Source: Myxococcaceae bacterium (GTDB taxonomy: Bacteria; Myxococcota; Myxococcia; Myxococcales; Myxococcaceae). From it: a DNA stretch of 64,000 bases. Numbering within the stretch: position 1 is the first letter of the stretch; every line of letters begins with the position of its first letter. The notes below the pieces were generated by a model. It was not told the origin of the DNA. It did not search any database and was given only the letters and a program-made list of their open reading frames with translations. The DNA lies in NCBI GenBank assembly GCA_019694595.1, contig JAIBBQ010000008.1, positions 1-64,000 on the forward strand. The letters are read 5' to 3'. Positions 1 to 64,000 of the stretch are shown here, in pieces. The position numbers were made by a program, and so were the translations under genes.

Positions 1-123
1 GCCCGCCGAGCCGCCGCCCGCCGAGCCACCGCCCGCCGAGCCGCTGCCTCCTCCGCCCCCGCTGCCATCAACTCCGCTGCAGGCCATGAGGAAGATGATC
101 GGGAGCAGGGTGAGTCGCGTCAT
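1..123 (-). CDS. Partial Gly/Ser-linker lipoprotein (N-terminus only)
   Basis: The minus strand from an ATG at 123-121 reads in frame to the window edge, giving 41 residues. It begins MTRLTLLPIIFLMACSG: a short positive n-region, a hydrophobic core and a lipobox (LMAC) with the lipidated Cys at residue 15. It is followed by an almost pure Gly/Ser/Ala linker built from a repeated GGGSAG unit. The same design occurs in the lipoprotein at 36601-37017, and such linkers are common after the lipid anchor in myxobacterial surface lipoproteins. The functional domain lies outside the window, so no role can be assigned. The reading frame and signal are clear. Confidence 0.75.
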   Translation of the reverse strand, partial: MTRLTLLPIIFLMACSGVDGSGGGGGSGSAGGGSAGGGSAG

Positions 124-373
124 GCCGGCACGCAGAGCAAGGCGCAGGCCGCGGCCAACGACGTGAGGTCCCTCGAGTCACGTACTGCGCGCGCTTCGAG
201 TGGAGCGTGGAGGCGTATCCACCTGTCCTGCCGCGGCGGACGCCGCGAAGAACAATGCGACGATTTTCCTCGAGAACTGTCTGGCGGGCCTTCCACTCGC
301 GAAGCCTCCGCGCCCACCAGGTCACCGCGGACGTTTCAGGTCTTGCACGTGCTCACCAACGGCAAGGGCCAGC
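124..373. other. Intergenic region, no gene seen
   Basis: This 250-base stretch lies between the start of the edge lipoprotein and the end of the 374-1006 gene, both on the minus strand. Open frames here have poor codon bias and no recognisable start or domain. It presumably holds the promoter of the edge lipoprotein, but I could not identify -35/-10 boxes with confidence. Confidence 0.4.
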
Positions 374-1006
374 TCACCCGCCGTCGCGACGCTCACCCGA
401 CGTCGAGAGCACCCACAGCGCCAGCAGCTCCGGTGCGCTCGCCAGCGCTCCGTCCTGGATGGTCTGCGCGAGCGACATGGCGATGACCGAGGCGATGGCG
501 GGGGACGCGGCGAGGCCACGGGCCACGTCGCGGGCGCCGTCGCCGAGCGGGTTGAAGGGCCGGTCGCGCTCGGGCGCGGTCGAGAACCACCCGGGGCCCG
601 GGCCAGTCGCGCGGCGGCGCGTCTTGAGCGGGGTGGTGCGCGCCAGGAAGGTGAGGTCCTTCAAGTCCTCGCTCAGCCGGCCCTCGAGCAGCACGCCGTC
701 GAACTCGAGGTCGCCCAGGGTGAAGGTGGCGGCGGTGATGCGCAGGCGCTGGGCCCGCTCGCGCACCGGGGCGTCGCTCGCCGCCAGCGGGCTCAGCTCG
801 AAGCGCAGCGTCCCCTGTGCGAGCTCGCCGTGCTTGAAGCGGCACACCTTGGGCAAGGTCAGTTCGACCGGGAGCGTCTCCTTCAGCCGGAGCCCTTCAC
901 AGTGCCTGAAGCGCTCCTCGAGGCTCGCCACCAGCAGCTGCTGCGCGGAAGGCGGAGGTTTCCCCGCGTCCGGCGTCGCTGCCAGCGCGAGCAGCACGAG
1001 CCACAT
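374..1006 (-). CDS. Secreted hypothetical protein
   Basis: 210 residues that I do not recognise. The N-terminus (MWLVLLALAATPDAG) looks like a short Sec signal peptide with cleavage near residues 9-12, so a periplasmic or outer-membrane location is likely. Two Cys (in HCEGLR and KVCRF) could form a disulfide. The middle reads like a beta-rich domain (elements such as LRFELSPL and LEFDGVLLEG). The start lies 3 bases after the stop of the upstream nucleoside phosphorylase gene, so the two are probably cotranscribed. No functional link to nucleoside salvage is evident. Confidence 0.65.
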   Translation of the reverse strand: MWLVLLALAATPDAGKPPPSAQQLLVASLEERFRHCEGLRLKETLPVELTLPKVCRFKHGELAQGTLRFELSPLAASDAPVRERAQRLRITAATFTLGDLEFDGVLLEGRLSEDLKDLTFLARTTPLKTRRRATGPGPGWFSTAPERDRPFNPLGDGARDVARGLAASPAIASVIAMSLAQTIQDGALASAPELLALWVLSTSGERRDGG

Positions 1007-1009
1007 CGC

Positions 1010-2311
1010 TCAGCCCTCGAGCCGCTCGACCACCAGCGGGCGCGCCTTCGGCGCCGCGGGGCCCAGGCGGTAGGCCTGCTGCACCCGCGCCACCACGTCC
1101 TTCAGGTCGCCGCGGTGGTGCACCGTCACCAGGCTCTCGCCCTTCTTCACCGGGTCGCCCACCTTCTTCTCGAGCGTGAAGCCCACCGCGAAGTCGATGG
1201 CGTCTTCCTTCTTCGCGCGGCCCGCGCCGAGCGCCATCGCCGCCAGGCCGATGCCCTCGGTGTCGATGCCGGTGACGAAGCCGTCGGCCTGGGCAGGCAC
1301 CGAGGCGCGCTGGGGCGCGGTGGGCAGCCGCGAGAGGTCGGTGATGGCTTTCGGGTCGCCCCCCTGCGCCGCCACCAGCTCGCACAGCTTCTTCTCCGCG
1401 CTGCCGTCCGCCATCACCTTGGCCAGCCGCTCGCGCGCGTGCTTCACGTCCTTCGCTTCCTTCGCCAGCACCAGCATCTCGGCGGTGAGCGCGAGCGTCA
1501 CCTCGGTGTAGTCGGCGGGCGCGCGGCCCCGGAGCATCTCCACCGCCTCGACCACCTCGAGCGCGTTGCCCACCGCGCGGCCGAGCGGCTGGTCCATGTC
1601 GGTGAGCAGCGCCACGACCTTCTTCCCCAGGCCCTGGCCGATGGCGATCATCGTGCGCGCGAGCTCGCGCGCCTGGTCCTGGCTCTTCATGAACGCGCCC
1701 GAGCCCACCTTCACGTCGAGCACCAGCGCGTCGATGCCTTCCGCCATCTTCTTGCTCATGATGGACGAGGCGATGAGCGGCAGGCAGTCGACCGTCGCGG
1801 TGACGTCGCGCAGCGCGTAGAGCTTCTTGTCCGCCGGGGCGAGCGTCGCGGTCTGGCCGATGAGGCAGGCGCCCACGTCCTTCACCAGCCGCCGGTAGTC
1901 GCTCACCGGCAGGTCGACCTTGAAGCCGGGAATCGACTCCAGCTTGTCGAGCGTGCCGCCGGTGTGGCCCAGGCCGCGGCCGGAGATCATCGGCACCTTC
2001 ACCCCGCACGCCGCCGCCAGGGGCGCCAGCGACAGCGAGACCTTGTCGCCCACGCCGCCGGTGGAGTGCTTGTCGACCTTCACCCCCGGCACGTCCGACA
2101 GGTCGAGCACCTCGCCGGAATGCAGCATCGCGAGCGCCCACGCCTGCAGCTCGGGGGTGGTGAGCCCCTTGAAGTAGATGGCCATGCACATCGCCGCCAT
2201 CTGGTAGTCGGGGACGTCGCCGCGCGTGTAGGCGGCCATGAACGCCTGGATGTCGCTGGCCGCGAGCGGGTGCCCGTCTCGCTTGGCCTTGATCAGCTCG
2301 TAGGGACGCAT
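1010..2311 (-). CDS. deoA: Pyrimidine-nucleoside (thymidine) phosphorylase
   Basis: Reversible phosphorolysis of thymidine/uridine to the base and (deoxy)ribose-1-phosphate, a cytosolic salvage step. The family signature SGRGLGHTGGTLDKLE and the phosphate-binding segment DKHSTGGVGDKVSL are both present, and the C-terminal alpha/beta domain includes GHTGG-distal Lys-rich segments. I chose the ATG at 2311 (MRPYELIKAKRDG), which matches the usual family N-terminus and gives 433 residues, the normal length for bacterial enzymes. A longer frame reaches 2488 but would run through the divergent gene. No Shine-Dalgarno is seen before this ATG. Only 28 bases separate it from the divergent SDR gene. 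The 210-residue secreted protein follows 3 bases downstream. A nucleoside importer (54002-58644) elsewhere in the window could feed this enzyme. Confidence 0.95.
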   Translation of the reverse strand: MRPYELIKAKRDGHPLAASDIQAFMAAYTRGDVPDYQMAAMCMAIYFKGLTTPELQAWALAMLHSGEVLDLSDVPGVKVDKHSTGGVGDKVSLSLAPLAAACGVKVPMISGRGLGHTGGTLDKLESIPGFKVDLPVSDYRRLVKDVGACLIGQTATLAPADKKLYALRDVTATVDCLPLIASSIMSKKMAEGIDALVLDVKVGSGAFMKSQDQARELARTMIAIGQGLGKKVVALLTDMDQPLGRAVGNALEVVEAVEMLRGRAPADYTEVTLALTAEMLVLAKEAKDVKHARERLAKVMADGSAEKKLCELVAAQGGDPKAITDLSRLPTAPQRASVPAQADGFVTGIDTEGIGLAAMALGAGRAKKEDAIDFAVGFTLEKKVGDPVKKGESLVTVHHRGDLKDVVARVQQAYRLGPAAPKARPLVVERLEG

Positions 2312-2339
2312 TCGATTTGACGGTAGTGTGTGGCCTTCG

Positions 2340-3074
2340 ATGGCACCAGAGAAGAAGCCGCCGCGGGTGGTGGTGGTCGGGGGGAGCGAAGGGCTGGGGG
2401 GCGCCATCGCGCTCCTCTTCGCGCGGCTCGACTTCGAGGTGGTCCTCGCCGGGAAGGACGACAAGCGGCTCCACGCCACCGCGCGCAAGCTGGGGCGGGC
2501 CGCCAGCGCCTACCCGGTCGACGTCGGTTCCCGGGAAGAGCTCAAGCGCTTCTTCGACCGCGTGGGCGACATCGAGCACCTGGTGCTCGCCTTCAGCGGC
2601 AACCAGGGCGCCGGCGCCTTCGTCACCCTGTCGCTGGAGCGGCTGCGCGAAGGCTTCGAGTCCAAGGTGTGGCCGCACCTGCAGGTCGCCCAGCTCGCGC
2701 TCCAGGCGCTGCAGCCCAGGGCCTCGCTCACCTTCGTCACCTCCGCCACCGCGTCGAGCTCGCTGCCGGGCACCACCGGCATGGCGGCCATCAACGGCGC
2801 GCTGGAGGCGCTGGTGAAGCCGCTCGCCGTCGAGGTGGCGCCGGTGCGGGTCAACGCGGTGTCGCCGGGCGTGGTGGACAGCCCGCAGTTCGCCCGCATG
2901 AGCGCCGAGGCGAAGGACGCCTTCTTCGCCCAGATGACGCGCATGCTGCCGGCCCGCCGCATCGGCCGGGTCGACGAGATCGCCGAGGCCGTCTACTTCG
3001 TCGCCACCAACGGCTTCATGACCGGGGAAGTCGTCCGCGTCGACGGCGGCGGCCACCTCGGCCGGCCGCGCTGA
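2340..3074 (+). CDS. SDR-family oxidoreductase lacking the YxxxK motif
   Basis: 244-residue short-chain dehydrogenase/reductase fold. It has an N-terminal nucleotide-binding glycine motif (VVVGGSEGLGGA), an LAFSGNQG segment at the NNAG position, and a C-terminal substrate loop ending in VRVDGGGHLG, typical of classical SDRs. Counting back from LAVEV, the catalytic Tyr and Lys positions are Met and Asn (GMAAINGALEAL), so the canonical YxxxK pair is absent. Catalysis may be altered or lost. The ATG at 2340 is preferred over a GTG at 2328 because it starts just before the Rossmann strand. Neither has a clear ribosome-binding site. Substrate unknown. malQ follows 54 bases downstream on the same strand. 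Confidence 0.85.
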   Translation: MAPEKKPPRVVVVGGSEGLGGAIALLFARLDFEVVLAGKDDKRLHATARKLGRAASAYPVDVGSREELKRFFDRVGDIEHLVLAFSGNQGAGAFVTLSLERLREGFESKVWPHLQVAQLALQALQPRASLTFVTSATASSSLPGTTGMAAINGALEALVKPLAVEVAPVRVNAVSPGVVDSPQFARMSAEAKDAFFAQMTRMLPARRIGRVDEIAEAVYFVATNGFMTGEVVRVDGGGHLGRPR

Positions 3075-3128
3075 GCGCCACGAAGTCGTTGCTCCATTGC
3101 GCCGCCCTTCTGAGGTAGACGCCCTGTC

Positions 3129-4658
3129 ATGAATTCGCTGGGCCGCTACTCGGGCGTGCTGCTGCCGCTCTTCTCTCTCCGCAGCGAGCGCGACGTCGGC
3201 GTGGGCGACTTCGGCGCGGTGCCGGCGCTGCTCGACTACCTCAAGGCCGCCGGCCAGAAGATGCTGATGGTGCTGCCGCTGCTCCCCACCGCGCCCGGGG
3301 ACTCGAGCCCGTACTCCACCCGCAGCGCCTTCGGCCTCTCCACGCTCTTCCTCGACCTCTCGGCGCTGCTCGACGAGGCCGGCGACCGCTTCACCAGCGA
3401 CGAGGCCGAGAAGGTGAAGGCCGCGCGCGCCTCGGCCACCGTCCGCTACGACCTCGTCTTCGCGGTGAAGGCCACGGTCACCGAGCGCTGCTTCAAGCAC
3501 TTCGAAGCGAAGTCCACCGGCGCGGCCGCGTTCGAGGCCTTCTGCGCCGCGGAGCGCGAGTGGCTCGACGAGTGGGCGCTCTACGCGGTGCTGAGCGAGG
3601 TGCACGGCCGCAAGGCGTGGTGGGACTGGCCCCAGCCGCTCGCCCAGCGCGAGGAGAAGGCCATCGCCCAGGCGAAGGCGACGCACGCGCGCACGGTCCG
3701 CTTCCAGCAGTGGCTGCAGTGGAAGGCCGCCACCCAGTGGCAGGCGGTGCGGGCGCAGGCGAAGGCCAAGGGCGTGTGGCTGTGTGGCGACGAGCCCTTC
3801 ATCATCGCCAGCGACTCCGCCGACGGCTGGTGCTTCCCCCACCTGCTGCGCCGCGACGCGCGCCTCGGCGTGCCACCCGACGACTTCTCCGCCGACGGGC
3901 AGGACTGGGGCCTGCCGTGGTTCGACTTCGACGCCATGGCGAAGGACGGGTGCGCCTGGCTCAAGCGCCGCGCCCGCCACGCCGCGGCGACCTACGACGT
4001 GCGCCGGGTGGACCACGCCATCGGCTACTTCCGCCAGTACCTGCGCGACGAGAAGACGCCCAAGGGCCGCTTCATTCCCGCCGACGAGGCGGCGCAGCGC
4101 ACGCTCGGCGAGCAGAACTTCAAGTTGCTGTCCGAAGGCGCGCACATCCTCGCCGAGGACCTGGGCGTGATTCCGCCGTTCGCCAAGGAGACGCTCGCCC
4201 GGCTGCAGCTGCCTGGGTACAAGGTGATGCGCTGGGCGCGCGAGCACGGCGTCTACGAGTCGCCCACCGGCTACCCGAAGGTCTCGCTCGCCACCACCGG
4301 CACCCACGACACCGAGCCGCTCAAGACGTGGTGGCAGACCGCGGCGCCGTGGGAGCGCGAGGCGATGGTGAAGGCCTACGCGCAGCTCGAGAAGTTCCGC
4401 GCCAGCCCGCCGGCACAGTTCACGCCCGAGGTGCAGGAAGCGCTCCTGCGCGCGGCGCTCGAGTCTTCCAGCGACGTCTGCGTGCTGCCCTGGCAGGACG
4501 TGTTCGGCGAGGAAGAGCGGGTGAACCTCCCCGCCTCGGTCGGCGAGCACAACTGGAGCTACCGCATGCGGCCCCAGGTGGAGTCGCTGCTGTCGGACGC
4601 CGGGACCAAGGCCACCGCCGAGTGGCTCCAGCGCCTGACCGCCGCGGCGCAGCGCTAG
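3129..4658 (+). CDS. malQ: 4-alpha-glucanotransferase (GH77, amylomaltase)
   Basis: Transfers alpha-1,4-glucan segments between glucans or to glucose; cytosolic enzyme of maltodextrin/glycogen metabolism. 509 residues, close to the ~500 usual for bacterial GH77. N-terminal GVLLPLFSLRS and DSSPYSTRSAFGL are family hallmarks. Catalytic positions can be placed: nucleophile Asp295 in RVDHAIGYFR, acid/base Glu343 in ILAEDLGV, and the third carboxylate Asp394 in TGTHDTEPL, close to the amylomaltase numbering D293/E340/D395. The gene ends in a 4-base convergent overlap with the SDR gene on the opposite strand. No other glycogen genes are nearby. Confidence 0.95.
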   Translation: MNSLGRYSGVLLPLFSLRSERDVGVGDFGAVPALLDYLKAAGQKMLMVLPLLPTAPGDSSPYSTRSAFGLSTLFLDLSALLDEAGDRFTSDEAEKVKAARASATVRYDLVFAVKATVTERCFKHFEAKSTGAAAFEAFCAAEREWLDEWALYAVLSEVHGRKAWWDWPQPLAQREEKAIAQAKATHARTVRFQQWLQWKAATQWQAVRAQAKAKGVWLCGDEPFIIASDSADGWCFPHLLRRDARLGVPPDDFSADGQDWGLPWFDFDAMAKDGCAWLKRRARHAAATYDVRRVDHAIGYFRQYLRDEKTPKGRFIPADEAAQRTLGEQNFKLLSEGAHILAEDLGVIPPFAKETLARLQLPGYKVMRWAREHGVYESPTGYPKVSLATTGTHDTEPLKTWWQTAAPWEREAMVKAYAQLEKFRASPPAQFTPEVQEALLRAALESSSDVCVLPWQDVFGEEERVNLPASVGEHNWSYRMRPQVESLLSDAGTKATAEWLQRLTAAAQR

Positions 4659-5473
4659 ACGCCGGTCAGTTCCTTCGCCGCCGCGCAGACCTTGGCGCTC
4701 ACCGCGAGGTCGAGTTGCAGCGGCGTCACCTGGTCGACCTTGCCCGGCTTCGGCCAGTACGCGCCGGACCGCCAGCCGCCGGTGGTGGACAGCGCCACCG
4801 CGTTGGCCGCCGACTTCTCCACCGAGATGGTGACCAGCGGCCCCAGCACGGTGAAGACGCCGCGCATGAAGGCCGGCATCTCCCGCATGATGTCCGTCTT
4901 CACCAGGCCGACGTTGGTGAGCCCGAAGAGCACCTTGGGGTGCTCCTTCGCCCACTGCATCACGTAGTGGTGGTTGGAGATCTGGATGCCCGACAGGTCC
5001 CCCATGCCCTTGAAGGGCGAGAGCTTCGGGTAGCGCGAGAAGTCGATGGCCGCATCCAGCGGCACTTGCGCGACGAGGATGACCACCGTCGGTGCGCTGG
5101 AGCGCTCCAGCGCCGGGAAGAGCCGCTGCGTCAGGTGGTAGCGGCTCAGCGCGTTCACCGCGAAGACCGGGTGCAGCCCGTCGGCGGTGCGCTCCTCGCG
5201 GGTCATCAGCACGCCCGCGCCCAGAACCAGCCCGTCGATGGTCGGGTACTGCGCGAGGAGCTGCTCGGCCGCCGCCTTCACCCCCGCGTGCGTGGACAGG
5301 TCGGAGGCGAGGAAGACGGCCTTCCCCGGCCCGGCGCTCATCGACGCCACCGCCGCCTGGCCCTTCGCCGCGTCGCGGCCCAGCAGCACCACCTGGTGCC
5401 CCTGCGCGACGAGCTGCCGCCCGGCCTCGAGCCCGATGCCGCTGTTGCCGCCGCTGATGACGATGGTGCGCAT
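4655..5473 (-). CDS. SDR-family protein, retinol-dehydrogenase-like, atypical active site
   Basis: 272 residues. The N-terminus (MRTIVISGGNSGIGLEAGRQL) carries a clear TGxxxGIG-type cofactor loop, with an LVLGAGVLM segment at the NNAG position. In the active-site helix, alignment on the Asn of the family LANV motif places Leu and Gln where Tyr and Lys should be (LSGIQISNHH), so YxxxK appears to be missing. It may bind NAD(P) without typical SDR chemistry. A G-rich Shine-Dalgarno (GGGGGGA) sits just upstream of the ATG. The start is 9 bases after the stop of the KefC-like gene, so it is the third gene of that operon. Its stop overlaps the malQ stop. Confidence 0.85.
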   Translation of the reverse strand: MRTIVISGGNSGIGLEAGRQLVAQGHQVVLLGRDAAKGQAAVASMSAGPGKAVFLASDLSTHAGVKAAAEQLLAQYPTIDGLVLGAGVLMTREERTADGLHPVFAVNALSRYHLTQRLFPALERSSAPTVVILVAQVPLDAAIDFSRYPKLSPFKGMGDLSGIQISNHHYVMQWAKEHPKVLFGLTNVGLVKTDIMREMPAFMRGVFTVLGPLVTISVEKSAANAVALSTTGGWRSGAYWPKPGKVDQVTPLQLDLAVSAKVCAAAKELTGV

Positions 5474-5482
5474 GTGTCCCCC

Positions 5483-7408
5483 CTACGTGGTCGACGTCGT
5501 GGTGCTGCTCTCGGAGGCCTTGGCCGCCTGCGCCTGCACCGCCGCGAAGCGCGCGTTGGCCTCGTTGCGCAAGGACTCGTTGTCCCAGCCCTTGTCCGGC
5601 TGGCCGGTGGTGCCCTGGAGTTCCTCGCGCATCGTCTTCTCGAAGTTCTCCATCGCCTTGCGGGCCTCGGCGAAGAAGGCGTTGCGGTCGGGGCCGCCGA
5701 CGAACTTCATCATGTCGAGCAGCGCCTTCTCGTCGTGCGCGCGCCAGCGGTTGGCGATGCGGTGCGCGGTGTGCGCGCGGACGCCCAGGTTCCGCAGCGC
5801 GTGCTCCGACAGCTCGAGCGAGCTGCCCATCGTCTCGCGGATGATGTCGCGGATGCCCAGCGTCCACAGGCGGATGTAGTGCTGCCGGTTGCGCGCCCGC
5901 GCGAGGATGGGGAGCTTCGGGAAGTGCCGGCGCACCAGCTCCGCCACCTCCATCGACTTGTCCGGCTCGTCGATGCAGAGCACGAAGAGCTTCGCCTTCT
6001 CGCAGCCCGCGGACACCAGCAGGTCGAGCCGGCTCGCGTCGCCGTAGTAGACCTTCTGGCCGAGGCGGCGCAGCAGGTCGACCATCTCCGGGTCCAGGTC
6101 GAGCACCGTCACCCCGAAGCCGCTCATGCGCAGCATGCGGGCCACCACCTGGCCCACCCGGCCGAAGCCCGCCACCACCACCTGGGCGTCGTCGTGCGCC
6201 ACCGCGTCGTGCTCCCGCTTCGCCGCGCCCGCCGTCACCCGCGGGAGGATGACGCGCTCCAGCAGCACGAAGAGCGCCGGCGTCACCAGCATCGAGAGCG
6301 CCACCACCGCCACCAGGGGCTTGGCCACCTCGTCGCCGAAGACGGCGCTCGCCTGCCCGAAGCTGATGAGCACGAAGGCGAACTCGCCCACCTGCGAGAG
6401 GCCCACCGACACCAGCCAGCGCGCCGGGCGGTCGAGCTTGAAGATGCGGCTGAAGCCCAGCATCGAGACGGCCTTGAGCGCGATGACGCCCACCAGGAGC
6501 CCCGCGATGCGCAGCGGCGCCTCGGCGATGAGGTGGAAGTCGATCTCCGCGCCCACCGAGATGAAGAAGAGGCCGAGCAGGAGCCCCTTGAACGGCTCGA
6601 TGTCCGACTCCAGCTCGTGGCGGTACTCGCTCTCCGCGAGCACCACCCCGGCGAGGAAGGTGCCCAGCGCCGGCGAGAGCCCGACCTGCTGCATCAGCCA
6701 GGCGATGGAGACGACCAGGAAGAGCGCGAAGGCGGTGAAGACCTCGCGCAGCCGCGTGCCCGCGAGGAAGCGGAAGAGCGGCCGCACCACCGTGCGCCCC
6801 GCGACCACGATGAGCCCCACCGCCCCGAGGATGAGCAGGCCCTGCAGCCAGCCCGGCCGCGCGCCCTGCGCCGGCGCGCCCACCACCGCCGCGCCCGCCG
6901 CCAGCAGCGGGAAGACGGCGAGAATCGGAATCACCGAGAGGTCCTGGAACAGCAGCACCGAGAACGACGCCTGCCCGCCTTCGGTCTTGAGCAACCCCTT
7001 CTCGCCCAGGCTCTGCAGCACGATGGCGGTGGAGCTCATCGCCAGCACCATTCCCACCGCGAGCGCCACCTGCCAGCTGAAGCCCAGCGCGAGCCCCGCG
7101 CCCGTCACCAGCGCCGCGGTGCCCGCCACCTGCATGCCGCCGAGGCCGAAGATGGGCCGGCGCAGCTGCCACACCGTCGACGGCTTGAGCTCCAGGCCGA
7201 CGAGGAAGAGCATCATCACCACGCCGAACTCGGCGAAGTGCATCACGTGGCCCGCGTTGCCCACGAGGCCCAGCACGTCGGGGCCGATGATGACGCCCGC
7301 GAGCAGGTAGCCCAGCACGCTGCCCAGGCCGAGCCGCTTGGCGACCGGCACGCAGAGCACCGCGGCCGCCAGGTAGATGAGCGCCTGGAAGAGGATGGAG
7401 TCGCTCAT
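5483..7408 (-). CDS. kefC: KefC-like monovalent cation:H+ antiporter (CPA2)
   Basis: 641-residue inner-membrane K+/H+ antiporter. The N-terminal ~390 residues form the hydrophobic CPA2 transport domain: LGYLLAGVIIGPDVLG at the start, then MMLFLVGLELKP and LGTFLAGVVLAESEYRHE. It is followed by an RCK/TrkA-N Rossmann domain (VVVAGFGRVGQVVARML, then YYGDASRLDLL). The C-terminal tail is short and Thr-rich. The ATG at 7408 begins MSDSILFQALIYLAAAVLC and overlaps the stop of the upstream reductase gene as ATGA. In E. coli, KefF is the activating partner of KefC, and the same gene order and overlap are seen here. This supports a role in protection against electrophiles by K+ efflux and cytoplasmic acidification. 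Confidence 0.93.
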   Translation of the reverse strand: MSDSILFQALIYLAAAVLCVPVAKRLGLGSVLGYLLAGVIIGPDVLGLVGNAGHVMHFAEFGVVMMLFLVGLELKPSTVWQLRRPIFGLGGMQVAGTAALVTGAGLALGFSWQVALAVGMVLAMSSTAIVLQSLGEKGLLKTEGGQASFSVLLFQDLSVIPILAVFPLLAAGAAVVGAPAQGARPGWLQGLLILGAVGLIVVAGRTVVRPLFRFLAGTRLREVFTAFALFLVVSIAWLMQQVGLSPALGTFLAGVVLAESEYRHELESDIEPFKGLLLGLFFISVGAEIDFHLIAEAPLRIAGLLVGVIALKAVSMLGFSRIFKLDRPARWLVSVGLSQVGEFAFVLISFGQASAVFGDEVAKPLVAVVALSMLVTPALFVLLERVILPRVTAGAAKREHDAVAHDDAQVVVAGFGRVGQVVARMLRMSGFGVTVLDLDPEMVDLLRRLGQKVYYGDASRLDLLVSAGCEKAKLFVLCIDEPDKSMEVAELVRRHFPKLPILARARNRQHYIRLWTLGIRDIIRETMGSSLELSEHALRNLGVRAHTAHRIANRWRAHDEKALLDMMKFVGGPDRNAFFAEARKAMENFEKTMREELQGTTGQPDKGWDNESLRNEANARFAAVQAQAAKASESSTTTSTT

Positions 7409-8028
7409 GCGTTCCCCGCGGGCTGCGGCGTGAAGGCGCCGTCGTTGAGGCGCTGCGCCGCCATCGCCTGGTTCAGGTCCAGCGTGCCGTCGCGCAGCGA
7501 GGCGAGCAGCGCGGCGTAGGCGCGCACGTGGGGCTTGATGTCCTCGTCGGTCTCCACGCGCATCGCCGCGTGCACCACGAAGGGCGCCAGGTACTTCATC
7601 TGGCAGAGGTGGAAGGTCTGGTCGAAGGGCGCCAGCAGCTGGCGCATGGTGAAGCGGTTGAAGCCGTCGGGCCGGTACGCGAAGTCGGGGCCGCCGGTGC
7701 TGATGACGTTGAGCGCGAGCTTTCCCGCGAGCGCCTTGCCGTGCTGGCCGTAGGCCCAGCCGTGCTCCAGCACCAGGTCGAGCCACTCCTTGATGATGGC
7801 CGGCGCCGAGTACCAGTAGAACGGATGCTGCAGCACCACCACGTCGTGCTCGAGCAGCAGCGCTTGCTCGCGCTTCACGTCGATGTTCATCGACGGGTAC
7901 GCCTCGTAGAGGTCGTGCACGGTGACGCCGGGCAGGTCCTTCACCGCGTCGGCCAGGCGCCGGTTGACGCGGGAGCGCTCGAGCACCGGGTGCGCGAGGA
8001 GGATCAGGATTCGTCGGGGGTCGGCCAC
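7405..8028 (-). CDS. kefF: KefF-like NAD(P)H:quinone reductase (flavodoxin fold)
   Basis: 207-residue flavodoxin-like oxidoreductase of the NQO1/MdaB/KefF family. It begins with the FMN/FAD-loop segment ILILLAHPVLERSRVNRRL and contains the family motifs HPFYWYSAPAIIKEWLDLVL, the WAYG segment, and STGGPDFAYRPDG. I chose the GTG at 8028 (VADPRRILILLAHP) because upstream sequence in this frame has no family similarity. The stop overlaps the start of the KefC-like antiporter by 4 bases, so the pair is translationally coupled. In enterobacteria such proteins bind the antiporter as an ancillary activator and reduce quinones. The same activation is inferred here. Confidence 0.9.
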   Translation of the reverse strand: MADPRRILILLAHPVLERSRVNRRLADAVKDLPGVTVHDLYEAYPSMNIDVKREQALLLEHDVVVLQHPFYWYSAPAIIKEWLDLVLEHGWAYGQHGKALAGKLALNVISTGGPDFAYRPDGFNRFTMRQLLAPFDQTFHLCQMKYLAPFVVHAAMRVETDEDIKPHVRAYAALLASLRDGTLDLNQAMAAQRLNDGAFTPQPAGNA

Positions 8029-8062
8029 GGCCCCGGTGCATAGCGTCGCGCGCCCGCGCGCG

Positions 8063-8076
8063 CACCTGCCCAGGTG
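8063..8076. promoter_or_regulatory. 14-bp perfect palindrome upstream of kefF-kefC
   Basis: CACCTGCCCAGGTG reads as 6-base inverted arms around CC. It lies 35 bases upstream of the reductase start and 26 bases past the dioxygenase stop. It could be an operator for the kefF-kefC operon or part of a terminator hairpin; no T-tract follows. Function inferred only from position and symmetry. Confidence 0.3.
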
Positions 8077-8101
8077 GCGAGGTCGCCCGGGGAAGCCTGC
8101 G

Positions 8102-8956
8102 TCAGCCCAGCTGCACCGAGCGCTTGGTGAACGGCATGCCCATCCACCACCCGTCGATGGGGAAGCGGACCTTGGCCTGCGTGCCCGCGGCGCCCAGCGC
8201 CACCAGCAGCGGCACGAAGTGCTCCTGGGTGGGCAGGGCAATCTTCGCCCCCGGCCCCTTGGCCCGGTAGTCGAGCAGCGCGTCGACGTCGTGGCGCTCG
8301 AGCGTCTCCTTGGTCCACTGGTCGAAGTCGGTCGCCCACTGGGGGAGCGGCCCGTCCTGGAAGCCCAGGCGCATGTTGTGGGTGATGAAGCCGCTGCCCA
8401 CGATGAGCACCCCTTCGTCGCGCAGCGGCGCCAGCGCGGCGCCCACGTCGAGCAGGAGCCTGGGGTCCTCGCTGGGGAGCGACACCTGCAGCACCGGCAC
8501 CTGGGCGCTCGGGTACATCGCCATCAGCGGCACGTAGGCCCCGTGGTCGAGCCCGCGGCGCGGCTCGTCGGCGAAGGCGATGGCCTTGGCCCCCAGCAGC
8601 TCCCGCACCCGCGCGGCGAGCTGCGGCGCGCCGGGGGACGGGTACTGCAGCCGGTAGAAGCGCTCGGGGAAACCGCCGAAGTCGTAGATGAGCGGCACCG
8701 GCGTGGTGGCGCCGATGGCGAGCGGCCGCGTCTCCCAGTGCGCGGAGACCATCAGCACCGCCTTGGGGGCGGGCAGGGACTTGGCCCAGGTGGCGAGCTC
8801 CGCCATCCACGCCGGGTCGTCGAGCAGCGGCGGGGCGCCGTGGGCGAGGAAGAGCACCGGCATCGGCGTGGCAGACATGGGTTCGGCCTTTCTGTCCCGG
8901 CACGCCGCGAGAAACGGCAGCGCTGCCAGGGTGCGCAGGGCGTCGCGGCGGTCCAT
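8102..8956 (-). CDS. DODA-type extradiol dioxygenase with lipoprotein-like N-terminus
   Basis: 284 residues, family of YgiD/4,5-DOPA extradiol dioxygenase, which opens catechol rings with a non-haem metal. Candidate metal ligands and active-site His are visible in FLAHGAPPLL, VSAHWETRP, GLDHGAYVPL and FITHNMRLGF. The end WWMGMPFTKRSVQLG matches family C-termini. Unusually, the ATG at 8956 yields a twin-arginine-like start and lipobox (MDRRDALRTLAALPFLAACR) that would anchor the enzyme to a membrane. An internal ATG at 8878 (MSATPMPVLFLAHG) would give the usual cytosolic form. The kefF-like gene lies 73 bases downstream, so co-transcription is possible. Confidence 0.88.
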   Translation of the reverse strand: MDRRDALRTLAALPFLAACRDRKAEPMSATPMPVLFLAHGAPPLLDDPAWMAELATWAKSLPAPKAVLMVSAHWETRPLAIGATTPVPLIYDFGGFPERFYRLQYPSPGAPQLAARVRELLGAKAIAFADEPRRGLDHGAYVPLMAMYPSAQVPVLQVSLPSEDPRLLLDVGAALAPLRDEGVLIVGSGFITHNMRLGFQDGPLPQWATDFDQWTKETLERHDVDALLDYRAKGPGAKIALPTQEHFVPLLVALGAAGTQAKVRFPIDGWWMGMPFTKRSVQLG

Positions 8957-9046
8957 GGGGAATGAATGCGCCTTCCGGGCCCCCCGGCGCAAGGTCCTGC
9001 ACGGCACCGCTGTGTTGCGCCCGGATTCTGCGACGATGCGCGAGCG

Positions 9047-10372
9047 ATGCACGCCTTCGGCCCCTGGGCGCTGTCCCCCGCGTTCCGCCGGACGACCGTG
9101 AGCACGGTGCACACCGGCCTCGACCGCGCGGGGCCGGGCCCGGTGCGGCTGGTGCACCGCATCGAAGGCGACCACCACGAGCTCGGGGACCTCCTCGACG
9201 CCGCGCTCGAGGGCGCGAAGGGGCGGCAGGGCGAAGGGTGGCTCGCGGTGGCGGGGCACCACCGGCACGACGGGGCGCTCCTGCTGGCGCTGGAGTACCG
9301 CGGCGGCTGGCCCATCGACGACCTCCAGGGCCGCACCACCTTCCCCACCGGCGCGGCCGCCTGGCTGGCGCTCACGCTCGCGCGCACGCTGCGCGACGAG
9401 CGCGCCCGGCACGGCGCTCCCCGCGACGTCAACCTCGGCTCGAGCGTCGTCGGCAGCGACGGCGTGCTGATGCTCGAGGCGGTGGACCTCGAGGAGATCG
9501 AGCGCAACCTGCCTCGCGCCCGAACCCACCTGCGCCCCGGGCTCGAGTGGCTGAGCCCCGAGGAGCTGCGCGGCGACCGGCGCACCGCGGCCACCGACGC
9601 GCACCGCATCGCGCTGGTGCTGCACACCGCGCTCACCGGGGAGAACCCCTTCCGCGACGACACCGACCTGGAGACCGTGCGGCGCATCATCTCCGGAGAG
9701 TGGGACCACGCGCGGCGCCCCGAGCCGGCGCTCCAGCGGGTGCTGGAAGGGCTGCTGCAGCAGGGGCGCCGGAGCGGGGCGCCCGAGCTCGCCGCGCTCG
9801 TCACCAGGCTCGAGGGCCTCGCCCGCCCGCCGACGCCGCCCGAGCTCAAGGCCTTCTTCGTGGGGGAGCCTGCGGAGGCGATGGTCGACGAGCTGGAGCG
9901 CCACCGCGCCGTCTTCGCCGCCGAGCGGCTCGTGCTCGCCGCGCTGCAGGACGCCGGCCGCTGGGCGGTGCTCGCCGACGCGCTGCAGGAGCGGGGCTCG
10001 CCGCGCGGAGAATGGATGGCGCTGCGCAGCCAGGGTCGCGACGTGCCCCGGCTGGAAGAGCTGCTGGCCACGCACGGGTGGCTCGAGCCGCAGTTCCCGC
10101 TCCTCGGTCAGCTGCGGTGGTCGGGCCCGCGCGCGCAGCTCAAGGTGAGCGCTCCGCCGGACCTGAGCCACCTCGCCTTGCGCACGCTGCAGTCCCTCGA
10201 GCTCCGGGTGCCGTGGAGCGCGGAGACCGTCGCCGAGGACCTCGGGCCAGCGCTGCCGCCGTGCCTCGAGCGGCTGGTGCTGCGGACCTCGCCGACGCCC
10301 GCCGCCATCGCCGCGCTGAAGCAGCAGTGCCCCGGCCTCACCATCGCCGTCAACGCCGCGCCCGGGCCCTGA
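9047..10372 (+). CDS. Degenerate kinase-like protein with repeat-companion domain
   Basis: 441 residues. The N-terminal ~230 residues retain the outline of a bacterial Ser/Thr kinase C-lobe: an LEWLSPEELRGD segment resembling the APE-loop motif, and HRIALVLHTALTGENPF resembling the ALG-LYELLTGxxPF helix. The HRDLKPxN catalytic loop is replaced by PRDVNLGSSVV, and I see no VAIK lysine or DFG, so it is probably a pseudokinase. Near residues 310-370 is a short repeat-companion domain (TIGR02996-like), recognisable from WAVLADALQERGSPRGEWMAL. The C-terminus has leucine-rich-repeat-like spacing (LRTLQSLELRVP, CLERLVLRTSP). Start is the ATG at 9047. The gene is divergent from the dioxygenase with a 90-base gap, which should hold both promoters. 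Confidence 0.8.
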   Translation: MHAFGPWALSPAFRRTTVSTVHTGLDRAGPGPVRLVHRIEGDHHELGDLLDAALEGAKGRQGEGWLAVAGHHRHDGALLLALEYRGGWPIDDLQGRTTFPTGAAAWLALTLARTLRDERARHGAPRDVNLGSSVVGSDGVLMLEAVDLEEIERNLPRARTHLRPGLEWLSPEELRGDRRTAATDAHRIALVLHTALTGENPFRDDTDLETVRRIISGEWDHARRPEPALQRVLEGLLQQGRRSGAPELAALVTRLEGLARPPTPPELKAFFVGEPAEAMVDELERHRAVFAAERLVLAALQDAGRWAVLADALQERGSPRGEWMALRSQGRDVPRLEELLATHGWLEPQFPLLGQLRWSGPRAQLKVSAPPDLSHLALRTLQSLELRVPWSAETVAEDLGPALPPCLERLVLRTSPTPAAIAALKQQCPGLTIAVNAAPGP

Positions 10373-10378
10373 AGCCCT

Positions 10379-11158
10379 TCAGGGCGCGACGCGGTACTCG
10401 CAGCTCTCGTAGGCGAGCGCGCGGGCAGGCCGCTCGGGGTCGAAGAGCACGGTGACGCTCCCACCTTCCGAGAGCGCATCGAAGGCGGCCTCGTCCCGCG
10501 CGGTGTCGTCCACCTCGTGGTCCCCGCCCTCGCGGTCGAGGTACTTGAGCCGCAGGCGGTAGGTCCGCGCGCCGCGGCGGCCGAGGAGGCGGGTCTTGCT
10601 CACCACGGTGCCGGTGGTGGCCTCGCCTCGGACCACCAGGTTCCTCCGGCGGCGGGGCGAGACCCAGAGGCGGTAGTTCACCGTGCCGAGGATGCCGTTC
10701 CAGAAGAGGCCGAAAGGAACGAGGAACGCCAGCACCGGCAGCCAGGAGTCCTCGCCCGGGAGGTCGGCGACCTCCGCCGGCCCGATGCCGAAGCGCCGCA
10801 GCGTCAGCGTCGCACCCTGCAGCGGCTTGAGCTGGGCATCGAGGAGCGTGCGGAGCTTCTCCGGCGGGAGCGAGAAGCTGTTGGTCTGCTCCGTGCCCCA
10901 CGCGGTGTAGGCGACGGTGACGTAGGTGCGCGGCGTCGCCGCGTCGGGGTCCGGGGTGTACGCGTCCACCACCTGCGCCACCACCGGCGAGGCGAAGAAG
11001 TGCTGCAGCCCGAGGAAGAGGCAGCCCGCGATGAGCCCCAGACCGACCAGGGTGTGCGGCAACACGAAGAGGCGGCCCACCCAGATGGCAGCACCCGGGC
11101 CACCTTCCACGGTGCGCGGGGGCGGCGGGAGCGACGCGGACGTCGGAGCGGGGGTCAT
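10379..11158 (-). CDS. DUF3592-like membrane protein
   Basis: 259 residues, with Pro-rich cytoplasmic start, a first membrane segment (FVLPHTLVGLGLIAGCLFLG), an extracytoplasmic stretch of ~90 residues, and a second membrane segment (LPVLAFLVPFGLFWNGILG). It ends in a small beta-rich C-terminal domain (VVRGEATTGTVVSKTRLLG through VTVLFDPERPARALAYESC). The last portion resembles DUF3592 proteins, whose function is unknown. The ATG at 11158 overlaps the stop of the upstream methyltransferase gene as ATGA, so it is the last gene of a compact minus-strand operon. Confidence 0.75.
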   Translation of the reverse strand: MTPAPTSASLPPPPRTVEGGPGAAIWVGRLFVLPHTLVGLGLIAGCLFLGLQHFFASPVVAQVVDAYTPDPDAATPRTYVTVAYTAWGTEQTNSFSLPPEKLRTLLDAQLKPLQGATLTLRRFGIGPAEVADLPGEDSWLPVLAFLVPFGLFWNGILGTVNYRLWVSPRRRRNLVVRGEATTGTVVSKTRLLGRRGARTYRLRLKYLDREGGDHEVDDTARDEAAFDALSEGGSVTVLFDPERPARALAYESCEYRVAP

Positions 11159-12183
11159 GGAGCGGCCTTGCGGGCGAGCACCACGCCCATGCCACGCGCC
11201 AGCCGCAGCCGCCGGGCGCGGCGCACCTCGAGGCCCGCCGCGGTGCACCAGCCCGACAGCGCGGGCAGGGTGAAGGGCGCCTCCGGGCTCACCAGCGAGA
11301 AGAAGAGGTCGCCCAGCAGGTCCGCCTGGGCGGCGCCCTTCGAGGCGTCGTGGCGGATCCACTCCAGCACCAGCAGATGCCCACCCGGGCGCAGCGCCGA
11401 AGCGAGGCGCAGGAAGAGCGCGGCGTTCTCCGCGGCGGTGAAGTGGTGGGCCACCAGCGACAGCAGCGCCACGTCGAAGCGCCCGCGGCCCAGGTCCGCG
11501 GTGCGCGCGTCGCCGGCCGTGAAGGTGAGCCGCGGCGCGCTCGCCGCACCCGCGAAGGCCTGCGGCAGGTCGACCACCTCCGCCGTCAGGGAGGGCCAGC
11601 GCGACAGCAGTGCGCGCGCGTGGTGCCCGTGGCCGCCGCCCACGTCGAGCAGCGCGGTGGCGCCTTCGAGCGACGGCAGCTGGCGCAAGAGCTCGGGCTG
11701 CACCAGCCGCGCGCGCATGGTGGCCGCGCGCTCCGAGCGCTCGAAGGCCTCGGGCGACAGCGTGCCCAGGTACGGGGCGCTGCTGCCGGTGCGCACGTAG
11801 GACTCCAGGCCGGCGATGAAGTCCCACTCGTCGTGGGCGAAGAGGAGCGAGTCGCGCAGCGACGAGGGGCTCCCGGCGAGCACCCACTTCTTGGCGAGGC
11901 GGGTGAGCGCGTACCGGCCGCCCTGGAGCTTCAGCATGCCGCCGCCCACCTGGGTGTCGAGCAGCCGCTCCAGCGCGCCCGCGGGCGTACCGAGCCGCCC
12001 GGCGAGCGCCGCGGCGTCGAGCGCGCCGCCGGCGAGCGCCTCGAAGACGCCGAGCCGCACCGAGACGGTGAGCGCGCGCGCCAGCAAGGGCAGGTGCATC
12101 GTCTCCAGGATGGGCGTGGGCACCTCGCCCACCGCGAGGCCCACCTTCTCGAGCCAGGTGTCGCCGCTCCAGCGCGCGCGCAT
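11155..12183 (-). CDS. SAM-dependent O-methyltransferase (HIOMT type)
   Basis: 342 residues. An N-terminal winged-helix dimerisation domain (about 25-105; SVRLGVFEALAGGALDAAALAGRLG) precedes a class I Rossmann methyltransferase domain with SAM motif I LLDVGGGHGHHARALLSRWP, an acidic VVDLPQAF strand end, and FDVALLSLVAHHFT. This arrangement is that of the plant caffeate/HIOMT-like small-molecule O-methyltransferases also found in bacterial secondary metabolism. The catalytic base is plausibly a His in VAHHF, but I cannot be certain. Substrate unknown. The gene starts 9 bases after DUF167 and overlaps the following membrane-protein gene by 4 bases. Confidence 0.88.
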   Translation of the reverse strand: MRARWSGDTWLEKVGLAVGEVPTPILETMHLPLLARALTVSVRLGVFEALAGGALDAAALAGRLGTPAGALERLLDTQVGGGMLKLQGGRYALTRLAKKWVLAGSPSSLRDSLLFAHDEWDFIAGLESYVRTGSSAPYLGTLSPEAFERSERAATMRARLVQPELLRQLPSLEGATALLDVGGGHGHHARALLSRWPSLTAEVVDLPQAFAGAASAPRLTFTAGDARTADLGRGRFDVALLSLVAHHFTAAENAALFLRLASALRPGGHLLVLEWIRHDASKGAAQADLLGDLFFSLVSPEAPFTLPALSGWCTAAGLEVRRARRLRLARGMGVVLARKAAP

Positions 12184-12192
12184 GGGGTTGCT

Positions 12193-12465
12193 CTACCGCA
12201 CCGCCGCGGCCTTGAGCCGCGCTTCGGCGAGCGCGGCGTCGAGGCCTTCGACGTCGACCACCTTGTGGCGCGAGCTCTCGCCCAGCGCGAGCACCACGTC
12301 TCGCTTCTTCACCTCGAGCACCTCGGCGAGCAGCTCCACCAGCGCCTCGTTCGCCGCGCCGTCGACGGGCGGGGCGGCGAGCGCGACCTTGAGCGTCAGT
12401 CCCTGTGCCTCGAGCACCGCGCTGCGCTTCGCCCGGGGCTTGGCGTGCACCTGGAGCCGCACCAT
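12193..12465 (-). CDS. DUF167/YggU family protein
   Basis: 90-residue protein of the widespread DUF167 (YggU) family, whose biochemical role is unknown. The diagnostic order is visible: an N-terminal LQVHAKPRAKRS strand, the central APPVDGAANEALVELLAE motif, and KKRDVVLALGESSRHKVV. The ATG at 12465 shares one base with the TGA of the upstream gene (TGATG), so translation is coupled. Length matches the family (about 75-100). Confidence 0.92.
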   Translation of the reverse strand: MVRLQVHAKPRAKRSAVLEAQGLTLKVALAAPPVDGAANEALVELLAEVLEVKKRDVVLALGESSRHKVVDVEGLDAALAEARLKAAAVR

Positions 12466-13460
12466 CAGACCGGCCGCTCCAGGGCCTGCAGCAGCGCCTG
12501 CGCCTGCTCGAAGCGCTCGTGGCCGAAGCGCTCCCACGCGCGCACCAGCGCCTGGGCCTGCTCGTAGCTGTCGTCGACGAAGCGGGTGGAGCGGTGCTCC
12601 TGGTCCCACCCGCGCAGCCGCTGCACGGCCCGCAGCAGCGCGCCTGCCGCCTTGCGCGCCTCGGAGCGCTCGCGCAGCGGTGCCTCGGCGGACAGCTTGC
12701 CGCCGTACGTCTCCGCCTTCACCTGCGGGCCCACGTGGGAGGCGGCGGCGTCGAGCACGAAGCCCGCGTCGGCCCGGCGCGGCAGCTCGAGCGACTCCAG
12801 CACCCCGGTGAGCACCAGGTCCTGGGCCTTTCCCAGCGCGCGCATCGCGTCGGGCGAGGTGTGCTCGGCGTGCAGCGCCTGCGCCGCGCTCCAGCGCTGC
12901 GCGAGGAAGCCTTGCCACCCGGCCAGCGCCAGGCGCACCGCCGGGGTGTCGAAGTCGAGCTTCGGCGGCGGCCCCACCGGCGCGAGCACCTCCGGCGCCA
13001 CCAGCCAGCAGAGCGCCTGGTTGCGCACCGCGGTCCTGGTGCGCAGCGGGTTCTCGAGCCCGCCGTCGGCGAGGTGCCGCAGCGCGAGCGCGAGCAGCAG
13101 CACGTCGCCCACCTTGGGGTGCTCGAAGGCGAGCTCCGGCCCACCCGCGGCGCCCTGGGGCTGCTGGAGCATGAACCGCAGCAGCGAGATGGACGCGCCG
13201 CTGAACTCCAGCGCGACGTCGGGCAGCCGTTCCCACAGGCGCTTGCCGGCCTCGGAGCGCCAGCCGCCCTTGTGCGCCAGCGCGTACACCACGCCCTTGG
13301 CGAGCGTGTCCGAGAGCACCTCGCGCGCGGTGGGGCCGAGCTTGGCCGGCGGCTCCACCGCGCCGGTGAGGAGCGCCTGCGCGTCGTAGGTGGGCTTGAG
13401 GCCCAGCGCGACGTGCGCCATCTCCAGCACGAAGCCTTCTTCCCGGGTCAGCCCGCTCAC
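12465..13460 (-). CDS. Hypothetical protein coupled to a radical SAM protein
   Basis: 331 residues, mostly helical, not recognised. It is rich in Ala/Leu/Glu and contains regularly spaced helices, for example VLLLALALRHLADGGL and ALVRAWERFGHERFEQAQALLQAL near the C-terminus. No signal peptide or membrane span is seen. I prefer the GTG at 13460: it has a GGAGG ribosome-binding site 5 bases upstream and overlaps the radical SAM stop as GTGA. A GTG at 13472 is also in frame. The tight coupling to a CxxxCxxC radical SAM protein suggests the two act together, possibly with this protein as a substrate or partner. Confidence 0.75.
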   Translation of the reverse strand: MSGLTREEGFVLEMAHVALGLKPTYDAQALLTGAVEPPAKLGPTAREVLSDTLAKGVVYALAHKGGWRSEAGKRLWERLPDVALEFSGASISLLRFMLQQPQGAAGGPELAFEHPKVGDVLLLALALRHLADGGLENPLRTRTAVRNQALCWLVAPEVLAPVGPPPKLDFDTPAVRLALAGWQGFLAQRWSAAQALHAEHTSPDAMRALGKAQDLVLTGVLESLELPRRADAGFVLDAAASHVGPQVKAETYGGKLSAEAPLRERSEARKAAGALLRAVQRLRGWDQEHRSTRFVDDSYEQAQALVRAWERFGHERFEQAQALLQALERPV

Positions 13461-14041
13461 CGCCGCCTCCACACCAGGTCACTCTCGCGGGGCCAGCCGT
13501 TGACGGTGACGCCGCCGCGGTCGAGCCGCAGTTCGATGGTGTTGGGCGCCGCGAAGCGCGGGTCGTCGGCGCGGTAGCGGGGCGAGAGGAAGTGGAGCGT
13601 CTGGTTCTTCGAGCCGATCCACCGGCGGGTGGTGTCGTGCTGGTCGCGCTCGTAGCGGCCGTCGACCACCAGGTCGCAGTGTCCGAGCAGTGCGTCGACG
13701 TGCGGAGACTTCTGCGCGCGGAGCTCGGCGAGCGTGTAGCCGGTGTACAGCATCACGCTGAGGCCTCCGCGCTGCACCGCCGCCGCGAGCGCGGCGCAGC
13801 CTTCGGCCTGCTCGGTGGGTTCCCCGCCGAGCAGCGAGATGCCTTCGAGGGTGCCGTCGGCGAGGAGCGCGCGGGCGAGCGCGTCGACGTCGGTGGCGGT
13901 GCCGCCCTGGGCCGTGAAGAGCTCGGGGTTGCAGCAGCCCGGGCAGCGCAGCGAGCAGCCCTGCACCCAGAGCGCGGCGCGGCGGCCGGGCCCTTCGGCC
14001 TCGGTGCCCACGATGCGCTGCGCGAGCTGCAGGGTCGCCAC
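13457..14041 (-). CDS. Radical SAM / 4Fe-4S single-cluster protein (NrdG-like)
   Basis: 194 residues. The CxxxCxxC motif of radical SAM enzymes is explicit in QGCSLRCPGCCNPE, with the following GGEPTEQ segment that contacts SAM. The size and order (short N-terminal strand, cluster motif, GGEP, then YTGYTLAEL and LVVDGRYE) match the NrdG/PflA-like activating-enzyme subfamily. Members install glycyl radicals or act on a partner protein. No class III ribonucleotide reductase or glycyl-radical enzyme is adjacent, so another target is likely. It starts at a GTG (14041) and is followed, with overlap, by the unknown 331-residue protein. Confidence 0.88.
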   Translation of the reverse strand: MATLQLAQRIVGTEAEGPGRRAALWVQGCSLRCPGCCNPELFTAQGGTATDVDALARALLADGTLEGISLLGGEPTEQAEGCAALAAAVQRGGLSVMLYTGYTLAELRAQKSPHVDALLGHCDLVVDGRYERDQHDTTRRWIGSKNQTLHFLSPRYRADDPRFAAPNTIELRLDRGGVTVNGWPRESDLVWRRR

Positions 14042-14050
14042 GGGGACCTT

Positions 14051-14338
14051 CTAGCCTCTCGCGACCGGGAGGCGCTCGAGGCGCTTCTCCCAGCGCTTCT
14101 TGGCCTTCTCGCGCTCGCCCTCGCGGGTGCGCACCTCGCCCGAAGCGGGGAGCTTGCCCAGCAGCTTGCCGGTGGCGGCGGCGATCTCCTTCACCGCGCG
14201 GTCGAAGGTCTTCTGGTCCGCTTCCTTCGGGTGGTGGAGCCCGCTCACCTTGCGCACGTACTGCAGCGCGGCGGCGGCGATCTCCTCGGGGGTGGTGGGG
14301 GGCTCGAAGTGGTGCAGCACGCGAATGTTCCGGCACAT
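14051..14338 (-). CDS. DUF2277 family protein
   Basis: 95-residue cytosolic protein of unknown function. The opening MCRNIRVLHHFEPPTTPEEI and the AAALQYVRKVSGLHHP helix are the characteristic family sequence. The C-terminus is strongly basic (KAKKRWEKRLERL). I chose the ATG at 14338 because family members begin MCRNI; an ATG at 14350 would add four residues. The stop lies 9 bases before the radical SAM start, consistent with the same operon. Confidence 0.9.
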   Translation of the reverse strand: MCRNIRVLHHFEPPTTPEEIAAAALQYVRKVSGLHHPKEADQKTFDRAVKEIAAATGKLLGKLPASGEVRTREGEREKAKKRWEKRLERLPVARG

Positions 14339-14371
14339 GGCGAGCGTCATAGGGCGGCGGGCGCCCCGGGC

Positions 14372-15406
14372 TCAACGCCCTGCGGGCCCGAGGAAGTCCC
14401 ACGCGGCCTGGGAGGCCGAGAAGTCCCGCGAGGTCTTCCCGATGAGGCCTTCCGGCAGGTACGCCCAGCCGCCCGGCCAGGTGTGGCCGCCGCCCTCGAC
14501 GTCGTAGCGGAAGACGCGCACCCCGCCCGGGCAACTCGCGCCGAGGCGCGTGGTGGTGGTGCCGTCGGCGCCGTCGCGGTCCTCCAGCGCCTCGCGCGTG
14601 GGCGCCTCGGCGCAGCCGTCGCGCCGCTGCCAGAGCGCGAACGACTCGTCGGCCGAGAGCACGTCGCCGCGGTTGGTGCCCACCGCACCTCCCGCGAAGG
14701 GGACGAGCGGGTCCTTCGTGCCGAGGACGAAGGCCACCGACAGCGGCGGGCCCTGGGCGCAGTCCTGCGCGAGCGGGCGGGGGACGAGGCCGGTCACCGC
14801 CACCACGCCGTGGAGCCGCTGCGGAATCCGGCACGCCAGGGTGAGCGCCATCATCGCGCCGTTGGACATGCCCACCACCGAGACCCGGGACGCGTCGGCG
14901 CCGCGGGCCACCAGCGCGTCGATGAGCGCCGCGAGGAAGGCGACGTCGTCCACCTGGGCGTCGTGGGCCGGCCCGATGCCGCGGCCGTCGGCCCAGCTCT
15001 TCTCCACCCCGTCGGGCGCGGCCACCGTGAAGCCTTCCTTCGCGGCGATGGCCGACAGGCCGGTGAGCTGCTCCATGCCTTCCCCGGTGCCGCCCCGGCC
15101 GTGGAGCGCGAGGACCAGCGGCTTTCCGGCGAGGCCGCCGGGCGGTGTCCACAGCGCGTAGGTGCGCTGGCGGCCTCCGGCCTGGAGCACCTCGCGGGTG
15201 AAGGCGCGCGACGTCGGGCCCCAGTCCGGGCGGTGGCGGCAACTTGCCACACCGGCCACCACCCCCAGGGCGGCCAGCCCGAGCAAGAACAGCTTGCGCG
15301 CGCCGAGATTTCCGCCTTTGAGAGGGGTCCAGGGCCTCAACGAGGGGAGATCATGCCATGCACCAGGTGTCAGCGTTCTCTGCGTTGGGACTCGGGAGGT
15401 TTGCAC
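14372..15406 (-). CDS. Lipoprotein polyhydroxybutyrate-depolymerase-like esterase
   Basis: Alpha/beta-hydrolase of the PHB depolymerase/feruloyl esterase (LpqC) family. Signs: oxyanion segment LALHGRGGTGEGMEQLTG, nucleophile Ser in GMSNGAMM, candidate Asp in GTKDPLVPF, and catalytic His in GGGHTWPGG. A positively charged stretch, hydrophobic core and lipobox (LGARKLFLLG ... GVASC) indicate export and lipidation. The start is uncertain: the GTG at 15406 gives 344 residues with an atypically long leader, and a TTG at 15340 gives a conventional signal; neither has a good ribosome-binding site. It is the first gene of the run leading to DUF2277 (33 bases downstream) and divergent from the FHA gene. 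Confidence 0.85.
   Translation of the reverse strand: MQTSRVPTQRTLTPGAWHDLPSLRPWTPLKGGNLGARKLFLLGLAALGVVAGVASCRHRPDWGPTSRAFTREVLQAGGRQRTYALWTPPGGLAGKPLVLALHGRGGTGEGMEQLTGLSAIAAKEGFTVAAPDGVEKSWADGRGIGPAHDAQVDDVAFLAALIDALVARGADASRVSVVGMSNGAMMALTLACRIPQRLHGVVAVTGLVPRPLAQDCAQGPPLSVAFVLGTKDPLVPFAGGAVGTNRGDVLSADESFALWQRRDGCAEAPTREALEDRDGADGTTTTRLGASCPGGVRVFRYDVEGGGHTWPGGWAYLPEGLIGKTSRDFSASQAAWDFLGPAGR
15394..15399 (+). promoter_or_regulatory. Shine-Dalgarno deciding the FHA gene start
   Basis: GGGAGG lies 9 bases before the ATG at 15409. It supports that ATG over the upstream ATG at 15358 in the same frame. Confidence 0.7.
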
Positions 15407-15408
15407 CG

Positions 15409-15909
15409 ATGAGCAAGCCCTTGTCGGCGTACGGACTGTCGTCGCTGCGCACTGCGCCCGCGAGCACCGAGTCCGAGGTGCCGAAGCTGGTGTGGACCTC
15501 GACGGCCGAGGCGCCCGAGGACCGGTACATGGTCACCGAGTCGGGCACCCGCAAGCGCCGCCCCACCGCGTCCGACCCGCTGGTGTTCGAGCTGCGCAAG
15601 GTGCAGGGCAAGGCGAACCCGCTCACCATGGGCATCACGGTGGGCCGCGCCGACACCAACGACGTGGTCATCGACGACGTCTCCATCTCCCGCTTCCACG
15701 CCTACTTCCAGCAGGACGCGCGCACCGGACTGTGGACGTTGGTGGACGCGGAGAGCAGCAACCACACCTTCGTGGGCCCGCTGCGGCTCGAGCCCAGCAA
15801 GCCGCACACGCTCGGCATGCAGGAGCAGATTCGCTTCGGCGACGTGCCCGCCATCTTCATGCAGCCGGAAGCGTTCCGGGTGTACCTGAAGATGATGATG
15901 AAGACCTAG
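15409..15909 (+). CDS. FHA-domain protein
   Basis: 166 residues. The C-terminal two thirds form a forkhead-associated phosphothreonine-binding domain: GITVGRADTNDVVIDD, SISRFHAYFQ and SNHTFVGPLRLEP contain the conserved Gly-Arg, Ser-Arg-x-His and Asn-x-(T/G) positions. The first ~55 residues are polar and probably disordered. FHA proteins read Ser/Thr-kinase signals or serve as secretion-system scaffolds. It converges with the 810-residue protein gene, with one base between the stop codons. Confidence 0.92.
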   Translation: MSKPLSAYGLSSLRTAPASTESEVPKLVWTSTAEAPEDRYMVTESGTRKRRPTASDPLVFELRKVQGKANPLTMGITVGRADTNDVVIDDVSISRFHAYFQQDARTGLWTLVDAESSNHTFVGPLRLEPSKPHTLGMQEQIRFGDVPAIFMQPEAFRVYLKMMMKT

Positions 15910-15910
15910 G

Positions 15911-18343
15911 TCAACTCGGCAGCGGGATGCCCTGCCGCTCGAGGTAGACGCGCAGGCCTTCGAGCGAGTGCGCGTCGACGGTGTGCCCCGGCGCTCCACC
16001 GCGCGGGCCCGCGTGCTTGGACACCGTGCCCACGTCGGCGTCGCCGTCGGCGGTGACGGGGTATTCCCCCTTGGAGTTGGGGTCGACGCCCGCCATCTGC
16101 GCCACCAGGTCGTGCACCTGGTCCTGGCTGAGCGAGTTGACCCAGCCCACCATGTGCTTGGGGTCGACGCCGAGGTGCTGGGCGAGTGCCGCGAGCACCG
16201 GGCCCACGCTGCGGCCGTCGCTGTCCGCGTTGCGCAGCTCGTACGCCAGCTTGGGGTCGAACCCCGCGGCCCGCAGGAACGCCTCGGTGTGGCCGTTCTC
16301 CTGCACGTTGGACGCCTCGACCTTGCGGTACTGCGCCACCGCGAGCTGGAGCACCGCGGCGCCGCCCACCACCAGCGCGCCCACGCCCGTGGTGAGCCCC
16401 GCCTCGCCGAGCGTGAGCAGCGTGCCGATGGACCCGGCGAAGCTGAGCGCGGCGTTGGTGCCGTCGCCCGCCTTCAGCGCGTCGATGCCCTGCCACACGC
16501 CGAGCGCCGCGCCGGCGAGCGAGAAGACCTTGCCCGCCACCTCGTTGCCCGACAGCACCGGGTCCGGCACCGTCCACAGCTTGGAGGCGAGCGTGGTGAG
16601 CTGCTCGCCCGCGGTGCCGCCGGCGACGAAGATGCCGAGCGCGTCCTGCGCCTTGGCCTCGGCGCCCTTGTCCTTGCGGAACGCCGCGATGGAGCCGGTG
16701 AGCGCGAAGCCGGTCACGCCCACCGAGAGCAGGCCGAGCGCCTTGTGGGTGAGGCTGTGGCCGGTGCCGTGGTCGTCGAGCTTGCCCAGCGCCTCGCGGA
16801 TGCGCGTCTCGCCCTGGGCGAACTCGGGCGAGCCCGGCGGCAGCGAGCGCTGGTGCACGAAGGCGGCGCGCAGGTCGGCGAGCGCCTGCGGGTTGTGGCC
16901 GAGCAGCTGCTTGTAGCGGTCGAGCGAGGCGAGCACCTTGTCGCCGGCGGCGACGTCGCCCGCGGCGAAGGCCTTGTTGAAGGCGGAGATCTTCCCGCGC
17001 AGCAGGGCCGCGGCCGCGGCGTCGGCGAGGTCGGCGCCGATGCCCACGTCGGCGGCGATGGCGCCCAGGTCCGCCAGCAGGCCGGTCATCGGCGCGCCGG
17101 AGTCCTCGGCCTTCTGGGCCTGGGCCGCGAGCGCCTCGGCGCCGCCGTTGCCCTCGGTGAGCGCGGTCTTCAGGTCCTCGGGCTTGATGCTGCCCTTGGG
17201 GAGCACGCCGGCCGCGTCCACCAGCCGGGCGCTGACCTTGTCGAACTCGGCGTACTCCGGGTGGCTCTTGATGAAGGCCTCGGTCGCCTTCTTGAGCTGC
17301 GCCGGGGTCATCAGCTTGCCCCAGTCGGCCTGGAGCCCCGCGAGCAGCTTGTCGTCGCCCTGCACCTTCTTCGCCAGGCTCTCGAAGTCGCCCTGCAGCT
17401 GGGCGACGCCGTCGGTGGCGGTGGAGGTGACGCAGTAGGCCTTCTGGCTGCGGCCCGAGCCGTTGAGCTCGCTCACCATCTGGTCGGTGACGTCGGGCGC
17501 GAAGCCCTTCATCGCGCCGATGAGGGTGCGGTCGTGCCCGTCGATGACGTCGGACAGGGCGTTCGACATGTGGCGCTGGATGCTGGTCGACACCAGCTTC
17601 ACCACCTCGTCGTGCGCGGGCGCGCCCTTGGTGCTGGAGACGGCGATGGCCAGGTCGCGCGCGCCTTCCTTCGAGAGCTTGTCGTCGGCGGTGATGCGGT
17701 CGAGGAAGGCACGCCCGCGGACGAGGATCTCCGAGGCGAGCTGCGGCTCGAGCCCCACCGTCTGCTTGCGCAGCTCCGCGGCGGCCGCGTCGGGACCGCC
17801 GCGCTGGTAGGCGTCGTCGACCTTGGCGATGGCCTTGCTCGACGGCCGGTTCTGCATCGCCTCGGCGGTGCGCTCGCTGCCGGCAACCTCGGTGCCGTAC
17901 GCCGGCCACGAGTGCGGCGCGGCCTCGAGGTCGGGGATCATCAGCGGCGGCTGCGGCGCCTCGCCGGAGCTCGGCGACGGCGTGGGCATCGAGGGAGCGC
18001 CGGAGCTCGACGGCCCGGCGCTCGGGCCGCTGCTCGACGACGGCTGGGGCGACGACGGCGACGGCGTGGGGGTGGGGCCGAGCGCGAGGGGGCCCACCGC
18101 GGTGGCGTAGGGCGGGGGCACGGGGCGGCCGACCACCTTGTCGGTCTGCCGCTCGCGGACCCCGGTGCTGAAGCCGTCGCCGAGCTGGGCCGCGACGGCC
18201 GCGCGCTGCTTCTCGAGCGCGGCTTCGCGCGCCTTGGCGGCCTTCGCTTCCGCGGCCTGGCGGGCCTTCTCTTCGGCGCGCCGGCGCGCGGCTTCCGCTT
18301 CGAGCTGTCGCTGCGCCAACGCCTGCGGGTCGATGAAGGTCAT
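15911..18343 (-). CDS. Large signal-less Ser/Pro-linker protein of unknown function
   Basis: 810 residues starting MTFIDPQALAQRQLEAEA. Residues ~10-50 form a highly charged coiled coil (Ala/Glu/Lys/Arg). Residues ~75-130 are a Pro/Ser/Gly disordered linker. The rest is helical, with a Gly/Ala-rich moderately hydrophobic patch (ALGLLSVGVTGFALTGSIAAF; later GALVVGGAAVLQLAVAQYRK) that could insert into membranes. It lacks a Sec/Tat signal and lipobox. The C-terminal part (FLRAAGFDPKLAYELRNAD, then WVNSLSQDQVHDLV) is reminiscent of HrpK/translocator-like proteins of plant-associated bacteria; this comparison is from memory and weak. The convergent neighbour is an FHA protein. A structural or secreted effector role is possible but unproven. 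Confidence 0.7.
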   Translation of the reverse strand: MTFIDPQALAQRQLEAEAARRRAEEKARQAAEAKAAKAREAALEKQRAAVAAQLGDGFSTGVRERQTDKVVGRPVPPPYATAVGPLALGPTPTPSPSSPQPSSSSGPSAGPSSSGAPSMPTPSPSSGEAPQPPLMIPDLEAAPHSWPAYGTEVAGSERTAEAMQNRPSSKAIAKVDDAYQRGGPDAAAAELRKQTVGLEPQLASEILVRGRAFLDRITADDKLSKEGARDLAIAVSSTKGAPAHDEVVKLVSTSIQRHMSNALSDVIDGHDRTLIGAMKGFAPDVTDQMVSELNGSGRSQKAYCVTSTATDGVAQLQGDFESLAKKVQGDDKLLAGLQADWGKLMTPAQLKKATEAFIKSHPEYAEFDKVSARLVDAAGVLPKGSIKPEDLKTALTEGNGGAEALAAQAQKAEDSGAPMTGLLADLGAIAADVGIGADLADAAAAALLRGKISAFNKAFAAGDVAAGDKVLASLDRYKQLLGHNPQALADLRAAFVHQRSLPPGSPEFAQGETRIREALGKLDDHGTGHSLTHKALGLLSVGVTGFALTGSIAAFRKDKGAEAKAQDALGIFVAGGTAGEQLTTLASKLWTVPDPVLSGNEVAGKVFSLAGAALGVWQGIDALKAGDGTNAALSFAGSIGTLLTLGEAGLTTGVGALVVGGAAVLQLAVAQYRKVEASNVQENGHTEAFLRAAGFDPKLAYELRNADSDGRSVGPVLAALAQHLGVDPKHMVGWVNSLSQDQVHDLVAQMAGVDPNSKGEYPVTADGDADVGTVSKHAGPRGGAPGHTVDAHSLEGLRVYLERQGIPLPS

Positions 18344-18531
18344 GGTGTGGTGGTCCTCAGCAGAGCGGACGGCGCCGGGCGGACTTCGTCGCCCAGATCG
18401 ATGTCCGGTGAACGGTAGTCTTCCCCCTGATGCGCGCAAGCATCGAGAATCTCTACTGAAAGGTGGGTTTGAGGGGGCAAGGTGGGTCTCGAGTGGTTTC
18501 GAGGCCCTACGCCTGCGCCGGGCAGCGGGTT
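18344..18531. other. Intergenic region with lower-GC segment
   Basis: 188 bases separating the lipoprotein gene (18532-18966) from the 810-residue protein gene, both on the minus strand. The part near 18445-18475 has noticeably lower GC than its surroundings. It probably carries the promoter and leader of the 810-residue gene; no convincing boxes or hairpin were identified. Confidence 0.3.
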
Positions 18532-18966
18532 TCAGTCGAAGCGCAGCGAGGCCATCGACAGGTCGAGCTGGTTCTCGTCGGTGGCGCTGCCGGAGCTGCT
18601 GCGCAGCTCCACCACCACGGCGCCCTGCTTCATGGGCACGTAGTAGCGCAGGGCGCGGGCGCCGCCGGCATTCGAGAGCACCCGCACCACGGGACCTGCG
18701 GGCACGGTGCCGGGCGTGGCGGAGATGATGGTCTCGGGCTCGGGGGCGAGCGCCGCGCGGATCGCCGCGAGGTGAGCCCCGTCGGCCGCGCCCAGCGCGT
18801 CGATGAAGCGCAGCCGCACGCCCTTGCTGAACTCGACGTCTTGCCCGGACTCGCGCTCGAAGCTCGAGCCGCGCGGCGGCGTCCAGCGGACCCCGTGGCC
18901 CTGGTACTCGCTCTTGCTGCACCCGAGCAGGGTGAGGGTGGCGACTGCCAGGGGGAGCGCGCGCAT
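18532..18966 (-). CDS. Small lipoprotein of unknown function
   Basis: 144 residues. The start MRALPLAVATLTLLGCSKSE is a short signal with a lipobox (LLGC), lipidated at Cys16. The mature part opens with a conserved-looking GHGVRWTPPRGSSFER stretch and is otherwise polar with short strands (PVVRVLSNAG, GAVVVELRSSSG). No domain recognised. It is divergent from the peptide ABC importer operon with only 77 bases between starts, so the two promoters share this gap. Confidence 0.8.
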   Translation of the reverse strand: MRALPLAVATLTLLGCSKSEYQGHGVRWTPPRGSSFERESGQDVEFSKGVRLRFIDALGAADGAHLAAIRAALAPEPETIISATPGTVPAGPVVRVLSNAGGARALRYYVPMKQGAVVVELRSSSGSATDENQLDLSMASLRFD

Positions 18967-19043
18967 GGCGGCGAGCGTGCGCCGAAGCCCGGCGGAACGC
19001 CATTCGAAGTCGCGCGGCGAGCCCGTAGGATGCGCCGCCCACC

Positions 19044-20708
19044 GTGCCGGCCCTCTTCCGTCAGCGCGCGCTGCCCGTCGTCGCTCTGGCGCTCACCTGC
19101 GCGGCGTGCCGCTCGCCTCCGCCGTGCGGCCCCCACGGCGGCGCGGTGACGGTGGTGCTCTCGTCGATGCCCACCACGCTCGACTGGAGCCAGAGCCACG
19201 AGCAGAGCGCGCAGAACTACCCGGTGCTGCTCGCGGTGATGCGGGGGCTCACGCGCCTCGATGCTCGGAACGAGGTGCAGCCGGCGCTCGCCGAGTCGTG
19301 GGAGCGCTCGCTCACCGAGGACCACCCGCCGCGCGAGCGCTACGTCTTCCACCTGCGGCCGGGCGTGGTGTGGAGCGACGGGAAGACGCCGCTGCAGGCC
19401 CGGGACTTCGTCTTCGCCTGGCGGCGCGCGGTGCTGGGGGCCGACGGCGCGGAGCTGGAGGACCTGCAGGGCGCGCGGGCGCTGCAGGCTGCGAGCGGAG
19501 CGACCCCCGAGGCGCTCGCGGCGGCGAAGGAAGCCCTGGGCGTGCGCGCGCTCGACCCGCTCACGCTGGAGGTGACGCTCACCGGGCCGCGCAGCTACTT
19601 CCTCTCGCGGCTGGCGAACGTGTACCCGTACTTCCCGGCGCCGAGCGCGGTGCTCGAAGGCCTGAGCGAGGCCGAGGTGCAGCGCCACTACAACGAGCCG
19701 AAGGACGGCGCGCCGCTGGTGCTGGGCGCGTTCCGCGTGGTGCGCTGGGACCGCGTGGGGCAGCAGCTCTCGCTGGAGCGCAACCCGCACGACTTCGCGG
19801 CCCCGGGGCCCGGCGCGGTGCCGCAGCTCGAGCTTCGGCAGACCGAGCTCGGCGCGCTGATGTACCGGCAGTGCACCGCCGACTTCCTCTTCGTCGACGA
19901 CCCCACGGTGCTGGTGAAGCCGCCGGCGGATCTGCAGCGCGCGCGGCTGTTGTCGACCTACTGGCTGGGCTTCAACACCTCGACCGTGCCGCTCCCGCTG
20001 CGCCAGGCCATCGGGCACGCGCTCGACCGGTCGGCGCTCCTGCGCGCGATGGCGGGCATGGCTCCGGCCGACCGCGAGGCGCTCGCCTTCCTCCCGCCGG
20101 AGATGCCGGGCGCGGTGCAACCCGGCGACGAGCGGCTCCGCGCGTTCCCGGCGCACGACGAGGCTCGGGCGCGCGCGCTGCTCGAAGGCCAGCCGCGGCC
20201 GGCCGAGCTCACGCTCCTGGTGAAGGGCAGCGGCACCTTCCTGCCGGAGACGGCGCTGGCCGAAGGCATCCGCCGGCAGCTCCTGTCGTACGGCCTCACG
20301 GTGCGGGTGGTGACGACCGGCAACTTCTCCAACGACGTGAAGGCGGCCGACGGCACGCTGCGCTTCGACCTCTTCCTCAAGCGGACCGGGGCCGACTACG
20401 CGCACCCGCACACCCTGCTGACGCCGTTCCGCGAGCGGGGCAACCACTACACCGACTGGCAGAAGCTCGAGGGTGGCGCGGTGGTGCGGCGCTTCGAGGC
20501 GCTGCTCGAGGCAGGGGCGGCGGAAGACGACCCGGCCCGGCGCACGCAGGACTACGTCGAGGCGCAGCAGCTGCTGGTGACGGAGGCGGCGGCGGTGCTG
20601 CCGCTGTTCCACCCCGTGCGCAGCTACCGCACGCGGCCCTGGCTGTCGGGCCTCACGGTGGACCCGTTCAACTTCCTCACCCTGAGCGGCCTGGAGGTCG
20701 CGCGGTGA
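19044..20708 (+). CDS. Peptide ABC transporter substrate-binding lipoprotein (OppA/DppA type)
   Basis: 554 residues. N-terminal signal with a lipobox (ALTCAAC), then the SBP family 5 opening: VTVVLSSMPTTLDWSQ, LLAVMRGLTRLDARN and PALAESWERS, followed by YVFHLRPGVVWSDGKTP. The C-terminus ends in the usual LSGLTVDPFNFLTLSGL pattern. The lipidated protein would sit on the outer face of the inner membrane and capture oligopeptides. Start is a GTG at 19044. Its stop overlaps the next gene's GTG (GTGA). It is the first of five coupled genes encoding a complete importer. Peptide specificity cannot be read from sequence. Confidence 0.93.
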   Translation: MPALFRQRALPVVALALTCAACRSPPPCGPHGGAVTVVLSSMPTTLDWSQSHEQSAQNYPVLLAVMRGLTRLDARNEVQPALAESWERSLTEDHPPRERYVFHLRPGVVWSDGKTPLQARDFVFAWRRAVLGADGAELEDLQGARALQAASGATPEALAAAKEALGVRALDPLTLEVTLTGPRSYFLSRLANVYPYFPAPSAVLEGLSEAEVQRHYNEPKDGAPLVLGAFRVVRWDRVGQQLSLERNPHDFAAPGPGAVPQLELRQTELGALMYRQCTADFLFVDDPTVLVKPPADLQRARLLSTYWLGFNTSTVPLPLRQAIGHALDRSALLRAMAGMAPADREALAFLPPEMPGAVQPGDERLRAFPAHDEARARALLEGQPRPAELTLLVKGSGTFLPETALAEGIRRQLLSYGLTVRVVTTGNFSNDVKAADGTLRFDLFLKRTGADYAHPHTLLTPFRERGNHYTDWQKLEGGAVVRRFEALLEAGAAEDDPARRTQDYVEAQQLLVTEAAAVLPLFHPVRSYRTRPWLSGLTVDPFNFLTLSGLEVAR

Positions 20709-21598
20709 CCCGGCTCGCGCTGCGCGTGCTGCGCGACCTGATGCTGGTGCCGCTCACCGCGGTGCTCGTCTACCTGGCGGTGATGCGGCTGCCGTACCGC
20801 GCCGACTCCGACCGGAAGATCGCCACCGCGGACAACGACGCCCGCGCGCGGCTCACCGCGGTGCTGGGCGACGGCAGCCTGGGCGGGGCGGTGGAGCCCT
20901 GGCGGCGCTTCTTCGGCGGTGAGCCGCTCGGGGTGCGGGCGGATCCGTACACCGGCGCCGACCTGCGGCAGGCGCTCGGCCGCTCGCTGGGCCTGGGGGC
21001 GCGGGCGCTGCTGCTCGCGCTCGGCTGGGCGCTGGCGCTCGGGGTGCTGCGCGCGGCGACCGCCCGGCGCAAGGTGGCTGCGCTGGTCGACGTCGCGCCC
21101 GCGCTGGTGTTCGGCACGCCGCTCTTCTTGCTCGCGCTCCTGGCGGCGGTGACCGCGGTGGAGTGGGGCGTGCCCTTCCAGGGCTCGGCCTGGCTCGCGG
21201 CGCTGGTGATGGCGGTGGCCCCGGGGGCCTTCGTGGGCGTGGTGCTGTCCGACGCGCTGCGCGCCGAGCTCGTAAGGCCCTACGTGCGCACCGCGCTCGC
21301 CAAGGGCTGCTCACCGGCGCGGGCGCTGCTGCGGCACGCGCTGCCCAACGCGCTGCCGGCGCTGCTCGACGCCCTGGCGCCGGTGGCGACCTCTCTCCTG
21401 GTGGGCTCCTTCGTCGCCGAGAGCTTCTTCGGCGTGCAGGGCTTCGGCCGGCTCTACGTGCGCGCCGCGCAGGACGTCGACCCCGGCGTGGTGGTGGTGG
21501 CGACCAGCCTCTTCGCGGCGGTGCTCATCGCGGTGTCGCTCGCCGCGGAGCTGCTGCGGCTGGCGGTGGACTCGCGGGCGCGGAAGGCGGCGCGGTGA
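20705..21598 (+). CDS. Peptide ABC transporter permease 1 (OppB-like)
   Basis: 297-residue inner-membrane subunit. An N-terminal membrane helix (LMLVPLTAVLVYLAVMRL) is followed by a polar periplasmic loop and five hydrophobic segments. The EAA coupling loop that contacts the ATPases is recognisable as RTALAKGCSPARALLRHALPN, and the following SFVAESFFGVQGFGRLYVRA segment is typical of OppB/DppB. The GTG start overlaps the upstream stop by 4 bases. Its own stop overlaps the next start in the same way. Confidence 0.92.
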   Translation: MTRLALRVLRDLMLVPLTAVLVYLAVMRLPYRADSDRKIATADNDARARLTAVLGDGSLGGAVEPWRRFFGGEPLGVRADPYTGADLRQALGRSLGLGARALLLALGWALALGVLRAATARRKVAALVDVAPALVFGTPLFLLALLAAVTAVEWGVPFQGSAWLAALVMAVAPGAFVGVVLSDALRAELVRPYVRTALAKGCSPARALLRHALPNALPALLDALAPVATSLLVGSFVAESFFGVQGFGRLYVRAAQDVDPGVVVVATSLFAAVLIAVSLAAELLRLAVDSRARKAAR

Positions 21599-22383
21599 AC
21601 GTGCGCGCGCTCGCAGGGCTCGGGCTGCTTGGGGCGCTCGCCGCGCTCGCGCTGGCCCACGCGGCGCTGTCCGGCGGCGCGGTGGCGTGCCCGTTCGGCG
21701 TCGACCCGCAGCTGCCCTTCGAGACGGTGTGTGCGCAGGCGGTGGGCGGCCTGTGGCGCTCGGCGGCGCTGGGCCTCACGGCGGGGGCGGGCGGGTGCGT
21801 GCTCGCGGTGGCCTTCGCGCTCCTCGGGCGGAGGCTGGGGAAGGGCGCGGACCTCGCGGTGGAGAAGCTCGCCGAGCTGTTCTTCGCCATTCCCGACGTG
21901 CTGGTGCTCATCTCGCTCGGCTTCGTGGCCCGCGCGGTGAAGGGTGGGGAAAGCGTGAGCCTCCCGTGGATGATGGTGGCGCTGACGGCCATCGGCTGGG
22001 CGGCGCCGACGCGCATGGTGCAGAACCGGCTGCGCTCGCTGGAGCGGCTGGACTTCATCGCCGCCGCGCGCGCGCTGGGCGTTCCGGAAGGGCGGCTGCT
22101 GCTGCGGCACCTGATGCCGATGGCGTGGGACTTCCTGCTCGCCATCTTCCTGATGCGGGTGCCGGCCATCATCCTCACCGAGTCCACCGTGAGCTACCTC
22201 GGCTTCGGGCTGCCGGTGTCGGAGCCGTCGCTGGGCAAGTACCTCGGGAGCCACTGGGGCCTGTTGCTGCAGGGCAACTGGGAAGCGGTGGTGCCCGCGT
22301 GGGCGCTGCTGGTGGCGATGGTGCTGGGGTTCCAGCAGGTGGGGCGCGGGCTGCTCGAGCGCAGCGAAGGGGGGCGGCGGTGA
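21595..22383 (+). CDS. Peptide ABC transporter permease 2 (OppC-like)
   Basis: 262-residue inner-membrane permease. Membrane segments include LGLLGALAALALAHAAL near the start and LLVAMVLGFQQVGRGLL at the end. The EAA loop is AARALGVPEGRLLLRHLMP, and the ESTVSYLGFGLPVSEPSLGKYL segment is diagnostic of OppC/DppC. Starts at a GTG (21595) inside the previous stop and overlaps the following ATPase gene by 4 bases. Together with the OppB-like subunit it forms the channel. Confidence 0.92.
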   Translation: MNVRALAGLGLLGALAALALAHAALSGGAVACPFGVDPQLPFETVCAQAVGGLWRSAALGLTAGAGGCVLAVAFALLGRRLGKGADLAVEKLAELFFAIPDVLVLISLGFVARAVKGGESVSLPWMMVALTAIGWAAPTRMVQNRLRSLERLDFIAAARALGVPEGRLLLRHLMPMAWDFLLAIFLMRVPAIILTESTVSYLGFGLPVSEPSLGKYLGSHWGLLLQGNWEAVVPAWALLVAMVLGFQQVGRGLLERSEGGRR

Positions 22384-23318
22384 GCGCGCTCCTCGAGGTG
22401 ACGGGGCTCACGGTGCGCTTCGGCGCGCTGGCGGCGGTGGAAGACGTGACCTTCAGCGTGCCCGAAGGGGGCACGGTGGGGCTGGTGGGCGAGAGCGGCA
22501 GCGGCAAGAGCGTGACCGCGCTCGCGGTGATGGGGCTGCTCGACGGCGCGTCGGTCGAAGGCGCGGTGCGCTTCCAGGGCGAGGCGCTGCTCGAGCTGCC
22601 GCCGCGGCGGCTGCAGGCACTGCGCGGGCGGTCGCTGGCGATGGTGTTCCAGGACCCGGGGGCGAGCCTGAACCCGGCGCAGCGGGTGCTCACCCAGCTC
22701 GCCGAGCCGCTGCGGCTGCACCTGCGGATTCCGAAGGCCGACGCCGAGGCGCGCGCGGTGTCCTTGCTGGAAGCGGTGGGGGTGGGCGACGCCGCGCGCC
22801 GCGCGAAGGCGTACCCGCACGAGCTGTCGGGCGGCCTGCAGCAGCGCGCGATGATCGCCATGGCGCTGGCGTGCGGCCCGGCGCTGCTCATCGCCGACGA
22901 GCCGACGACCGCGCTCGACGTCACGGTGCAGGCCCAGGTGATGGCGCTGCTGCGCCAGGTCCAGGCGGAGCGGCGCATGGGCCTCTTGCTCATCAGCCAC
23001 GACCTCGGGCTGGTGGCGGAGAGCTGCGCGGAGCTCGTCGTGCTCTACGCCGGGCAGGTGGTGGAGCGCGGGCCCACCGCGGAGGTGCTGCGCGCTCCGC
23101 GCCACCCGTACACGCGGGGGCTCCTCGCGAGCACGCCGACGCTCGAAGGGCAGGGCCGGCTGGAAGAGATTCCCGGCGCGGTGCCCGAGCTCTCCGCGAT
23201 GCCGAAGGGCTGCCGCTTCGCCGAGCGCTGTCCCCAGGCCCAGGCCGCGTGCCGGGCGGCGCCGGTGCCGCTCGACGGCGGCGTGCGCTGCCTCTTCCCG
23301 CTCGGAGGCGGCCGATGA
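22380..23318 (+). CDS. Peptide ABC transporter ATPase 1 (OppD-like)
   Basis: 312 residues. Walker A GESGSGKS, Q-loop VFQDPGASLNP, signature LSGGLQQRAMIAMAL, Walker B LLIADEPTTALD and switch His in LISHDLGL are all intact. The C-terminal oligopeptide-ATPase extension has the Cys-containing segment GCRFAERCPQAQAACR, which binds an iron-sulfur cluster in characterised homologs. Starts at a GTG (22380) overlapping the permease stop. Energises peptide import with the OppF-like partner encoded directly downstream. Confidence 0.95.
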   Translation: MSALLEVTGLTVRFGALAAVEDVTFSVPEGGTVGLVGESGSGKSVTALAVMGLLDGASVEGAVRFQGEALLELPPRRLQALRGRSLAMVFQDPGASLNPAQRVLTQLAEPLRLHLRIPKADAEARAVSLLEAVGVGDAARRAKAYPHELSGGLQQRAMIAMALACGPALLIADEPTTALDVTVQAQVMALLRQVQAERRMGLLLISHDLGLVAESCAELVVLYAGQVVERGPTAEVLRAPRHPYTRGLLASTPTLEGQGRLEEIPGAVPELSAMPKGCRFAERCPQAQAACRAAPVPLDGGVRCLFPLGGGR

Positions 23319-24298
23319 AGTCGCTGCTGCGCGCGGAAGGCGTGACGGTGCGCTTCGAGGCGCCGGGCGGAGCGTTCGACGCGCGGCGCACGCTGACCGC
23401 GCTCGACGAGGTGAGCCTGTCGCTGACCGAAGGCCGCACGCTCGGGCTGGTGGGGGAGAGCGGCAGCGGCAAGTCCACCCTCGGGCGGGCGCTGCTCGGC
23501 CTGCAGCGGCCGTCGGCGGGGCGGGTGCTGTACCGCGACGAGGCGCTGGCGTCGAAGTCGCCCGAGGCGCTGCGGCGGCTGCGGCGGGAGCTGCAGCTCG
23601 TCTTCCAGGACCCGTACGCCTCCCTGCACCCGCGGCGCACGGTGGGCGCGCAGGTGGTGGAGCCGCTCGAGGTGCACCGGCCGGAGCTTTCCCGCGCCGA
23701 GCGCGAGGCGAAGGTGGCCCAGCTGCTGGAGCGGGTGGGCCTGGGGCCGGCCCATGCCGCTCGCCTGCCGCGCGAGCTGTCGGGAGGCCAGCGCCAGCGG
23801 GTGGTCATCGCGCGCGCGCTCATCGCCGAGCCGAAGGTGGTGGTGGCCGACGAGCCGGTCTCCGCGCTCGACGTCTCCATCCAGGCGCAGCTGCTCAACC
23901 TGCTGCTCGAGCTCACGTCGGGTGGCGGGCTGACGCTGCTGCTCATCAGCCACGACCTCAAGGTGGTGCGCCGGCTGTGCGCGGAGGTCGCGGTGCTCTA
24001 CCTCGGGCGCGTGGTGGAGCAGGCGCCGACGCCGGACCTCTTCGCGGCGCCGCGGCACCCGTACACGCACGCGCTGCTGTCGGCGGTGCCGCGGGTGGGG
24101 GTGCCGGTGAAGGAGCGGGTCGTCCTCCAGGGCGAGCTGCCCACGCCGCTCGACGTGCCGACGGGGTGCGCGTTCCACCCCCGTTGCCCGAGGTACGCCG
24201 CGCTCGGTGAGCCGGATCGGCAGCGGTGCCGGACCCAGCGGCCGGCGCTCGAGGGCGCTCCCCGCGCGGTGGCGTGCCACTTTCCTCTCGGGGAGTGA
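23315..24298 (+). CDS. Peptide ABC transporter ATPase 2 (OppF-like)
   Basis: 327 residues. Walker A GESGSGKST, Q-loop VFQDPYASLHPRRTV, signature LSGGQRQRVVIARAL, Walker B VVVADEPVSALDVS and His-loop LISHDLKVV are complete. The C-terminal extension has GCAFHPRCPRYAAL with Cys residues, as in OppF/DppF. The ATG overlaps the OppD-like stop (ATGA). Last gene of the operon. Six bases after its stop is a GC-rich hairpin (24305-24320). Confidence 0.95.
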   Translation: MKSLLRAEGVTVRFEAPGGAFDARRTLTALDEVSLSLTEGRTLGLVGESGSGKSTLGRALLGLQRPSAGRVLYRDEALASKSPEALRRLRRELQLVFQDPYASLHPRRTVGAQVVEPLEVHRPELSRAEREAKVAQLLERVGLGPAHAARLPRELSGGQRQRVVIARALIAEPKVVVADEPVSALDVSIQAQLLNLLLELTSGGGLTLLLISHDLKVVRRLCAEVAVLYLGRVVEQAPTPDLFAAPRHPYTHALLSAVPRVGVPVKERVVLQGELPTPLDVPTGCAFHPRCPRYAALGEPDRQRCRTQRPALEGAPRAVACHFPLGE

Positions 24299-24304
24299 GG
24301 GGGA

Positions 24305-24320
24305 GCCGGGGGCGCCCGGC
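24305..24320 (+). terminator. GC-rich hairpin after the peptide importer operon
   Basis: GCCGGG-GGCG-CCCGGC forms a 6-bp perfect stem with a 4-base loop, starting 6 bases past the oppF-like stop. There is no U-tract, so intrinsic termination is uncertain. Position at the operon end is the main support. Confidence 0.35.
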
Positions 24321-24463
24321 GCGCGCTCGGTGCGGGGACCGCCGGCGGCTGCGTCAGCACGCCTCGGCCGGCCGTCGAGCCCCCAGCCCTTCCAGGCCAG
24401 TCGAACGTCGCGGTCTGCTGCCCAGGCGCGCCGGGAGGACTCCTGCGCGCCCTGGGAAGACCT

Positions 24464-26101
24464 TCAGCGCTTCGCCCGGCGCAGCAGCGCCAGCGCGAGC
24501 ATCGGGAGCACGCCCGCGCCACCCAGCGCCGAGCAGCCGCCCGCCGCGTTCATCGGGTCGCTCGCGCCGCCCTGCGACGGCGAGCCCACCGTCGGGCCCT
24601 GGGTGAAGCCACCACCGCCGCCGAAGTCCGTGCCCGGGATGCCCGGCGCCGTGGTCGGCGCGAGGTTCACCGTCGGCTCCACCCGCGTCAGCGTCGGGAT
24701 GGGGATCACCGGCCCCGACAGCGACGGCAGCGGCGCGTCGACCACCCACACCGCCGGGCCACTGCCGACGGCCGCTTCCGGCACCGCGCTCAGCGGCGCC
24801 GCGGTGGGCAGCGCGTCGATGTCCGCCGCCGACACCAGCTTCACCTTGCCCAGGTCGAGGTGCCACGCGGCCGCCGAGTCCGGGCTCGTCACGTGCCGCT
24901 TGAAGCCGTTGTCGAGCAGGTAGACCTCCGGCCGGCCGTCGCCGCGCACCAGCTCCGGCGTCGCCGGCCAGGTCTGCGCCTCGGGCAGCGCGTCGAGCGC
25001 CGCGTCGGCCACCTTCGCCACGTCCTGGAACGCGGAGAGGCCCCACGCGCCGAAGCTCGCCGGATCCACCACGTGGCGCTTCACGCCCGCCACCGTCACC
25101 GTGCAGGTGAGCGTCTTCGGGCTGCCGCCGAGCTCCGGGTTCGCCCCGCCGGCGGTGTCGATGCCGTACGCGTGCACCTCGTGCGCCGCGCCGTCGCAGA
25201 GCGAGCGGGGCGCGGACATCGTGAAGGCGTGGTTGCACGAGCCCAGCGGCCCGCAGAGGTCCGAGCGGTCGCGGTTCGCGTGCAGCGCCACGCCCACCGC
25301 GCCCTGCGCACCCGCCGGCCCGCCGAAGTACACGTGCGCGTCGATGCCCACGCCCGGCGCGTCCGGGTCCTGCGACCAGCCGCCCACGCCGTTGCGGTCC
25401 GCGACGTCGAGCGACCCGCGTGGCGCCGCGTTCGGCGGCGCGTCGGCCTTGATGGGCAGGTTGACGCCCGTGTACCCCGTGCTCCCGCCGATCCACACCG
25501 CGAGGTCGTGCGTCGTCACCCAGTAGGTCTGCGGCACGCTGCACCACACCGCACAGCCGCCCGCCGGATCCGCGATCAGCGCGCGGTCACCGTCCTGGTC
25601 GTAACCGACGATCGCGATGTAGTGGTAGATCGTCCCGCCCGGGTACCCCGGCGGCCGCCAGCCGCTGATGATGTTGCCCACCATGCCGTAGCCATTCGAC
25701 ACCGAGGCCACCAGCGTCTGCTTCAGCTGGTCGATCTGCGCCTGCGACGGCGGATCCGAGATGGCGTGGGTGACGTAGAAGTTCACGCCCAGGTACGTGT
25801 TCATCGCGTTGCGGATGTACGCGATGGTGTCCGTGCCGTTGGTCGTCGTGCCTTCGAAGTTCGCCAGCGTCTGCTGACTCGGAGGCGACATGTGCGCGCT
25901 CAGCGCGATGCGCGTCGACGCCGGGCCACACCAGTACCCGGTCTGCTGCCCCTGCCAGCTGAAGCTGGTGTTCTTCGCGGGAGCCGCGCCGCCCAGGCCC
26001 TGCCCGAGCACCGCCCGGTCCGCGCCACCTTCCGGCTGCGGGCCACACCCCAGGCCCAGCACGCAGGCGACGACGGCGGTGAGTGCGCGAACCTGGTTCA
26101 T
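24464..26101 (-). CDS. C39-like cysteine peptidase lipoprotein with MYXO-CTERM-like tail
   Basis: 545 residues. The start MNQVRALTAVVACVLGLGC has a lipobox and Cys19. A papain-like C39_2 domain follows (about 45-215): Cys in GYWCGPASTR, His in TIYHYIAIVGYD and Asp in LIADPAGG form a plausible triad. Two repeated modules then contain a KRHVVDPASFGAWGL/KRHVTSPDSAAAWHL motif, probably wall- or polymer-binding. A Pro/Thr-rich stretch leads to the C-terminal GGCSALGGAGVLPMLALALL-RRAKR: a Cys, a short membrane helix and a basic tail, the layout of MYXO-CTERM sorting signals. Having both an N-terminal lipobox and a C-terminal sorting tag is unusual. Divergent from the LysM-C39 gene. Confidence 0.88.
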   Translation of the reverse strand: MNQVRALTAVVACVLGLGCGPQPEGGADRAVLGQGLGGAAPAKNTSFSWQGQQTGYWCGPASTRIALSAHMSPPSQQTLANFEGTTTNGTDTIAYIRNAMNTYLGVNFYVTHAISDPPSQAQIDQLKQTLVASVSNGYGMVGNIISGWRPPGYPGGTIYHYIAIVGYDQDGDRALIADPAGGCAVWCSVPQTYWVTTHDLAVWIGGSTGYTGVNLPIKADAPPNAAPRGSLDVADRNGVGGWSQDPDAPGVGIDAHVYFGGPAGAQGAVGVALHANRDRSDLCGPLGSCNHAFTMSAPRSLCDGAAHEVHAYGIDTAGGANPELGGSPKTLTCTVTVAGVKRHVVDPASFGAWGLSAFQDVAKVADAALDALPEAQTWPATPELVRGDGRPEVYLLDNGFKRHVTSPDSAAAWHLDLGKVKLVSAADIDALPTAAPLSAVPEAAVGSGPAVWVVDAPLPSLSGPVIPIPTLTRVEPTVNLAPTTAPGIPGTDFGGGGGFTQGPTVGSPSQGGASDPMNAAGGCSALGGAGVLPMLALALLRRAKR

Positions 26102-26378
26102 GACGTTCCTCGCGGCGAACGGCGCCGGATGGTGCGGTTGATGAGGACTGCTCCCCTTGCTCCCATCCTGGAAAGCAGCCCGTGTGCCACGCCCTTCTCC
26201 CTGGGGAGACGTCAATGCTCTTGGCACCGGAAGGGTAACTTCGGGCGCGCACGCGCCACCTCGATCCGCCCTCGTTTCCGACGTCACACCGAGGTGACGC
26301 TCCTGCTGCGCAACCGCCCGGATCCCCGGCCCGCCCGCAATCACGGCGACGGTTCGGGCCCGCCCGAGTCACATCGAC
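26102..26378. promoter_or_regulatory. Divergent intergenic region with inverted repeat
   Basis: 277 bases between two divergent C39-domain genes, with lower GC than its flanks. It contains a perfect inverted repeat CGTCAC-N6-GTGACG at 26282-26299, about 80 bases upstream of the LysM-C39 start. This is the size and symmetry of a dimeric regulator's operator. I did not find convincing -35/-10 boxes. Confidence 0.45.
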
Positions 26379-27464
26379 ATGAGCACTCTGGCGCCGCTGA
26401 AGCCCACCGACCTCACCCTCCGCCCCGCTGGCACCACTGCCGCGGGCGCCGCTCCGACCGGCCCCACCCCGGTGCGCGCTCAGCCGCTGCCGGCCGTCAG
26501 CCCGCACGAAGCCGACGCCTTCACCGCCGCCAGCGCCCAGCGCGTGCGTACGCCGCTCACCATCACCGTGAAGCGCGGCGACACCCTGGGCCAGCTCGCC
26601 AGCCACTTTCACGTCAGCGTCGGTGCGCTCGCCAAGGCGAACCACATCAAGAACGCCAACGTCATCTTCCCCGGCCAGCGCCTCACCATTCCCGGGCACT
26701 TCGTGTCCCAGGGCCCTGCGCGGCCGGTGCGCTCTCACCCCGCCGGCACGCACCCGACGAAGAAGCACCCGGCGCCGCCCAAGGTTCACCTCTACACGGT
26801 GAAGCGCGGCGACACGCTCGGCAGCATCGCGGCGCACTTCCACACCTCGGTGAGCGCCATCGCCAAGCGCAACCATGTGCGCAACACCAACCTCATCTTC
26901 CCCGGCCAGAAGCTGGTCATCGGCGGCACCGCCGGCAAGCGCAAGCCGGGCCCGGTGCACCACCGCCCGGTGCACGGCGGGCGTGGCCACCACGCGAGCA
27001 CCAACCGCGCGGCCATCTACTACGCGCAGCCCAACGGCTGGACCTGTGGCCCGTCGTCGCTCACCATGGCCGAGGCGGCCTGGGGCGTCGCGTCCCGGGG
27101 GCGCGGCACCATGGAGCGCCTCTCCCGCGCCATGCACGTTTCCCCCGACACCGGCGTGCCCGGCAACGCGAGCCTCGTCGCCGCCCAGGCGCGCCGCGAC
27201 GGGCTCCACGCCGAGTTCAGCAGCGCCAGCACCGCGGCTGCCGTTCGCGCGGCACTCCTCGAGGGCAAGACCTGCGTGGTGAACGGCTCGCTGAGCTCCG
27301 GCGGCCACTTCATCTACGTCGGCGGCCTCGACCGGCACGGGCGCTTCCAGATCTTCGACCCCGCCCGCCCCTGGATTCACACCTGGAGCAGCGGCGAGCT
27401 GACCGCGTTCATGCAGCACAACCCCGGCCAGCACCCGACCGGGTTCGCCTCCGTGTGGAAGTAG
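26379..27464 (+). CDS. Signal-less double-LysM C39-like peptidase
   Basis: 361 residues. Two LysM peptidoglycan-binding domains (about 60-105 and 138-183) share the sequence VKRGDTLG...HFHxSVxAxAKxNHxxNxNxIFPGQ, so they look like a recent internal duplication. A His/Pro/Lys-rich basic linker follows. The C-terminal domain is C39-like, with Cys in GWTCGPSSLTMAE, His in GGHFIYVGGLD and Asp in IFDPARPW. Despite wall-binding domains there is no Sec or Tat signal and no lipobox (MSTLAPLKPTDLTL). It must be exported by another route, released on lysis, or injected. The divergent neighbour encodes a lipidated protein with the same catalytic fold. Confidence 0.9.
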   Translation: MSTLAPLKPTDLTLRPAGTTAAGAAPTGPTPVRAQPLPAVSPHEADAFTAASAQRVRTPLTITVKRGDTLGQLASHFHVSVGALAKANHIKNANVIFPGQRLTIPGHFVSQGPARPVRSHPAGTHPTKKHPAPPKVHLYTVKRGDTLGSIAAHFHTSVSAIAKRNHVRNTNLIFPGQKLVIGGTAGKRKPGPVHHRPVHGGRGHHASTNRAAIYYAQPNGWTCGPSSLTMAEAAWGVASRGRGTMERLSRAMHVSPDTGVPGNASLVAAQARRDGLHAEFSSASTAAAVRAALLEGKTCVVNGSLSSGGHFIYVGGLDRHGRFQIFDPARPWIHTWSSGELTAFMQHNPGQHPTGFASVWK

Positions 27465-27467
27465 CCC

Positions 27468-27668
27468 GTGGCCCCACCGCCCCTGCTGCCGTCCACCCTC
27501 AAGGTCGAGCTCACCCGCTTCGACGGCGACCGCCCGCGCGAGGCGCCCATCGACGGGCTCGCCCGCTCCGGGCGGTGGTGGTGGCTCACCCTGGCCCTGG
27601 GCGCGCCGGCGCTCTTCCTGGTGGGCGTCTTCCTCTCGTCGTGGCTCGGCCTGCGCCTGGGGCGCTGA
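27468..27668 (+). CDS. Small single-span membrane protein
   Basis: 66 residues from a GTG at 27468, 3 bases after the LysM-C39 stop. One membrane segment (WWWLTLALGAPALFLVGVFL) is preceded by a polar ~36-residue N-terminus and followed by a short basic tail. No family recognised. Support comes from codon bias, tight spacing and a clean membrane helix; at this length it could still be a chance frame. Confidence 0.5.
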   Translation: MAPPPLLPSTLKVELTRFDGDRPREAPIDGLARSGRWWWLTLALGAPALFLVGVFLSSWLGLRLGR

Positions 27669-27717
27669 GCGTCGAGGGCTTGGAGCGCCCGCACGATGTG
27701 TCAGACTCGACCCCCGC

Positions 27718-28539
27718 ATGCCGACGCCCGCCCCAGCGGATCAGGCGCTGCAGGAAGCCAGGGCTGCGTGGCCCTCGGTGACGCTCGACGGCAAGGCCTT
27801 CAAGGCGCGCTGGTCCTCGCTCCTCGACCCCGATGACCCCGAAGCCCCCGCGCCGCTCGGCCCCGACCTCTACCTGGCCATGGCCTGCCTGGCGAACGAC
27901 GCCCCCGCGCAGGCCGAGCTGCGGAAGATGATCGTCGGCCAGCTCCAGCAGCTCGCCCACTTCCGCTTCTCGCGGGAAGACCAGGAAGAGCTCGCCCAGC
28001 ACACGCTCACCGCGCTGCTCGTCGGAGGCGCCAAGGGCAAGAAGCTCGCGCAGTACGCCGCCCGCGGTCCGATCCAGGGCTGGCTGCGCGTGCTGCTCAC
28101 CCGCGCCGCGCTCGACCGGGTGCAGCGAAACCGCGCCGCTCCCCCGGCCGACGAAGAGGTGCTGCTCGGGCTCCCCGGCCCCGACCGCGACGCCGAGCTG
28201 GAGTCGCTCAAGGCCAAGTACAAGGGCCAGTTCAGCGAGGTCTTCCGCTTCGCCATCCAGAGCCTCACCCCCCGGCAGCGCAACCTCCTGCGCCAGCACT
28301 ACCTCGACGACCTCTCGCTCGAGGAACTCGGCGCGCTCTACCAGGTGCACCGCGCCACCGCCGCCCGCTGGCTGCTCGAAGCGCGGCAGCAGGTGATGAC
28401 CACCACCCGCGACGAGATCGGCCGGCGCACCGGCATCCCGCGCATGGAAGTCGACAGCCTGATGCGCGTGGTGCAGAGCCGCCTCGACCTGAGCGCGGGC
28501 TTCTTCCTCACGCCTCCCAAGGGCGCCGAGCCCAAGTGA
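27718..28539 (+). CDS. ECF-like sigma-70 family factor
   Basis: 273 residues. The central part resembles divergent sigma region 2 (REDQEELAQHTLTALLVGG, then GPIQGWLRVLLTRAALDRVQRNR). Region 4 is clear: AIQSLTPRQRNLLRQHYLDDLSLEELGALYQVHRATAARWLLEAR, a helix-turn-helix that would bind the -35 element. The N-terminal ~60 residues and C-terminal ~45 are extensions beyond a minimal ECF factor. It is followed 16 bases later by a Ser/Thr kinase that carries a zinc anti-sigma motif, so the kinase is the likely regulator of this factor. Myxobacteria have many sigma factors linked to kinases. The target promoters are unknown. Confidence 0.88.
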   Translation: MPTPAPADQALQEARAAWPSVTLDGKAFKARWSSLLDPDDPEAPAPLGPDLYLAMACLANDAPAQAELRKMIVGQLQQLAHFRFSREDQEELAQHTLTALLVGGAKGKKLAQYAARGPIQGWLRVLLTRAALDRVQRNRAAPPADEEVLLGLPGPDRDAELESLKAKYKGQFSEVFRFAIQSLTPRQRNLLRQHYLDDLSLEELGALYQVHRATAARWLLEARQQVMTTTRDEIGRRTGIPRMEVDSLMRVVQSRLDLSAGFFLTPPKGAEPK

Positions 28540-28555
28540 GCGCCGGACCCGGCTG

Positions 28556-30211
<1,656 letters not shown>

Positions 30212-30227
30212 GTTAGGGTGCGACGCG

Positions 30228-31844
30228 TTGCGCGCCTTCGCTCTCCTGTTCGCCGCGGTCGCCGTGCTTCCCGGCTGCCGGTGCATCGACCCCGGTGAGC
30301 TGGTGGGCGCCCACTGCGACGTCCCCGCCGACTGCCCGTCGGGGCAGAGCTGCTGCGCCGACGCGCTGTGCCGCGCCGACTGCAGCGGCGTGCCCGGCGA
30401 TGGCGGCGCCGATGCCGGCCAGACGTGCGGCGGCGTGGTGTGCGCCGCGAATCAGAAGTGCGTCGAGCGCACCTGCGTGGTCCGCCCGTGCGAGGAAGTC
30501 ACCTGCCGCGAGGGTGAGCGCTGCGCCAACGGCGGCTGCCTGCCTCAGTCGTGCCCCGGGGTGACCTGCGCCGCCGGGGCGGTCTGCTACGAGGCCCAGT
30601 GCCTCTCGCAGGCCTGCGCCTTCGTCGTCTGTCCCGAAGGCTTCGCCTGCGCTCAGGGCAACTGCGTCGCCACCAGCTGCGGCGCTACCCCCTGCGACGC
30701 CGGGCAGGTGTGCCAGGGCAGCCAGTGTCAGGACCTCTCGTGCTCCGGGCTCACCTGCGACGGCGGCGTGCGCTGCCTCCACGCCACCTGCGTCAGCTGT
30801 GCGGCGAGCGAGGTCGCCTGCGACGACGGCGTCGACGACGACTGCGACGGGGCCATGGACTGTGCCGACGGCGACTGCGGCGGCGTCGCCTGCAACGACG
30901 GCGACCAGTGCACCGCGGGCGAGCGCTGCCAGAGCGGCAAGTGCGCCGGCGGCACCCCCAGCCAGTGCTCCGCGCCGCCGATGTGCCACCAGGCGGGCGG
31001 CGCCTGCACCCAGGGCGTGTGCGACTACCCCCCGTCGTCCAACGGCAGCCCGTGCAGCGACGGCAACCCGTGCACCGTGGGCGACAGCTGCAGCAGCGGC
31101 ACCTGTCAGAGCGGCGCCGTGAAGCAGTGCATGGCTCCGCCCGGCAGCTGTCTCCAGCCGGTGGGGGTCTGCGCGACCGACGGCGGCTGCGAATTCCAGA
31201 AGCTGCCCGGCGGCTCGCCGTGCGACGACGGCAACGCGTGCACCAAGACGGACAAGTGCACCTCGACCGGCGCCTGCGTCGGCACCGCGGTGGTCTGCGC
31301 CGCGCCGGGGCTCTGCGAGAAGCCGGGCGTCTGCCAGAGCAGCACCGGCACCTGCGCGTACGCGGCGAACACCGGCGCCGCGTGCACCGGCAACTCCAAC
31401 CCCTGCACCAAGGGCGTGTGCGCGTCGAACAAGACCTGCGGCAACGGCACGGCGCAGCCCGACGGCACCGAGTGGGGCGGCAAGGCGTACCAGCGCTGCT
31501 GCGGGGGCTCGCCCAAGAACATCTCCAACGACGTCGACAACTGCGGCGGCTGCGGCTCGGCGTGCATCGCCACCGGCGGTTCGGGGAACATCTGCCGGCC
31601 CAACAACGTCGACCGCGGCGGCGGCGCGCTGACCTGTGGCGGCACCCTGGAAAGCGGCCGCTGCGAGTGCATCGGCCAGGGCAACTGCCCGCACGGCCAG
31701 GGCTGTTACGACGGCGCGTCGGGCATTCCGGGGCGGCTGCTCTGCGGCCCGTACACCTCGGTGTCGCAGTGCGCGCCCAAGCAGCGCTGGGTGCAGGTCA
31801 ATGCCTGCTCCGGCGGCGGCGGTCCCGACTACTGTGCGTACTGA
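30228..31844 (+). CDS. Cysteine-rich lipoprotein
   Basis: 538 residues. Starts at a TTG (30228), 16 bases after the kinase stop, with a signal and lipobox (LLFAAVAVLPGCRC). The mature protein is strikingly Cys-rich. Its first half is a string of ~30-35-residue disulfide modules (pattern CxGVxCxxGxxCxxxxC). An Asp-rich stretch (ACDDGVDDDCDGAMDCADGD) could bind calcium. Modules of the type NPCTxGDxCxSGxC follow. Such proteins are common on myxobacterial outer surfaces; no function is assigned. Proximity to the kinase suggests an external partner, but this is inference. Confidence 0.82.
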   Translation: MRAFALLFAAVAVLPGCRCIDPGELVGAHCDVPADCPSGQSCCADALCRADCSGVPGDGGADAGQTCGGVVCAANQKCVERTCVVRPCEEVTCREGERCANGGCLPQSCPGVTCAAGAVCYEAQCLSQACAFVVCPEGFACAQGNCVATSCGATPCDAGQVCQGSQCQDLSCSGLTCDGGVRCLHATCVSCAASEVACDDGVDDDCDGAMDCADGDCGGVACNDGDQCTAGERCQSGKCAGGTPSQCSAPPMCHQAGGACTQGVCDYPPSSNGSPCSDGNPCTVGDSCSSGTCQSGAVKQCMAPPGSCLQPVGVCATDGGCEFQKLPGGSPCDDGNACTKTDKCTSTGACVGTAVVCAAPGLCEKPGVCQSSTGTCAYAANTGAACTGNSNPCTKGVCASNKTCGNGTAQPDGTEWGGKAYQRCCGGSPKNISNDVDNCGGCGSACIATGGSGNICRPNNVDRGGGALTCGGTLESGRCECIGQGNCPHGQGCYDGASGIPGRLLCGPYTSVSQCAPKQRWVQVNACSGGGGPDYCAY

Positions 31845-31847
31845 ACG

Positions 31848-32684
31848 ATGCTCTTCCATGCCCTGACCCTGGTGCTGCACGCCGCCGACCCGGTGGCGGT
31901 GGCGGTGACGTCGGAGCGGCCCGGCGCCGCCGAGTCGAGCGCCCAGGTCGCGCTGTCGGTGCAGCAGGCGCTCAAGCGCGAGGGCGTCGCCGGCGTGCGC
32001 GCTCCGGAAGAGGCCGCCTCGGCCATCGCCGTCACCGGCTTCGGCGACCCCAAGCGCTGCCAGGGCGCGAGCCCCTGCCTCAAGCAGCTCGCGGTGCTGC
32101 TCGGCGAGCACGCGGTGCTGGTGAGCGTCGACGTGGGCCGGCTGGAGAGCCGGCTCGCGGTGCACCTGGAAGCCATCACCCCTGGCGGTGGCCCCGCGCT
32201 CGCGGTCGCCGACTTCGACGCCGACGCCATCAAGGTGGAGTCGAGCCTCGCGGTCAACGTGACGCTCTTCGCGCGGGCGGTGGCCAAGGCGGTGGAGGCG
32301 AGGGCCGCGGAGCTGAAGGCCGCCGAGGTGAAGCCGGCCGATGCGCCGACGCGCGCGGAGCTCACGCCGCCCGAGAAGCCCGAAGGCCCGGAGGTGGTGG
32401 CGCCGGCGGAGAAGGGCAGCGCGGTGCCTGCGGTGGTGGCGACGGGCGTCACCGTGGCCGCGGCCGCGGTGGCCATCGGCTGCGCCATCGCCGCGGAGAG
32501 CGTGCGCGGGCAGTACGAGCGCTCCAAGGTCCCGGCGGTCGACGGCACCGGCACCACGCTCACCGACGCCGAGCTGCAGGCGCTCGCCACCCGGGGCAAC
32601 ACCCTCGCCACCGCGTCGCTCGTCGCCGCGCTCGGGGCGGGGGCCACGGGGACCGTGGCAGCGGTGCTCTGGGGAATCCGCTAG
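31848..32684 (+). CDS. Membrane protein of unknown function, kinase-cluster associated
   Basis: 278 residues. The N-terminus (MLFHALTLVLHAADP) looks like a short signal. Residues ~15-150 form a compact alpha/beta domain with two Cys (RCQGASPCLKQL) probably in a disulfide. A charged Ala/Glu/Lys/Pro linker follows, then two hydrophobic segments (AVPAVVATGVTVAAAAVAIG, and LVAALGAGATGTVAAVLWG). Similar TolB-like domain plus membrane-anchor proteins accompany myxobacterial kinases, but I cannot name the family. It lies 3 bases after the Cys-rich lipoprotein stop and ends the operon just before a terminator-like hairpin. Confidence 0.75.
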   Translation: MLFHALTLVLHAADPVAVAVTSERPGAAESSAQVALSVQQALKREGVAGVRAPEEAASAIAVTGFGDPKRCQGASPCLKQLAVLLGEHAVLVSVDVGRLESRLAVHLEAITPGGGPALAVADFDADAIKVESSLAVNVTLFARAVAKAVEARAAELKAAEVKPADAPTRAELTPPEKPEGPEVVAPAEKGSAVPAVVATGVTVAAAAVAIGCAIAAESVRGQYERSKVPAVDGTGTTLTDAELQALATRGNTLATASLVAALGAGATGTVAAVLWGIR

Positions 32685-32687
32685 CGT

Positions 32688-32707
32688 CGTCAGCGCGGCT
32701 GACGTTT
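32688..32707 (+). terminator. Intrinsic-type terminator hairpin
   Basis: CGTCAGC-GCG-GCTGACG is a perfect 7-bp stem with a 3-base loop, followed directly by TTT. It begins 3 bases after the stop at 32684. It plausibly ends the sigma/kinase/lipoprotein operon. Confidence 0.6.
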
Positions 32708-32759
32708 CGGGGCCGCGACGGTCCGTCGCCCGGGCCGTCAATCCAGGTGACGGTTCCGC

Positions 32760-34469
32760 ATGGCCCGCGTTCAACTCGCTCCCAGGTCCGCTCCAGTCAC
32801 CCAAACGACCGGGACGACAGGGGTTCCTGCGCGCGCCCGACCCGCGACTGCCCGCCGCCCCGGGCTCGAGGCCCCGGTCCGCGACCAGGGGCTCCTCGCG
32901 CCGGTGCTCCCGGCGGCCGCCCGGGCCTCGGTGCCGGCGCGTCCGGTCTTCGACGCCGCGGCCTCCCCGGTGGACGAGGCCGGGCGGCTGGCACAGCTGC
33001 TCGAAGGTCCCACCGGCCGGCGCGACGAGCGGCGCATCCTGGCGCTCGTCGGCGAGGCGGCGACCGGTCAGCTCGGGGTGGGGCCGGTCCTCTACGAGCT
33101 GTCCCGGCACGGGGCGCGGCTGCCCGACAAGGTGGTGCGCGACGTGGTCGACGGCCGCTCGGCCGACGCCTCGGTCGCGGCGCTGTGGTCGGCGCTCCGG
33201 CTCCAGGGTTCGCCCCCCGCGGCGCGCGACGAGGCGGTGAAGCTGCTGCGCGCGCAGGCGATGGCGCTCGCGTCGCGGGAGAACCCGGCGGTGCGGGCCT
33301 ACCTGCTCGCGCACCTCGCGCGCACCGAGACGCCGCTCACCGCGTTCGGCGCCCAGCTGAGTCGCCTGGAGTCGAGCCGGCGCGACGGCGGCGGGCTGGC
33401 GAAGGCGCTCATGGACAAGGCGCTCGCCGGCTCGCTCCACGGGCCGCTGGCGCACGCGCTCGCGGTGGTGACCGGCACGTACGACCCGTCGACCAAGGAC
33501 GAGGCCGCCCGGGTGCTCGCCTCTCCGGCGGTGCGCGGCCGCTCGGGCGCGTGGGCGTCGCTGGGCGACGTGACGGTGCTGGTGAACGGCACCTTCAACC
33601 TCGGCCCCTCGGCGGCGTTCCTCTTCCGCGCGGCGCAGCACACCCGGGGCGCGGTCATCGTCGCTGGCTCCAACACCTCGGGGCCCGACGGCCACCGGCT
33701 GCGCCCGCTCACCGAGGTGGAAGGCGTGCCGGTGCCGCCCGAGCTGCGCGGGAAGCTGTGGGCCATCGGCAACCTCGCGCCCGAGTCGCTCACCTGGCCG
33801 CAGGCGTCCGACGTGCTGGTGGAGCAGCTCGAGGACCTGTCGCAGCAGTTCGGCGCGCTGCGGGCCGGGGCGCCGGGGCTCAAGAACAAGACGCTGCGCA
33901 GCGCGGAGACCACGGTGGTGGGCTTCAGCGCCGGGGCGCCGGCGGTGGTGGCGGCGCGCGCGCGGCTGGAAGCGGCCGGGGTGAAGGACGCCATCGACCG
34001 GGTGGTGACGCTCTCCGGAGCCCTCGGCGGCTCGCCCTTCTCCGACGCGGTGAACGCCCCCGCCGACCTCACCGACCCCGACCAGCACACCGCCGCGGAG
34101 CGCTTCGCGCCGGGCATGGGCCGGCTGCTGCAGGCGCTCGACCCCGAAGGCGGGCGCGCGACGTTCGAGTCCACCGACCCCGACAGCATGGCGGCCTGGC
34201 GGCGCGAGCTCGGCCTCGAGGCGCGCCACGTCGACCTCGCCTACGCGGCGAGCGCCAAGGGCGGCGGCGACAAGGTGGAGCCGCTCTTCGCGCTCAACCA
34301 CGCGCTGCTCGCGCGGGTGGACGGCGTGGGCGAGGACAACGACGGCATGGTGCCGGCGCACCCCGAAGGGCTGGCGCGCGAAGTGGTGCACGACGCGACC
34401 CCGAAGACGCACCTCATGGTGTGGCGCGACCCGGCGACGCTCGACGTGGTGCTGCGCGCGCTGCCCTGA
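32760..34469 (+). CDS. Signal-less protein with putative alpha/beta-hydrolase domain
   Basis: 569 residues with no signal peptide. The first ~70 residues are Pro/Ala/Arg-rich and disordered. Residues ~75-260 are helical. The C-terminal half looks like an alpha/beta hydrolase: nucleophile elbow VVGFSAGAPAVVAA (GxSxG), an LSGALGGSPF strand-turn, an acidic GEDNDGMVP segment and a late His (KTHLMV), in the right order for a Ser-Asp-His triad. Overall identity to a named family is not recognised. It may be a lipase-like effector or toxin. It follows a hairpin terminator, so it probably has its own promoter. It converges with a beta-barrel gene 4 bases away. Confidence 0.75.
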   Translation: MARVQLAPRSAPVTQTTGTTGVPARARPATARRPGLEAPVRDQGLLAPVLPAAARASVPARPVFDAAASPVDEAGRLAQLLEGPTGRRDERRILALVGEAATGQLGVGPVLYELSRHGARLPDKVVRDVVDGRSADASVAALWSALRLQGSPPAARDEAVKLLRAQAMALASRENPAVRAYLLAHLARTETPLTAFGAQLSRLESSRRDGGGLAKALMDKALAGSLHGPLAHALAVVTGTYDPSTKDEAARVLASPAVRGRSGAWASLGDVTVLVNGTFNLGPSAAFLFRAAQHTRGAVIVAGSNTSGPDGHRLRPLTEVEGVPVPPELRGKLWAIGNLAPESLTWPQASDVLVEQLEDLSQQFGALRAGAPGLKNKTLRSAETTVVGFSAGAPAVVAARARLEAAGVKDAIDRVVTLSGALGGSPFSDAVNAPADLTDPDQHTAAERFAPGMGRLLQALDPEGGRATFESTDPDSMAAWRRELGLEARHVDLAYAASAKGGGDKVEPLFALNHALLARVDGVGEDNDGMVPAHPEGLAREVVHDATPKTHLMVWRDPATLDVVLRALP

Positions 34470-34473
34470 CGCT

Positions 34474-35016
34474 TCAGAAGCTGGTCTGCACCCCGCCGTG
34501 CACGTCGATGCGGCCGTACGGCGCGGCGAGCCGGTACGCGTCGGTCAGGTAGTACGTGTAGTCGACGCCGGCGACGAGCGAGACGCGGTCGCCCAGCGGC
34601 TGCACGTAGGCCGCGCCGCCGAGGATGCCGAGGCCGAAGACCGGCGCGATGGGAATGGGCAGACCGACGTGCAGCTGCACCTGCGGAATGGGCATGAAGC
34701 GCGCGCCGGGGATCAGCTCGAAGGCCCCGGTGATGGGGTTCGAGAAGCTCAGGGAGCCCTTGAGGTCCAGGTCGGCGGTGAGGTTCTCGAGCACGTAGTA
34801 GCCGACGCCGCCGTTGAGGCCGATGGTCGCCGCGCCGCCCGACAGGCTGCCGCCCAGGTTGAAGGAGCGGTTGACGTCGAAGCTGAGCCCGCCGCGGAAG
34901 GTGAAGTGGCCCCGGTTGCCCGAGGTGGACGCCGAGGCGTTGCCGTCTTGCGCGTTGAAGTCCTGAGCGGAAGCGGTGAGGGCGGCGGTGACCAGAGCGA
35001 GGCAGAGCAGGCGCAT
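34474..35016 (-). CDS. Outer-membrane beta-barrel protein
   Basis: 180 residues from the ATG at 35016; an ATG at 35025 adds three. Signal peptide MRLLCLALVTAALTASAQ, then alternating amphipathic strands (HFTFRGGLSFDVN, AATIGLNGGVGYYVLENL, VSLVAGVDYTYYL) and a C-terminal Phe (GGVQTSF), as expected for a BAM-assembled barrel of about eight strands. The size and Gly-rich strands fit OmpA/OmpW-like small barrels. Function unknown. Confidence 0.82.
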   Translation of the reverse strand: MRLLCLALVTAALTASAQDFNAQDGNASASTSGNRGHFTFRGGLSFDVNRSFNLGGSLSGGAATIGLNGGVGYYVLENLTADLDLKGSLSFSNPITGAFELIPGARFMPIPQVQLHVGLPIPIAPVFGLGILGGAAYVQPLGDRVSLVAGVDYTYYLTDAYRLAAPYGRIDVHGGVQTSF

Positions 35017-35055
35017 GCCGCGCACGTTACCCGGGCCGCGAGGCTGCTCAAGCCT

Positions 35056-35499
<444 letters not shown>

Positions 35500-35501
35500 G
35501 G

Positions 35502-36587
35502 TCAGATCTGCAGCACGCCCGCGGCGCGCTCCATCAAGGCGAGGCGGCGCTGGGTGACCGGGCTCGAGCCGTCGATGAGCGCGGTGGTCTCTTCCAGCAT
35601 GCGCGCGAAGGGGAAGCGCTGCACCGAGGAGTCCTCGGTGGGGATGCCGCCCGGGACCTGGGGCTGCCAGGCGACCATCTCCCCGCTGACGCCGGCGAAG
35701 AGCGCCTGCACCGCGGCGAGCGCGAAGCGGCCGCCCACCATGCGGTCGAGGTAGCTGGGGTTGCCGCCGCGCACCACGTGACCGAGCACGGTGGCGCGGA
35801 TCTCCACCGCGGGCAGCTCGGGGAGCAGCAGCGCTTCCACCCGGCGCACCAGGCGCGTGGTGGGCACCTCGACGCCTTCGGCCTTGATGATGAGCTGCCG
35901 GCGCTTGCCGCGGGTGAAGCCCCGGCGGAGCACCGCGGCCACCTCGTCGACCAGCACGTCCTCGCTCTTGCCTTGCTCGCGGATGAGCGCGGCGTCGGCG
36001 CCCACGGCGATGGCGCTGGCCATGGCGAGGTAGCCGCACTGGCGGCCCATCACCTCCACCACGAAGGCGCGGCGGTGGGCGCGCGCGGTGTCGGAGATCT
36101 TGTCGCAGGCCTCGACGATGGTGTTGAGCGCGCTGTCCACGCCCAGGCAGGTCGCGGTGCAGCCGAGGTCGTTGTCGATGCTGGCGGGGATGCCCATCAC
36201 CCGGACGCCGTGCTCGGTGGCCAGCGCCTGGGCGCCGGTGAGGCTGCCGTTGCCGCCGATGACCACCAGCCCTTCGAGGCCCTTCTCCTTGAGCTTGGCG
36301 GCGGCCTGGGCGCGGCCCTTCGCCTCGCGGAAGCGGGCCGAGCGCGCGGAGCCGATGAGCGTGCCGCCGTGGCCGCCTTCCGCGTCGACCTCGGGGTCGG
36401 CGCCCACCGCGCCGCCGTCGCGGTCCACGGTGAGCTGCCGGAAGTTGCCGTCGACCAGCCCGTCGTAGCCGTCGAGCGCGCCGAAGACGTGGGCGCCCTT
36501 GGCGGCGGCGGTCTTCACCACCGCGCGCAGGCAGGCGTTCATGCCGGGCGCGTCTCCTCCGCTGGTGAGCACCGCGATGCGCTTCAC
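35502..36587 (-). CDS. pfkA: 6-phosphofructokinase
   Basis: 361 residues; phosphorylates fructose-6-phosphate in glycolysis. Landmarks: [17 protein letters not shown] nucleotide loop, [22 protein letters not shown] (catalytic Asp in SIDND, about 137-140), [11 protein letters not shown] substrate loop, and [11 protein letters not shown]. At residues 111-115 the family GGDGS reads GGNGS: Asn replaces the Asp that helps position Mg and ATP in E. coli PfkA (Asp103). That may change the phosphoryl donor or rate. An insert around residues 57-74 is Gly/Asp-rich. Situated between a lipoprotein gene (13 bases upstream) and rnhA (2 bases downstream). Confidence 0.95.
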
Positions 36588-36600
36588 GAAGGGGCTCCGC

Positions 36601-37017
36601 TCAGAAGGTGGTGGACCAGGCGCCGCCGGCGGTGCCGGTGCAGAAGCTCTGGTCGGTGGAGTCGCCGCGCGGGTCGTAGAAGCGCGTCACCAGGCCGCCG
36701 GGAATGGTGCACTTGCCCTTGAAGCCGGTGCTCGGGCAGGCGGCGGGCTTGGCGTAGGTGCCGCTGCGGTTGGCGCACGACGACGGGAGGTCGGCGCACT
36801 GGGTGGCGGTGGGGGCGGGGTACTCGTCGCAGAGGTGGTCGCTCGGCTGGTTGCAGCTGATGGGGCCGGAGCAGCTCGCGGCGCCGCCGCCCGAGCCGCC
36901 GCCCGAGCCGCCGCTACCGCCGCTACCGCCGGAGCCGCCGCCTGACCCGCCGCCGCCGGAGCCGGAGCAGGCGAGGAAGACGGTTCCCAGGGCGAGCGTG
37001 GAGAGGAGTTTCACCAT
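36601..37017 (-). CDS. Gly/Ser-linker lipoprotein with Cys-rich domain
   Basis: 138 residues. MVKLLSTLALGTVFLACSG gives a clean signal and lipobox (FLAC), followed by a ~35-residue Gly/Ser linker and a small domain with eight Cys (ASCSGPISCNQPSDHLC through STGFKGKCTIPG and QSFCTGTAGG), likely disulfide-bonded. The linker is of the same type as in the lipoprotein cut by the left edge. An ATG at 37053 is in frame but would disrupt the signal. It lies 13 bases upstream of pfkA and may be cotranscribed, though no functional link is obvious. Confidence 0.85.
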   Translation of the reverse strand: MVKLLSTLALGTVFLACSGSGGGGSGGGSGGSGGSGGSGGGSGGGAASCSGPISCNQPSDHLCDEYPAPTATQCADLPSSCANRSGTYAKPAACPSTGFKGKCTIPGGLVTRFYDPRGDSTDQSFCTGTAGGAWSTTF

Positions 37018-37059
37018 GGGGCGCCTTATGCCGAAGCCGGGTCCACCCGTCACGCGCGG

Positions 37060-37083
37060 AAGTCCTCCCCCGGGCGGGGACTT
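37060..37083. promoter_or_regulatory. Inverted repeat in divergent gap
   Basis: AAGTCC and GGACTT arms frame a GC-rich centre (an 8-pair stem including one G-T). The repeat lies between the divergent lipoprotein-pfkA-rnhA genes and the 37125 gene, 43 bases from the former start and 41 from the latter. It could be an operator or simply a structured leader. Confidence 0.3.
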
Positions 37084-37124
37084 GGCGGTGCGGGGCCCTT
37101 CGAGTAACGCTCTGGTTTCCAGCC

Positions 37125-38207
37125 ATGATCAGCCCTGCCGCGACCGCCTTCGCCGCCTCTTCCCGCTCCGCCGCCGAGCTCGCGAAGTTCTTCGCCGCCG
37201 CGCCGACCGAGGCCGCCGACTACACGCTGCGCCTGGCGAAGAGCGCCGGGCTGCAAGGGCCGGTCTTCAGCCAGCTGCAGTCGCTCTTCGAGCAGGGGCC
37301 CGCGTCCGGCGACGCGCTGAAGCAGTTCGCGACCTCGCAGCAGGCGCTGCTCTCGGCGGTCGAGCTGGCGCAGACGCAGGCCGCGCGCGCGGCGACGCTG
37401 GGCTTCACCGCGGGCCCGGTGGCGCCGGTGACCATCACCGGGCGCATCGGCATCTCGACCGCGGCGCCGGGCAACACCGACCGGCCGCTGCTCACCACCG
37501 CCGACGGCACGACGTACGAGCTGGTCTCTCCGGCCATCAAGCAGGAAGGCACCGGCCACCTCTACGTGCAGCACCGCTACCTGGAAGCGAACTGCCTGAA
37601 GGCGTTCCAGGGCATGACGGTGACGCTGCGCGCGTTCGCCACCGCCAGCCCGACGCAGCTCGCGGTGCAGTCGTTCGCGCCTGGCACCCCGAAGGACTTC
37701 GTGTCGGGGCGGCTGGCGCTGCTGGGCGACAAGCTCATCCTGCGGGTGCTGCCGGACCAGGACGTGGAGATCACCAACCCCACGCTCAAGGCGCGGCTGT
37801 CGCCCTTCGGCGACCTCGGCGTGGGCAACCAGGTCGGCGGCCGGCTGGGCATCATCCTCCCCGGGGCGGTGAAGGAGCAGAACGGGAAGCTGGTGTACGA
37901 CGAGCTGCCGGAGAACTACTGGATGCTGGCGAAGCAGACGCCGGGCAACCCGCAGCTCGAGATGGCGCACGGCCAGCGGCACAGCTACCAGGGCGACGTG
38001 TCGGCGCCGCAGAAGTACGCCGACCAGCGCATCTTCGTCTTCGGCCACATCGACGACGCGGGCAACGTGGTGTGCGGCCGGCAGGGCGCGCTGCCGATGC
38101 CCCCGGCCATCTTCGAGGACGGCACGCCGCACGTGACCGACCCCACCGCGCTCGCGAAGCTCGTTCCGGTGCAGACGGCCGACGCGAGCGACTTCAGCGC
38201 CACGTAG
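37125..38207 (+). CDS. Signal-less hypothetical protein
   Basis: 360 residues, not recognised. The N-terminal ~100 residues are helical and Ala-rich (FAASSRSAAELAKFFAAAP, then QQALLSAVELAQTQAARAA). The remainder appears beta-rich with several short strands (PVTITGRIGISTAAPG, LQVQSF-like and QRIFVFGHIDDAGN). No signal, lipobox or membrane helix. It is followed 9 bases later by the TonB-domain receptor gene, so the three genes to 41968 may form an operon. Its N-terminal style resembles the other signal-less proteins at 26379 and 32760, suggesting a non-Sec-exported or cytosolic role. Confidence 0.7.
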   Translation: MISPAATAFAASSRSAAELAKFFAAAPTEAADYTLRLAKSAGLQGPVFSQLQSLFEQGPASGDALKQFATSQQALLSAVELAQTQAARAATLGFTAGPVAPVTITGRIGISTAAPGNTDRPLLTTADGTTYELVSPAIKQEGTGHLYVQHRYLEANCLKAFQGMTVTLRAFATASPTQLAVQSFAPGTPKDFVSGRLALLGDKLILRVLPDQDVEITNPTLKARLSPFGDLGVGNQVGGRLGIILPGAVKEQNGKLVYDELPENYWMLAKQTPGNPQLEMAHGQRHSYQGDVSAPQKYADQRIFVFGHIDDAGNVVCGRQGALPMPPAIFEDGTPHVTDPTALAKLVPVQTADASDFSAT

Positions 38208-38216
38208 AGCAGCCCG

Positions 38217-40787
38217 GTGCCCTTCGCGTTCCTCGTGGTGCTCGCCCTCGGCCAGGCCGACGGCGGAGCGGGTGTGCTGACCAAGGCGCCGGCGCTGGTG
38301 CGCCAGGTGGAAGCGCGGTTCCCGCCGGCGCTCGCCGACGCGGGGGCGAGCGGCACGGTGGTGATGGAGCTCGACCTCGGCGCCGACGGCAAGGTGCTCG
38401 ACGTGCGCGTCACCACCTCGGCGGGCGCGGAGTTCGACCTGGCGGCGCTGGAGGCGGTGCGGCAGTTCGAGTTCACCCCGGCGGAGGTCGACGGGGTGCC
38501 CGCGGCGGTGCGGCTGTCGTATTCCTACGAGTTCCTCTTCCGTCCGGCGCCGGTGGCGGAGGTGCCCGACGCTGGGCTGGAGGCGGTCTTCTCCGGGCGC
38601 ATCGTGGAGCGCGGCACGCGCGAGCCGCTCGGGGGCGCCATCGTCTCGGTGGGCGGGCTCGAGGTGGTGACGGGCGACGACGGCCGCTTCGAGCTGCGCG
38701 GAGTGCCCGAAGGCCAGCAGCAGGTGACGGTGAGCGCGGTGGACCACGCGCGCTACGTGGAGCGCGAGGACTTCGTGCCCGGCACGCGCACCGAGGTGAC
38801 GTACCACGTGCGCCGCGAGGTCTACGGCGGCGGCGAGACGGTGGTGCGCGGGAAGAAGGAGCGCAAGGAGGTGGCGCAGATCTCCCTGCGGCAGGAAGAG
38901 ATTCGCCTCATCCCCGGCACGCAGGGCGACGCGTTCAAGGTCATCCAGAACCTGCCCGGGGTGGCGCGGGCGCCGTTCGGCATCGGGCTCCTGGTGGTGC
39001 GGGGCAGCAAGCCGTGGGACACGCGGACCTACGTCGACGAGACGTTCATTCCGCTGCTGTTCCACTTCGGCGGGCTCTTCGCGACGTACAACGCGAACCT
39101 GCTGCAGGACCTCTCGTTCTCTCCAGGCAGCTTCGGGGTGCCGTACGGGCGGAGCATCGGCGGGCTGGTGGAGGCCACCGCGCGCACGCCGTCGCAGAAG
39201 GGCGTGCACGGCTACGCCGACGTGAACGTCGTCGACGCCTCGGCGCTGGTGGAGATGCCGCTCTCGCAGAGCTGGAGCGCGGCGGTGTCGGTGCGTCGCA
39301 GCTACATCGACATCCTCCTGCCGGCGGTGCTGGGCGCCTTCGTGAAGGCGAAGGAGGCGCTCAGCTTCACGGTGGCGCCGCGGTACGCCGACTGGCAGGT
39401 GCGCGCGGAGTGGAAGCCCCCCGATGCCCGCAAGCGCTTCTTCGTGAGCTACTTCGGCTCGTCGGACGCGCTGAAGGTGCTGCTGCCGAACCCGGCGCTC
39501 GACCCCGAAGGGCGCGGGGAGTTCGGCACCTTCATCGCCTACCAGCGCGCGGTGGTGGGGCTCGACTGGCCGCTCGCCGACGGCGTGAGCTACCGCATGC
39601 GCACCTCGGTGGGGCTCGACCAGGTGCGCTTCAGCGCGGGGAGCGACCTCTTCGCGGACGCGACGACGGTGCCGGTGCAGATGCGGCACGTGGTGACGCG
39701 GGAGCTGCCCGACGAGCACCTGGCGCTGAGCTTGGGGCTCGACGTGCTCGCGCTGCCGGGCAAGGTGAGCCTGCAGAGCCCGCCGGTCTTCAAGCTGGAC
39801 CAGATTCCGGATCCGTTCCTGTCGCGCCAGCTCATCCGCGAGGACGCGGCGCAGAGCGCGGTGGAGCCGGGGCTCTTCCTCGACGCGGTGTGGAAGCCGG
39901 TGCCGGCGCTCAAGGTGGTGAGCGGGGTGCGCTTCGACGGCGACACCACGATGGGGAAGGCGTGGGTCGACCCGCGGCTGGCGGTGTTCTGGAACGTCTT
40001 CGAGCCGACGACGCTGAAGGCGGCCGCGGGGCTGTACCACCAGCCGCCCGACTACCGGCAGGGCCAGCTCCTGCAGAAGTTCGGCAACCCGAACCTGAAG
40101 CCGGAAGGGGCGCGGCAGCTGATGGTGGGGGCGGAGCAGCGCTTCACCGAGGCCATCAGCCTCGACGTGCAGTTCTATTACAAGAGCCTCTTCGACCAGT
40201 CGCGGCAGACGCTGGCGCTCGACTCGGGCGACGTGAGCACCTCGGCGACGGACCTCAACTACACCTCGACGGGCTTCGGCCGCAGCTTCGGCATGGAGGT
40301 GCTCCTGCGGCACCAGCTGACGAAGAACTTCTTCGGCTGGGTGGCGTACTCGCTGAGCCGCACCGAGCGCGACTACTTCCAGGGCAAGCAGTACGGCCCG
40401 TCGCCGCTGGACCAGCCGCACAACCTGGTGGCGCTGGCGAGCTACAAGCTGCCGTTCGACTTCATCCTGGGGGCGAAGATTCGCTACACGTCGGGCGCGC
40501 TCTCGACGCCCTACGTGGGGGCGCTCTACGACGCGAACGGCAACTACCACTTCCCGCTGTTCGGCACGCCCAACAGCCGGCGCCTGCCGGACTTCTTCCA
40601 GCTCGACGTGCGGCTCGACAAGCGCTTCGTCTTCAAGGACTGGATGCTGGCGCTGTACCTCGACGTGCAGAACGTGACCAACCGGCGCAACGTCGAGGCG
40701 GTCTCGTACAACTACGACTACACGCAGCAGCAGTACGTGACGGGCTTGCCGATTCTCCCGGTGCTGGGCGTGCGAGGTGAGTGGTGA
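38217..40787 (+). CDS. TonB C-terminal domain fused to TonB-dependent receptor
   Basis: 856 residues. A short signal (MPFAFLVVLALGQADGG) precedes a TonB C-terminal domain at about 30-105 (VRQVEARFPPALADAGASGTVVMELDLG, AALEAVRQFEFTPAEVDG). Then comes a carboxypeptidase-regulatory-like beta domain (about 120-200; GRIVERGTREPLGGAIVSVGG). A plug domain follows (about 225-330; IPGTQGDAFKVIQNLPGVAR, SFSPGSFGVPYGRSIGGLVE), then a 22-strand-type barrel ending in an aromatic residue (GVRGEW). TonB domains normally sit in the inner-membrane partner; here one is on the receptor. GTG start at 38217. The stop overlaps the next gene's GTG (GTGA). Ligand unknown. Confidence 0.9.
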   Translation: MPFAFLVVLALGQADGGAGVLTKAPALVRQVEARFPPALADAGASGTVVMELDLGADGKVLDVRVTTSAGAEFDLAALEAVRQFEFTPAEVDGVPAAVRLSYSYEFLFRPAPVAEVPDAGLEAVFSGRIVERGTREPLGGAIVSVGGLEVVTGDDGRFELRGVPEGQQQVTVSAVDHARYVEREDFVPGTRTEVTYHVRREVYGGGETVVRGKKERKEVAQISLRQEEIRLIPGTQGDAFKVIQNLPGVARAPFGIGLLVVRGSKPWDTRTYVDETFIPLLFHFGGLFATYNANLLQDLSFSPGSFGVPYGRSIGGLVEATARTPSQKGVHGYADVNVVDASALVEMPLSQSWSAAVSVRRSYIDILLPAVLGAFVKAKEALSFTVAPRYADWQVRAEWKPPDARKRFFVSYFGSSDALKVLLPNPALDPEGRGEFGTFIAYQRAVVGLDWPLADGVSYRMRTSVGLDQVRFSAGSDLFADATTVPVQMRHVVTRELPDEHLALSLGLDVLALPGKVSLQSPPVFKLDQIPDPFLSRQLIREDAAQSAVEPGLFLDAVWKPVPALKVVSGVRFDGDTTMGKAWVDPRLAVFWNVFEPTTLKAAAGLYHQPPDYRQGQLLQKFGNPNLKPEGARQLMVGAEQRFTEAISLDVQFYYKSLFDQSRQTLALDSGDVSTSATDLNYTSTGFGRSFGMEVLLRHQLTKNFFGWVAYSLSRTERDYFQGKQYGPSPLDQPHNLVALASYKLPFDFILGAKIRYTSGALSTPYVGALYDANGNYHFPLFGTPNSRRLPDFFQLDVRLDKRFVFKDWMLALYLDVQNVTNRRNVEAVSYNYDYTQQQYVTGLPILPVLGVRGEW

Positions 40788-41968
40788 AGCGCGCGCTCCT
40801 CTGCCTGCTGCTCGCCGGCTGCGGCGAGGCGTTCCTCCCGGAGACGGTGGTGGTGGACCTGCGGGTGCTCGGCGTGAAGGCGGAGCCGGCGGAGCTGCGG
40901 CCGGGCGAGGCGGCGACGCTCACCGCGCTGGTGAAGGACCCGACGCGTTCGGCGCCGCCGACCATCGTGTGGCTGGGGTGCGACCCCGACCCGTTCGGCC
41001 AAGGCCGCAGCGCGTGCAGCAACCCGACGGTGCTGCAGGACCTGGCGAGCGCGGGCTCGAGCGGAATGTTGCCGGTAGGCGTCCACCTCATCGGCTTCAA
41101 CGACCAGGCGCGCTACGCGGTGTCGAAGGACCTGTTCTCGGTGTTGCCGGAAGGCGACCCGCGGCGGCTCAAGGGCACGGTGGGGCAGGTGCTGGCGCTG
41201 GCGGTGGCGGACACGGTCCCGCCGGATCAGCTGGGCGAGGTCTTCAAGAAGGTGCAGTCGGGCGAGGTGAAGGCGGTGGTGACGCTGTTCCGCATCGTGG
41301 TGCGCGAAGGCGAGATGCGGAACACCAACCCGGTGCCGGCGCGGCTCCTGGTGGGCGGCGAGGCCATCGCTCCCGGGGCGCACGCGCTGGTGAAGCAGGG
41401 TGAAGACAGCGTGGTGGCGCTGGAGGCGACGGAGGCGAGCTTCGAGCCGTACACGCAGACGCAGCCCGACGGCACGGTGGAATCGAAGACCGAGCGGCTC
41501 ATCAGCGCGTGGTACTCGACGTCGGGGCGCTTCTCGCAGCCGCGGCTGGCGCTGGACAGCGACGTGGAAGACCGCTTCTCGCCGCCGGGCGGAGAGGAGC
41601 CGAAGGATCCGTTGCCCGAGAGAAGGGAAGGGCAGCTCTACGTGGTGCTCCGCGACGCGCGCGGTGGGAACGCGTTCCGGGAGAGCGCGTTCTACGTGTG
41701 TGACGAGGGCCGGGCGCGGCCGGTGGTGCGCACGGTGTCGACGCCCTCGACCCGGGACGACGTGGTGGTCCTCGAGGGGGAGCACCTCGAGCAGCTGCTC
41801 GACGTGGTGGCGGGGCCGGTGGCGCTGGAGCAGCCGTTCTTCGACGCCGCTTCGGGGCGGTGGAGCGGGCGGATTCCGAAGGGGCTGGTGAAGGGCGAGT
41901 ACCCGCTCGGGTTGCGAGGGAAGGACTGCTCGAGGACGTCGGCGCCGGTGTCCCTCGTGGTGCCCTGA
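40784..41968 (+). CDS. Lipoprotein coupled to the TonB receptor fusion
   Basis: 394 residues, starting at a GTG (40784) within the receptor stop codon; a GTG at 40781 would add one residue. MKRALLCLLLAGCGEAF-type signal with a lipobox (LAGC). The mature protein has an Ig-like beta-sandwich start (VVVDLRVLGVKAEPAELRPGE, then ATLTALVKDPTRSAPPTIVWLGCDPDPF) and further beta domains. Translational coupling suggests a surface or periplasmic partner of the receptor, in the manner of SusD-like lipoproteins, but no SusD similarity is seen. Confidence 0.82.
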   Translation: MKRALLCLLLAGCGEAFLPETVVVDLRVLGVKAEPAELRPGEAATLTALVKDPTRSAPPTIVWLGCDPDPFGQGRSACSNPTVLQDLASAGSSGMLPVGVHLIGFNDQARYAVSKDLFSVLPEGDPRRLKGTVGQVLALAVADTVPPDQLGEVFKKVQSGEVKAVVTLFRIVVREGEMRNTNPVPARLLVGGEAIAPGAHALVKQGEDSVVALEATEASFEPYTQTQPDGTVESKTERLISAWYSTSGRFSQPRLALDSDVEDRFSPPGGEEPKDPLPERREGQLYVVLRDARGGNAFRESAFYVCDEGRARPVVRTVSTPSTRDDVVVLEGEHLEQLLDVVAGPVALEQPFFDAASGRWSGRIPKGLVKGEYPLGLRGKDCSRTSAPVSLVVP

Positions 41969-42370
41969 GTCGAGGAATCCGCGCGGCGGCGCAGCAGATG
42001 AGCCCGGCCGGCGCGGCTCGAAGCCAGGGAAGCTGCAAGAGTGAGGCCGAGTCCGGGTGTGCCGACGTGCTGGAGCGGGGCCGGCCCTGGTTTTTCAGTG
42101 ACACCAAACTTGAGACCATCAATGCAATAAAATGGCATCAATCTTTGCGATGATGCGCTCATGTTTGGTGTAGTTGAAAAACCTGGTCCCGCCCGGCTCC
42201 TCTCCTGGGCCTCGTCGAGCCTGTCCGCCGCGGGAGCGGAGGACGCGTACCTTCGCTGATGGCGCTGGCGGTACCCCTCCCCCTCCTCGTGCCTTTGCTG
42301 CGACGAGGAGCGCTCCCGGCAGAGGAGTGCTTGCGCCGCCGAGGCAGAACAGTGTGCGACTCGGCGCCGA
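41969..42370. other. Gene-free 402-base region with AT-rich insert
   Basis: No supported gene. The region holds a sharply AT-rich block (about 42086-42186) inside otherwise GC-rich sequence; see the separate palindrome entry. The flanks (41969-42085 and 42187-42370) have no good frames or recognisable motifs. They separate the TonB-lipoprotein operon from a small minus-strand gene. Confidence 0.6.
42086..42186. repeat. 101-bp imperfect palindrome, AT-rich (possible MITE or IS remnant)
   Basis: The ends 42086-42114 and 42158-42186 are 29-base inverted repeats with 24 of 29 positions matching. The shared core is GGTTTTTCA-N3-ACACCAAAC-N-TGAG. Symmetry continues weakly into the 43-base centre, which also contains the direct repeat CATCAAT twice. 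Base composition differs strongly from the rest of the window. It contains no gene. Terminal inverted repeats of this size on a short AT-rich insert fit a MITE or the fused ends of an insertion sequence. A bidirectional terminator or site-specific recombination site are alternatives. No obvious target-site duplication was found. Confidence 0.65.
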
Positions 42371-42715
42371 TCAGCGGTCAGCTTTGCCGAAGTAGCTCAC
42401 CACCGCGAAGGTGAGCGCATCCCCGACCGTCCGTGCGTCCGTTCTCACGTGCTCGGCGCCGAGCGCGCCGCCCGAGACGACCGTCGTGTACGGCCGAGCT
42501 CCCGGTCCGCTCCTCTCGCCGTCGAGCTTGAGGAGGACGACTGCGCCCTCCTGCCGCATGCGCTCCAGCAAGGGCCAGAAGTCCTCGACGTGGTCCTGGC
42601 GCGGAAGCGCCGTGCCCAACTGGCTCGCGACCTTTGGCAGCGCCTCGTGGTGTTCCCGGTAGTCCAAGATGCCTCCGCGTGTGAGGTCCGAACGATAGGT
42701 GTTCAACGCTGCCAT
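42371..42715 (-). CDS. Small hypothetical protein, relaxed codon use
   Basis: 114 residues from the ATG at 42715 (MAALNTYRSDLTRGGILDYR). A globular alpha/beta protein: a DYREHHEALPKVASQLGTAL segment, then AVVLLKLDGERSG, TTVVSGGALGAEHV and a final VGDALTFAVVSYFG helix. No signal. Codon use is more relaxed than in neighbours (several TTG, CCA, GCA, ACA and AGA codons), which hints at horizontal acquisition. I do not recognise a named family; size, composition and isolation would suit an immunity-type or accessory protein. A longer frame reaches 42868 but overlaps the divergent gene. Confidence 0.65.
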   Translation of the reverse strand: MAALNTYRSDLTRGGILDYREHHEALPKVASQLGTALPRQDHVEDFWPLLERMRQEGAVVLLKLDGERSGPGARPYTTVVSGGALGAEHVRTDARTVGDALTFAVVSYFGKADR

Positions 42716-42773
42716 TGCGCCTTGCCTGAACCCCTGGCTTGCTCCGCCGCCTCTCGCTTCACGAGGACCGCCC

Positions 42774-43280
42774 ATGACCCGCTTCGCCGCTGCCTTCGCC
42801 GTGCTCGCCTGCACCGCCGCCCTCGCCGACGCGCCGCTCGACCCGGGCGTAGTCGACAAGTGGGGCACCTACCGCGCGGCGATGCGCAAGAAGGTCGAAG
42901 GCGTGAAGCCCGAGGAGCGCATGGGCAAGGTCATGGAGTGGAAGCAGGCCGCGCTCGCCGAGGCCAAGCTCCAGGAGTCCGAGGCCGACGCGGTGGAGAA
43001 GATCTTCATGGCCATCGACGCCGAGAAGGACCCCAAGTCCGCCGAGATGATGAAGAAGGCCGCCGGCGAGCGCGCCAAGCTCGAGGAGTCGATGGGCAAG
43101 CTCCCCGAGGCCCAGCGCGCCCAGATGGCGCCCATGCTCGCGAAGCTCGAGCTCATCGACGTCGCGGAGTGCAAGAAGCGCTACGGCGAGGCGGTGGTGA
43201 AGGCCGCCGAGGCCCGCTACCCCGAGTACGCCAAGCACAAGGCCGAGGCCATGAAGGCGATGATGAAGCAGCGGCCCTGA
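42774..43280 (+). CDS. Periplasmic Lys/Met-rich helical protein
   Basis: 168 residues. Signal peptide MTRFAAAFAVLACTAALADA with an ALA-type cleavage site. The ATG at 42774 has a GAGG ribosome-binding site 7 bases upstream, which decides against an earlier ATG at 42699. The mature chain is almost entirely charged helix, rich in Lys, Glu and Met (KPEERMGKVMEWKQAALAEA, KSAEMMKKAAGERAKLEE). No domain recognised. An alpha/beta hydrolase gene follows 20 bases downstream. Confidence 0.8.
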   Translation: MTRFAAAFAVLACTAALADAPLDPGVVDKWGTYRAAMRKKVEGVKPEERMGKVMEWKQAALAEAKLQESEADAVEKIFMAIDAEKDPKSAEMMKKAAGERAKLEESMGKLPEAQRAQMAPMLAKLELIDVAECKKRYGEAVVKAAEARYPEYAKHKAEAMKAMMKQRP

Positions 43281-43300
43281 GCCACCGCGAGCGCCCGCCC

Positions 43301-44179
43301 ATGGAACGCCGCGTTCAGTTCTTCTCCGAAGGCATCCCCATGGCGGGCATCCTCCGCCTGCCGGACGGCCTCGCCCCCGGCGAGCGCCGCCCCGCCGTCA
43401 TCTGCTGCCAGGGCTTCTCTCTCACCAAGGAAGTCTGGCTGCCGCGCAACGCCGAGGCGCTCAACCGCGCCGGCTACGTCACCCTGAACTTCGACTACCG
43501 CTACTTCGGCGAGTCGGGCGGCGAGCCCCGCCTGCGCCTGGTCCCCCAGGCCCAGGTCCAGGACGTGCGCAACGCGCTCACCTTCCTCGAGACCGTGCCG
43601 GAGGTCGACGCCTCCAAGCTCGGCCTCCTCGGCATCTCGCTCGGCTGCAGCGTCGCCGCCGCCGCCGCGGGCACCGACGCCCGCGTGAAGGCCGTGGTCG
43701 CCGTCGCCGGGCCCGCCGACCTCGAGCGCGTCTGGAGCAACTTCCCCGACTTCGCGAAGTTCCGCGCCAAGGTCGACGCCGCCAAGCGCGAGTTCGTCGC
43801 CACCGGCAAGGTCACCACCATCTCCGTGCCGCGGCTGCTCTCGTCGGACCCCGACACCTGCGCGCTCCTGGTGAAGGACGCGCCCCACTTCCCCACCTGG
43901 AAGCTGGAGATCACCTTCGAGTCGCTCGCCGACCTCTTCGCCTTCAAGCCCGAGGACGTGGCGCACACCATCTCGCCCGGCGCGTCGCTCTTCATCTACC
44001 CGTCGGAAGACGCCCTGGTGTCCAAGGGCGAGCTCACCAGCCTCTACGCCAAGGCCCGCGAGCCCAAGCAGCTCGTGGCGCTCGAAGGCCTCAAGCACCA
44101 CGAGGTCTACAACGACGGCCGCGGCTTCGAGCCGCTGATGAAGCACACGCTCGAGTTCTTCGGCCGGTACCTGCGCTGA
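43301..44179 (+). CDS. Alpha/beta hydrolase
   Basis: 292-residue cytosolic hydrolase (dienelactone hydrolase/peptidase S9-like group). Oxyanion-side segment CCQGFSLTKEVWLP, nucleophile Ser in GISLGCSVAAA (GxSxG), an acid in YPSEDALVSKG and a C-terminal His pair in GLKHHEVYND complete the triad. The conserved NFDYRYFGESGG segment follows the first strands. Substrate unknown. ATG at 43301, probably cotranscribed with the periplasmic protein upstream. Converges with the carotenoid oxygenase gene 7 bases away. Confidence 0.9.
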   Translation: MERRVQFFSEGIPMAGILRLPDGLAPGERRPAVICCQGFSLTKEVWLPRNAEALNRAGYVTLNFDYRYFGESGGEPRLRLVPQAQVQDVRNALTFLETVPEVDASKLGLLGISLGCSVAAAAAGTDARVKAVVAVAGPADLERVWSNFPDFAKFRAKVDAAKREFVATGKVTTISVPRLLSSDPDTCALLVKDAPHFPTWKLEITFESLADLFAFKPEDVAHTISPGASLFIYPSEDALVSKGELTSLYAKAREPKQLVALEGLKHHEVYNDGRGFEPLMKHTLEFFGRYLR

Positions 44180-44186
44180 TTCGCCG

Positions 44187-45593
44187 TCAGGCGCCCGGGC
44201 ACCAGGTGGAATGGAACCCCAGCGGGATGCGCTGGGGCAGGGCGATGGTCGCGATGGGCCCGGCTTCCGGCGCCTTGGCGTCGAGCACGAAGCACGCCGA
44301 CTTCTGCGTGCCGGGGTTGGTGGCGAAGGTCACCAGCCAGCCGTCGTCCTCGTCGCGCGCGCCCGGCCGGGGCGCGAAGCTCGCCTCGCCCGCCCACCAG
44401 CCCGCCGGCACCGTCCACCGCGACTGCTTGCCTTCGAGCAGGTCGTATTTGATGAACCCTTCGAAGGCGAGCGCCGCCCGGGGCGCCACCACCGGGTTGT
44501 ACGAGTAGCGCAGCCGCTGCCCCTGCCGCGTGTCGTTGACCCGGGGGAACTCGGTCACCGCGTCGTCGAGCTGCCGCTCGGTGAGCTTCCCGGTCTTCAG
44601 GTTCATGCGCCACTCGTAGAGGTGCGGGACGAACTCGATGGTGTCGAGCCGCGCCATCTTCTCGGTGTCGGTGCGCTTCGCCGGAATCGGGTCCTTCACG
44701 CGGCAGGCGACCAGCACCACCTCGTCGCCCAGCTCGTACGCGTTGATGGTGTGGTAGCAGTAGCAGGGCTCCGCCTCGAACCAGCGCACGTCCTTCGCGC
44801 TCCCGTGGCGGGGAATCACCCCCAGCCGGCTCGGCGTCTCGCGGTCGAAGCCGATCTTCCGCTTGCCCTGCTTGAGCCGCTCCTTGTCCCAGCCGAGCGG
44901 CAGGTCGAGCAGCACCGAGTAGTGCTCGGTGATCGCCATGTCGTGGAGGATGTGCGGCGTCGGCGTCTCGATGACCTCGTACTTCACCAGCTCGCCCTGC
45001 GCGTTCACCACGCCGTAGCGCAGGAACGGCGGCCGCATGATGGAGTAGTCGAAGAACACCAGCTCGTTGGTCCGCGGGTCGACCTTGGGGTGCGCCGAGA
45101 AGCCTCCGGTCAGCTTGCCGCCGAACGTCTCCGGCCCCAGCGTCGACAGGTCCTTGGGCGACAGGGAATACGGCGTGCCCGACAGCCACCACAGCGCGAG
45201 CAGCTTGCCGCGGTGGAACACCAGGTCGGTGTTCGCGGTGTCCTTCAGCGGGCCGCCCGGGAGCTTCATCGCCTCCGGCGTCAGCGGGTCCAGGATGCCG
45301 CCGTACACCGCCTTGCCCAGCTGCTCCTCGTGGAGGAAGCCCTTGGTGCGGATCCACCGGTTCACGTACCGCGCCTGCCCGTCGCCGAAGCGCAGGCCGT
45401 GCACCATGCCGTCGCCGTCGAACCAGTGGTACTTGCCCGGAGGCTGGAAGTGCGGGTTCGGCGAGTTGCGCACGTAGAGCCCGTCGAGCTCCTTCGGCAG
45501 CGCGCCGGTCACCTCGAGCTTCGCGACGTCGAGTTCCTGGGTGACGGGCTGGTGCTCGCCCTGCAGATATTCGTAGCCGTTGTCGGTCGCCAT
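44187..45593 (-). CDS. Carotenoid oxygenase (CCD/RPE65 family)
   Basis: 468 residues; non-haem Fe(II) enzyme that oxidatively cleaves carotenoids, stilbenes or related polyenes. The four iron-ligating His of the seven-bladed propeller are recognisable in order: GFSAHPKVD, ILHDMAITEHY, CYCYHTINAYE and the C-terminal GFHSTWCPGA. The early LYVRNSPNPHF and WFDGDGMVHGLRF segments are diagnostic. Length matches bacterial members (about 460-490). No carotenoid biosynthesis genes lie in the window. Myxobacteria make carotenoids, so apocarotenoid formation is plausible. Divergent from the giant lipoprotein gene. Confidence 0.95.
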   Translation of the reverse strand: MATDNGYEYLQGEHQPVTQELDVAKLEVTGALPKELDGLYVRNSPNPHFQPPGKYHWFDGDGMVHGLRFGDGQARYVNRWIRTKGFLHEEQLGKAVYGGILDPLTPEAMKLPGGPLKDTANTDLVFHRGKLLALWWLSGTPYSLSPKDLSTLGPETFGGKLTGGFSAHPKVDPRTNELVFFDYSIMRPPFLRYGVVNAQGELVKYEVIETPTPHILHDMAITEHYSVLLDLPLGWDKERLKQGKRKIGFDRETPSRLGVIPRHGSAKDVRWFEAEPCYCYHTINAYELGDEVVLVACRVKDPIPAKRTDTEKMARLDTIEFVPHLYEWRMNLKTGKLTERQLDDAVTEFPRVNDTRQGQRLRYSYNPVVAPRAALAFEGFIKYDLLEGKQSRWTVPAGWWAGEASFAPRPGARDEDDGWLVTFATNPGTQKSACFVLDAKAPEAGPIATIALPQRIPLGFHSTWCPGA

Positions 45594-45701
45594 GGGCCGC
45601 GGACCATAGATGGCCGCCCGGGGGCCCGCGACTGTAGGGAGTGGTGCGTCTCCCGCCGGCGTCGCCCTCGCGAGCGATGGTGCTAGCGTCCTCGGTCCCT
45701 C

Positions 45702-45707
45702 GGGAGG
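45702..45707 (+). promoter_or_regulatory. Shine-Dalgarno for the giant lipoprotein
   Basis: GGGAGG lies 5 bases before the ATG at 45713. It selects that start over an upstream in-frame start at 45641. Confidence 0.65.
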
Positions 45708-45712
45708 CCCTC

Positions 45713-48700
45713 ATGAAACGCGTTTCGCTCGCGGCGCTGCTGCTGATGGCGTCGTGTACGTTCGACACTTCGTTGCCCGAGGCGCCGCAGCTCGGCCGGC
45801 TCCTCGGCAAGGTCGACACCCAGGGCCACCTCCCGCTCACCGGGCAGACGGTCACGCTCTCCAGCGACGACGGGGTGCGCACCACCGCCACCACCGACGA
45901 CCAGGGCGCCTTCGTCTTCGCCGACCTGAAGCCCGGCCTCTACCTGGTGAGCGCCGCGCTCCCCGGCTTCGCGCGGATCAGCTCCGACCTCCTGCGCGTG
46001 CGCCCCGGGCAGGACACCGACGCCGGCACGCTGACCCCCGACTGGCTGCAGAACACGCCCCAGGAAGCGACCCTGGTGGGCAAGGTCACCGCGGGCAGCG
46101 GCGGCGACATCAACGGCGCCAAGGTCGAATTCCTCCTCGCGGGCACGCCGGTCGCCCAGCTCTCGGTGGCCGCCGACGGCGCCTTCGTGCAGCGCCTGCC
46201 GCCCGGCACCTTCGCGGTGCGCGCCTCGCACCCGTCCTTCGTCACCGCCACCCTGGCCGACGTGGTGCTCGCGCCCGCCGCGCAGGTCGACCTGTCCATG
46301 AAGCCGCTGGTGCTGGAGATCAACCCCGCGACCCTCACCGGCACCGTGCAGCGCGAGCGCGACGGCCTCACCCCCTCGCCCGCCATGGGCGCGCTGGTGA
46401 CCCTCGACACCGGCCAGACCACCACCGTCGACGCCGCCGGCCACTTCCAGCTCACCGGGCTCCCGGCAGGCCAGCGCCAGGTGCGCATCGCGCTCACCGG
46501 CTGGCACGACGCGCAGTCGAGCCACGGCGCCACGCTGCTCCCCGGCAAGACCACCGCGCTCGACCCCGTCACCCTGCAGCTCGACCGCGGCGTGGTGCTG
46601 GGCACCGTGAAGCTCGCCGACAACTCGCCCGTCTCCGGCGCCCGCGTCGCGCTCTCGGGCACCAACTTCGCCGCGCTCGTCTCCCCCGACCCGGCCGACA
46701 CCTCCAAGGGCGGCTTCACCCTGTCCGGCGTGCCCGTCGGCACCTATTCGCTGGTCGCCGAGAAGGAGCAGTACTCCAACGCCACCGCGACGGTGGTGGT
46801 GGTGGCCGACGCGCCGAAGGACGTGGGCACCCTGACCCTCGCCCGGCTGCAGGGCGACTTCGCCATCGACGACAACGACAGCAGCAACACGTCTGGCTAC
46901 ACGCGCACGCTCTCGGTCACCCTGAACTTCACCGGCTTCCCGGCGACCGGGGTCGCCACCTACCGCGCGAGCGAGGATCCGGCCGACGCCGGCGCCTTCC
47001 TCCCCTATACCGGCCGGCTGCAGCCGTTCACGCTCCAGGCGGGCGAAGGCGTGCACACCGTCTACGCCCAGTACAAGGACACCCAGGGGCAGGTGAGCCA
47101 ATCGTTCTCCAGCGCGGTGGTGCTGGACACGGTCGCGCCCACCGCGCCCGCGGTGACCTTCGACGCCACCGGCGTGGCGGGCACCACCCGCTACACCAAC
47201 CGCGCCCAGGACCTGCCGCTGCAGATCCTCTCCAGCGACGGCACCGGGTCCGGCCTCTCGCTCATGCGGCTCGCCGAGGCGCTCGACGGCGGCGCGGTGA
47301 CGTCGCCGGCCGAGACGTACAAGCAGAACACCACCCTCAAGCGCGCGGTGGTGGTCGACGGGCCTCAGAGCGCCTTCGTGCAGGTCCTCGACCACGCCGG
47401 CAACCCGAGCCCGGTCGGTCAGGCGTCGGTCATCGTCGACACCCAGCCGCCCACCGGCACCATCTCGGCGCGCCGCGGGCCCAAGGCCACCGACGACGGC
47501 TACACCAACACGCCGCTGGTCACGCTCGACGAGACCTTCAGCGACGGCGACGGCGGCCTGGTGCTGGTGAAGCTGGCCAACGCCTCGGCGGAGCTGAACA
47601 CCGCCGTCTACCAGTCGGCCACCGTCACCACCTCGTGGTTCCTCAACGGCTCCAGCGACGGCGCGAAGACCATCTACGCCGGGTTCCGCGACGTGGCGGG
47701 CAACGAGTCGCTGGCGTCCGGCCTGCCGGCCACGGCCGCCATCACCTTCGACACCCAGGCGCCGCAGCCCGCCGCGGCGTCGGTGGTGGGGCCGACCGTC
47801 ACCCGCAGCCCCACCGTCACCCTGGCGCTCACCACCAACCCCGCCGACCTGTCCACGCTGCAGGCGCTCACCGTGTCCGACGAGGCGAGCTTCACCTCGG
47901 CGAGCACGCTGGCGCCCGCGCCGTTCCCCGGCTCGTCGCAGGTGCAGTTCACCCTGTCGTCGGGCGACGGCACCCGCCCCATCTACGTGCGCTTCCGCGA
48001 CAAGGCGGGCAACGACGCGGTGACCAGCGCCTCGGTCACGCTCGACACCGTGGCCCCGGTGGGCAGCTTCAGCCTCACCGGCTTCCTCGCCGACGGCACG
48101 CCGTCGTCGACCCTCACCTCGACCAACCAGGTGACGGTGACCTTCAACCCGGGAGACGCGGTGGAGTACCGCCTCGGCGACGAGCTGATGACCACCTGTC
48201 CGGCGACCGGGTACACCGCGCTGGTCACCTCGGTGCTCACCAGCCAGACGCTCCCGCCGAGCGGCACCATGCGCGCGTGCCTGCGAGACGCCGCGGGGAA
48301 CGCGCGGCTCCTGCCGGCGCAGACGCTGGCGCTCGACGCCGCCGCGCCCAGCTCCTGCGCGCTGTCGGTGAAGGGCTTCAAGGTCGACGGCTCGCCGGCG
48401 CCGAGCGGGCGCAGCGCGAAGACCGCCGTGCAGGTGAGCGCCGGCGGCTGCACCGGCGCCGAGGTGCCCCGCGAGTGGGTGCTCACCGAGAGCAGCGTCA
48501 CCTGCACCGCGCCGGGGCTCCCCTGGCAGCCGTACGCCACCGACACCACCTTCGTGCTGGTGGGCGGCGACGGGGTGCACACCGTGCGCGCGTGCGTGCG
48601 CGACCTCACCCGCAATGCCGGCTCGGCAGCCGCCGTCACCGTCGACCTCGACACCACGCCGCCGTCGTCGGCCTCGGTGCTGCTCGACAACGGCAACCCG

Positions 48701-51700
48701 TACGTCAACTTCGCGGCGTACCAGGCGCGCGGGAGCGTCTTCACCGCGTCGGCGGCGGGCACGGCCACCGGCGCCACCGAGTGGTCGGTGTCGTTGAACG
48801 GCACCTTCACCACCTACACCGCGTATCCATCGACCAGCCCGGCGACGGTCACCTTCCCCGGCACCGGCCTGCAGAAGGTCTACGCCTCGTTCCGCGACGA
48901 CCTGGGCAACACCGCGCCCGCGGTGAGCGACGACATCACCTTCGACGTCTCGCCGCCCAGCGTGACGGGCACCACCGTGGCGCTGGTGACGTCGGCGCCC
49001 GACCCGACCTTCGTGGCCTCGAGTTCGGTGGCCGCCAAGGTCTCGCCCGGCGTGCCCGCGGGCGCGGCGAACGTCTACACCGTCCAGGTCGCCACCTCGG
49101 TGACCTGCACCGCGTCGGTCTTCAGCGGCGTGCCGGGCGTGCCGGCGACGGCCGACCTCCTCTTCGTCGCCGCCGGCGGTGACGGGCCGAAGCGGCTCTG
49201 CGTGGCCTACGACGACCTCGCGGCCAACCTGTCCGGCGTGCTCACGCTCGACTTCACCGTCGACAGCACGCCGCCGACGCAGCCGAGCACGCTGACGCCG
49301 TCGACCACCGTCAACCTCGCCAACGGGGCGGGCTTCGACGTGGTGACCACCGGCGCGGTGACCGAGCAGAACTTCCTGCGCTACGAGCGCTCCACGCTGG
49401 CCGCGCCGTCGTGGGTGTCGGCCTCGGCGGTGCAGAGCACCACCACCTTCACCTTCGCGGTGGTGAGCTCCGGCGCGGTGGCCAGCACGGCCAACGTGCT
49501 GCGCCTGCGCGCGGTGGACCGCGCCGGCAACGTCAGCCCCACCACCGAGGTGGTGGTCACCACCGACGTGGTGCCGCCGGCGGCGCCGGTGGTGAGCCAG
49601 TTCGGCGTGCAGAACTTCGACCGGCGCGCGCGCGTCTTCTGGCAGGCGGTGCCCGATGCGGTGAACTACCGCGTGTACTACGGCCTGCAGATGTTCCCCC
49701 TCGACGGGGCCTACGCCGACGAAGGCGTCTCGGGCTTCGTGGTGCCGCGCGGCACCTTGAAGGCCGACCTCAACGGCCTGCCCAACGGCTCCATCACCTA
49801 CCTCGCGGTGCAGGCGGTCGACGCCGCGGGCAACGTGAGCCCGGTGCCGCAGGTGTCGGGTGACTCCATCACCAACGTGGTGGCGGCCCAGCCGAACGCG
49901 GTCTCGCCGTCGCAGATCGGCGAGTTCACCATTCCGGGCGTGGGCGAGGTGCTCAAGTTCGCCGTGTCCGGGGACACCGTGCTCTTCGCGGGCTCGAACC
50001 TGTCCTGCAACACCGGTTCCTTCGCGCCCATCACCATCACCGTGGGGGCCATCGACGCGCAGGCCATCGTCTCGCCGGTACAGTCGGGCGCGCTGGTGCT
50101 GCCGGTGGTGGCGCCGCCGGTGCTCTGGAGCCTGTCCTTCGCCGACTCGCTGACCCGGTCCGACTGCCTGTCGACCCAGGGCTTCGACTTCCTGGTCGAC
50201 GGTCAGTACCTCTACGTGCTGTCCAACACCCGGCTGCGCATCTACCGGCAGTTCAGCCGCTCGCAGGCCCCGTCACTCATCACCACCATCACCTTCTCGG
50301 GCATGTCGCACCGCATGGCGATGAAGGGGAACTTCCTCTTCGTCAACGGCGCGTTCGGCACGCTGGCGCTCGACGTGAACAAGCTCAACGACGCGAGCAC
50401 CGCGACGCTGCCGGCGCTGGCCGACGTGGTGAGCACCATCACCGGCGCGGGGTACCCGACCACCGCGGGCAGCATGGTCATCACCCGCAACAACCTGCTG
50501 GTGAGCGCGTCAAACGCCTTCTCGACCTGGTCGTTCAACGTGGCCGACGCCATCGACCAGAACGCGGGCACCAGCTGGGACACCGGCGACGTGGCGAGCC
50601 CGTTCAACAACAACTTCGGGTCGGCGGTGTCGGGCAGCCGCGCGGTGAGCGGCAACATCTTCTACCACGTGCTCGACAGCGCTCCGTCGGGCACGCTCCA
50701 GCTGCGCTCGCTGGCGACGGTGTGGGCGGGCACCGCGTCGACGGGGAACATTCCTCCGCTGGCGGCCACCTTCTCGATGGGCGGCGACAACTACATCCAG
50801 GTCTACGGCGGCGAGGTGTACTCGCTGAACAAGGAGCAGCCGTACGTGTCGCTCGCCGACATGACGAGCGCGCTCGCCGGGCAGATCTCCCTGCCGTCGC
50901 GCATGCAGCTGGTCTCGGTGGCCGACGCGGGCGTGGCGCAGCGCAAGGCGCGCGCCGAAGTCTCCTACGGCCCGTACCTGCTGGTCTCCGACGACGCCGC
51001 GAACGTGGAGATCTACGAGACCGCCACGCCCAGCACGCTGCGGGCGGTGTCTCGCGCGGGCTCGGGCGGCACCAAGCTGCTCGTCGACGGCGCCTTCCTC
51101 TACAACGCACAGGGCGGCGCCATCGACCTGCAGTCCGGGTGGCCTCCGCAGGAGATCGTCCCGTCGGGCACCAGCACCCTCAACTGCAGCTTCATGGACC
51201 TGGTCCGCTTCGGGGACACCAACGTCTACGCGACCACCTACCAGGGCGGTGGCGGCGACTGGCTCGCGGTGGCCGACACCCGCAACGCCGACGACCGCGA
51301 CAACGCGACCACCATGGCGTGGACCCCGGGCATCAACCAGCCCAGCGTGGGCACCGGTGGCTACAACACCAACCTCGGCGTCGCGGGCACGCAGTTCATG
51401 GCGCTGGAGGCGTACGGCAACTACCTCGTCGCCGCCGAGCTGCGCACCACCGGGCTCTTCCTCGAGGTCTTCGACGCGACGCCGGTGCGCAACGGCATCG
51501 GCACGCTCGCGGCGGGGAACAGCCGCGGCGCCATCCAGCTGTCGGCGTCGACGTACATCACCCCCATCGTCGACCTCACCATCTCCCACGGGCGCGCCTT
51601 CGTGACCTACGAGAACCAGTCGCCGGCGTTCGCGGGCCAGGGCCACCCGACGCCGGGCGTGTACGCGGTCGACTTCCGGAACCTGGTCGACGACGACGCC

Positions 51701-52138
51701 GCCACCACCGGCTTCGTGCTCCAGGGCTCGCTGCCGGTGGCGGGCGCGCGGGAGATCGCGCTGCGCGGCAACACCGCGCTCATCACCCGGCAGAACACGC
51801 TCGAGGCGTGGGACGTGTCGGCCGCGATGGACGAGAACGCAGGCTCGGTGCTGAGCGCGGTGGCGCCGCTCGGCACCCTGGTGCTCAACCCCGACGAGCC
51901 CGACGCGCTCAAGGTGTACGGGAGCTACGCGTTCGTCATCAACAACCGGCTCAACGTCGACGGCCGCTTGTGGGTCATCGACGTGTCGAACCCCGCGGCG
52001 ATGCGCATCATCTCCTCGGTGAACGAGGCCTGGCCGCACCCGGGCTGCGGGCCGTCGCTGCGCAGCGACGTCGCGGTGGTGGGGTCCCGCGCCTACGCCT
52101 CGGGCGTGGGGAGCACCACCATCCTCGAGCTGGAGTGA
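45713..52138 (+). CDS. Giant multidomain lipoprotein (2,141 residues)
   Basis: Largest gene of the window. MKRVSLAALLLMASCTF supplies a signal and lipobox. Residues ~25-390 contain several carboxypeptidase-regulatory/transthyretin-like beta domains (LLGKVDTQGHLPLTGQTVTL, GKVTAGSGGDINGAKVEF, GTVKLADNSPVSGARVALSG). From ~400 to ~1,290 run repeated bacterial Ig-like units, each marked by a VxLDTxxPT/VTFDTQAP linker strand (for example VVLDTVAPTAPAVTF, VIVDTQPPTGTIS, VTLDTVAPVGSFSL). An FN3-like domain follows (ARVFWQAVPDAVNYRVYYG). The last ~700 residues resemble a beta-propeller of LVIVD-like repeats (YLYVLSNTRLRIYR, YAFVINNRL ... LWVIDVSNPAAMRI). Probably an extended surface adhesin or scaffold. 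A strong hairpin lies just past the stop. Confidence 0.9.
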   Translation: MKRVSLAALLLMASCTFDTSLPEAPQLGRLLGKVDTQGHLPLTGQTVTLSSDDGVRTTATTDDQGAFVFADLKPGLYLVSAALPGFARISSDLLRVRPGQDTDAGTLTPDWLQNTPQEATLVGKVTAGSGGDINGAKVEFLLAGTPVAQLSVAADGAFVQRLPPGTFAVRASHPSFVTATLADVVLAPAAQVDLSMKPLVLEINPATLTGTVQRERDGLTPSPAMGALVTLDTGQTTTVDAAGHFQLTGLPAGQRQVRIALTGWHDAQSSHGATLLPGKTTALDPVTLQLDRGVVLGTVKLADNSPVSGARVALSGTNFAALVSPDPADTSKGGFTLSGVPVGTYSLVAEKEQYSNATATVVVVADAPKDVGTLTLARLQGDFAIDDNDSSNTSGYTRTLSVTLNFTGFPATGVATYRASEDPADAGAFLPYTGRLQPFTLQAGEGVHTVYAQYKDTQGQVSQSFSSAVVLDTVAPTAPAVTFDATGVAGTTRYTNRAQDLPLQILSSDGTGSGLSLMRLAEALDGGAVTSPAETYKQNTTLKRAVVVDGPQSAFVQVLDHAGNPSPVGQASVIVDTQPPTGTISARRGPKATDDGYTNTPLVTLDETFSDGDGGLVLVKLANASAELNTAVYQSATVTTSWFLNGSSDGAKTIYAGFRDVAGNESLASGLPATAAITFDTQAPQPAAASVVGPTVTRSPTVTLALTTNPADLSTLQALTVSDEASFTSASTLAPAPFPGSSQVQFTLSSGDGTRPIYVRFRDKAGNDAVTSASVTLDTVAPVGSFSLTGFLADGTPSSTLTSTNQVTVTFNPGDAVEYRLGDELMTTCPATGYTALVTSVLTSQTLPPSGTMRACLRDAAGNARLLPAQTLALDAAAPSSCALSVKGFKVDGSPAPSGRSAKTAVQVSAGGCTGAEVPREWVLTESSVTCTAPGLPWQPYATDTTFVLVGGDGVHTVRACVRDLTRNAGSAAAVTVDLDTTPPSSASVLLDNGNPYVNFAAYQARGSVFTASAAGTATGATEWSVSLNGTFTTYTAYPSTSPATVTFPGTGLQKVYASFRDDLGNTAPAVSDDITFDVSPPSVTGTTVALVTSAPDPTFVASSSVAAKVSPGVPAGAANVYTVQVATSVTCTASVFSGVPGVPATADLLFVAAGGDGPKRLCVAYDDLAANLSGVLTLDFTVDSTPPTQPSTLTPSTTVNLANGAGFDVVTTGAVTEQNFLRYERSTLAAPSWVSASAVQSTTTFTFAVVSSGAVASTANVLRLRAVDRAGNVSPTTEVVVTTDVVPPAAPVVSQFGVQNFDRRARVFWQAVPDAVNYRVYYGLQMFPLDGAYADEGVSGFVVPRGTLKADLNGLPNGSITYLAVQAVDAAGNVSPVPQVSGDSITNVVAAQPNAVSPSQIGEFTIPGVGEVLKFAVSGDTVLFAGSNLSCNTGSFAPITITVGAIDAQAIVSPVQSGALVLPVVAPPVLWSLSFADSLTRSDCLSTQGFDFLVDGQYLYVLSNTRLRIYRQFSRSQAPSLITTITFSGMSHRMAMKGNFLFVNGAFGTLALDVNKLNDASTATLPALADVVSTITGAGYPTTAGSMVITRNNLLVSASNAFSTWSFNVADAIDQNAGTSWDTGDVASPFNNNFGSAVSGSRAVSGNIFYHVLDSAPSGTLQLRSLATVWAGTASTGNIPPLAATFSMGGDNYIQVYGGEVYSLNKEQPYVSLADMTSALAGQISLPSRMQLVSVADAGVAQRKARAEVSYGPYLLVSDDAANVEIYETATPSTLRAVSRAGSGGTKLLVDGAFLYNAQGGAIDLQSGWPPQEIVPSGTSTLNCSFMDLVRFGDTNVYATTYQGGGGDWLAVADTRNADDRDNATTMAWTPGINQPSVGTGGYNTNLGVAGTQFMALEAYGNYLVAAELRTTGLFLEVFDATPVRNGIGTLAAGNSRGAIQLSASTYITPIVDLTISHGRAFVTYENQSPAFAGQGHPTPGVYAVDFRNLVDDDAATTGFVLQGSLPVAGAREIALRGNTALITRQNTLEAWDVSAAMDENAGSVLSAVAPLGTLVLNPDEPDALKVYGSYAFVINNRLNVDGRLWVIDVSNPAAMRIISSVNEAWPHPGCGPSLRSDVAVVGSRAYASGVGSTTILELE

Positions 52139-52148
52139 GCCTTCGGGC

Positions 52149-52174
52149 GCGGCGCCGGTAGCCAACGGCGCCGC
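52149..52174 (+). terminator. Strong hairpin after the giant lipoprotein gene
   Basis: GCGGCGCCG-GTAGCCAA-CGGCGCCGC forms a perfect 9-bp GC stem with an 8-base loop, starting 11 bases after the stop at 52138. No U-tract follows. Very stable, so probably a terminator or an mRNA-end stabiliser. The thiolase gene begins 22 bases further on. Confidence 0.55.
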
Positions 52175-52195
52175 CTTCGCGGTACGCGCTCGGGC

Positions 52196-53449
52196 ATGAG
52201 CGACGTCTTCCTCCTCGCCTCCGCCACCACGCCGTTCGGCCGTCACCCCGACACCACCCACCTCGCCCTCGCGCGGGACGTGGTCGCCGCGGTGCTGCAG
52301 GACGCCGGCCTCGACGACGGCGGGCGCGTCGACGGCGTGTGGTTCGGCAGCTGCGCGCTCCACGCCTTCGGGCAGAGCAACATCCGCGGGCAGGCGGTGC
52401 TGGCGCCGCTGGTCCGCGAAGGGCGGCTCGCCGCGTCGGCCCCCATCGTCAACGTGGAAGCCGGCTGCGCCACCGGGGGCGTCGCGCTGCACGGCGCCTT
52501 CACCTCGGTGGCCTCGGGCGACAGCGAGCTCGCGCTCGCCCTCGGCGTCGAGAAGACCTTCATTCCCACCAACCCCAAGCAGATGCTCGAGCTGTTCGAA
52601 GGCGGCCTCAACCAGCTCGAGGCCGAGCAGTGGAAACAGCTCTACGCGTCGCTCGCGCCCGAGTGCGGCACCACCTTCGCGCCGCGGCCCGACCGCATCA
52701 CCATTCTCGACGTGGCCGCGCTCAACGCGCACTGGCACATGAAGACGTACGGCACCCGGCCCGAGGACCTGGCGCAGGTGTCCTCGAAGAACCACGCCAA
52801 CGGCGCGCTCAACCCCAGGGCCCACTACCGGGAACCGATGAGCCCGGCGCAGGTGCTGGCCGACAAGGTGGCGCTCATGCCCTTCACCCGCTCGATGTGC
52901 GCGCCCATCTCCGACGGCGCCGCCGCGGCGCTGGTCTGCTCGGCCAGGTTCCTGCGCACGCTGCCCGCGGCGGCGCAGGCCCGGGCGGTCAAGCTGACCG
53001 CGGTGAGTCTCACCAACGGTGCGCGGCAGCGGCCCGACGCGCCCTCGGTGGCGGCGCGCGCGGGGGAGCGCCTGTGGAAGCGGCTCGGCTTCGGGCCGGA
53101 GACCGTCGACGTCGCCGAGGTGCACGACGCCACCGCCTTCTCCGAGCTGGCGACGCTGGAAGCGCTGGGGTTCTGCGCCCCGGGGAAGGCGGCGGCCTAC
53201 AGCGCGAGCGGCGCCACCGCGCGCGACGGCGAGAAGCCCATCAACACCTCGGGCGGGCTGGAGTCGAAGGGGCACCCGCTCGCGGCGAGCGGCCTGGCGA
53301 TGGTCGCCGAGCTCCACGCACAGCTGCGCGGCGAGGCCGGGCCCCGCCAGGTGAAGAAGCCGGTGCGCACCGCGCTCGCCCACAACGCCGGAGGTCTCAT
53401 CGGCTTCGACGAGGCGATGTGCGCGCTCACCGTGCTGCAGCAGGCGTGA
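52196..53449 (+). CDS. Thiolase-family acetyl-CoA acetyltransferase
   Basis: 417-residue thiolase-like protein: condensation of acyl-CoAs or thiolytic cleavage of 3-ketoacyl-CoA. Nucleophilic Cys is placed in VEAGCATGGVALHGAF, and the GHP loop with catalytic His in NTSGGLESKGHPLAASG. HDATAFSELATLEALGF is the SCP2/type-2-like helix with the HDxF/A motif. The final Cys motif of classic thiolases (CxG) appears as HNAGGLIGFDEAMCAL, with Asn-Ala-Gly-Gly in place of CxGGG. This is typical of the SCP-x/thiolase-like subgroup. Substrate not determined. Stands alone. Confidence 0.9.
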   Translation: MSDVFLLASATTPFGRHPDTTHLALARDVVAAVLQDAGLDDGGRVDGVWFGSCALHAFGQSNIRGQAVLAPLVREGRLAASAPIVNVEAGCATGGVALHGAFTSVASGDSELALALGVEKTFIPTNPKQMLELFEGGLNQLEAEQWKQLYASLAPECGTTFAPRPDRITILDVAALNAHWHMKTYGTRPEDLAQVSSKNHANGALNPRAHYREPMSPAQVLADKVALMPFTRSMCAPISDGAAAALVCSARFLRTLPAAAQARAVKLTAVSLTNGARQRPDAPSVAARAGERLWKRLGFGPETVDVAEVHDATAFSELATLEALGFCAPGKAAAYSASGATARDGEKPINTSGGLESKGHPLAASGLAMVAELHAQLRGEAGPRQVKKPVRTALAHNAGGLIGFDEAMCALTVLQQA

Positions 53450-53654
53450 GTCCGGGGCGCAGGAAATCGCCTTGAACGCATGCGACGGTTGGGGACATCC
53501 CTCGTCAGGGTCGCAAACCGTTGAAATGAGGCGAAATCTGTAAAGTAGGTGCACCATCTACACAGGCACACATCTCGGGGGAACCCCGAGAATTCAGAGG
53601 TCAGCGGCGCGAGCCGTTGGTCACTCTCCTCGCGGTTCCTCTCCGGAGTCTCTC
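53450..53654. promoter_or_regulatory. Intergenic region, lower GC, probable promoter
   Basis: 205 bases upstream of the small 53655 gene, with the lowest GC of the right half of the window at about 53510-53580. It includes TTGAAA at 53521, a possible -35 box, with AT-rich sequence after it, but no well-spaced -10 match. An 8-base palindrome GGTGCACC sits near 53538. A promoter is likely; the exact boxes are not resolved. Confidence 0.4.
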
Positions 53655-53960
53655 ATGCGCCTGCTCAACACCGTCGCCCGCTTCGCTGCCGCCGTCGCCG
53701 ACCCCAAGGTCCCGACCGACGGGCAGATCAAGCGGTACATCAAGGCCAACGAGTCCCAGCTCGCCTTCTCGAAGGACGGCCCGCCCGAGGCTGGCCGCGC
53801 GCAGTTCGAGCGCACCGATTTCTCGTTCTACCTGCGCGGCAACACGCCGTTCTACGTGAACGTCGACAAGCAGCAGGGCGTCGCGCTGGTGCAGCGCAAC
53901 TGGACCGACGGCGGCGAGATGGCGGCGGTGAAGCTGGAAGACGTCGTCAACTGGAGCTGA
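53655..53960 (+). CDS. Small hypothetical protein
   Basis: 101 residues, not recognised, no membrane helix. N-terminus MRLLNTVARFAAAVADPK is an amphipathic helix rather than a signal. The C-terminal half looks beta-rich and could form a small barrel or sandwich (FSFYLRGNTPFYVNVD, GVALVQRNWTDGG). A GGAG ribosome-binding site lies 6 bases before the ATG, and a lower-GC promoter region precedes it. Followed by the nucleoside importer operon 41 bases downstream, but probably separate. Confidence 0.7.
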   Translation: MRLLNTVARFAAAVADPKVPTDGQIKRYIKANESQLAFSKDGPPEAGRAQFERTDFSFYLRGNTPFYVNVDKQQGVALVQRNWTDGGEMAAVKLEDVVNWS

Positions 53961-54001
53961 AGCACGGGCGCCCGCGGGCGCGCGCGATGGTAGGAAGCGC
54001 C

Positions 54002-55150
54002 ATGCTCCGAACCGTCGCGGCGTGCGCGTTGCTGCTGCTCATTGGCTGCAAGAAGAGCGAGCCGGCCGTTCCCGGCGCCACGCCTGCCGCGGCTGCGGCG
54101 CGCATCGTGGGCGTGGTGACCGACGTCGGCGGCCGCGGCGACCAGTCCTTCAACGACTCCGCGCTGCGCGGGCTCGAGGCCTGGGCCGCGGCGCAGCAGT
54201 ACCAGAGCGGTTCGTACGCGCCGCTCTCGCCCGAGGCCCGCACCGCCACCATTCCCGAGGCGCTGCGCGCGAAGGTGACGCCGCTGTCGGTGAAGCCGCT
54301 GGTGCTGCAGTCCAAGTCGCCCGAGGACTACCAGCCCAACCTGCAGCTCCTGGTCGACCAGCGCGCCGACCTCACGGTGGGCGTGGGCTTCCTGCTCGAG
54401 AACGCGGTGGAGCAGGTGGCCAAGGCGAACCCCAAGAGCAGCTTCCTCCTCATCGACAGCCCCATCCTCGATGCGCAGGGCCAGCCGGCGGCGCTGCCCA
54501 ACGTGCGCACCGTCGTCTTCCGCGAGGAAGAAGGGAGCTTCCTCGCCGGCGTGCTCGCGGGCTTCGCGGCGAAGGACACCGTGGGCTTCGTGGGCGGCAT
54601 GGAGATTCCCCTCATCAAGAAGTTCGAGGCGGGCTTCCGCGCCGGGGTGAAGACCGCCAACCCCAAGGTGAAGGTGCTCGTCGGGTACACCGGCAGCTTC
54701 GACAACGTCGCTGCGGGCAAGCAGCTCGCGCAGGACCAGCTCGCCAAGGGCGCGGAGGTCGTCTTCCAGGCTGCGGGCAGCGACGGGCTGGGCGCGATCC
54801 AGGCGGTGAAGGAAGCGAAGGCCGCCGGCAAGCGCGTCTTCGCCATCGGCGTGGACAGCGACCAGGCGCACCTCGCGCCCGACGCGATGCTGACCTCGAT
54901 GGTGAAGCGGGTCGACCTCGCGGTCTACGAGGCGGCCAAGGACCTGTCGGAAGGCAAGTTCACCGGCGGAGACCGGGTGATGGGGCTCAAGGAAGGGGGC
55001 GTCTCGCTCGCGCCGGTGACGCTCGACTTCGAAGGCAAGGCCGCGGCGCTCGCCCGCGTCGACGCGCTGCAGGCGCTGGTCGCCCAGGGCAAGGTGCAGG
55101 TGCCCGCCAACCTGAAGGCGCTGGAGACGTTCGAGCCCCCCGCGCCGTGA
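54002..55150 (+). CDS. BMP-family nucleoside-binding lipoprotein
   Basis: 382 residues. MLRTVAACALLLLIGCKKSE gives a lipobox (LIGC). The mature protein is a basic membrane protein/PnrA-like periplasmic-binding protein: GDQSFNDSALRGLEAW is the family hallmark, followed by LTVGVGFLLENAVEQVAKANP, EGSFLAGVLAGF, VGFVGGMEIPLIKKFEAGF and VFAIGVDSDQAHLAPD. Such proteins bind purine or pyrimidine nucleosides for ABC import. An AGGAAG ribosome-binding site precedes the ATG at 54002 and argues against the ATG at 53987. First gene of a four-gene importer operon; its stop overlaps the ATPase start (GTGA). Confidence 0.93.
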   Translation: MLRTVAACALLLLIGCKKSEPAVPGATPAAAAARIVGVVTDVGGRGDQSFNDSALRGLEAWAAAQQYQSGSYAPLSPEARTATIPEALRAKVTPLSVKPLVLQSKSPEDYQPNLQLLVDQRADLTVGVGFLLENAVEQVAKANPKSSFLLIDSPILDAQGQPAALPNVRTVVFREEEGSFLAGVLAGFAAKDTVGFVGGMEIPLIKKFEAGFRAGVKTANPKVKVLVGYTGSFDNVAAGKQLAQDQLAKGAEVVFQAAGSDGLGAIQAVKEAKAAGKRVFAIGVDSDQAHLAPDAMLTSMVKRVDLAVYEAAKDLSEGKFTGGDRVMGLKEGGVSLAPVTLDFEGKAAALARVDALQALVAQGKVQVPANLKALETFEPPAP

Positions 55151-56637
55151 TTGCGCTGGAGCACATCTCCAAGCGCTTCGGCAGCTGCGTGGCGCTGGAC
55201 GACGTGTCGCTCACCCTCTCGCCCGGCGAGCGGCTCGCCGTGGTGGGCGAGAACGGCGCCGGCAAGTCGTCGCTGATGAACGTGCTCTACGGGCTCTACC
55301 AGCCCGACGTGGGCCAGGTGCGCTTCGGCGGCGAGACGGTGCGGCTGTCTTCGCCGAAGGACGCAGTGCGCCGGGGCATCGGCATGGTGCACCAGCACTT
55401 CGCGCTGGTGCCGACGCTCACCGTCGCCGAGAACGTGATGCTCGGCCACGAGCCGCTGCGCCGCGGGCTGCTCGACGCCCGGGCCGCGCGCGAGGAAGTG
55501 GTCCGTGCCGCCAAGGCGGCCGGCTTCGCGCTCGACCCCGACGCCACGGTGGGCGGCCTCACCGTGGGCAGCCAGCAGAAGGTGGAGATCCTCAAGGCGC
55601 TCGCCCGCGGAGCGAAGACGCTCATCCTCGACGAGCCCACCGCGGTGCTCACCCCGCAGGAAGCCGACGAGCTCTTCGCCAGCGCCCGCGCGCTGTCGGA
55701 GCAGGGCACCTCGGTGGTGCTCATCAGCCACAAGCTCGCCGAGGTCCTCGCCTTCGCCACCCGCATCGCGGTGCTGCGCCGGGGCAAGCTGGTGCGCGCC
55801 GACCTCGAGCCCGCGAAGACCTCGCCCGCCGAGCTCGCGGCGCTCATGGTGGGCGAAGGCGTGGCGCTCGACGTGCCCACGGGCTCCGGCGTCGCCGCGG
55901 GCGCGAAGGAGGTGCTCCGGCTCGAGCGCCTGGAGGCGAAGGGCCTCGCCAGGGTGAGCCTCACCGTGCGGGCCGGCGAGGTGGTGGGCATCGCGGGCGT
56001 CGACGGCAACGGCCAGCGCGAGCTCGCCGAGGTGCTCACCGGCGCGCGCCCGTGGACCGCCGGCACCTTCACCCTGCTCGGGCAGCAGCGCAGCGCGCTC
56101 ACGCCGGCGGACTGTCACGCGCTGGGCATCGCCCACGTGCCGGAGGACCGGCTGCGCGACGCGGTGGTGAAGGACCTCACCGTCGAAGAGAACGTGGCGC
56201 TCGGCCGGCACGGCGCGGCGCCCAACGCGCGCGGGCCCTGGGTCGACGTCGCCGGGCGCCACGCCAACGCGGTGACGCTGATGGAGGCGAGCGACGTGCG
56301 GCCGCGCGAACCGCTCCTGCGGCTGGGCGAGCTGTCGGGCGGCAACCAGCAGAAGCTGGTGGTGGGCCGCGAGCTGCAGGGCACTCCGACGCTGGTGGTC
56401 GCGGTGCAGCCCACGCGCGGGCTCGACCTGCTCGCCGTCGCCGAGGTGCGACGGCGGCTGCGGCAGGTGGCCGACGCCGGCGCCGGAGTGCTGGTCGTCT
56501 CGCTCGACCTCGACGAGGTGCGCGCGCTCGCCGACACCATCGTGGTGCTGGCGCATGGCAGGGTGACGGGCACCTTCGCGCGCGGCGAGGCCGACGAGCG
56601 AGAGCTCGGGCGGCGGATGCTGGCGGTGAGCGCGTGA
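55147..56637 (+). CDS. Nucleoside ABC transporter ATPase (two-domain)
   Basis: 496 residues, two ABC domains in tandem as in RbsA/YufO. The first domain is canonical: Walker A GENGAGKSS, Q-loop MVHQHFALVPTLTVAENV, signature LTVGSQQKVEILKAL, Walker B TLILDEPTAVLTP, His loop ISHKLAEV. The second domain has the degenerate Walker A GVDGNGQRELAEVL, LSGGNQQKLVVGREL and VAVQPTRGLD, as is normal in this family. GTG start (55147) overlaps the binding-protein stop by 4 bases. Overlaps the following permease in the same way. Provides energy for nucleoside import. Confidence 0.95.
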   Translation: MIALEHISKRFGSCVALDDVSLTLSPGERLAVVGENGAGKSSLMNVLYGLYQPDVGQVRFGGETVRLSSPKDAVRRGIGMVHQHFALVPTLTVAENVMLGHEPLRRGLLDARAAREEVVRAAKAAGFALDPDATVGGLTVGSQQKVEILKALARGAKTLILDEPTAVLTPQEADELFASARALSEQGTSVVLISHKLAEVLAFATRIAVLRRGKLVRADLEPAKTSPAELAALMVGEGVALDVPTGSGVAAGAKEVLRLERLEAKGLARVSLTVRAGEVVGIAGVDGNGQRELAEVLTGARPWTAGTFTLLGQQRSALTPADCHALGIAHVPEDRLRDAVVKDLTVEENVALGRHGAAPNARGPWVDVAGRHANAVTLMEASDVRPREPLLRLGELSGGNQQKLVVGRELQGTPTLVVAVQPTRGLDLLAVAEVRRRLRQVADAGAGVLVVSLDLDEVRALADTIVVLAHGRVTGTFARGEADERELGRRMLAVSA

Positions 56638-57719
56638 AGAACCGGCTGCTGGCCATCGCGCCGTCGGTGCTCGCGGTGGCGCTGGCGATGCTGCTCGGCT
56701 TCGTGGTGGTGGCGCTCACCAAGGGCGTCTCGGAGGCGGCGGGCGCCTTCGCGTCGATGTTCGCCGGCGCCTTCGGCGAGCCGAGCCGCGTCGACGAGCT
56801 GGGCGTCTTCGCCTTCCTGCGTCCGTGGGGCGAGTCCGCCACCAAGGCGACGCTGCTCACCTTGACCGGGCTCTCGGTGGCGGTGGCCTTCCGCGTCGGG
56901 CTCTTCAACATCGGCGCCCAGGGCCAGCTCGTGGTGGGCGCGCTGGTGGCGGCGCTCGCGGGCGCGCACCTCGCGCTCCCCGCCGGGCTTCACGCGGTGG
57001 TGGCGCTGGGGCTCGCGGCGGTGGCCGGCGGCGCGTGGGCGAGCCTCGCGGCGTGGCTCAAGGTCCGCCGCGGGGTGCACGAGGTCATCTCCACCATCAT
57101 GCTCAACTGGGTGGCGCTGCGGCTCGTCGAGGGCTGGCTGGTGCCGGGCCCGGCCCGCGCGCAGGTGGAAGGCAACAACTCCATCAACGGCACCGACCAG
57201 GTGTTGCCCGGCGCCGAGCTGCCCAACCTCTTCGGCGAGTCGAGCCGGCTCAACGCGGGCTTCCTGCTCGCGGTGGGCGTGGCGCTGGCGCTGCTCTTCT
57301 TCCTCCAGCGCTCGGTGCGCGGCTTCGAGTGGAAGGTGGCGGGGCTGAATCCGCACGCGGCGAAGGCGGCGGGCGTGCCGCTCGAGCGCACCGTGGTGCA
57401 GGCGATGGCGGTGGCGGGTGCGTGCGCGGGTCTCGCCGGCGCGGTGCTGGTGCTGGGCACGGAGCACCGCTACCCGGGCACCATCAGCGCGCCGTGGGGC
57501 TTCGACGGCATCGCGATGGCGCTGCTCGGGCAAGGGCACCCGCTGGGTGTGCTCGCCTCGGCGGTGTGGTTCGGGGCGCTGCGCGCGGGCGGCACCCGGC
57601 TGCAGCTCGCCGGCATTCACAAGAGCTTCCCCGAGCTGATCCAGGGCGTGGCGCTGGTGCTGGTCGCCGCGCGCGCGGCATGGGAGCGGCTGCTGGCGCG
57701 GGCGGTGCGCCGTGCTTGA
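56634..57719 (+). CDS. Nucleoside ABC transporter permease 1
   Basis: 361-residue inner-membrane permease of the BPD_transp_2/YufP type, with about nine hydrophobic segments. Family marks: FRVGLFNIGAQGQLVVGAL, VHEVISTIMLNWVAL, GLNPHAAKAAGVPLERT and PWGFDGIAMALLGQGHPLGV. GTG start overlaps the ATPase stop. The last 8 bases overlap the second permease gene. Forms the channel with that partner. Confidence 0.93.
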   Translation: MKNRLLAIAPSVLAVALAMLLGFVVVALTKGVSEAAGAFASMFAGAFGEPSRVDELGVFAFLRPWGESATKATLLTLTGLSVAVAFRVGLFNIGAQGQLVVGALVAALAGAHLALPAGLHAVVALGLAAVAGGAWASLAAWLKVRRGVHEVISTIMLNWVALRLVEGWLVPGPARAQVEGNNSINGTDQVLPGAELPNLFGESSRLNAGFLLAVGVALALLFFLQRSVRGFEWKVAGLNPHAAKAAGVPLERTVVQAMAVAGACAGLAGAVLVLGTEHRYPGTISAPWGFDGIAMALLGQGHPLGVLASAVWFGALRAGGTRLQLAGIHKSFPELIQGVALVLVAARAAWERLLARAVRRA

Positions 57720-58644
57720 GTTCTTCCACACGCTGCTGTTCTCCACGCTCGAGGCGGCGCCGCCGCTGGTCTTCGCCGCGGTGGGCGCGTCGCTCTGCGA
57801 GCGGGCCGGGGTGGTGAACGTCGGCGTGGAGGGGATGATGCGCGCCGGGGCGTTCGCCGCCGCGGCCGCCGCGCTGGTGATGCCCACGCCGCTCGGGGTG
57901 GTGGTGGGCGCGCTCGCCGGCGCTTCGCTCGCCGCGGTGCACGGGCTCCTGTGCATCCGCCTGCGGAGCGACCAGGTGGTCTCCGGCATGGCGCTCAACC
58001 TGGTGATGCTCGCGCTGGGCACCTTCCTGCTCGAAGCCGTCTTCCATTCCTCGAGCGGCTCCACGCCCATCACCCAGCTCTCGAGGCTGTCGCTGGGCAG
58101 CATCGACGCGGTGCCGCTCCTCGGCGCGCTCTTCAACCACTCGGCGCTCACGTACCTCGCGGTGCTGGCGCCGCTCCTCGCGCACTGGGCGCTGAAGCAC
58201 ACCCGCTGGGGCCTGCGCGTTCGCGCGGTGGGTGAGCAGCCGCAAGCCGTGGCGGCGGTCGGCATCCCGGTGGGCACGCTGCGCTTCTCCGCGGTGTTGC
58301 TGTCGGGCGCGCTCGCGGGCGTCGGGGGCGCGGTGCTGTCCACCGCCACGCTCGACCACTTCGAGCACCACATGCCGTCGGGCCTGGGCTTCATGGCGGT
58401 GGCGGCGATGGTCTTCGGCCGGTGGACGCCGCTCGGCGCCGCGGGGGCCGCGACCTTCTTCGCGCTCGCCGATTCGCTGCGCATCGGGCTGGCGTCGTCG
58501 GCGCCGTCGCTCGCTCAGCTGGTGCCGGGCGGCGTGCAGCTCGCGCTCCCGTACGCGCTCACCCTGCTGGTGCTCGCGGTGCAGGGACAGCGCGGCGGCG
58601 CGCCGGCGGCGCTGGGACAGAGCTTCGACCTCGAGCGGCGCTGA
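57712..58644 (+). CDS. Nucleoside ABC transporter permease 2
   Basis: 310-residue inner-membrane permease, partner of the preceding gene. GVVNVGVEGMMRAGAFAAAAAAL, LRSDQVVSGMALNLVMLALG, VRAVGEQPQAVAAVGIPV and PSGLGFMAVAAMVFGRWTPLGA are characteristic of the YufQ-type subunit. GTG start at 57712. Ends the operon; a 6-bp stem hairpin begins at the stop codon. Confidence 0.93.
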   Translation: MLEFFHTLLFSTLEAAPPLVFAAVGASLCERAGVVNVGVEGMMRAGAFAAAAAALVMPTPLGVVVGALAGASLAAVHGLLCIRLRSDQVVSGMALNLVMLALGTFLLEAVFHSSSGSTPITQLSRLSLGSIDAVPLLGALFNHSALTYLAVLAPLLAHWALKHTRWGLRVRAVGEQPQAVAAVGIPVGTLRFSAVLLSGALAGVGGAVLSTATLDHFEHHMPSGLGFMAVAAMVFGRWTPLGAAGAATFFALADSLRIGLASSAPSLAQLVPGGVQLALPYALTLLVLAVQGQRGGAPAALGQSFDLERR

Positions 58645-58665
58645 CGGCGGCTTTCCCGGCGCCGT
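58644..58665 (+). terminator. Hairpin at the end of the nucleoside importer operon
   Basis: ACGGCG and CGCCGT arms (6-bp perfect stem, 10-base loop) begin on the last base of the stop codon. There is no clear U-tract. Operon-end position is the main support. Confidence 0.35.
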
Positions 58666-58763
58666 TGCTCCCGGAAATCGTCGAAGCCCTTCCGGAATGC
58701 GACGTGCCGTCGACTCCGGTGTCAACGAGACGGGCCGGCGAACCCACGGCCCGAGGAGACGCG

Positions 58764-59069
58764 ATGCGGGTGCACGCCGGTGTGATGACTACGCTGCTGG
58801 GGATCTCGGTGCCCGGGGCGGCCTCGGCCGAGGGCGTCGACCAGGGACCATCGCCCGACGGGTCCGAGCGGCGGCTCGCCCGCAAGGTGTCGACGCGCAC
58901 TCTGCCGATCCCGCAGGTGGGGGCTGCACCCCACACCGCACGACACCGGCGCCAGGGCCAGCGCGTGAGGGGCTCGAGGAAGCCCTCGAATTGTGTGCCC
59001 TCGCGCGGTGGGCACGACCTTGCAAACCAGTTGCATCACGCGTGGGCCGGAGAATGGAACCAACCATGA
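58764..59069 (+). pseudogene. Truncated paralog of the downstream secreted protein
   Basis: The frame from the ATG at 58764 has a strong GAGGAG ribosome-binding site 5 bases upstream and encodes a signal-like N-terminus (MRVHAGVMTTLLGISVPGAASA). Then comes GSERRLARKVSTRTL, which matches the DWSHRRLSRKVSAQL region of the intact protein at 59066. After about residue 45, codon bias collapses (TTG, GCA, AAT, TGT, CTT codons) and similarity ends. The frame stops at 59067-59069, overlapping the next ATG as ATGA. It looks like the 5' remnant of a duplicated gene fused to noncoding sequence. A short secreted peptide of 101 residues could still be made. Confidence 0.6.
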
Positions 59070-59704
59070 AGCTGCTCAACCTGAAGGTCGTGCCTGCGGT
59101 GCTCGCGGTGTCCCTGTCGGCCTGGGCCGAGGCCGTTCCTGGGGCAGCCGTCGAGCCGGCGACGACTGGCGCGGTGGTGGCGCAGGCGGTGCCGTCGACG
59201 GACGACGTTCCACCGCTCGACTGGTCCCACCGCCGGCTGTCGCGGAAGGTCTCCGCGCAGCTCGGGGTCGGCGCCAGCGCCTTCGAGCCGCTGATGATGA
59301 CCACGCCCATGCTGGCCATCGACTTCGGCTGGGTGGAGCTGAGCGCCGGCGCGCTCCTGATGACGCCGCTGCGCGGAACCGGCTCCACGCTGGCGATGCC
59401 GCGGGTGCAGTTCTCGGCGCTCCAGAACCTGGGCTTCACGCTCACCGAGCACGGCGGGTTCGCCAGCTCGCTGCTCTTCGGCCGCGCGGGGCTGATGTTC
59501 GCTGGCTGGCCGAACTCGCTGGTCGACTTCGGCGGCACCATCGACCCGGTCGGCCTTCGCCTCTCGTGGGTGCACGGCCCGGACGTCACGCTGCGCGGTC
59601 GCGTGGAGGCCGCCTTCGTCGTCCTCACTCAGCCCGTCAATGGCTGGGGCCTCGGGGCGTACATCGCGCCCGGGATCTCGCTCGAGGTCGCGCTGCCGCT
59701 CTAA
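59066..59704 (+). CDS. Secreted or outer-membrane beta-rich protein
   Basis: 212 residues. Signal peptide MKLLNLKVVPAVLAVSLSAWAEA. A low-complexity Ala/Val/Pro stretch (about 24-50) leads to the HRRLSRKVSAQLGVGASAF boundary. Alternating strands follow (DFGWVELSAGALLMTPLRG, FSALQNLGFTLTEHGGFASSL, VEAAFVVLTQPVNG, APGISLEVALPL), compatible with a small outer-membrane barrel. No family assigned. The ATG overlaps the stop of the truncated paralog upstream. Converges with the LETM1-like gene 9 bases away. Confidence 0.8.
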   Translation: MKLLNLKVVPAVLAVSLSAWAEAVPGAAVEPATTGAVVAQAVPSTDDVPPLDWSHRRLSRKVSAQLGVGASAFEPLMMTTPMLAIDFGWVELSAGALLMTPLRGTGSTLAMPRVQFSALQNLGFTLTEHGGFASSLLFGRAGLMFAGWPNSLVDFGGTIDPVGLRLSWVHGPDVTLRGRVEAAFVVLTQPVNGWGLGAYIAPGISLEVALPL

Positions 59705-59713
59705 CGCTGGCCC

Positions 59714-61078
59714 TCAGGCCTGCGGCTCGCCGTCGTCGCTCGGCTCGTCGCGGAACGCGCTCGGCAGCAAGTCGAACGGGAGCAGCTTGGCGAGCGCGAT
59801 GAGCAGGAGCACGCCGCCCGGCGCGGCGAAGATGGCGAGCGCGGGAATGGCCTTCGCCACGTCGATGAGCTGCTCGCGCATCGCCTTCTTCTCGTCGCGG
59901 GTGAGCTGCTCGCCCTTCGCCGCGCGGGCGAGCAGCACCGAGAGCTCGCCGGTCTCCTTGAGCTCCTGCATCAGCCGGCGCCAGTTCTTCTCCAGCGCCG
60001 ACTGCATGGAGTCCATCAGCTCCTCGCCCATCACGTCGGCGCCCTGGGAGACGGTGAAGACGTCGATGAGCGTGCGGTTGCGCGCGTAGAACTCCGCCAT
60101 CTCGAGCTCGATGCGGGTGAGCGTCTCCGGCGCCACCTTCGTCGCCTTGGCGAGCGCCTTCACCCACGCCTGTTCCTTGGCGCTGCGGCGGCCGTCGACC
60201 AGCGACGCCAGCACCGTCTGCTCGAGGATGAAGCGCTTCATGGCGTCGGTCTTCACCCCCGACACCAGCGCCTTGAGGCTGGGGGGCCGCTCGAACGCCT
60301 CGCGCGCGAAGCGCCGGACCGCCGTCGCCAGCTCGTCGGGGAGCCCGAGCGCCCCCACCTGCTTGAGAATCGTCTTGCGCGCGCGCACCGCCGGCCCGCG
60401 CTCGGCGCACACCAGGCCCACCAGCACCTCGACCAGCACCGCCTTCTGTGCGGCGGCGAAGCGCACCCGGCGCTCGGCCGCCTCGCGGGGAAACGAGCTG
60501 CCCGAGAAGTAGGCCAGCGCGATGCGCCCGAAGAGCTGGGCGTCGGCGTAGACGGCGCCGTTGTGGAGCACGAGCCCGAAGTAGGGGTCGCCGGCCAGCG
60601 CGGGGGCCCGGGCCTCCACCGCCTCGGTCACGTCCTTCCACACCCGCGCGGGGAGCGGCCACGACTTCGCCGCCAGCTCGATGCGCCGGTGAATGTCCTG
60701 GGCCTGGTCGAGCGACCCGAAGGTGGCCGACAGCAGCAGGAGCAGCTGCTCCGCGCGCGGGCCCGGAGGCGCCTCGGCCAGGGTGGCGAGGTCGAGCGCG
60801 ATGCGGCAGAGCGCGCGCAGCATGGCGCGGAAGAGCGCGAGCTCCCCTTCCTCGCCGGGGGCCGCCGCCGGGGTGCCGTAGTGCAGCCCGGAGTCGAGCA
60901 GCGCGGTGGTGAGGTGGAGCCGGGCGCGCGCCCGCGGGCTCGCCACCGCGGGCACCGCGAGCTGATCCACGCGATGCGCCGCGACCTGCGCGCGGATCAA
61001 CTGCTCGAGCCAACCTTTCGCAAACCCCTGCACGTTCAAGGGGCTGTAGCAAAGGCGGGCCGAAAAATTGATCAGCAT
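59714..61078 (-). CDS. LETM1-like C-terminal domain protein
   Basis: 454 residues. The bulk is helical, with a TerB-like stretch around 285-360 (FILEQTVLASLVDGRRSAKEQAWVKALAKATKVAPETLTRIELEMAE). Near the end is a LETM1-related segment: LKETGELSVLLARAAKGEQLTRDEKKAMREQLIDVAKAIPALAIFAAPGG, then a membrane helix (VLLLIALAKLLPFDLLPSAF). In mitochondria LETM1 is involved in K+/H+ exchange; the bacterial role is unknown. The ATG at 61078 (MLINFSARLCYSPLNVQ) lacks a ribosome-binding site, and a GTG at 61033 is an alternative. Divergent from pal with a 48-base gap. Confidence 0.82.
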   Translation of the reverse strand: MLINFSARLCYSPLNVQGFAKGWLEQLIRAQVAAHRVDQLAVPAVASPRARARLHLTTALLDSGLHYGTPAAAPGEEGELALFRAMLRALCRIALDLATLAEAPPGPRAEQLLLLLSATFGSLDQAQDIHRRIELAAKSWPLPARVWKDVTEAVEARAPALAGDPYFGLVLHNGAVYADAQLFGRIALAYFSGSSFPREAAERRVRFAAAQKAVLVEVLVGLVCAERGPAVRARKTILKQVGALGLPDELATAVRRFAREAFERPPSLKALVSGVKTDAMKRFILEQTVLASLVDGRRSAKEQAWVKALAKATKVAPETLTRIELEMAEFYARNRTLIDVFTVSQGADVMGEELMDSMQSALEKNWRRLMQELKETGELSVLLARAAKGEQLTRDEKKAMREQLIDVAKAIPALAIFAAPGGVLLLIALAKLLPFDLLPSAFRDEPSDDGEPQA

Positions 61079-61114
61079 CAACCGTGTGGCACCGTGTTGC
61101 ACGTCCCACTCAAC

Positions 61115-61120
61115 GGAGGT
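61115..61120 (+). promoter_or_regulatory. Shine-Dalgarno deciding the pal start
   Basis: GGAGGT lies 6 bases before the GTG at 61127, which gives the lipoprotein signal. It decides against longer in-frame starts upstream. Confidence 0.75.
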
Positions 61121-61126
61121 CTTCAC

Positions 61127-61642
61127 GTGTCCCGCTCTTCTCTTCTGCTGTCGGTCCTCGCTGTCGTCACCCTCGCTCCTGGCTGCGCCAAGAAGGCCGT
61201 CTTGCGCGACGAGCCGCTCGACCCCAACGGGTCCGACCTGGTGGCGCAGGGCGACGAGCTCGCCAAGCTGCTCGACCAGACGGTGCTCCACTACGGCTTC
61301 GACGACGCGACCCTCTCGGGCGCTGACATGAAGAAGCTCAAGAAGATCGCCAAGGCGCTGCAGGCGCGTCCCTGGGCCAACATCCGCATCGCCGGCCACT
61401 GCGACGAGCGCGGCACCGAGGAATACAACCTCGCGCTCGGCCAGCGCCGCGCGGACGCCGCCCGCAGCTACCTCGTGGCGCTCGGCGTGCCCCACGACCA
61501 GGTCGACTCGGTCAGCTTCGGCGCCTTCGTGCCCCACAACACCGAGAGCAGCGAGGAAGCCTGGGCCCAGAACCGCCGCTCGGAGTTCGGCGCGGCGCCG
61601 CTCGAGCTCTTCGGCGTGCTCGAGAGCCCGGAGGGGAACTGA
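61127..61642 (+). CDS. pal: Peptidoglycan-associated lipoprotein (Pal, OmpA-like)
   Basis: 171 residues from a GTG. MSRSSLLLSVLAVVTLAPGCAKK gives a lipobox (APGC). The OmpA-like domain binds peptidoglycan diaminopimelate: NIRIAGHCDERGTEEYNLALGQRRADAARSYLVALGV, ending in the RRSEF segment. Anchors the outer membrane to the wall. The Tol genes are not nearby, and other OmpA-like lipoproteins would look similar. The stop overlaps the PilZ gene start by one base (TGATG), so the two are coupled. Confidence 0.9.
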   Translation: MSRSSLLLSVLAVVTLAPGCAKKAVLRDEPLDPNGSDLVAQGDELAKLLDQTVLHYGFDDATLSGADMKKLKKIAKALQARPWANIRIAGHCDERGTEEYNLALGQRRADAARSYLVALGVPHDQVDSVSFGAFVPHNTESSEEAWAQNRRSEFGAAPLELFGVLESPEGN

Positions 61643-62049
61643 TGTCGCGGCGCGCGAACGTGGAACGCCGGCGCTTCGACGCGCTGGGTGAGCCGCTCGA
61701 GCGCAACCGCGAGCGCCGCGCCGAGGAGCGCCGGGCCACCCCCCGGCTCCCCCAGCGGCTGTGGATCGCCGACCCCGTCGAAGGCGGGGTGGAGAAGGTC
61801 TTCGAAGGCGAGGTCGGCCTCGGCGGCGCGTCGTGGAGCGCCCTGTTCCCGCCGCTGTCCAACGAGCTCGAGGTGCGCTTCCGCGTGCCCACCTCGTCGG
61901 AAGAGCTGCGCGCGCAGGCCAAGGTCATCGCGCTGCAGGCGCGCGGGGGCGAGACCCACGTGCGCGTCACCTTCACCGACTTCGCGCTCAAGAGCGAGCT
62001 CGCGCTCGCCCGCTACCTCGACGAGCGCACCACGTCGGTCGCGGCCTGA
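61642..62049 (+). CDS. PilZ-domain protein
   Basis: 135 residues. A very basic N-terminus (RRANVERRRFDALGEPLERNRERRAEERR) precedes a PilZ-like beta barrel (about 45-120: QRLWIADPVEGGV, FEGEVGLGGASW, LEVRFRVPTSSEELRAQAKVIALQ, THVRVTFTDFALKSELALARYL). The N-terminal Arg-rich region could supply the RxxxR c-di-GMP motif, but the D/NxSxxG element appears only as a weak GLGGASW, so nucleotide binding is doubtful. Myxobacteria have many such degenerate PilZ proteins. Translation coupled to pal. Confidence 0.82.
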   Translation: MSRRANVERRRFDALGEPLERNRERRAEERRATPRLPQRLWIADPVEGGVEKVFEGEVGLGGASWSALFPPLSNELEVRFRVPTSSEELRAQAKVIALQARGGETHVRVTFTDFALKSELALARYLDERTTSVAA

Positions 62050-62072
62050 TCTCCGGCGCGAAACCGCTACCG

Positions 62073-62087
62073 GCGGCCGGTGGCCGC
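62073..62087 (+). terminator. Short GC hairpin between PilZ and OmpA genes
   Basis: GCGGCC-GGT-GGCCGC forms a perfect 6-bp stem with a 3-base loop, 24 bases after the PilZ stop and 44 before the next start. No U-tract. Possible terminator or leader structure. Confidence 0.3.
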
Positions 62088-62130
62088 TGCTAGCAACCGG
62101 GGGGCGTTCCACGCCTCCTGGAGCCTGCCC

Positions 62131-63861
62131 ATGAAGCGCTTCCTCGCCGCGGCCGTCGTCACCCTGAGCGCCGCGGCTGCCCAGGCGCAGCCGCTGCCCG
62201 ATGGCGAGCTCGAGCACACCTCGCTCGACCCCATGGGCCAGGGCAGCCTGCTCGTCGGCAACGGCCAGACCGCGAAGGCCGGCACCTACCGCGCGAGCGC
62301 GGTGTTCCTCTACAGCCAGGGCCACCTGAGCTCGGGCGGCGCGATGGTGATTCGCGACCGGCTCTCGCTCCTGGTGCAGGCGGGCGCCGCGGTCACCGAC
62401 TGGCTCGAGCTGACCGCCGAGCTGCCCATCGTCGTCTCGCAGCGCAGCAGCCTGGAGACGCTGCCCTTGAACGCGGCGGGGCTCGGCACGCCGTTCGTCA
62501 GCGCGCGGCTCAACATCCTCGACGGGGAAGCGCCGGTGTCCCTGAGCGCCGCGCTCGGCGTGGGCCTGCCCATCGGCTCGCCGGAAGCGCTGGGCAACGG
62601 CGGGCTCGCGGTCACTCCGCGCATCACGGTGGGGCGCGTCTTCCAGCGCATGATGGTGGGCGTCGAGCTGGGCGGCCTGGTGCGCGAGCAGAAGAGCCTC
62701 GCCGCCTTCACCGGCCACTCCAGCGACGAGCTCGGCTCGCAGATCTCCCTGTCGGGCATGGTCTCCTCGGTGGGCGAAGGCCTGCGCACCGAGCTGTCGG
62801 CCCGGCTCTTCGCGCCGCTCACCGGCGGCCAGGTGGGCGCCGAGCTCCTCGCCGGCATGCGCTACCCGCTGGGCGGCCTCGAGCTCTACGCGCTGCTCGG
62901 CCCCGGCCTCTTCGGCCACCCCGACACCCCGGGGCTCCGGGTGTACCTGGGCGCGGCGTACGGCAACGGCGGCGCGCCGCGCTCCCGCTGCGTCGAGGGT
63001 ACCGACTACGCGCTCGAGCTCTGCCCCGACCTCGACCGCGACGGCGACGGCGTGCCCAACGGCAAGGACCTCGCACCGCTGGAGCCCGAGGACCTGGACG
63101 GCTTCGAGGACCAGGACGGCAGGCCCGACCCCGACAACGACGGCGACGGCGTCCGCGACGGCGACGACCGCTGCCCGGTCGACCGCGGCCCGCGCGAGAA
63201 CCAGGGCTGCCCCGACGTGGACAGCGACGGCGACGGCGTGGTGGACCGGCTCGACAAGGCGCCCCACGAGCCCGAGGACAAGGACGGCTTCCAGGATGAA
63301 GACGGCGTGCCCGAGCCCGACAACGACGGCGACGGGCTGCTCGACGGCAAGGACGCCTGCCCCGACCAGGCGGGCCTCGTCGAGGAGCGCGGCTGCCCCG
63401 CGAAGGACGACGACCTCGACGGCGTGCCCAACCACCTCGACCAGTGCCGCCTGGAGCACGGCGAGGCCGCCAACCAGGGCTGCCCGGCGTCGAAGCCGCA
63501 GCGGGTGGTGCTGGGGCCCGACGCGCTCACCTTGCTCGACCCGGTCACCTTCACCGCCGCCGGCCAGCCCGACGCGCGCAGCATCGCGCTGCTCGACCAG
63601 GTGGCGGGGCTCCTGCGCGACAAGACCTTCCTCACCCTGGTGCAGGTGGGCTGCCACACCGACGAAGGCGGGGCGAAGAGCCTCGCGGTGAGCCAGGCCC
63701 GCGCCGACGCGGTGAAGGCGCACCTGGTGAAGGCGGGTGTCGCGGAAGGGCGCCTCAAGGCGGTCGGCTTCGGCGCCACCGTTCCCAAGGTGCCGGGCAC
63801 CACCGCCGCGGCGCGCGCCGCCAACCGGCGCGTGGAGCTGACCATTCTCCAGCGCGAGTAG
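62131..63861 (+). CDS. OmpA-family outer-membrane protein with TSP3 repeats
   Basis: 576 residues. Signal peptide MKRFLAAAVVTLSAAAAQAQ. An N-terminal beta-barrel of about 270 residues has strands such as ASAVFLYSQGHLSSGG and LSLSAALGVGLPIG. Residues ~300-455 are calcium-binding thrombospondin type 3 repeats (CPDLDRDGDGVPNGKD, DPDNDGDGVRDGDDRCP, DVDSDGDGVVDRLDKAP). The C-terminal OmpA peptidoglycan-binding domain (VQVGCHTDEGGAKSLAVSQARADAVKAHL, LKAVGFGATVPKVPGTT) is complete. Common myxobacterial layout joining barrel, extended linker and wall-binding domain. The ATG at 62131 starts the signal; an earlier start at 62080 would hide it. Confidence 0.93.
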   Translation: MKRFLAAAVVTLSAAAAQAQPLPDGELEHTSLDPMGQGSLLVGNGQTAKAGTYRASAVFLYSQGHLSSGGAMVIRDRLSLLVQAGAAVTDWLELTAELPIVVSQRSSLETLPLNAAGLGTPFVSARLNILDGEAPVSLSAALGVGLPIGSPEALGNGGLAVTPRITVGRVFQRMMVGVELGGLVREQKSLAAFTGHSSDELGSQISLSGMVSSVGEGLRTELSARLFAPLTGGQVGAELLAGMRYPLGGLELYALLGPGLFGHPDTPGLRVYLGAAYGNGGAPRSRCVEGTDYALELCPDLDRDGDGVPNGKDLAPLEPEDLDGFEDQDGRPDPDNDGDGVRDGDDRCPVDRGPRENQGCPDVDSDGDGVVDRLDKAPHEPEDKDGFQDEDGVPEPDNDGDGLLDGKDACPDQAGLVEERGCPAKDDDLDGVPNHLDQCRLEHGEAANQGCPASKPQRVVLGPDALTLLDPVTFTAAGQPDARSIALLDQVAGLLRDKTFLTLVQVGCHTDEGGAKSLAVSQARADAVKAHLVKAGVAEGRLKAVGFGATVPKVPGTTAAARAANRRVELTILQRE

Positions 63862-63868
63862 CCGCGGC

Positions 63869-64000
63869 TCACGCCGCCTTGGCGAGCACCGTGTGCGCGA
63901 AGTCCTGCGCGAGCCGGCGCGCGGCGCTGCCCGACGGCAGCCCGAAGGCCTTGGCGAGCGTGGCCGGCGGCCGCTCCGCCACCGACGAGGCCAGGGTGGT
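63869..64000 (-). CDS. Partial gene cut by the right edge (C-terminus only)
   Basis: The minus strand is open from 64000 to a TGA at 63871-63869, giving the last 43 residues of a protein: an ERPPATLAKAFGLPSG segment and a final RRLAQDFAHTVLA helix. Third codon positions are G/C-rich as in real genes here. It converges with the OmpA-family gene, 7 bases between stops. The family cannot be told from this fragment. Confidence 0.6.
   Translation of the reverse strand, partial: TTLASSVAERPPATLAKAFGLPSGSAARRLAQDFAHTVLAKAA

Follow-up and report, generated by a model that had tools for sequence, protein, structure and literature searches.

The window, i.e. the whole 64,000-nucleotide stretch of myxobacterial DNA analyzed here, carries a non-coding repeat between two convergent genes, 40781-41968 (+) and 42371-42717 (-). 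The first of these is a 395-aa ORF that matches no Pfam or NCBIfam family; 14 of 39 relatives have homologues of it (~31-50% identity) and the same genome has a second copy (G000:C389, L168), which indicates a real conserved family, to which no function is assigned. On its upstream side, 38217-40787 (+) encodes a predicted fusion of TonB to a receptor-like protein: within its 856 aa, a TonB C-terminal domain (residues 33-106) precedes a carboxypeptidase-regulatory-like domain and an outer-membrane beta-barrel region. The 114-aa ORF that converges on the repeat from the other side has no Pfam or NCBIfam match either, was not found beside the homologues of the 395-aa ORF in relatives, and is probably the small gene with relaxed codon use mentioned in a preliminary description of this DNA. 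The same description saw an accessory patch around a palindrome at this place; an ordinary intergenic gap is the better description.

The palindrome is one block of a ~374-bp non-coding repeat, the strand of which is set by convention with the GGAATCC end placed left. The 40781-41968 ORF has its stop codon 3 bp before the start of the element, which ends short of the convergent ORF ending at 42371, in agreement with the earlier statement that no gene lies inside. Its features in the window are:

41971-42344, + strand: entire repeat, one of ten copies in the genome (blastn of all copies against each other, 1.5 kb of flank on each included, plus multiple alignment)
41971-41997, + strand: left end CGAGGAATCCnCnnGGCnnCGCAGCAG, the most conserved block (27 bp, mean pairwise identity 84%)
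42032-42051, + strand: second conserved block, TTTCAAGAAG..GGCCGAG in other copies (alignment, mean identity 71%)
42072-42200, no strand: central palindrome, which contains the previously described 42086-42186 (inverted-repeat search and folding)
42115-42160, no strand: 46-bp loop or tip, found in either orientation relative to the flanks among the copies (forward versus reverse alignment scores)
42223-42244, + strand: small GC-rich hairpin GTCCGCCGC-GGGA-GCGGAGGAC (pattern search and alignment)
42278-42308, + strand: CCCCCTCCTCGTGCCTTTGCTGCGACGAGG block with a 6-bp stem, CCTCGT/ACGAGG (alignment)
42332-42344, + strand: right end, a CGnCGCCGC-like GC-rich block (alignment; boundary approximate)

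The palindrome begins ~100 bp past the 40781-41968 ORF, and its arms (42072-42127 and 42145-42200; 56 nt, 79% complementary, 17-nt spacer) form by far the strongest inverted repeat of the 64-kb window in a search for arms of at least 28 nt within 200 bp; the runner-up of that search has 38 nt at 74%. As single-stranded RNA the palindrome folds at -68.9 kcal/mol, compared to -36.0 +/- 3.8 kcal/mol for 200 dinucleotide shuffles (z = -8.7; 0/200 as good), and folded as DNA it reaches z = -7.3. The 100-bp bin 42100-42199 has a GC content of 47%, whereas its surroundings have 63-77%, which bears out the reported break in composition, and the motif CATCAAT does occur twice in the center, at about 42117 and 42136. 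The arms reach into the GC-rich flanks, so that the outer arms are GC-rich and the inner arms AT-rich: the 101-bp imperfect palindrome placed earlier at 42086-42186 is present there, but those coordinates cover the AT-rich part only, the real extent being 42072-42200; likewise, its 29-bp inverted ends are an inverted repeat, but one that belongs to an internal hairpin and not to the ends of the element, as the repeat continues for ~100 bp on the left side and ~140 bp on the right.

Searched with the palindrome, the genome (7.28 Mb, a 394-contig assembly, 99% complete) gave several further copies, and comparison of these loci with their flanks extended the similarity to 300-410 bp; in all, there are 10 dispersed copies of 171-411 bp. 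A single copy per genome, the outcome that the preliminary description had set against its own reading, is not what the search gave: there are ten copies in this genome and none was found in the relatives searched. In the whole genome, CGAGGAATCCnCnnGGCnnCGCAGCAG matched exactly 10 times at 0-1 mismatch, and the next-best sites, at 3 mismatches, are no more than chance would give. Codon-based ORF calls place every copy between ORFs, and copies occur in both orientations relative to neighboring genes; the neighbors, named from sequence only, are mutually unrelated (dnaG/yqeY/rpsU, recJ, acyl-CoA dehydrogenase, cyclase, superoxide dismutase, and others). The wider architecture of 300-410 bp is common to 9 of the 10 copies; the remaining one, the 171-bp C329 copy, has no palindrome, and its two flanks meet at a short GAGGCCGGCCGGCCTC palindrome.

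Alignment of the copies, which are ~70% identical overall, gives a defined order of blocks: the left end, TTTCAAG..GGCCGAG, the central palindrome, the GTCCGCC hairpin, CCCCCTCC..GAGG, and a right end that is short and GC-rich. Averaged over pairs of copies, identity reaches 84% for the left end, 76% for the CCTC block, and 71-77% for the second block and the palindrome arms; most spacers between blocks are 40-51% identical, which is near the level of unrelated GC-rich sequence. The GTCCGCC hairpin (42223-42244) is near-identical in five copies, degenerate in a sixth, and missing from four; it was also considered as an independent repeat, but a pattern search at 0-1 mismatch found it only inside the element family. 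Block conservation of 71-84% beside spacers of 40-51% is not expected of uniform neutral decay and makes continuing constraint possible, with the blocks preserved either by a mobilizing enzyme or by the host.

The family appears to be restricted to this lineage, the genus being represented by this one genome in the comparison set. Neither the left-end motif nor the core nor the whole element has a counterpart in 39 relatives; 95 other genomes of the same bacterial family gave only scattered, unrelated 1-mismatch matches and no copy; and a search of 194 further genomes of the phylum, in which a few candidates per genome were scored, turned up no copy. Viral contigs (IMG/VR), phages and plasmids gave no match of note. 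An exact pattern scan of the species-level GTDB collection returned 28 hits, which we judged to be chance matches because they are scattered over unrelated phyla. Literature searches on myxobacterial repeats yielded nothing on this repeat family.

The C99 copy (L118, G000:C99:8000-17000) splits a rpsU-yqeY-dnaG cluster between yqeY and dnaG (gene names again read from sequence). The yqeY-dnaG gap measures ~440 bp with the copy here, versus 11-290 bp without the element in 23 relatives and just 11-18 bp in the same-family genomes G002 and G001. This difference suggests that the element was inserted in this lineage, and is the best evidence for it. The empty-site comparison is usable at this one locus only; at the window locus, relatives do not keep the gene order downstream of the 395-aa ORF, and an empty site there is therefore unusable.

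Taken with its dispersed copies, the element is probably a member of a lineage-restricted, non-coding intergenic repeat family of ~300-410 bp that resembles an old MITE-like mobile element, non-autonomous and with an AT-rich hairpin in its interior. It is short (<500 bp), contains no transposase gene, and is present in several dispersed copies (10 copies, 171-411 bp), whose positions are intergenic by codon-based ORF calls, e.g. between yqeY and dnaG and between convergent gene pairs. Formal membership in the MITE class is unproven, as target duplications were tested for and not found: the longest shared string averages 4.5 bp within copies as it does between copies, and decay of a duplication is possible. 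For terminal inverted repeats, which measure 4-30 bp in MITEs, the only candidate is a short GC-rich match, GCGGCGnCG / CGnCGCCGC, that lies ~12 bp inside the conserved left end and whose variable positions do not match each other. All left-end matches in the genome are the ten copies, so no autonomous element with the same left end is present in the 394-contig assembly, which may lack one; the genome yielded no IS whose ends match; and no PF01797 match, the mark of a Y1/RAYT transposase, was obtained in the 99%-complete genome, in which the controls were found. The earlier proposal of a MITE is borne out in part: it fits the ten dispersed intergenic copies and their absence from the relatives searched, but its 29-bp arms are internal and neither a target duplication nor an IS with matching ends was found. 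The joined ends of a lost insertion sequence, also proposed, receive no support.

We propose that an enzyme that acted in trans on the conserved blocks dispersed the copies; this enzyme may since have been lost or may be unrecognizable in a fragmented assembly. After the spread, the spacers would have decayed, some loops would have flipped through hairpin-mediated inversion, and one copy would have lost its hairpin. The family is apparently undescribed, and is probably old and inactive and MITE-/ERIC-like. At the window site the element is probably either spacer DNA only or a weak transcript-end hairpin between the two convergent genes.

Hairpins are expected to invert the loop between their arms, and long palindromes are often lost. 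Relative to the flanks, the 46-bp loop of the window copy and of c302 (and, by eye, of c279) reads as the reverse complement of the loops of c81, c86, c99, c164a and c187, and the loop of c164b has the orientation of this latter group, more weakly. Alignment scores illustrate the difference: c302 scores 36 forward and 3 reverse against the window, and 7 forward and 25 reverse against c86. Trees of flanks and blocks have support too low for counting inversions.

Conservation by the host could alternatively mean that the copies are structured non-coding RNAs, or elements of mRNA 3' ends, kept as a family for their function, which we regard as unlikely. Such a family would show what is seen here, namely several hairpins and blocks 71-84% identical joined by variable linkers (40-51%); the copies moreover include stem-preserving variants (CCTCGT/ACGAGG, CCTCAT/ATGAGG and CCTCAC/GTGAGG), and c164b has an altered yet still paired GTCC stem, although stem-preserving changes in two small hairpins are too few to decide. 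The long arms speak differently: arms of the same copy form 21.9 Watson-Crick pairs of 28 and arms of different copies 21.8 (permutation p = 0.52), so that the main hairpin shows no covariation beyond what inheritance gives. A putative end-closing helix has no covariation at variable positions (by eye), the remainder of the element folds like shuffled sequence once the palindrome is removed (z between -2.4 and +1.0), no Rfam family is matched at the gathering score, and the copies face both ways relative to neighboring genes. Rfam returned sub-threshold matches to eukaryotic microRNA precursors only, of the sort given by any long hairpin. An RNAalifold consensus was set aside as support for an RNA because its paired columns are largely invariant, and so was the GC-rich part as a giant hairpin, the fold of which does not go beyond shuffles.

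A bidirectional transcription terminator or convergent-gene spacer, in which both strands of the palindrome would carry a GC-rich stem and then a T-run, is likewise an improbable account of the family. It suits the position of the window copy between convergent genes, and on the + strand short GC-rich stems are followed by TTTTT at the palindrome edge, with 2 weak terminator-like sites against 0.4 expected. But the stems ahead of the T-runs are just 5 bp, the C99 copy lies between yqeY and dnaG, two genes of the same direction, the C329 copy has lost the T-runs, and 370 bp in ten copies is more than a terminator needs.

We consider it rather remote that the family is a new kind of mobile palindromic element devoid of conventional terminal repeats and target duplications, which would spread via several internal blocks (the left-end motif and the hairpins) recognized by some enzyme, with the loop inverting in its life cycle. 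A nested arrangement, in which a separate, older GC-rich repeat received an AT-rich palindromic MITE in two orientations, is very improbable as well: the core does differ in composition and occurs in either orientation relative to the flanks, and one copy is without it, but no core turned up apart from the larger element, and the core has one and the same position in all 9 copies that contain it and shares its palindrome with the outer GC-rich arms, while hairpin deletion and inversion account for the same facts with one element. Least credible is a site-specific invertible switch (a phase-variation site) with a loop flipped by a recombinase, since both loop orientations do occur among the copies but the loop is only 46 bp and has no promoter-like site, no recombinase was recognized among the genes adjoining the window copy, and the flank and block trees are too weakly supported to show repeated inversion, so that a single ancestral inversion may be enough. 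The recombination site suggested in the preliminary description finds no support save these inverted loop orientations, which general hairpin-mediated inversion can explain. An attC-type integron site and a retron msd were considered for position and shape; the consensus R-box motifs of attC are not present by eye.

The MITE-like reading places the element beside several known systems. ERIC sequences are about 127 bp long, and E. coli genomes carry copies of them; the present element is longer (300-410 bp), is conserved block-wise, and has no blastn match in 5,426 E. coli genomes. It resembles ERIC in being an imperfectly palindromic intergenic repeat that is lineage-restricted, has length variants, and lacks a known mobilizing enzyme, and also in its low copy number (ERIC numbers dozens or fewer in some genomes). 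ERIC sequences of enterobacteria are classed as MITEs (PMC10969869, PMC3116915), as are the Correia elements of Neisseria, for which inversion has also been described (PMC10969869). With bacterial MITEs the element shares a length of <500 bp, its non-coding, multicopy, intergenic and hairpin-forming nature and an AT-rich part; unlike them, it has no clear terminal inverted repeats and no insertion-site direct repeats, no related insertion sequence was found, and its palindrome is internal. REPINs and REPs, which are mobilized by RAYT (IS200-like Y1) transposases (PMC3116915), are also intergenic repeats with hairpins and a presumed mobilization in trans, but the present family has no Y1_Tnp gene in its genome, a low copy number, and a much longer unit.

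In conclusion, the dispersed palindromic repeats between the genes of this myxobacterium make up an apparently undescribed family. Spurious ORFs run into the element, which is a warning for annotation, and the family is usable as a lineage marker. Its uneven conservation, inverted loops and hairpin-less copy make up a small natural record of the inversion and deletion of long hairpins; should an active enzyme be found, it would help explain how palindromic repeats spread without target duplications.
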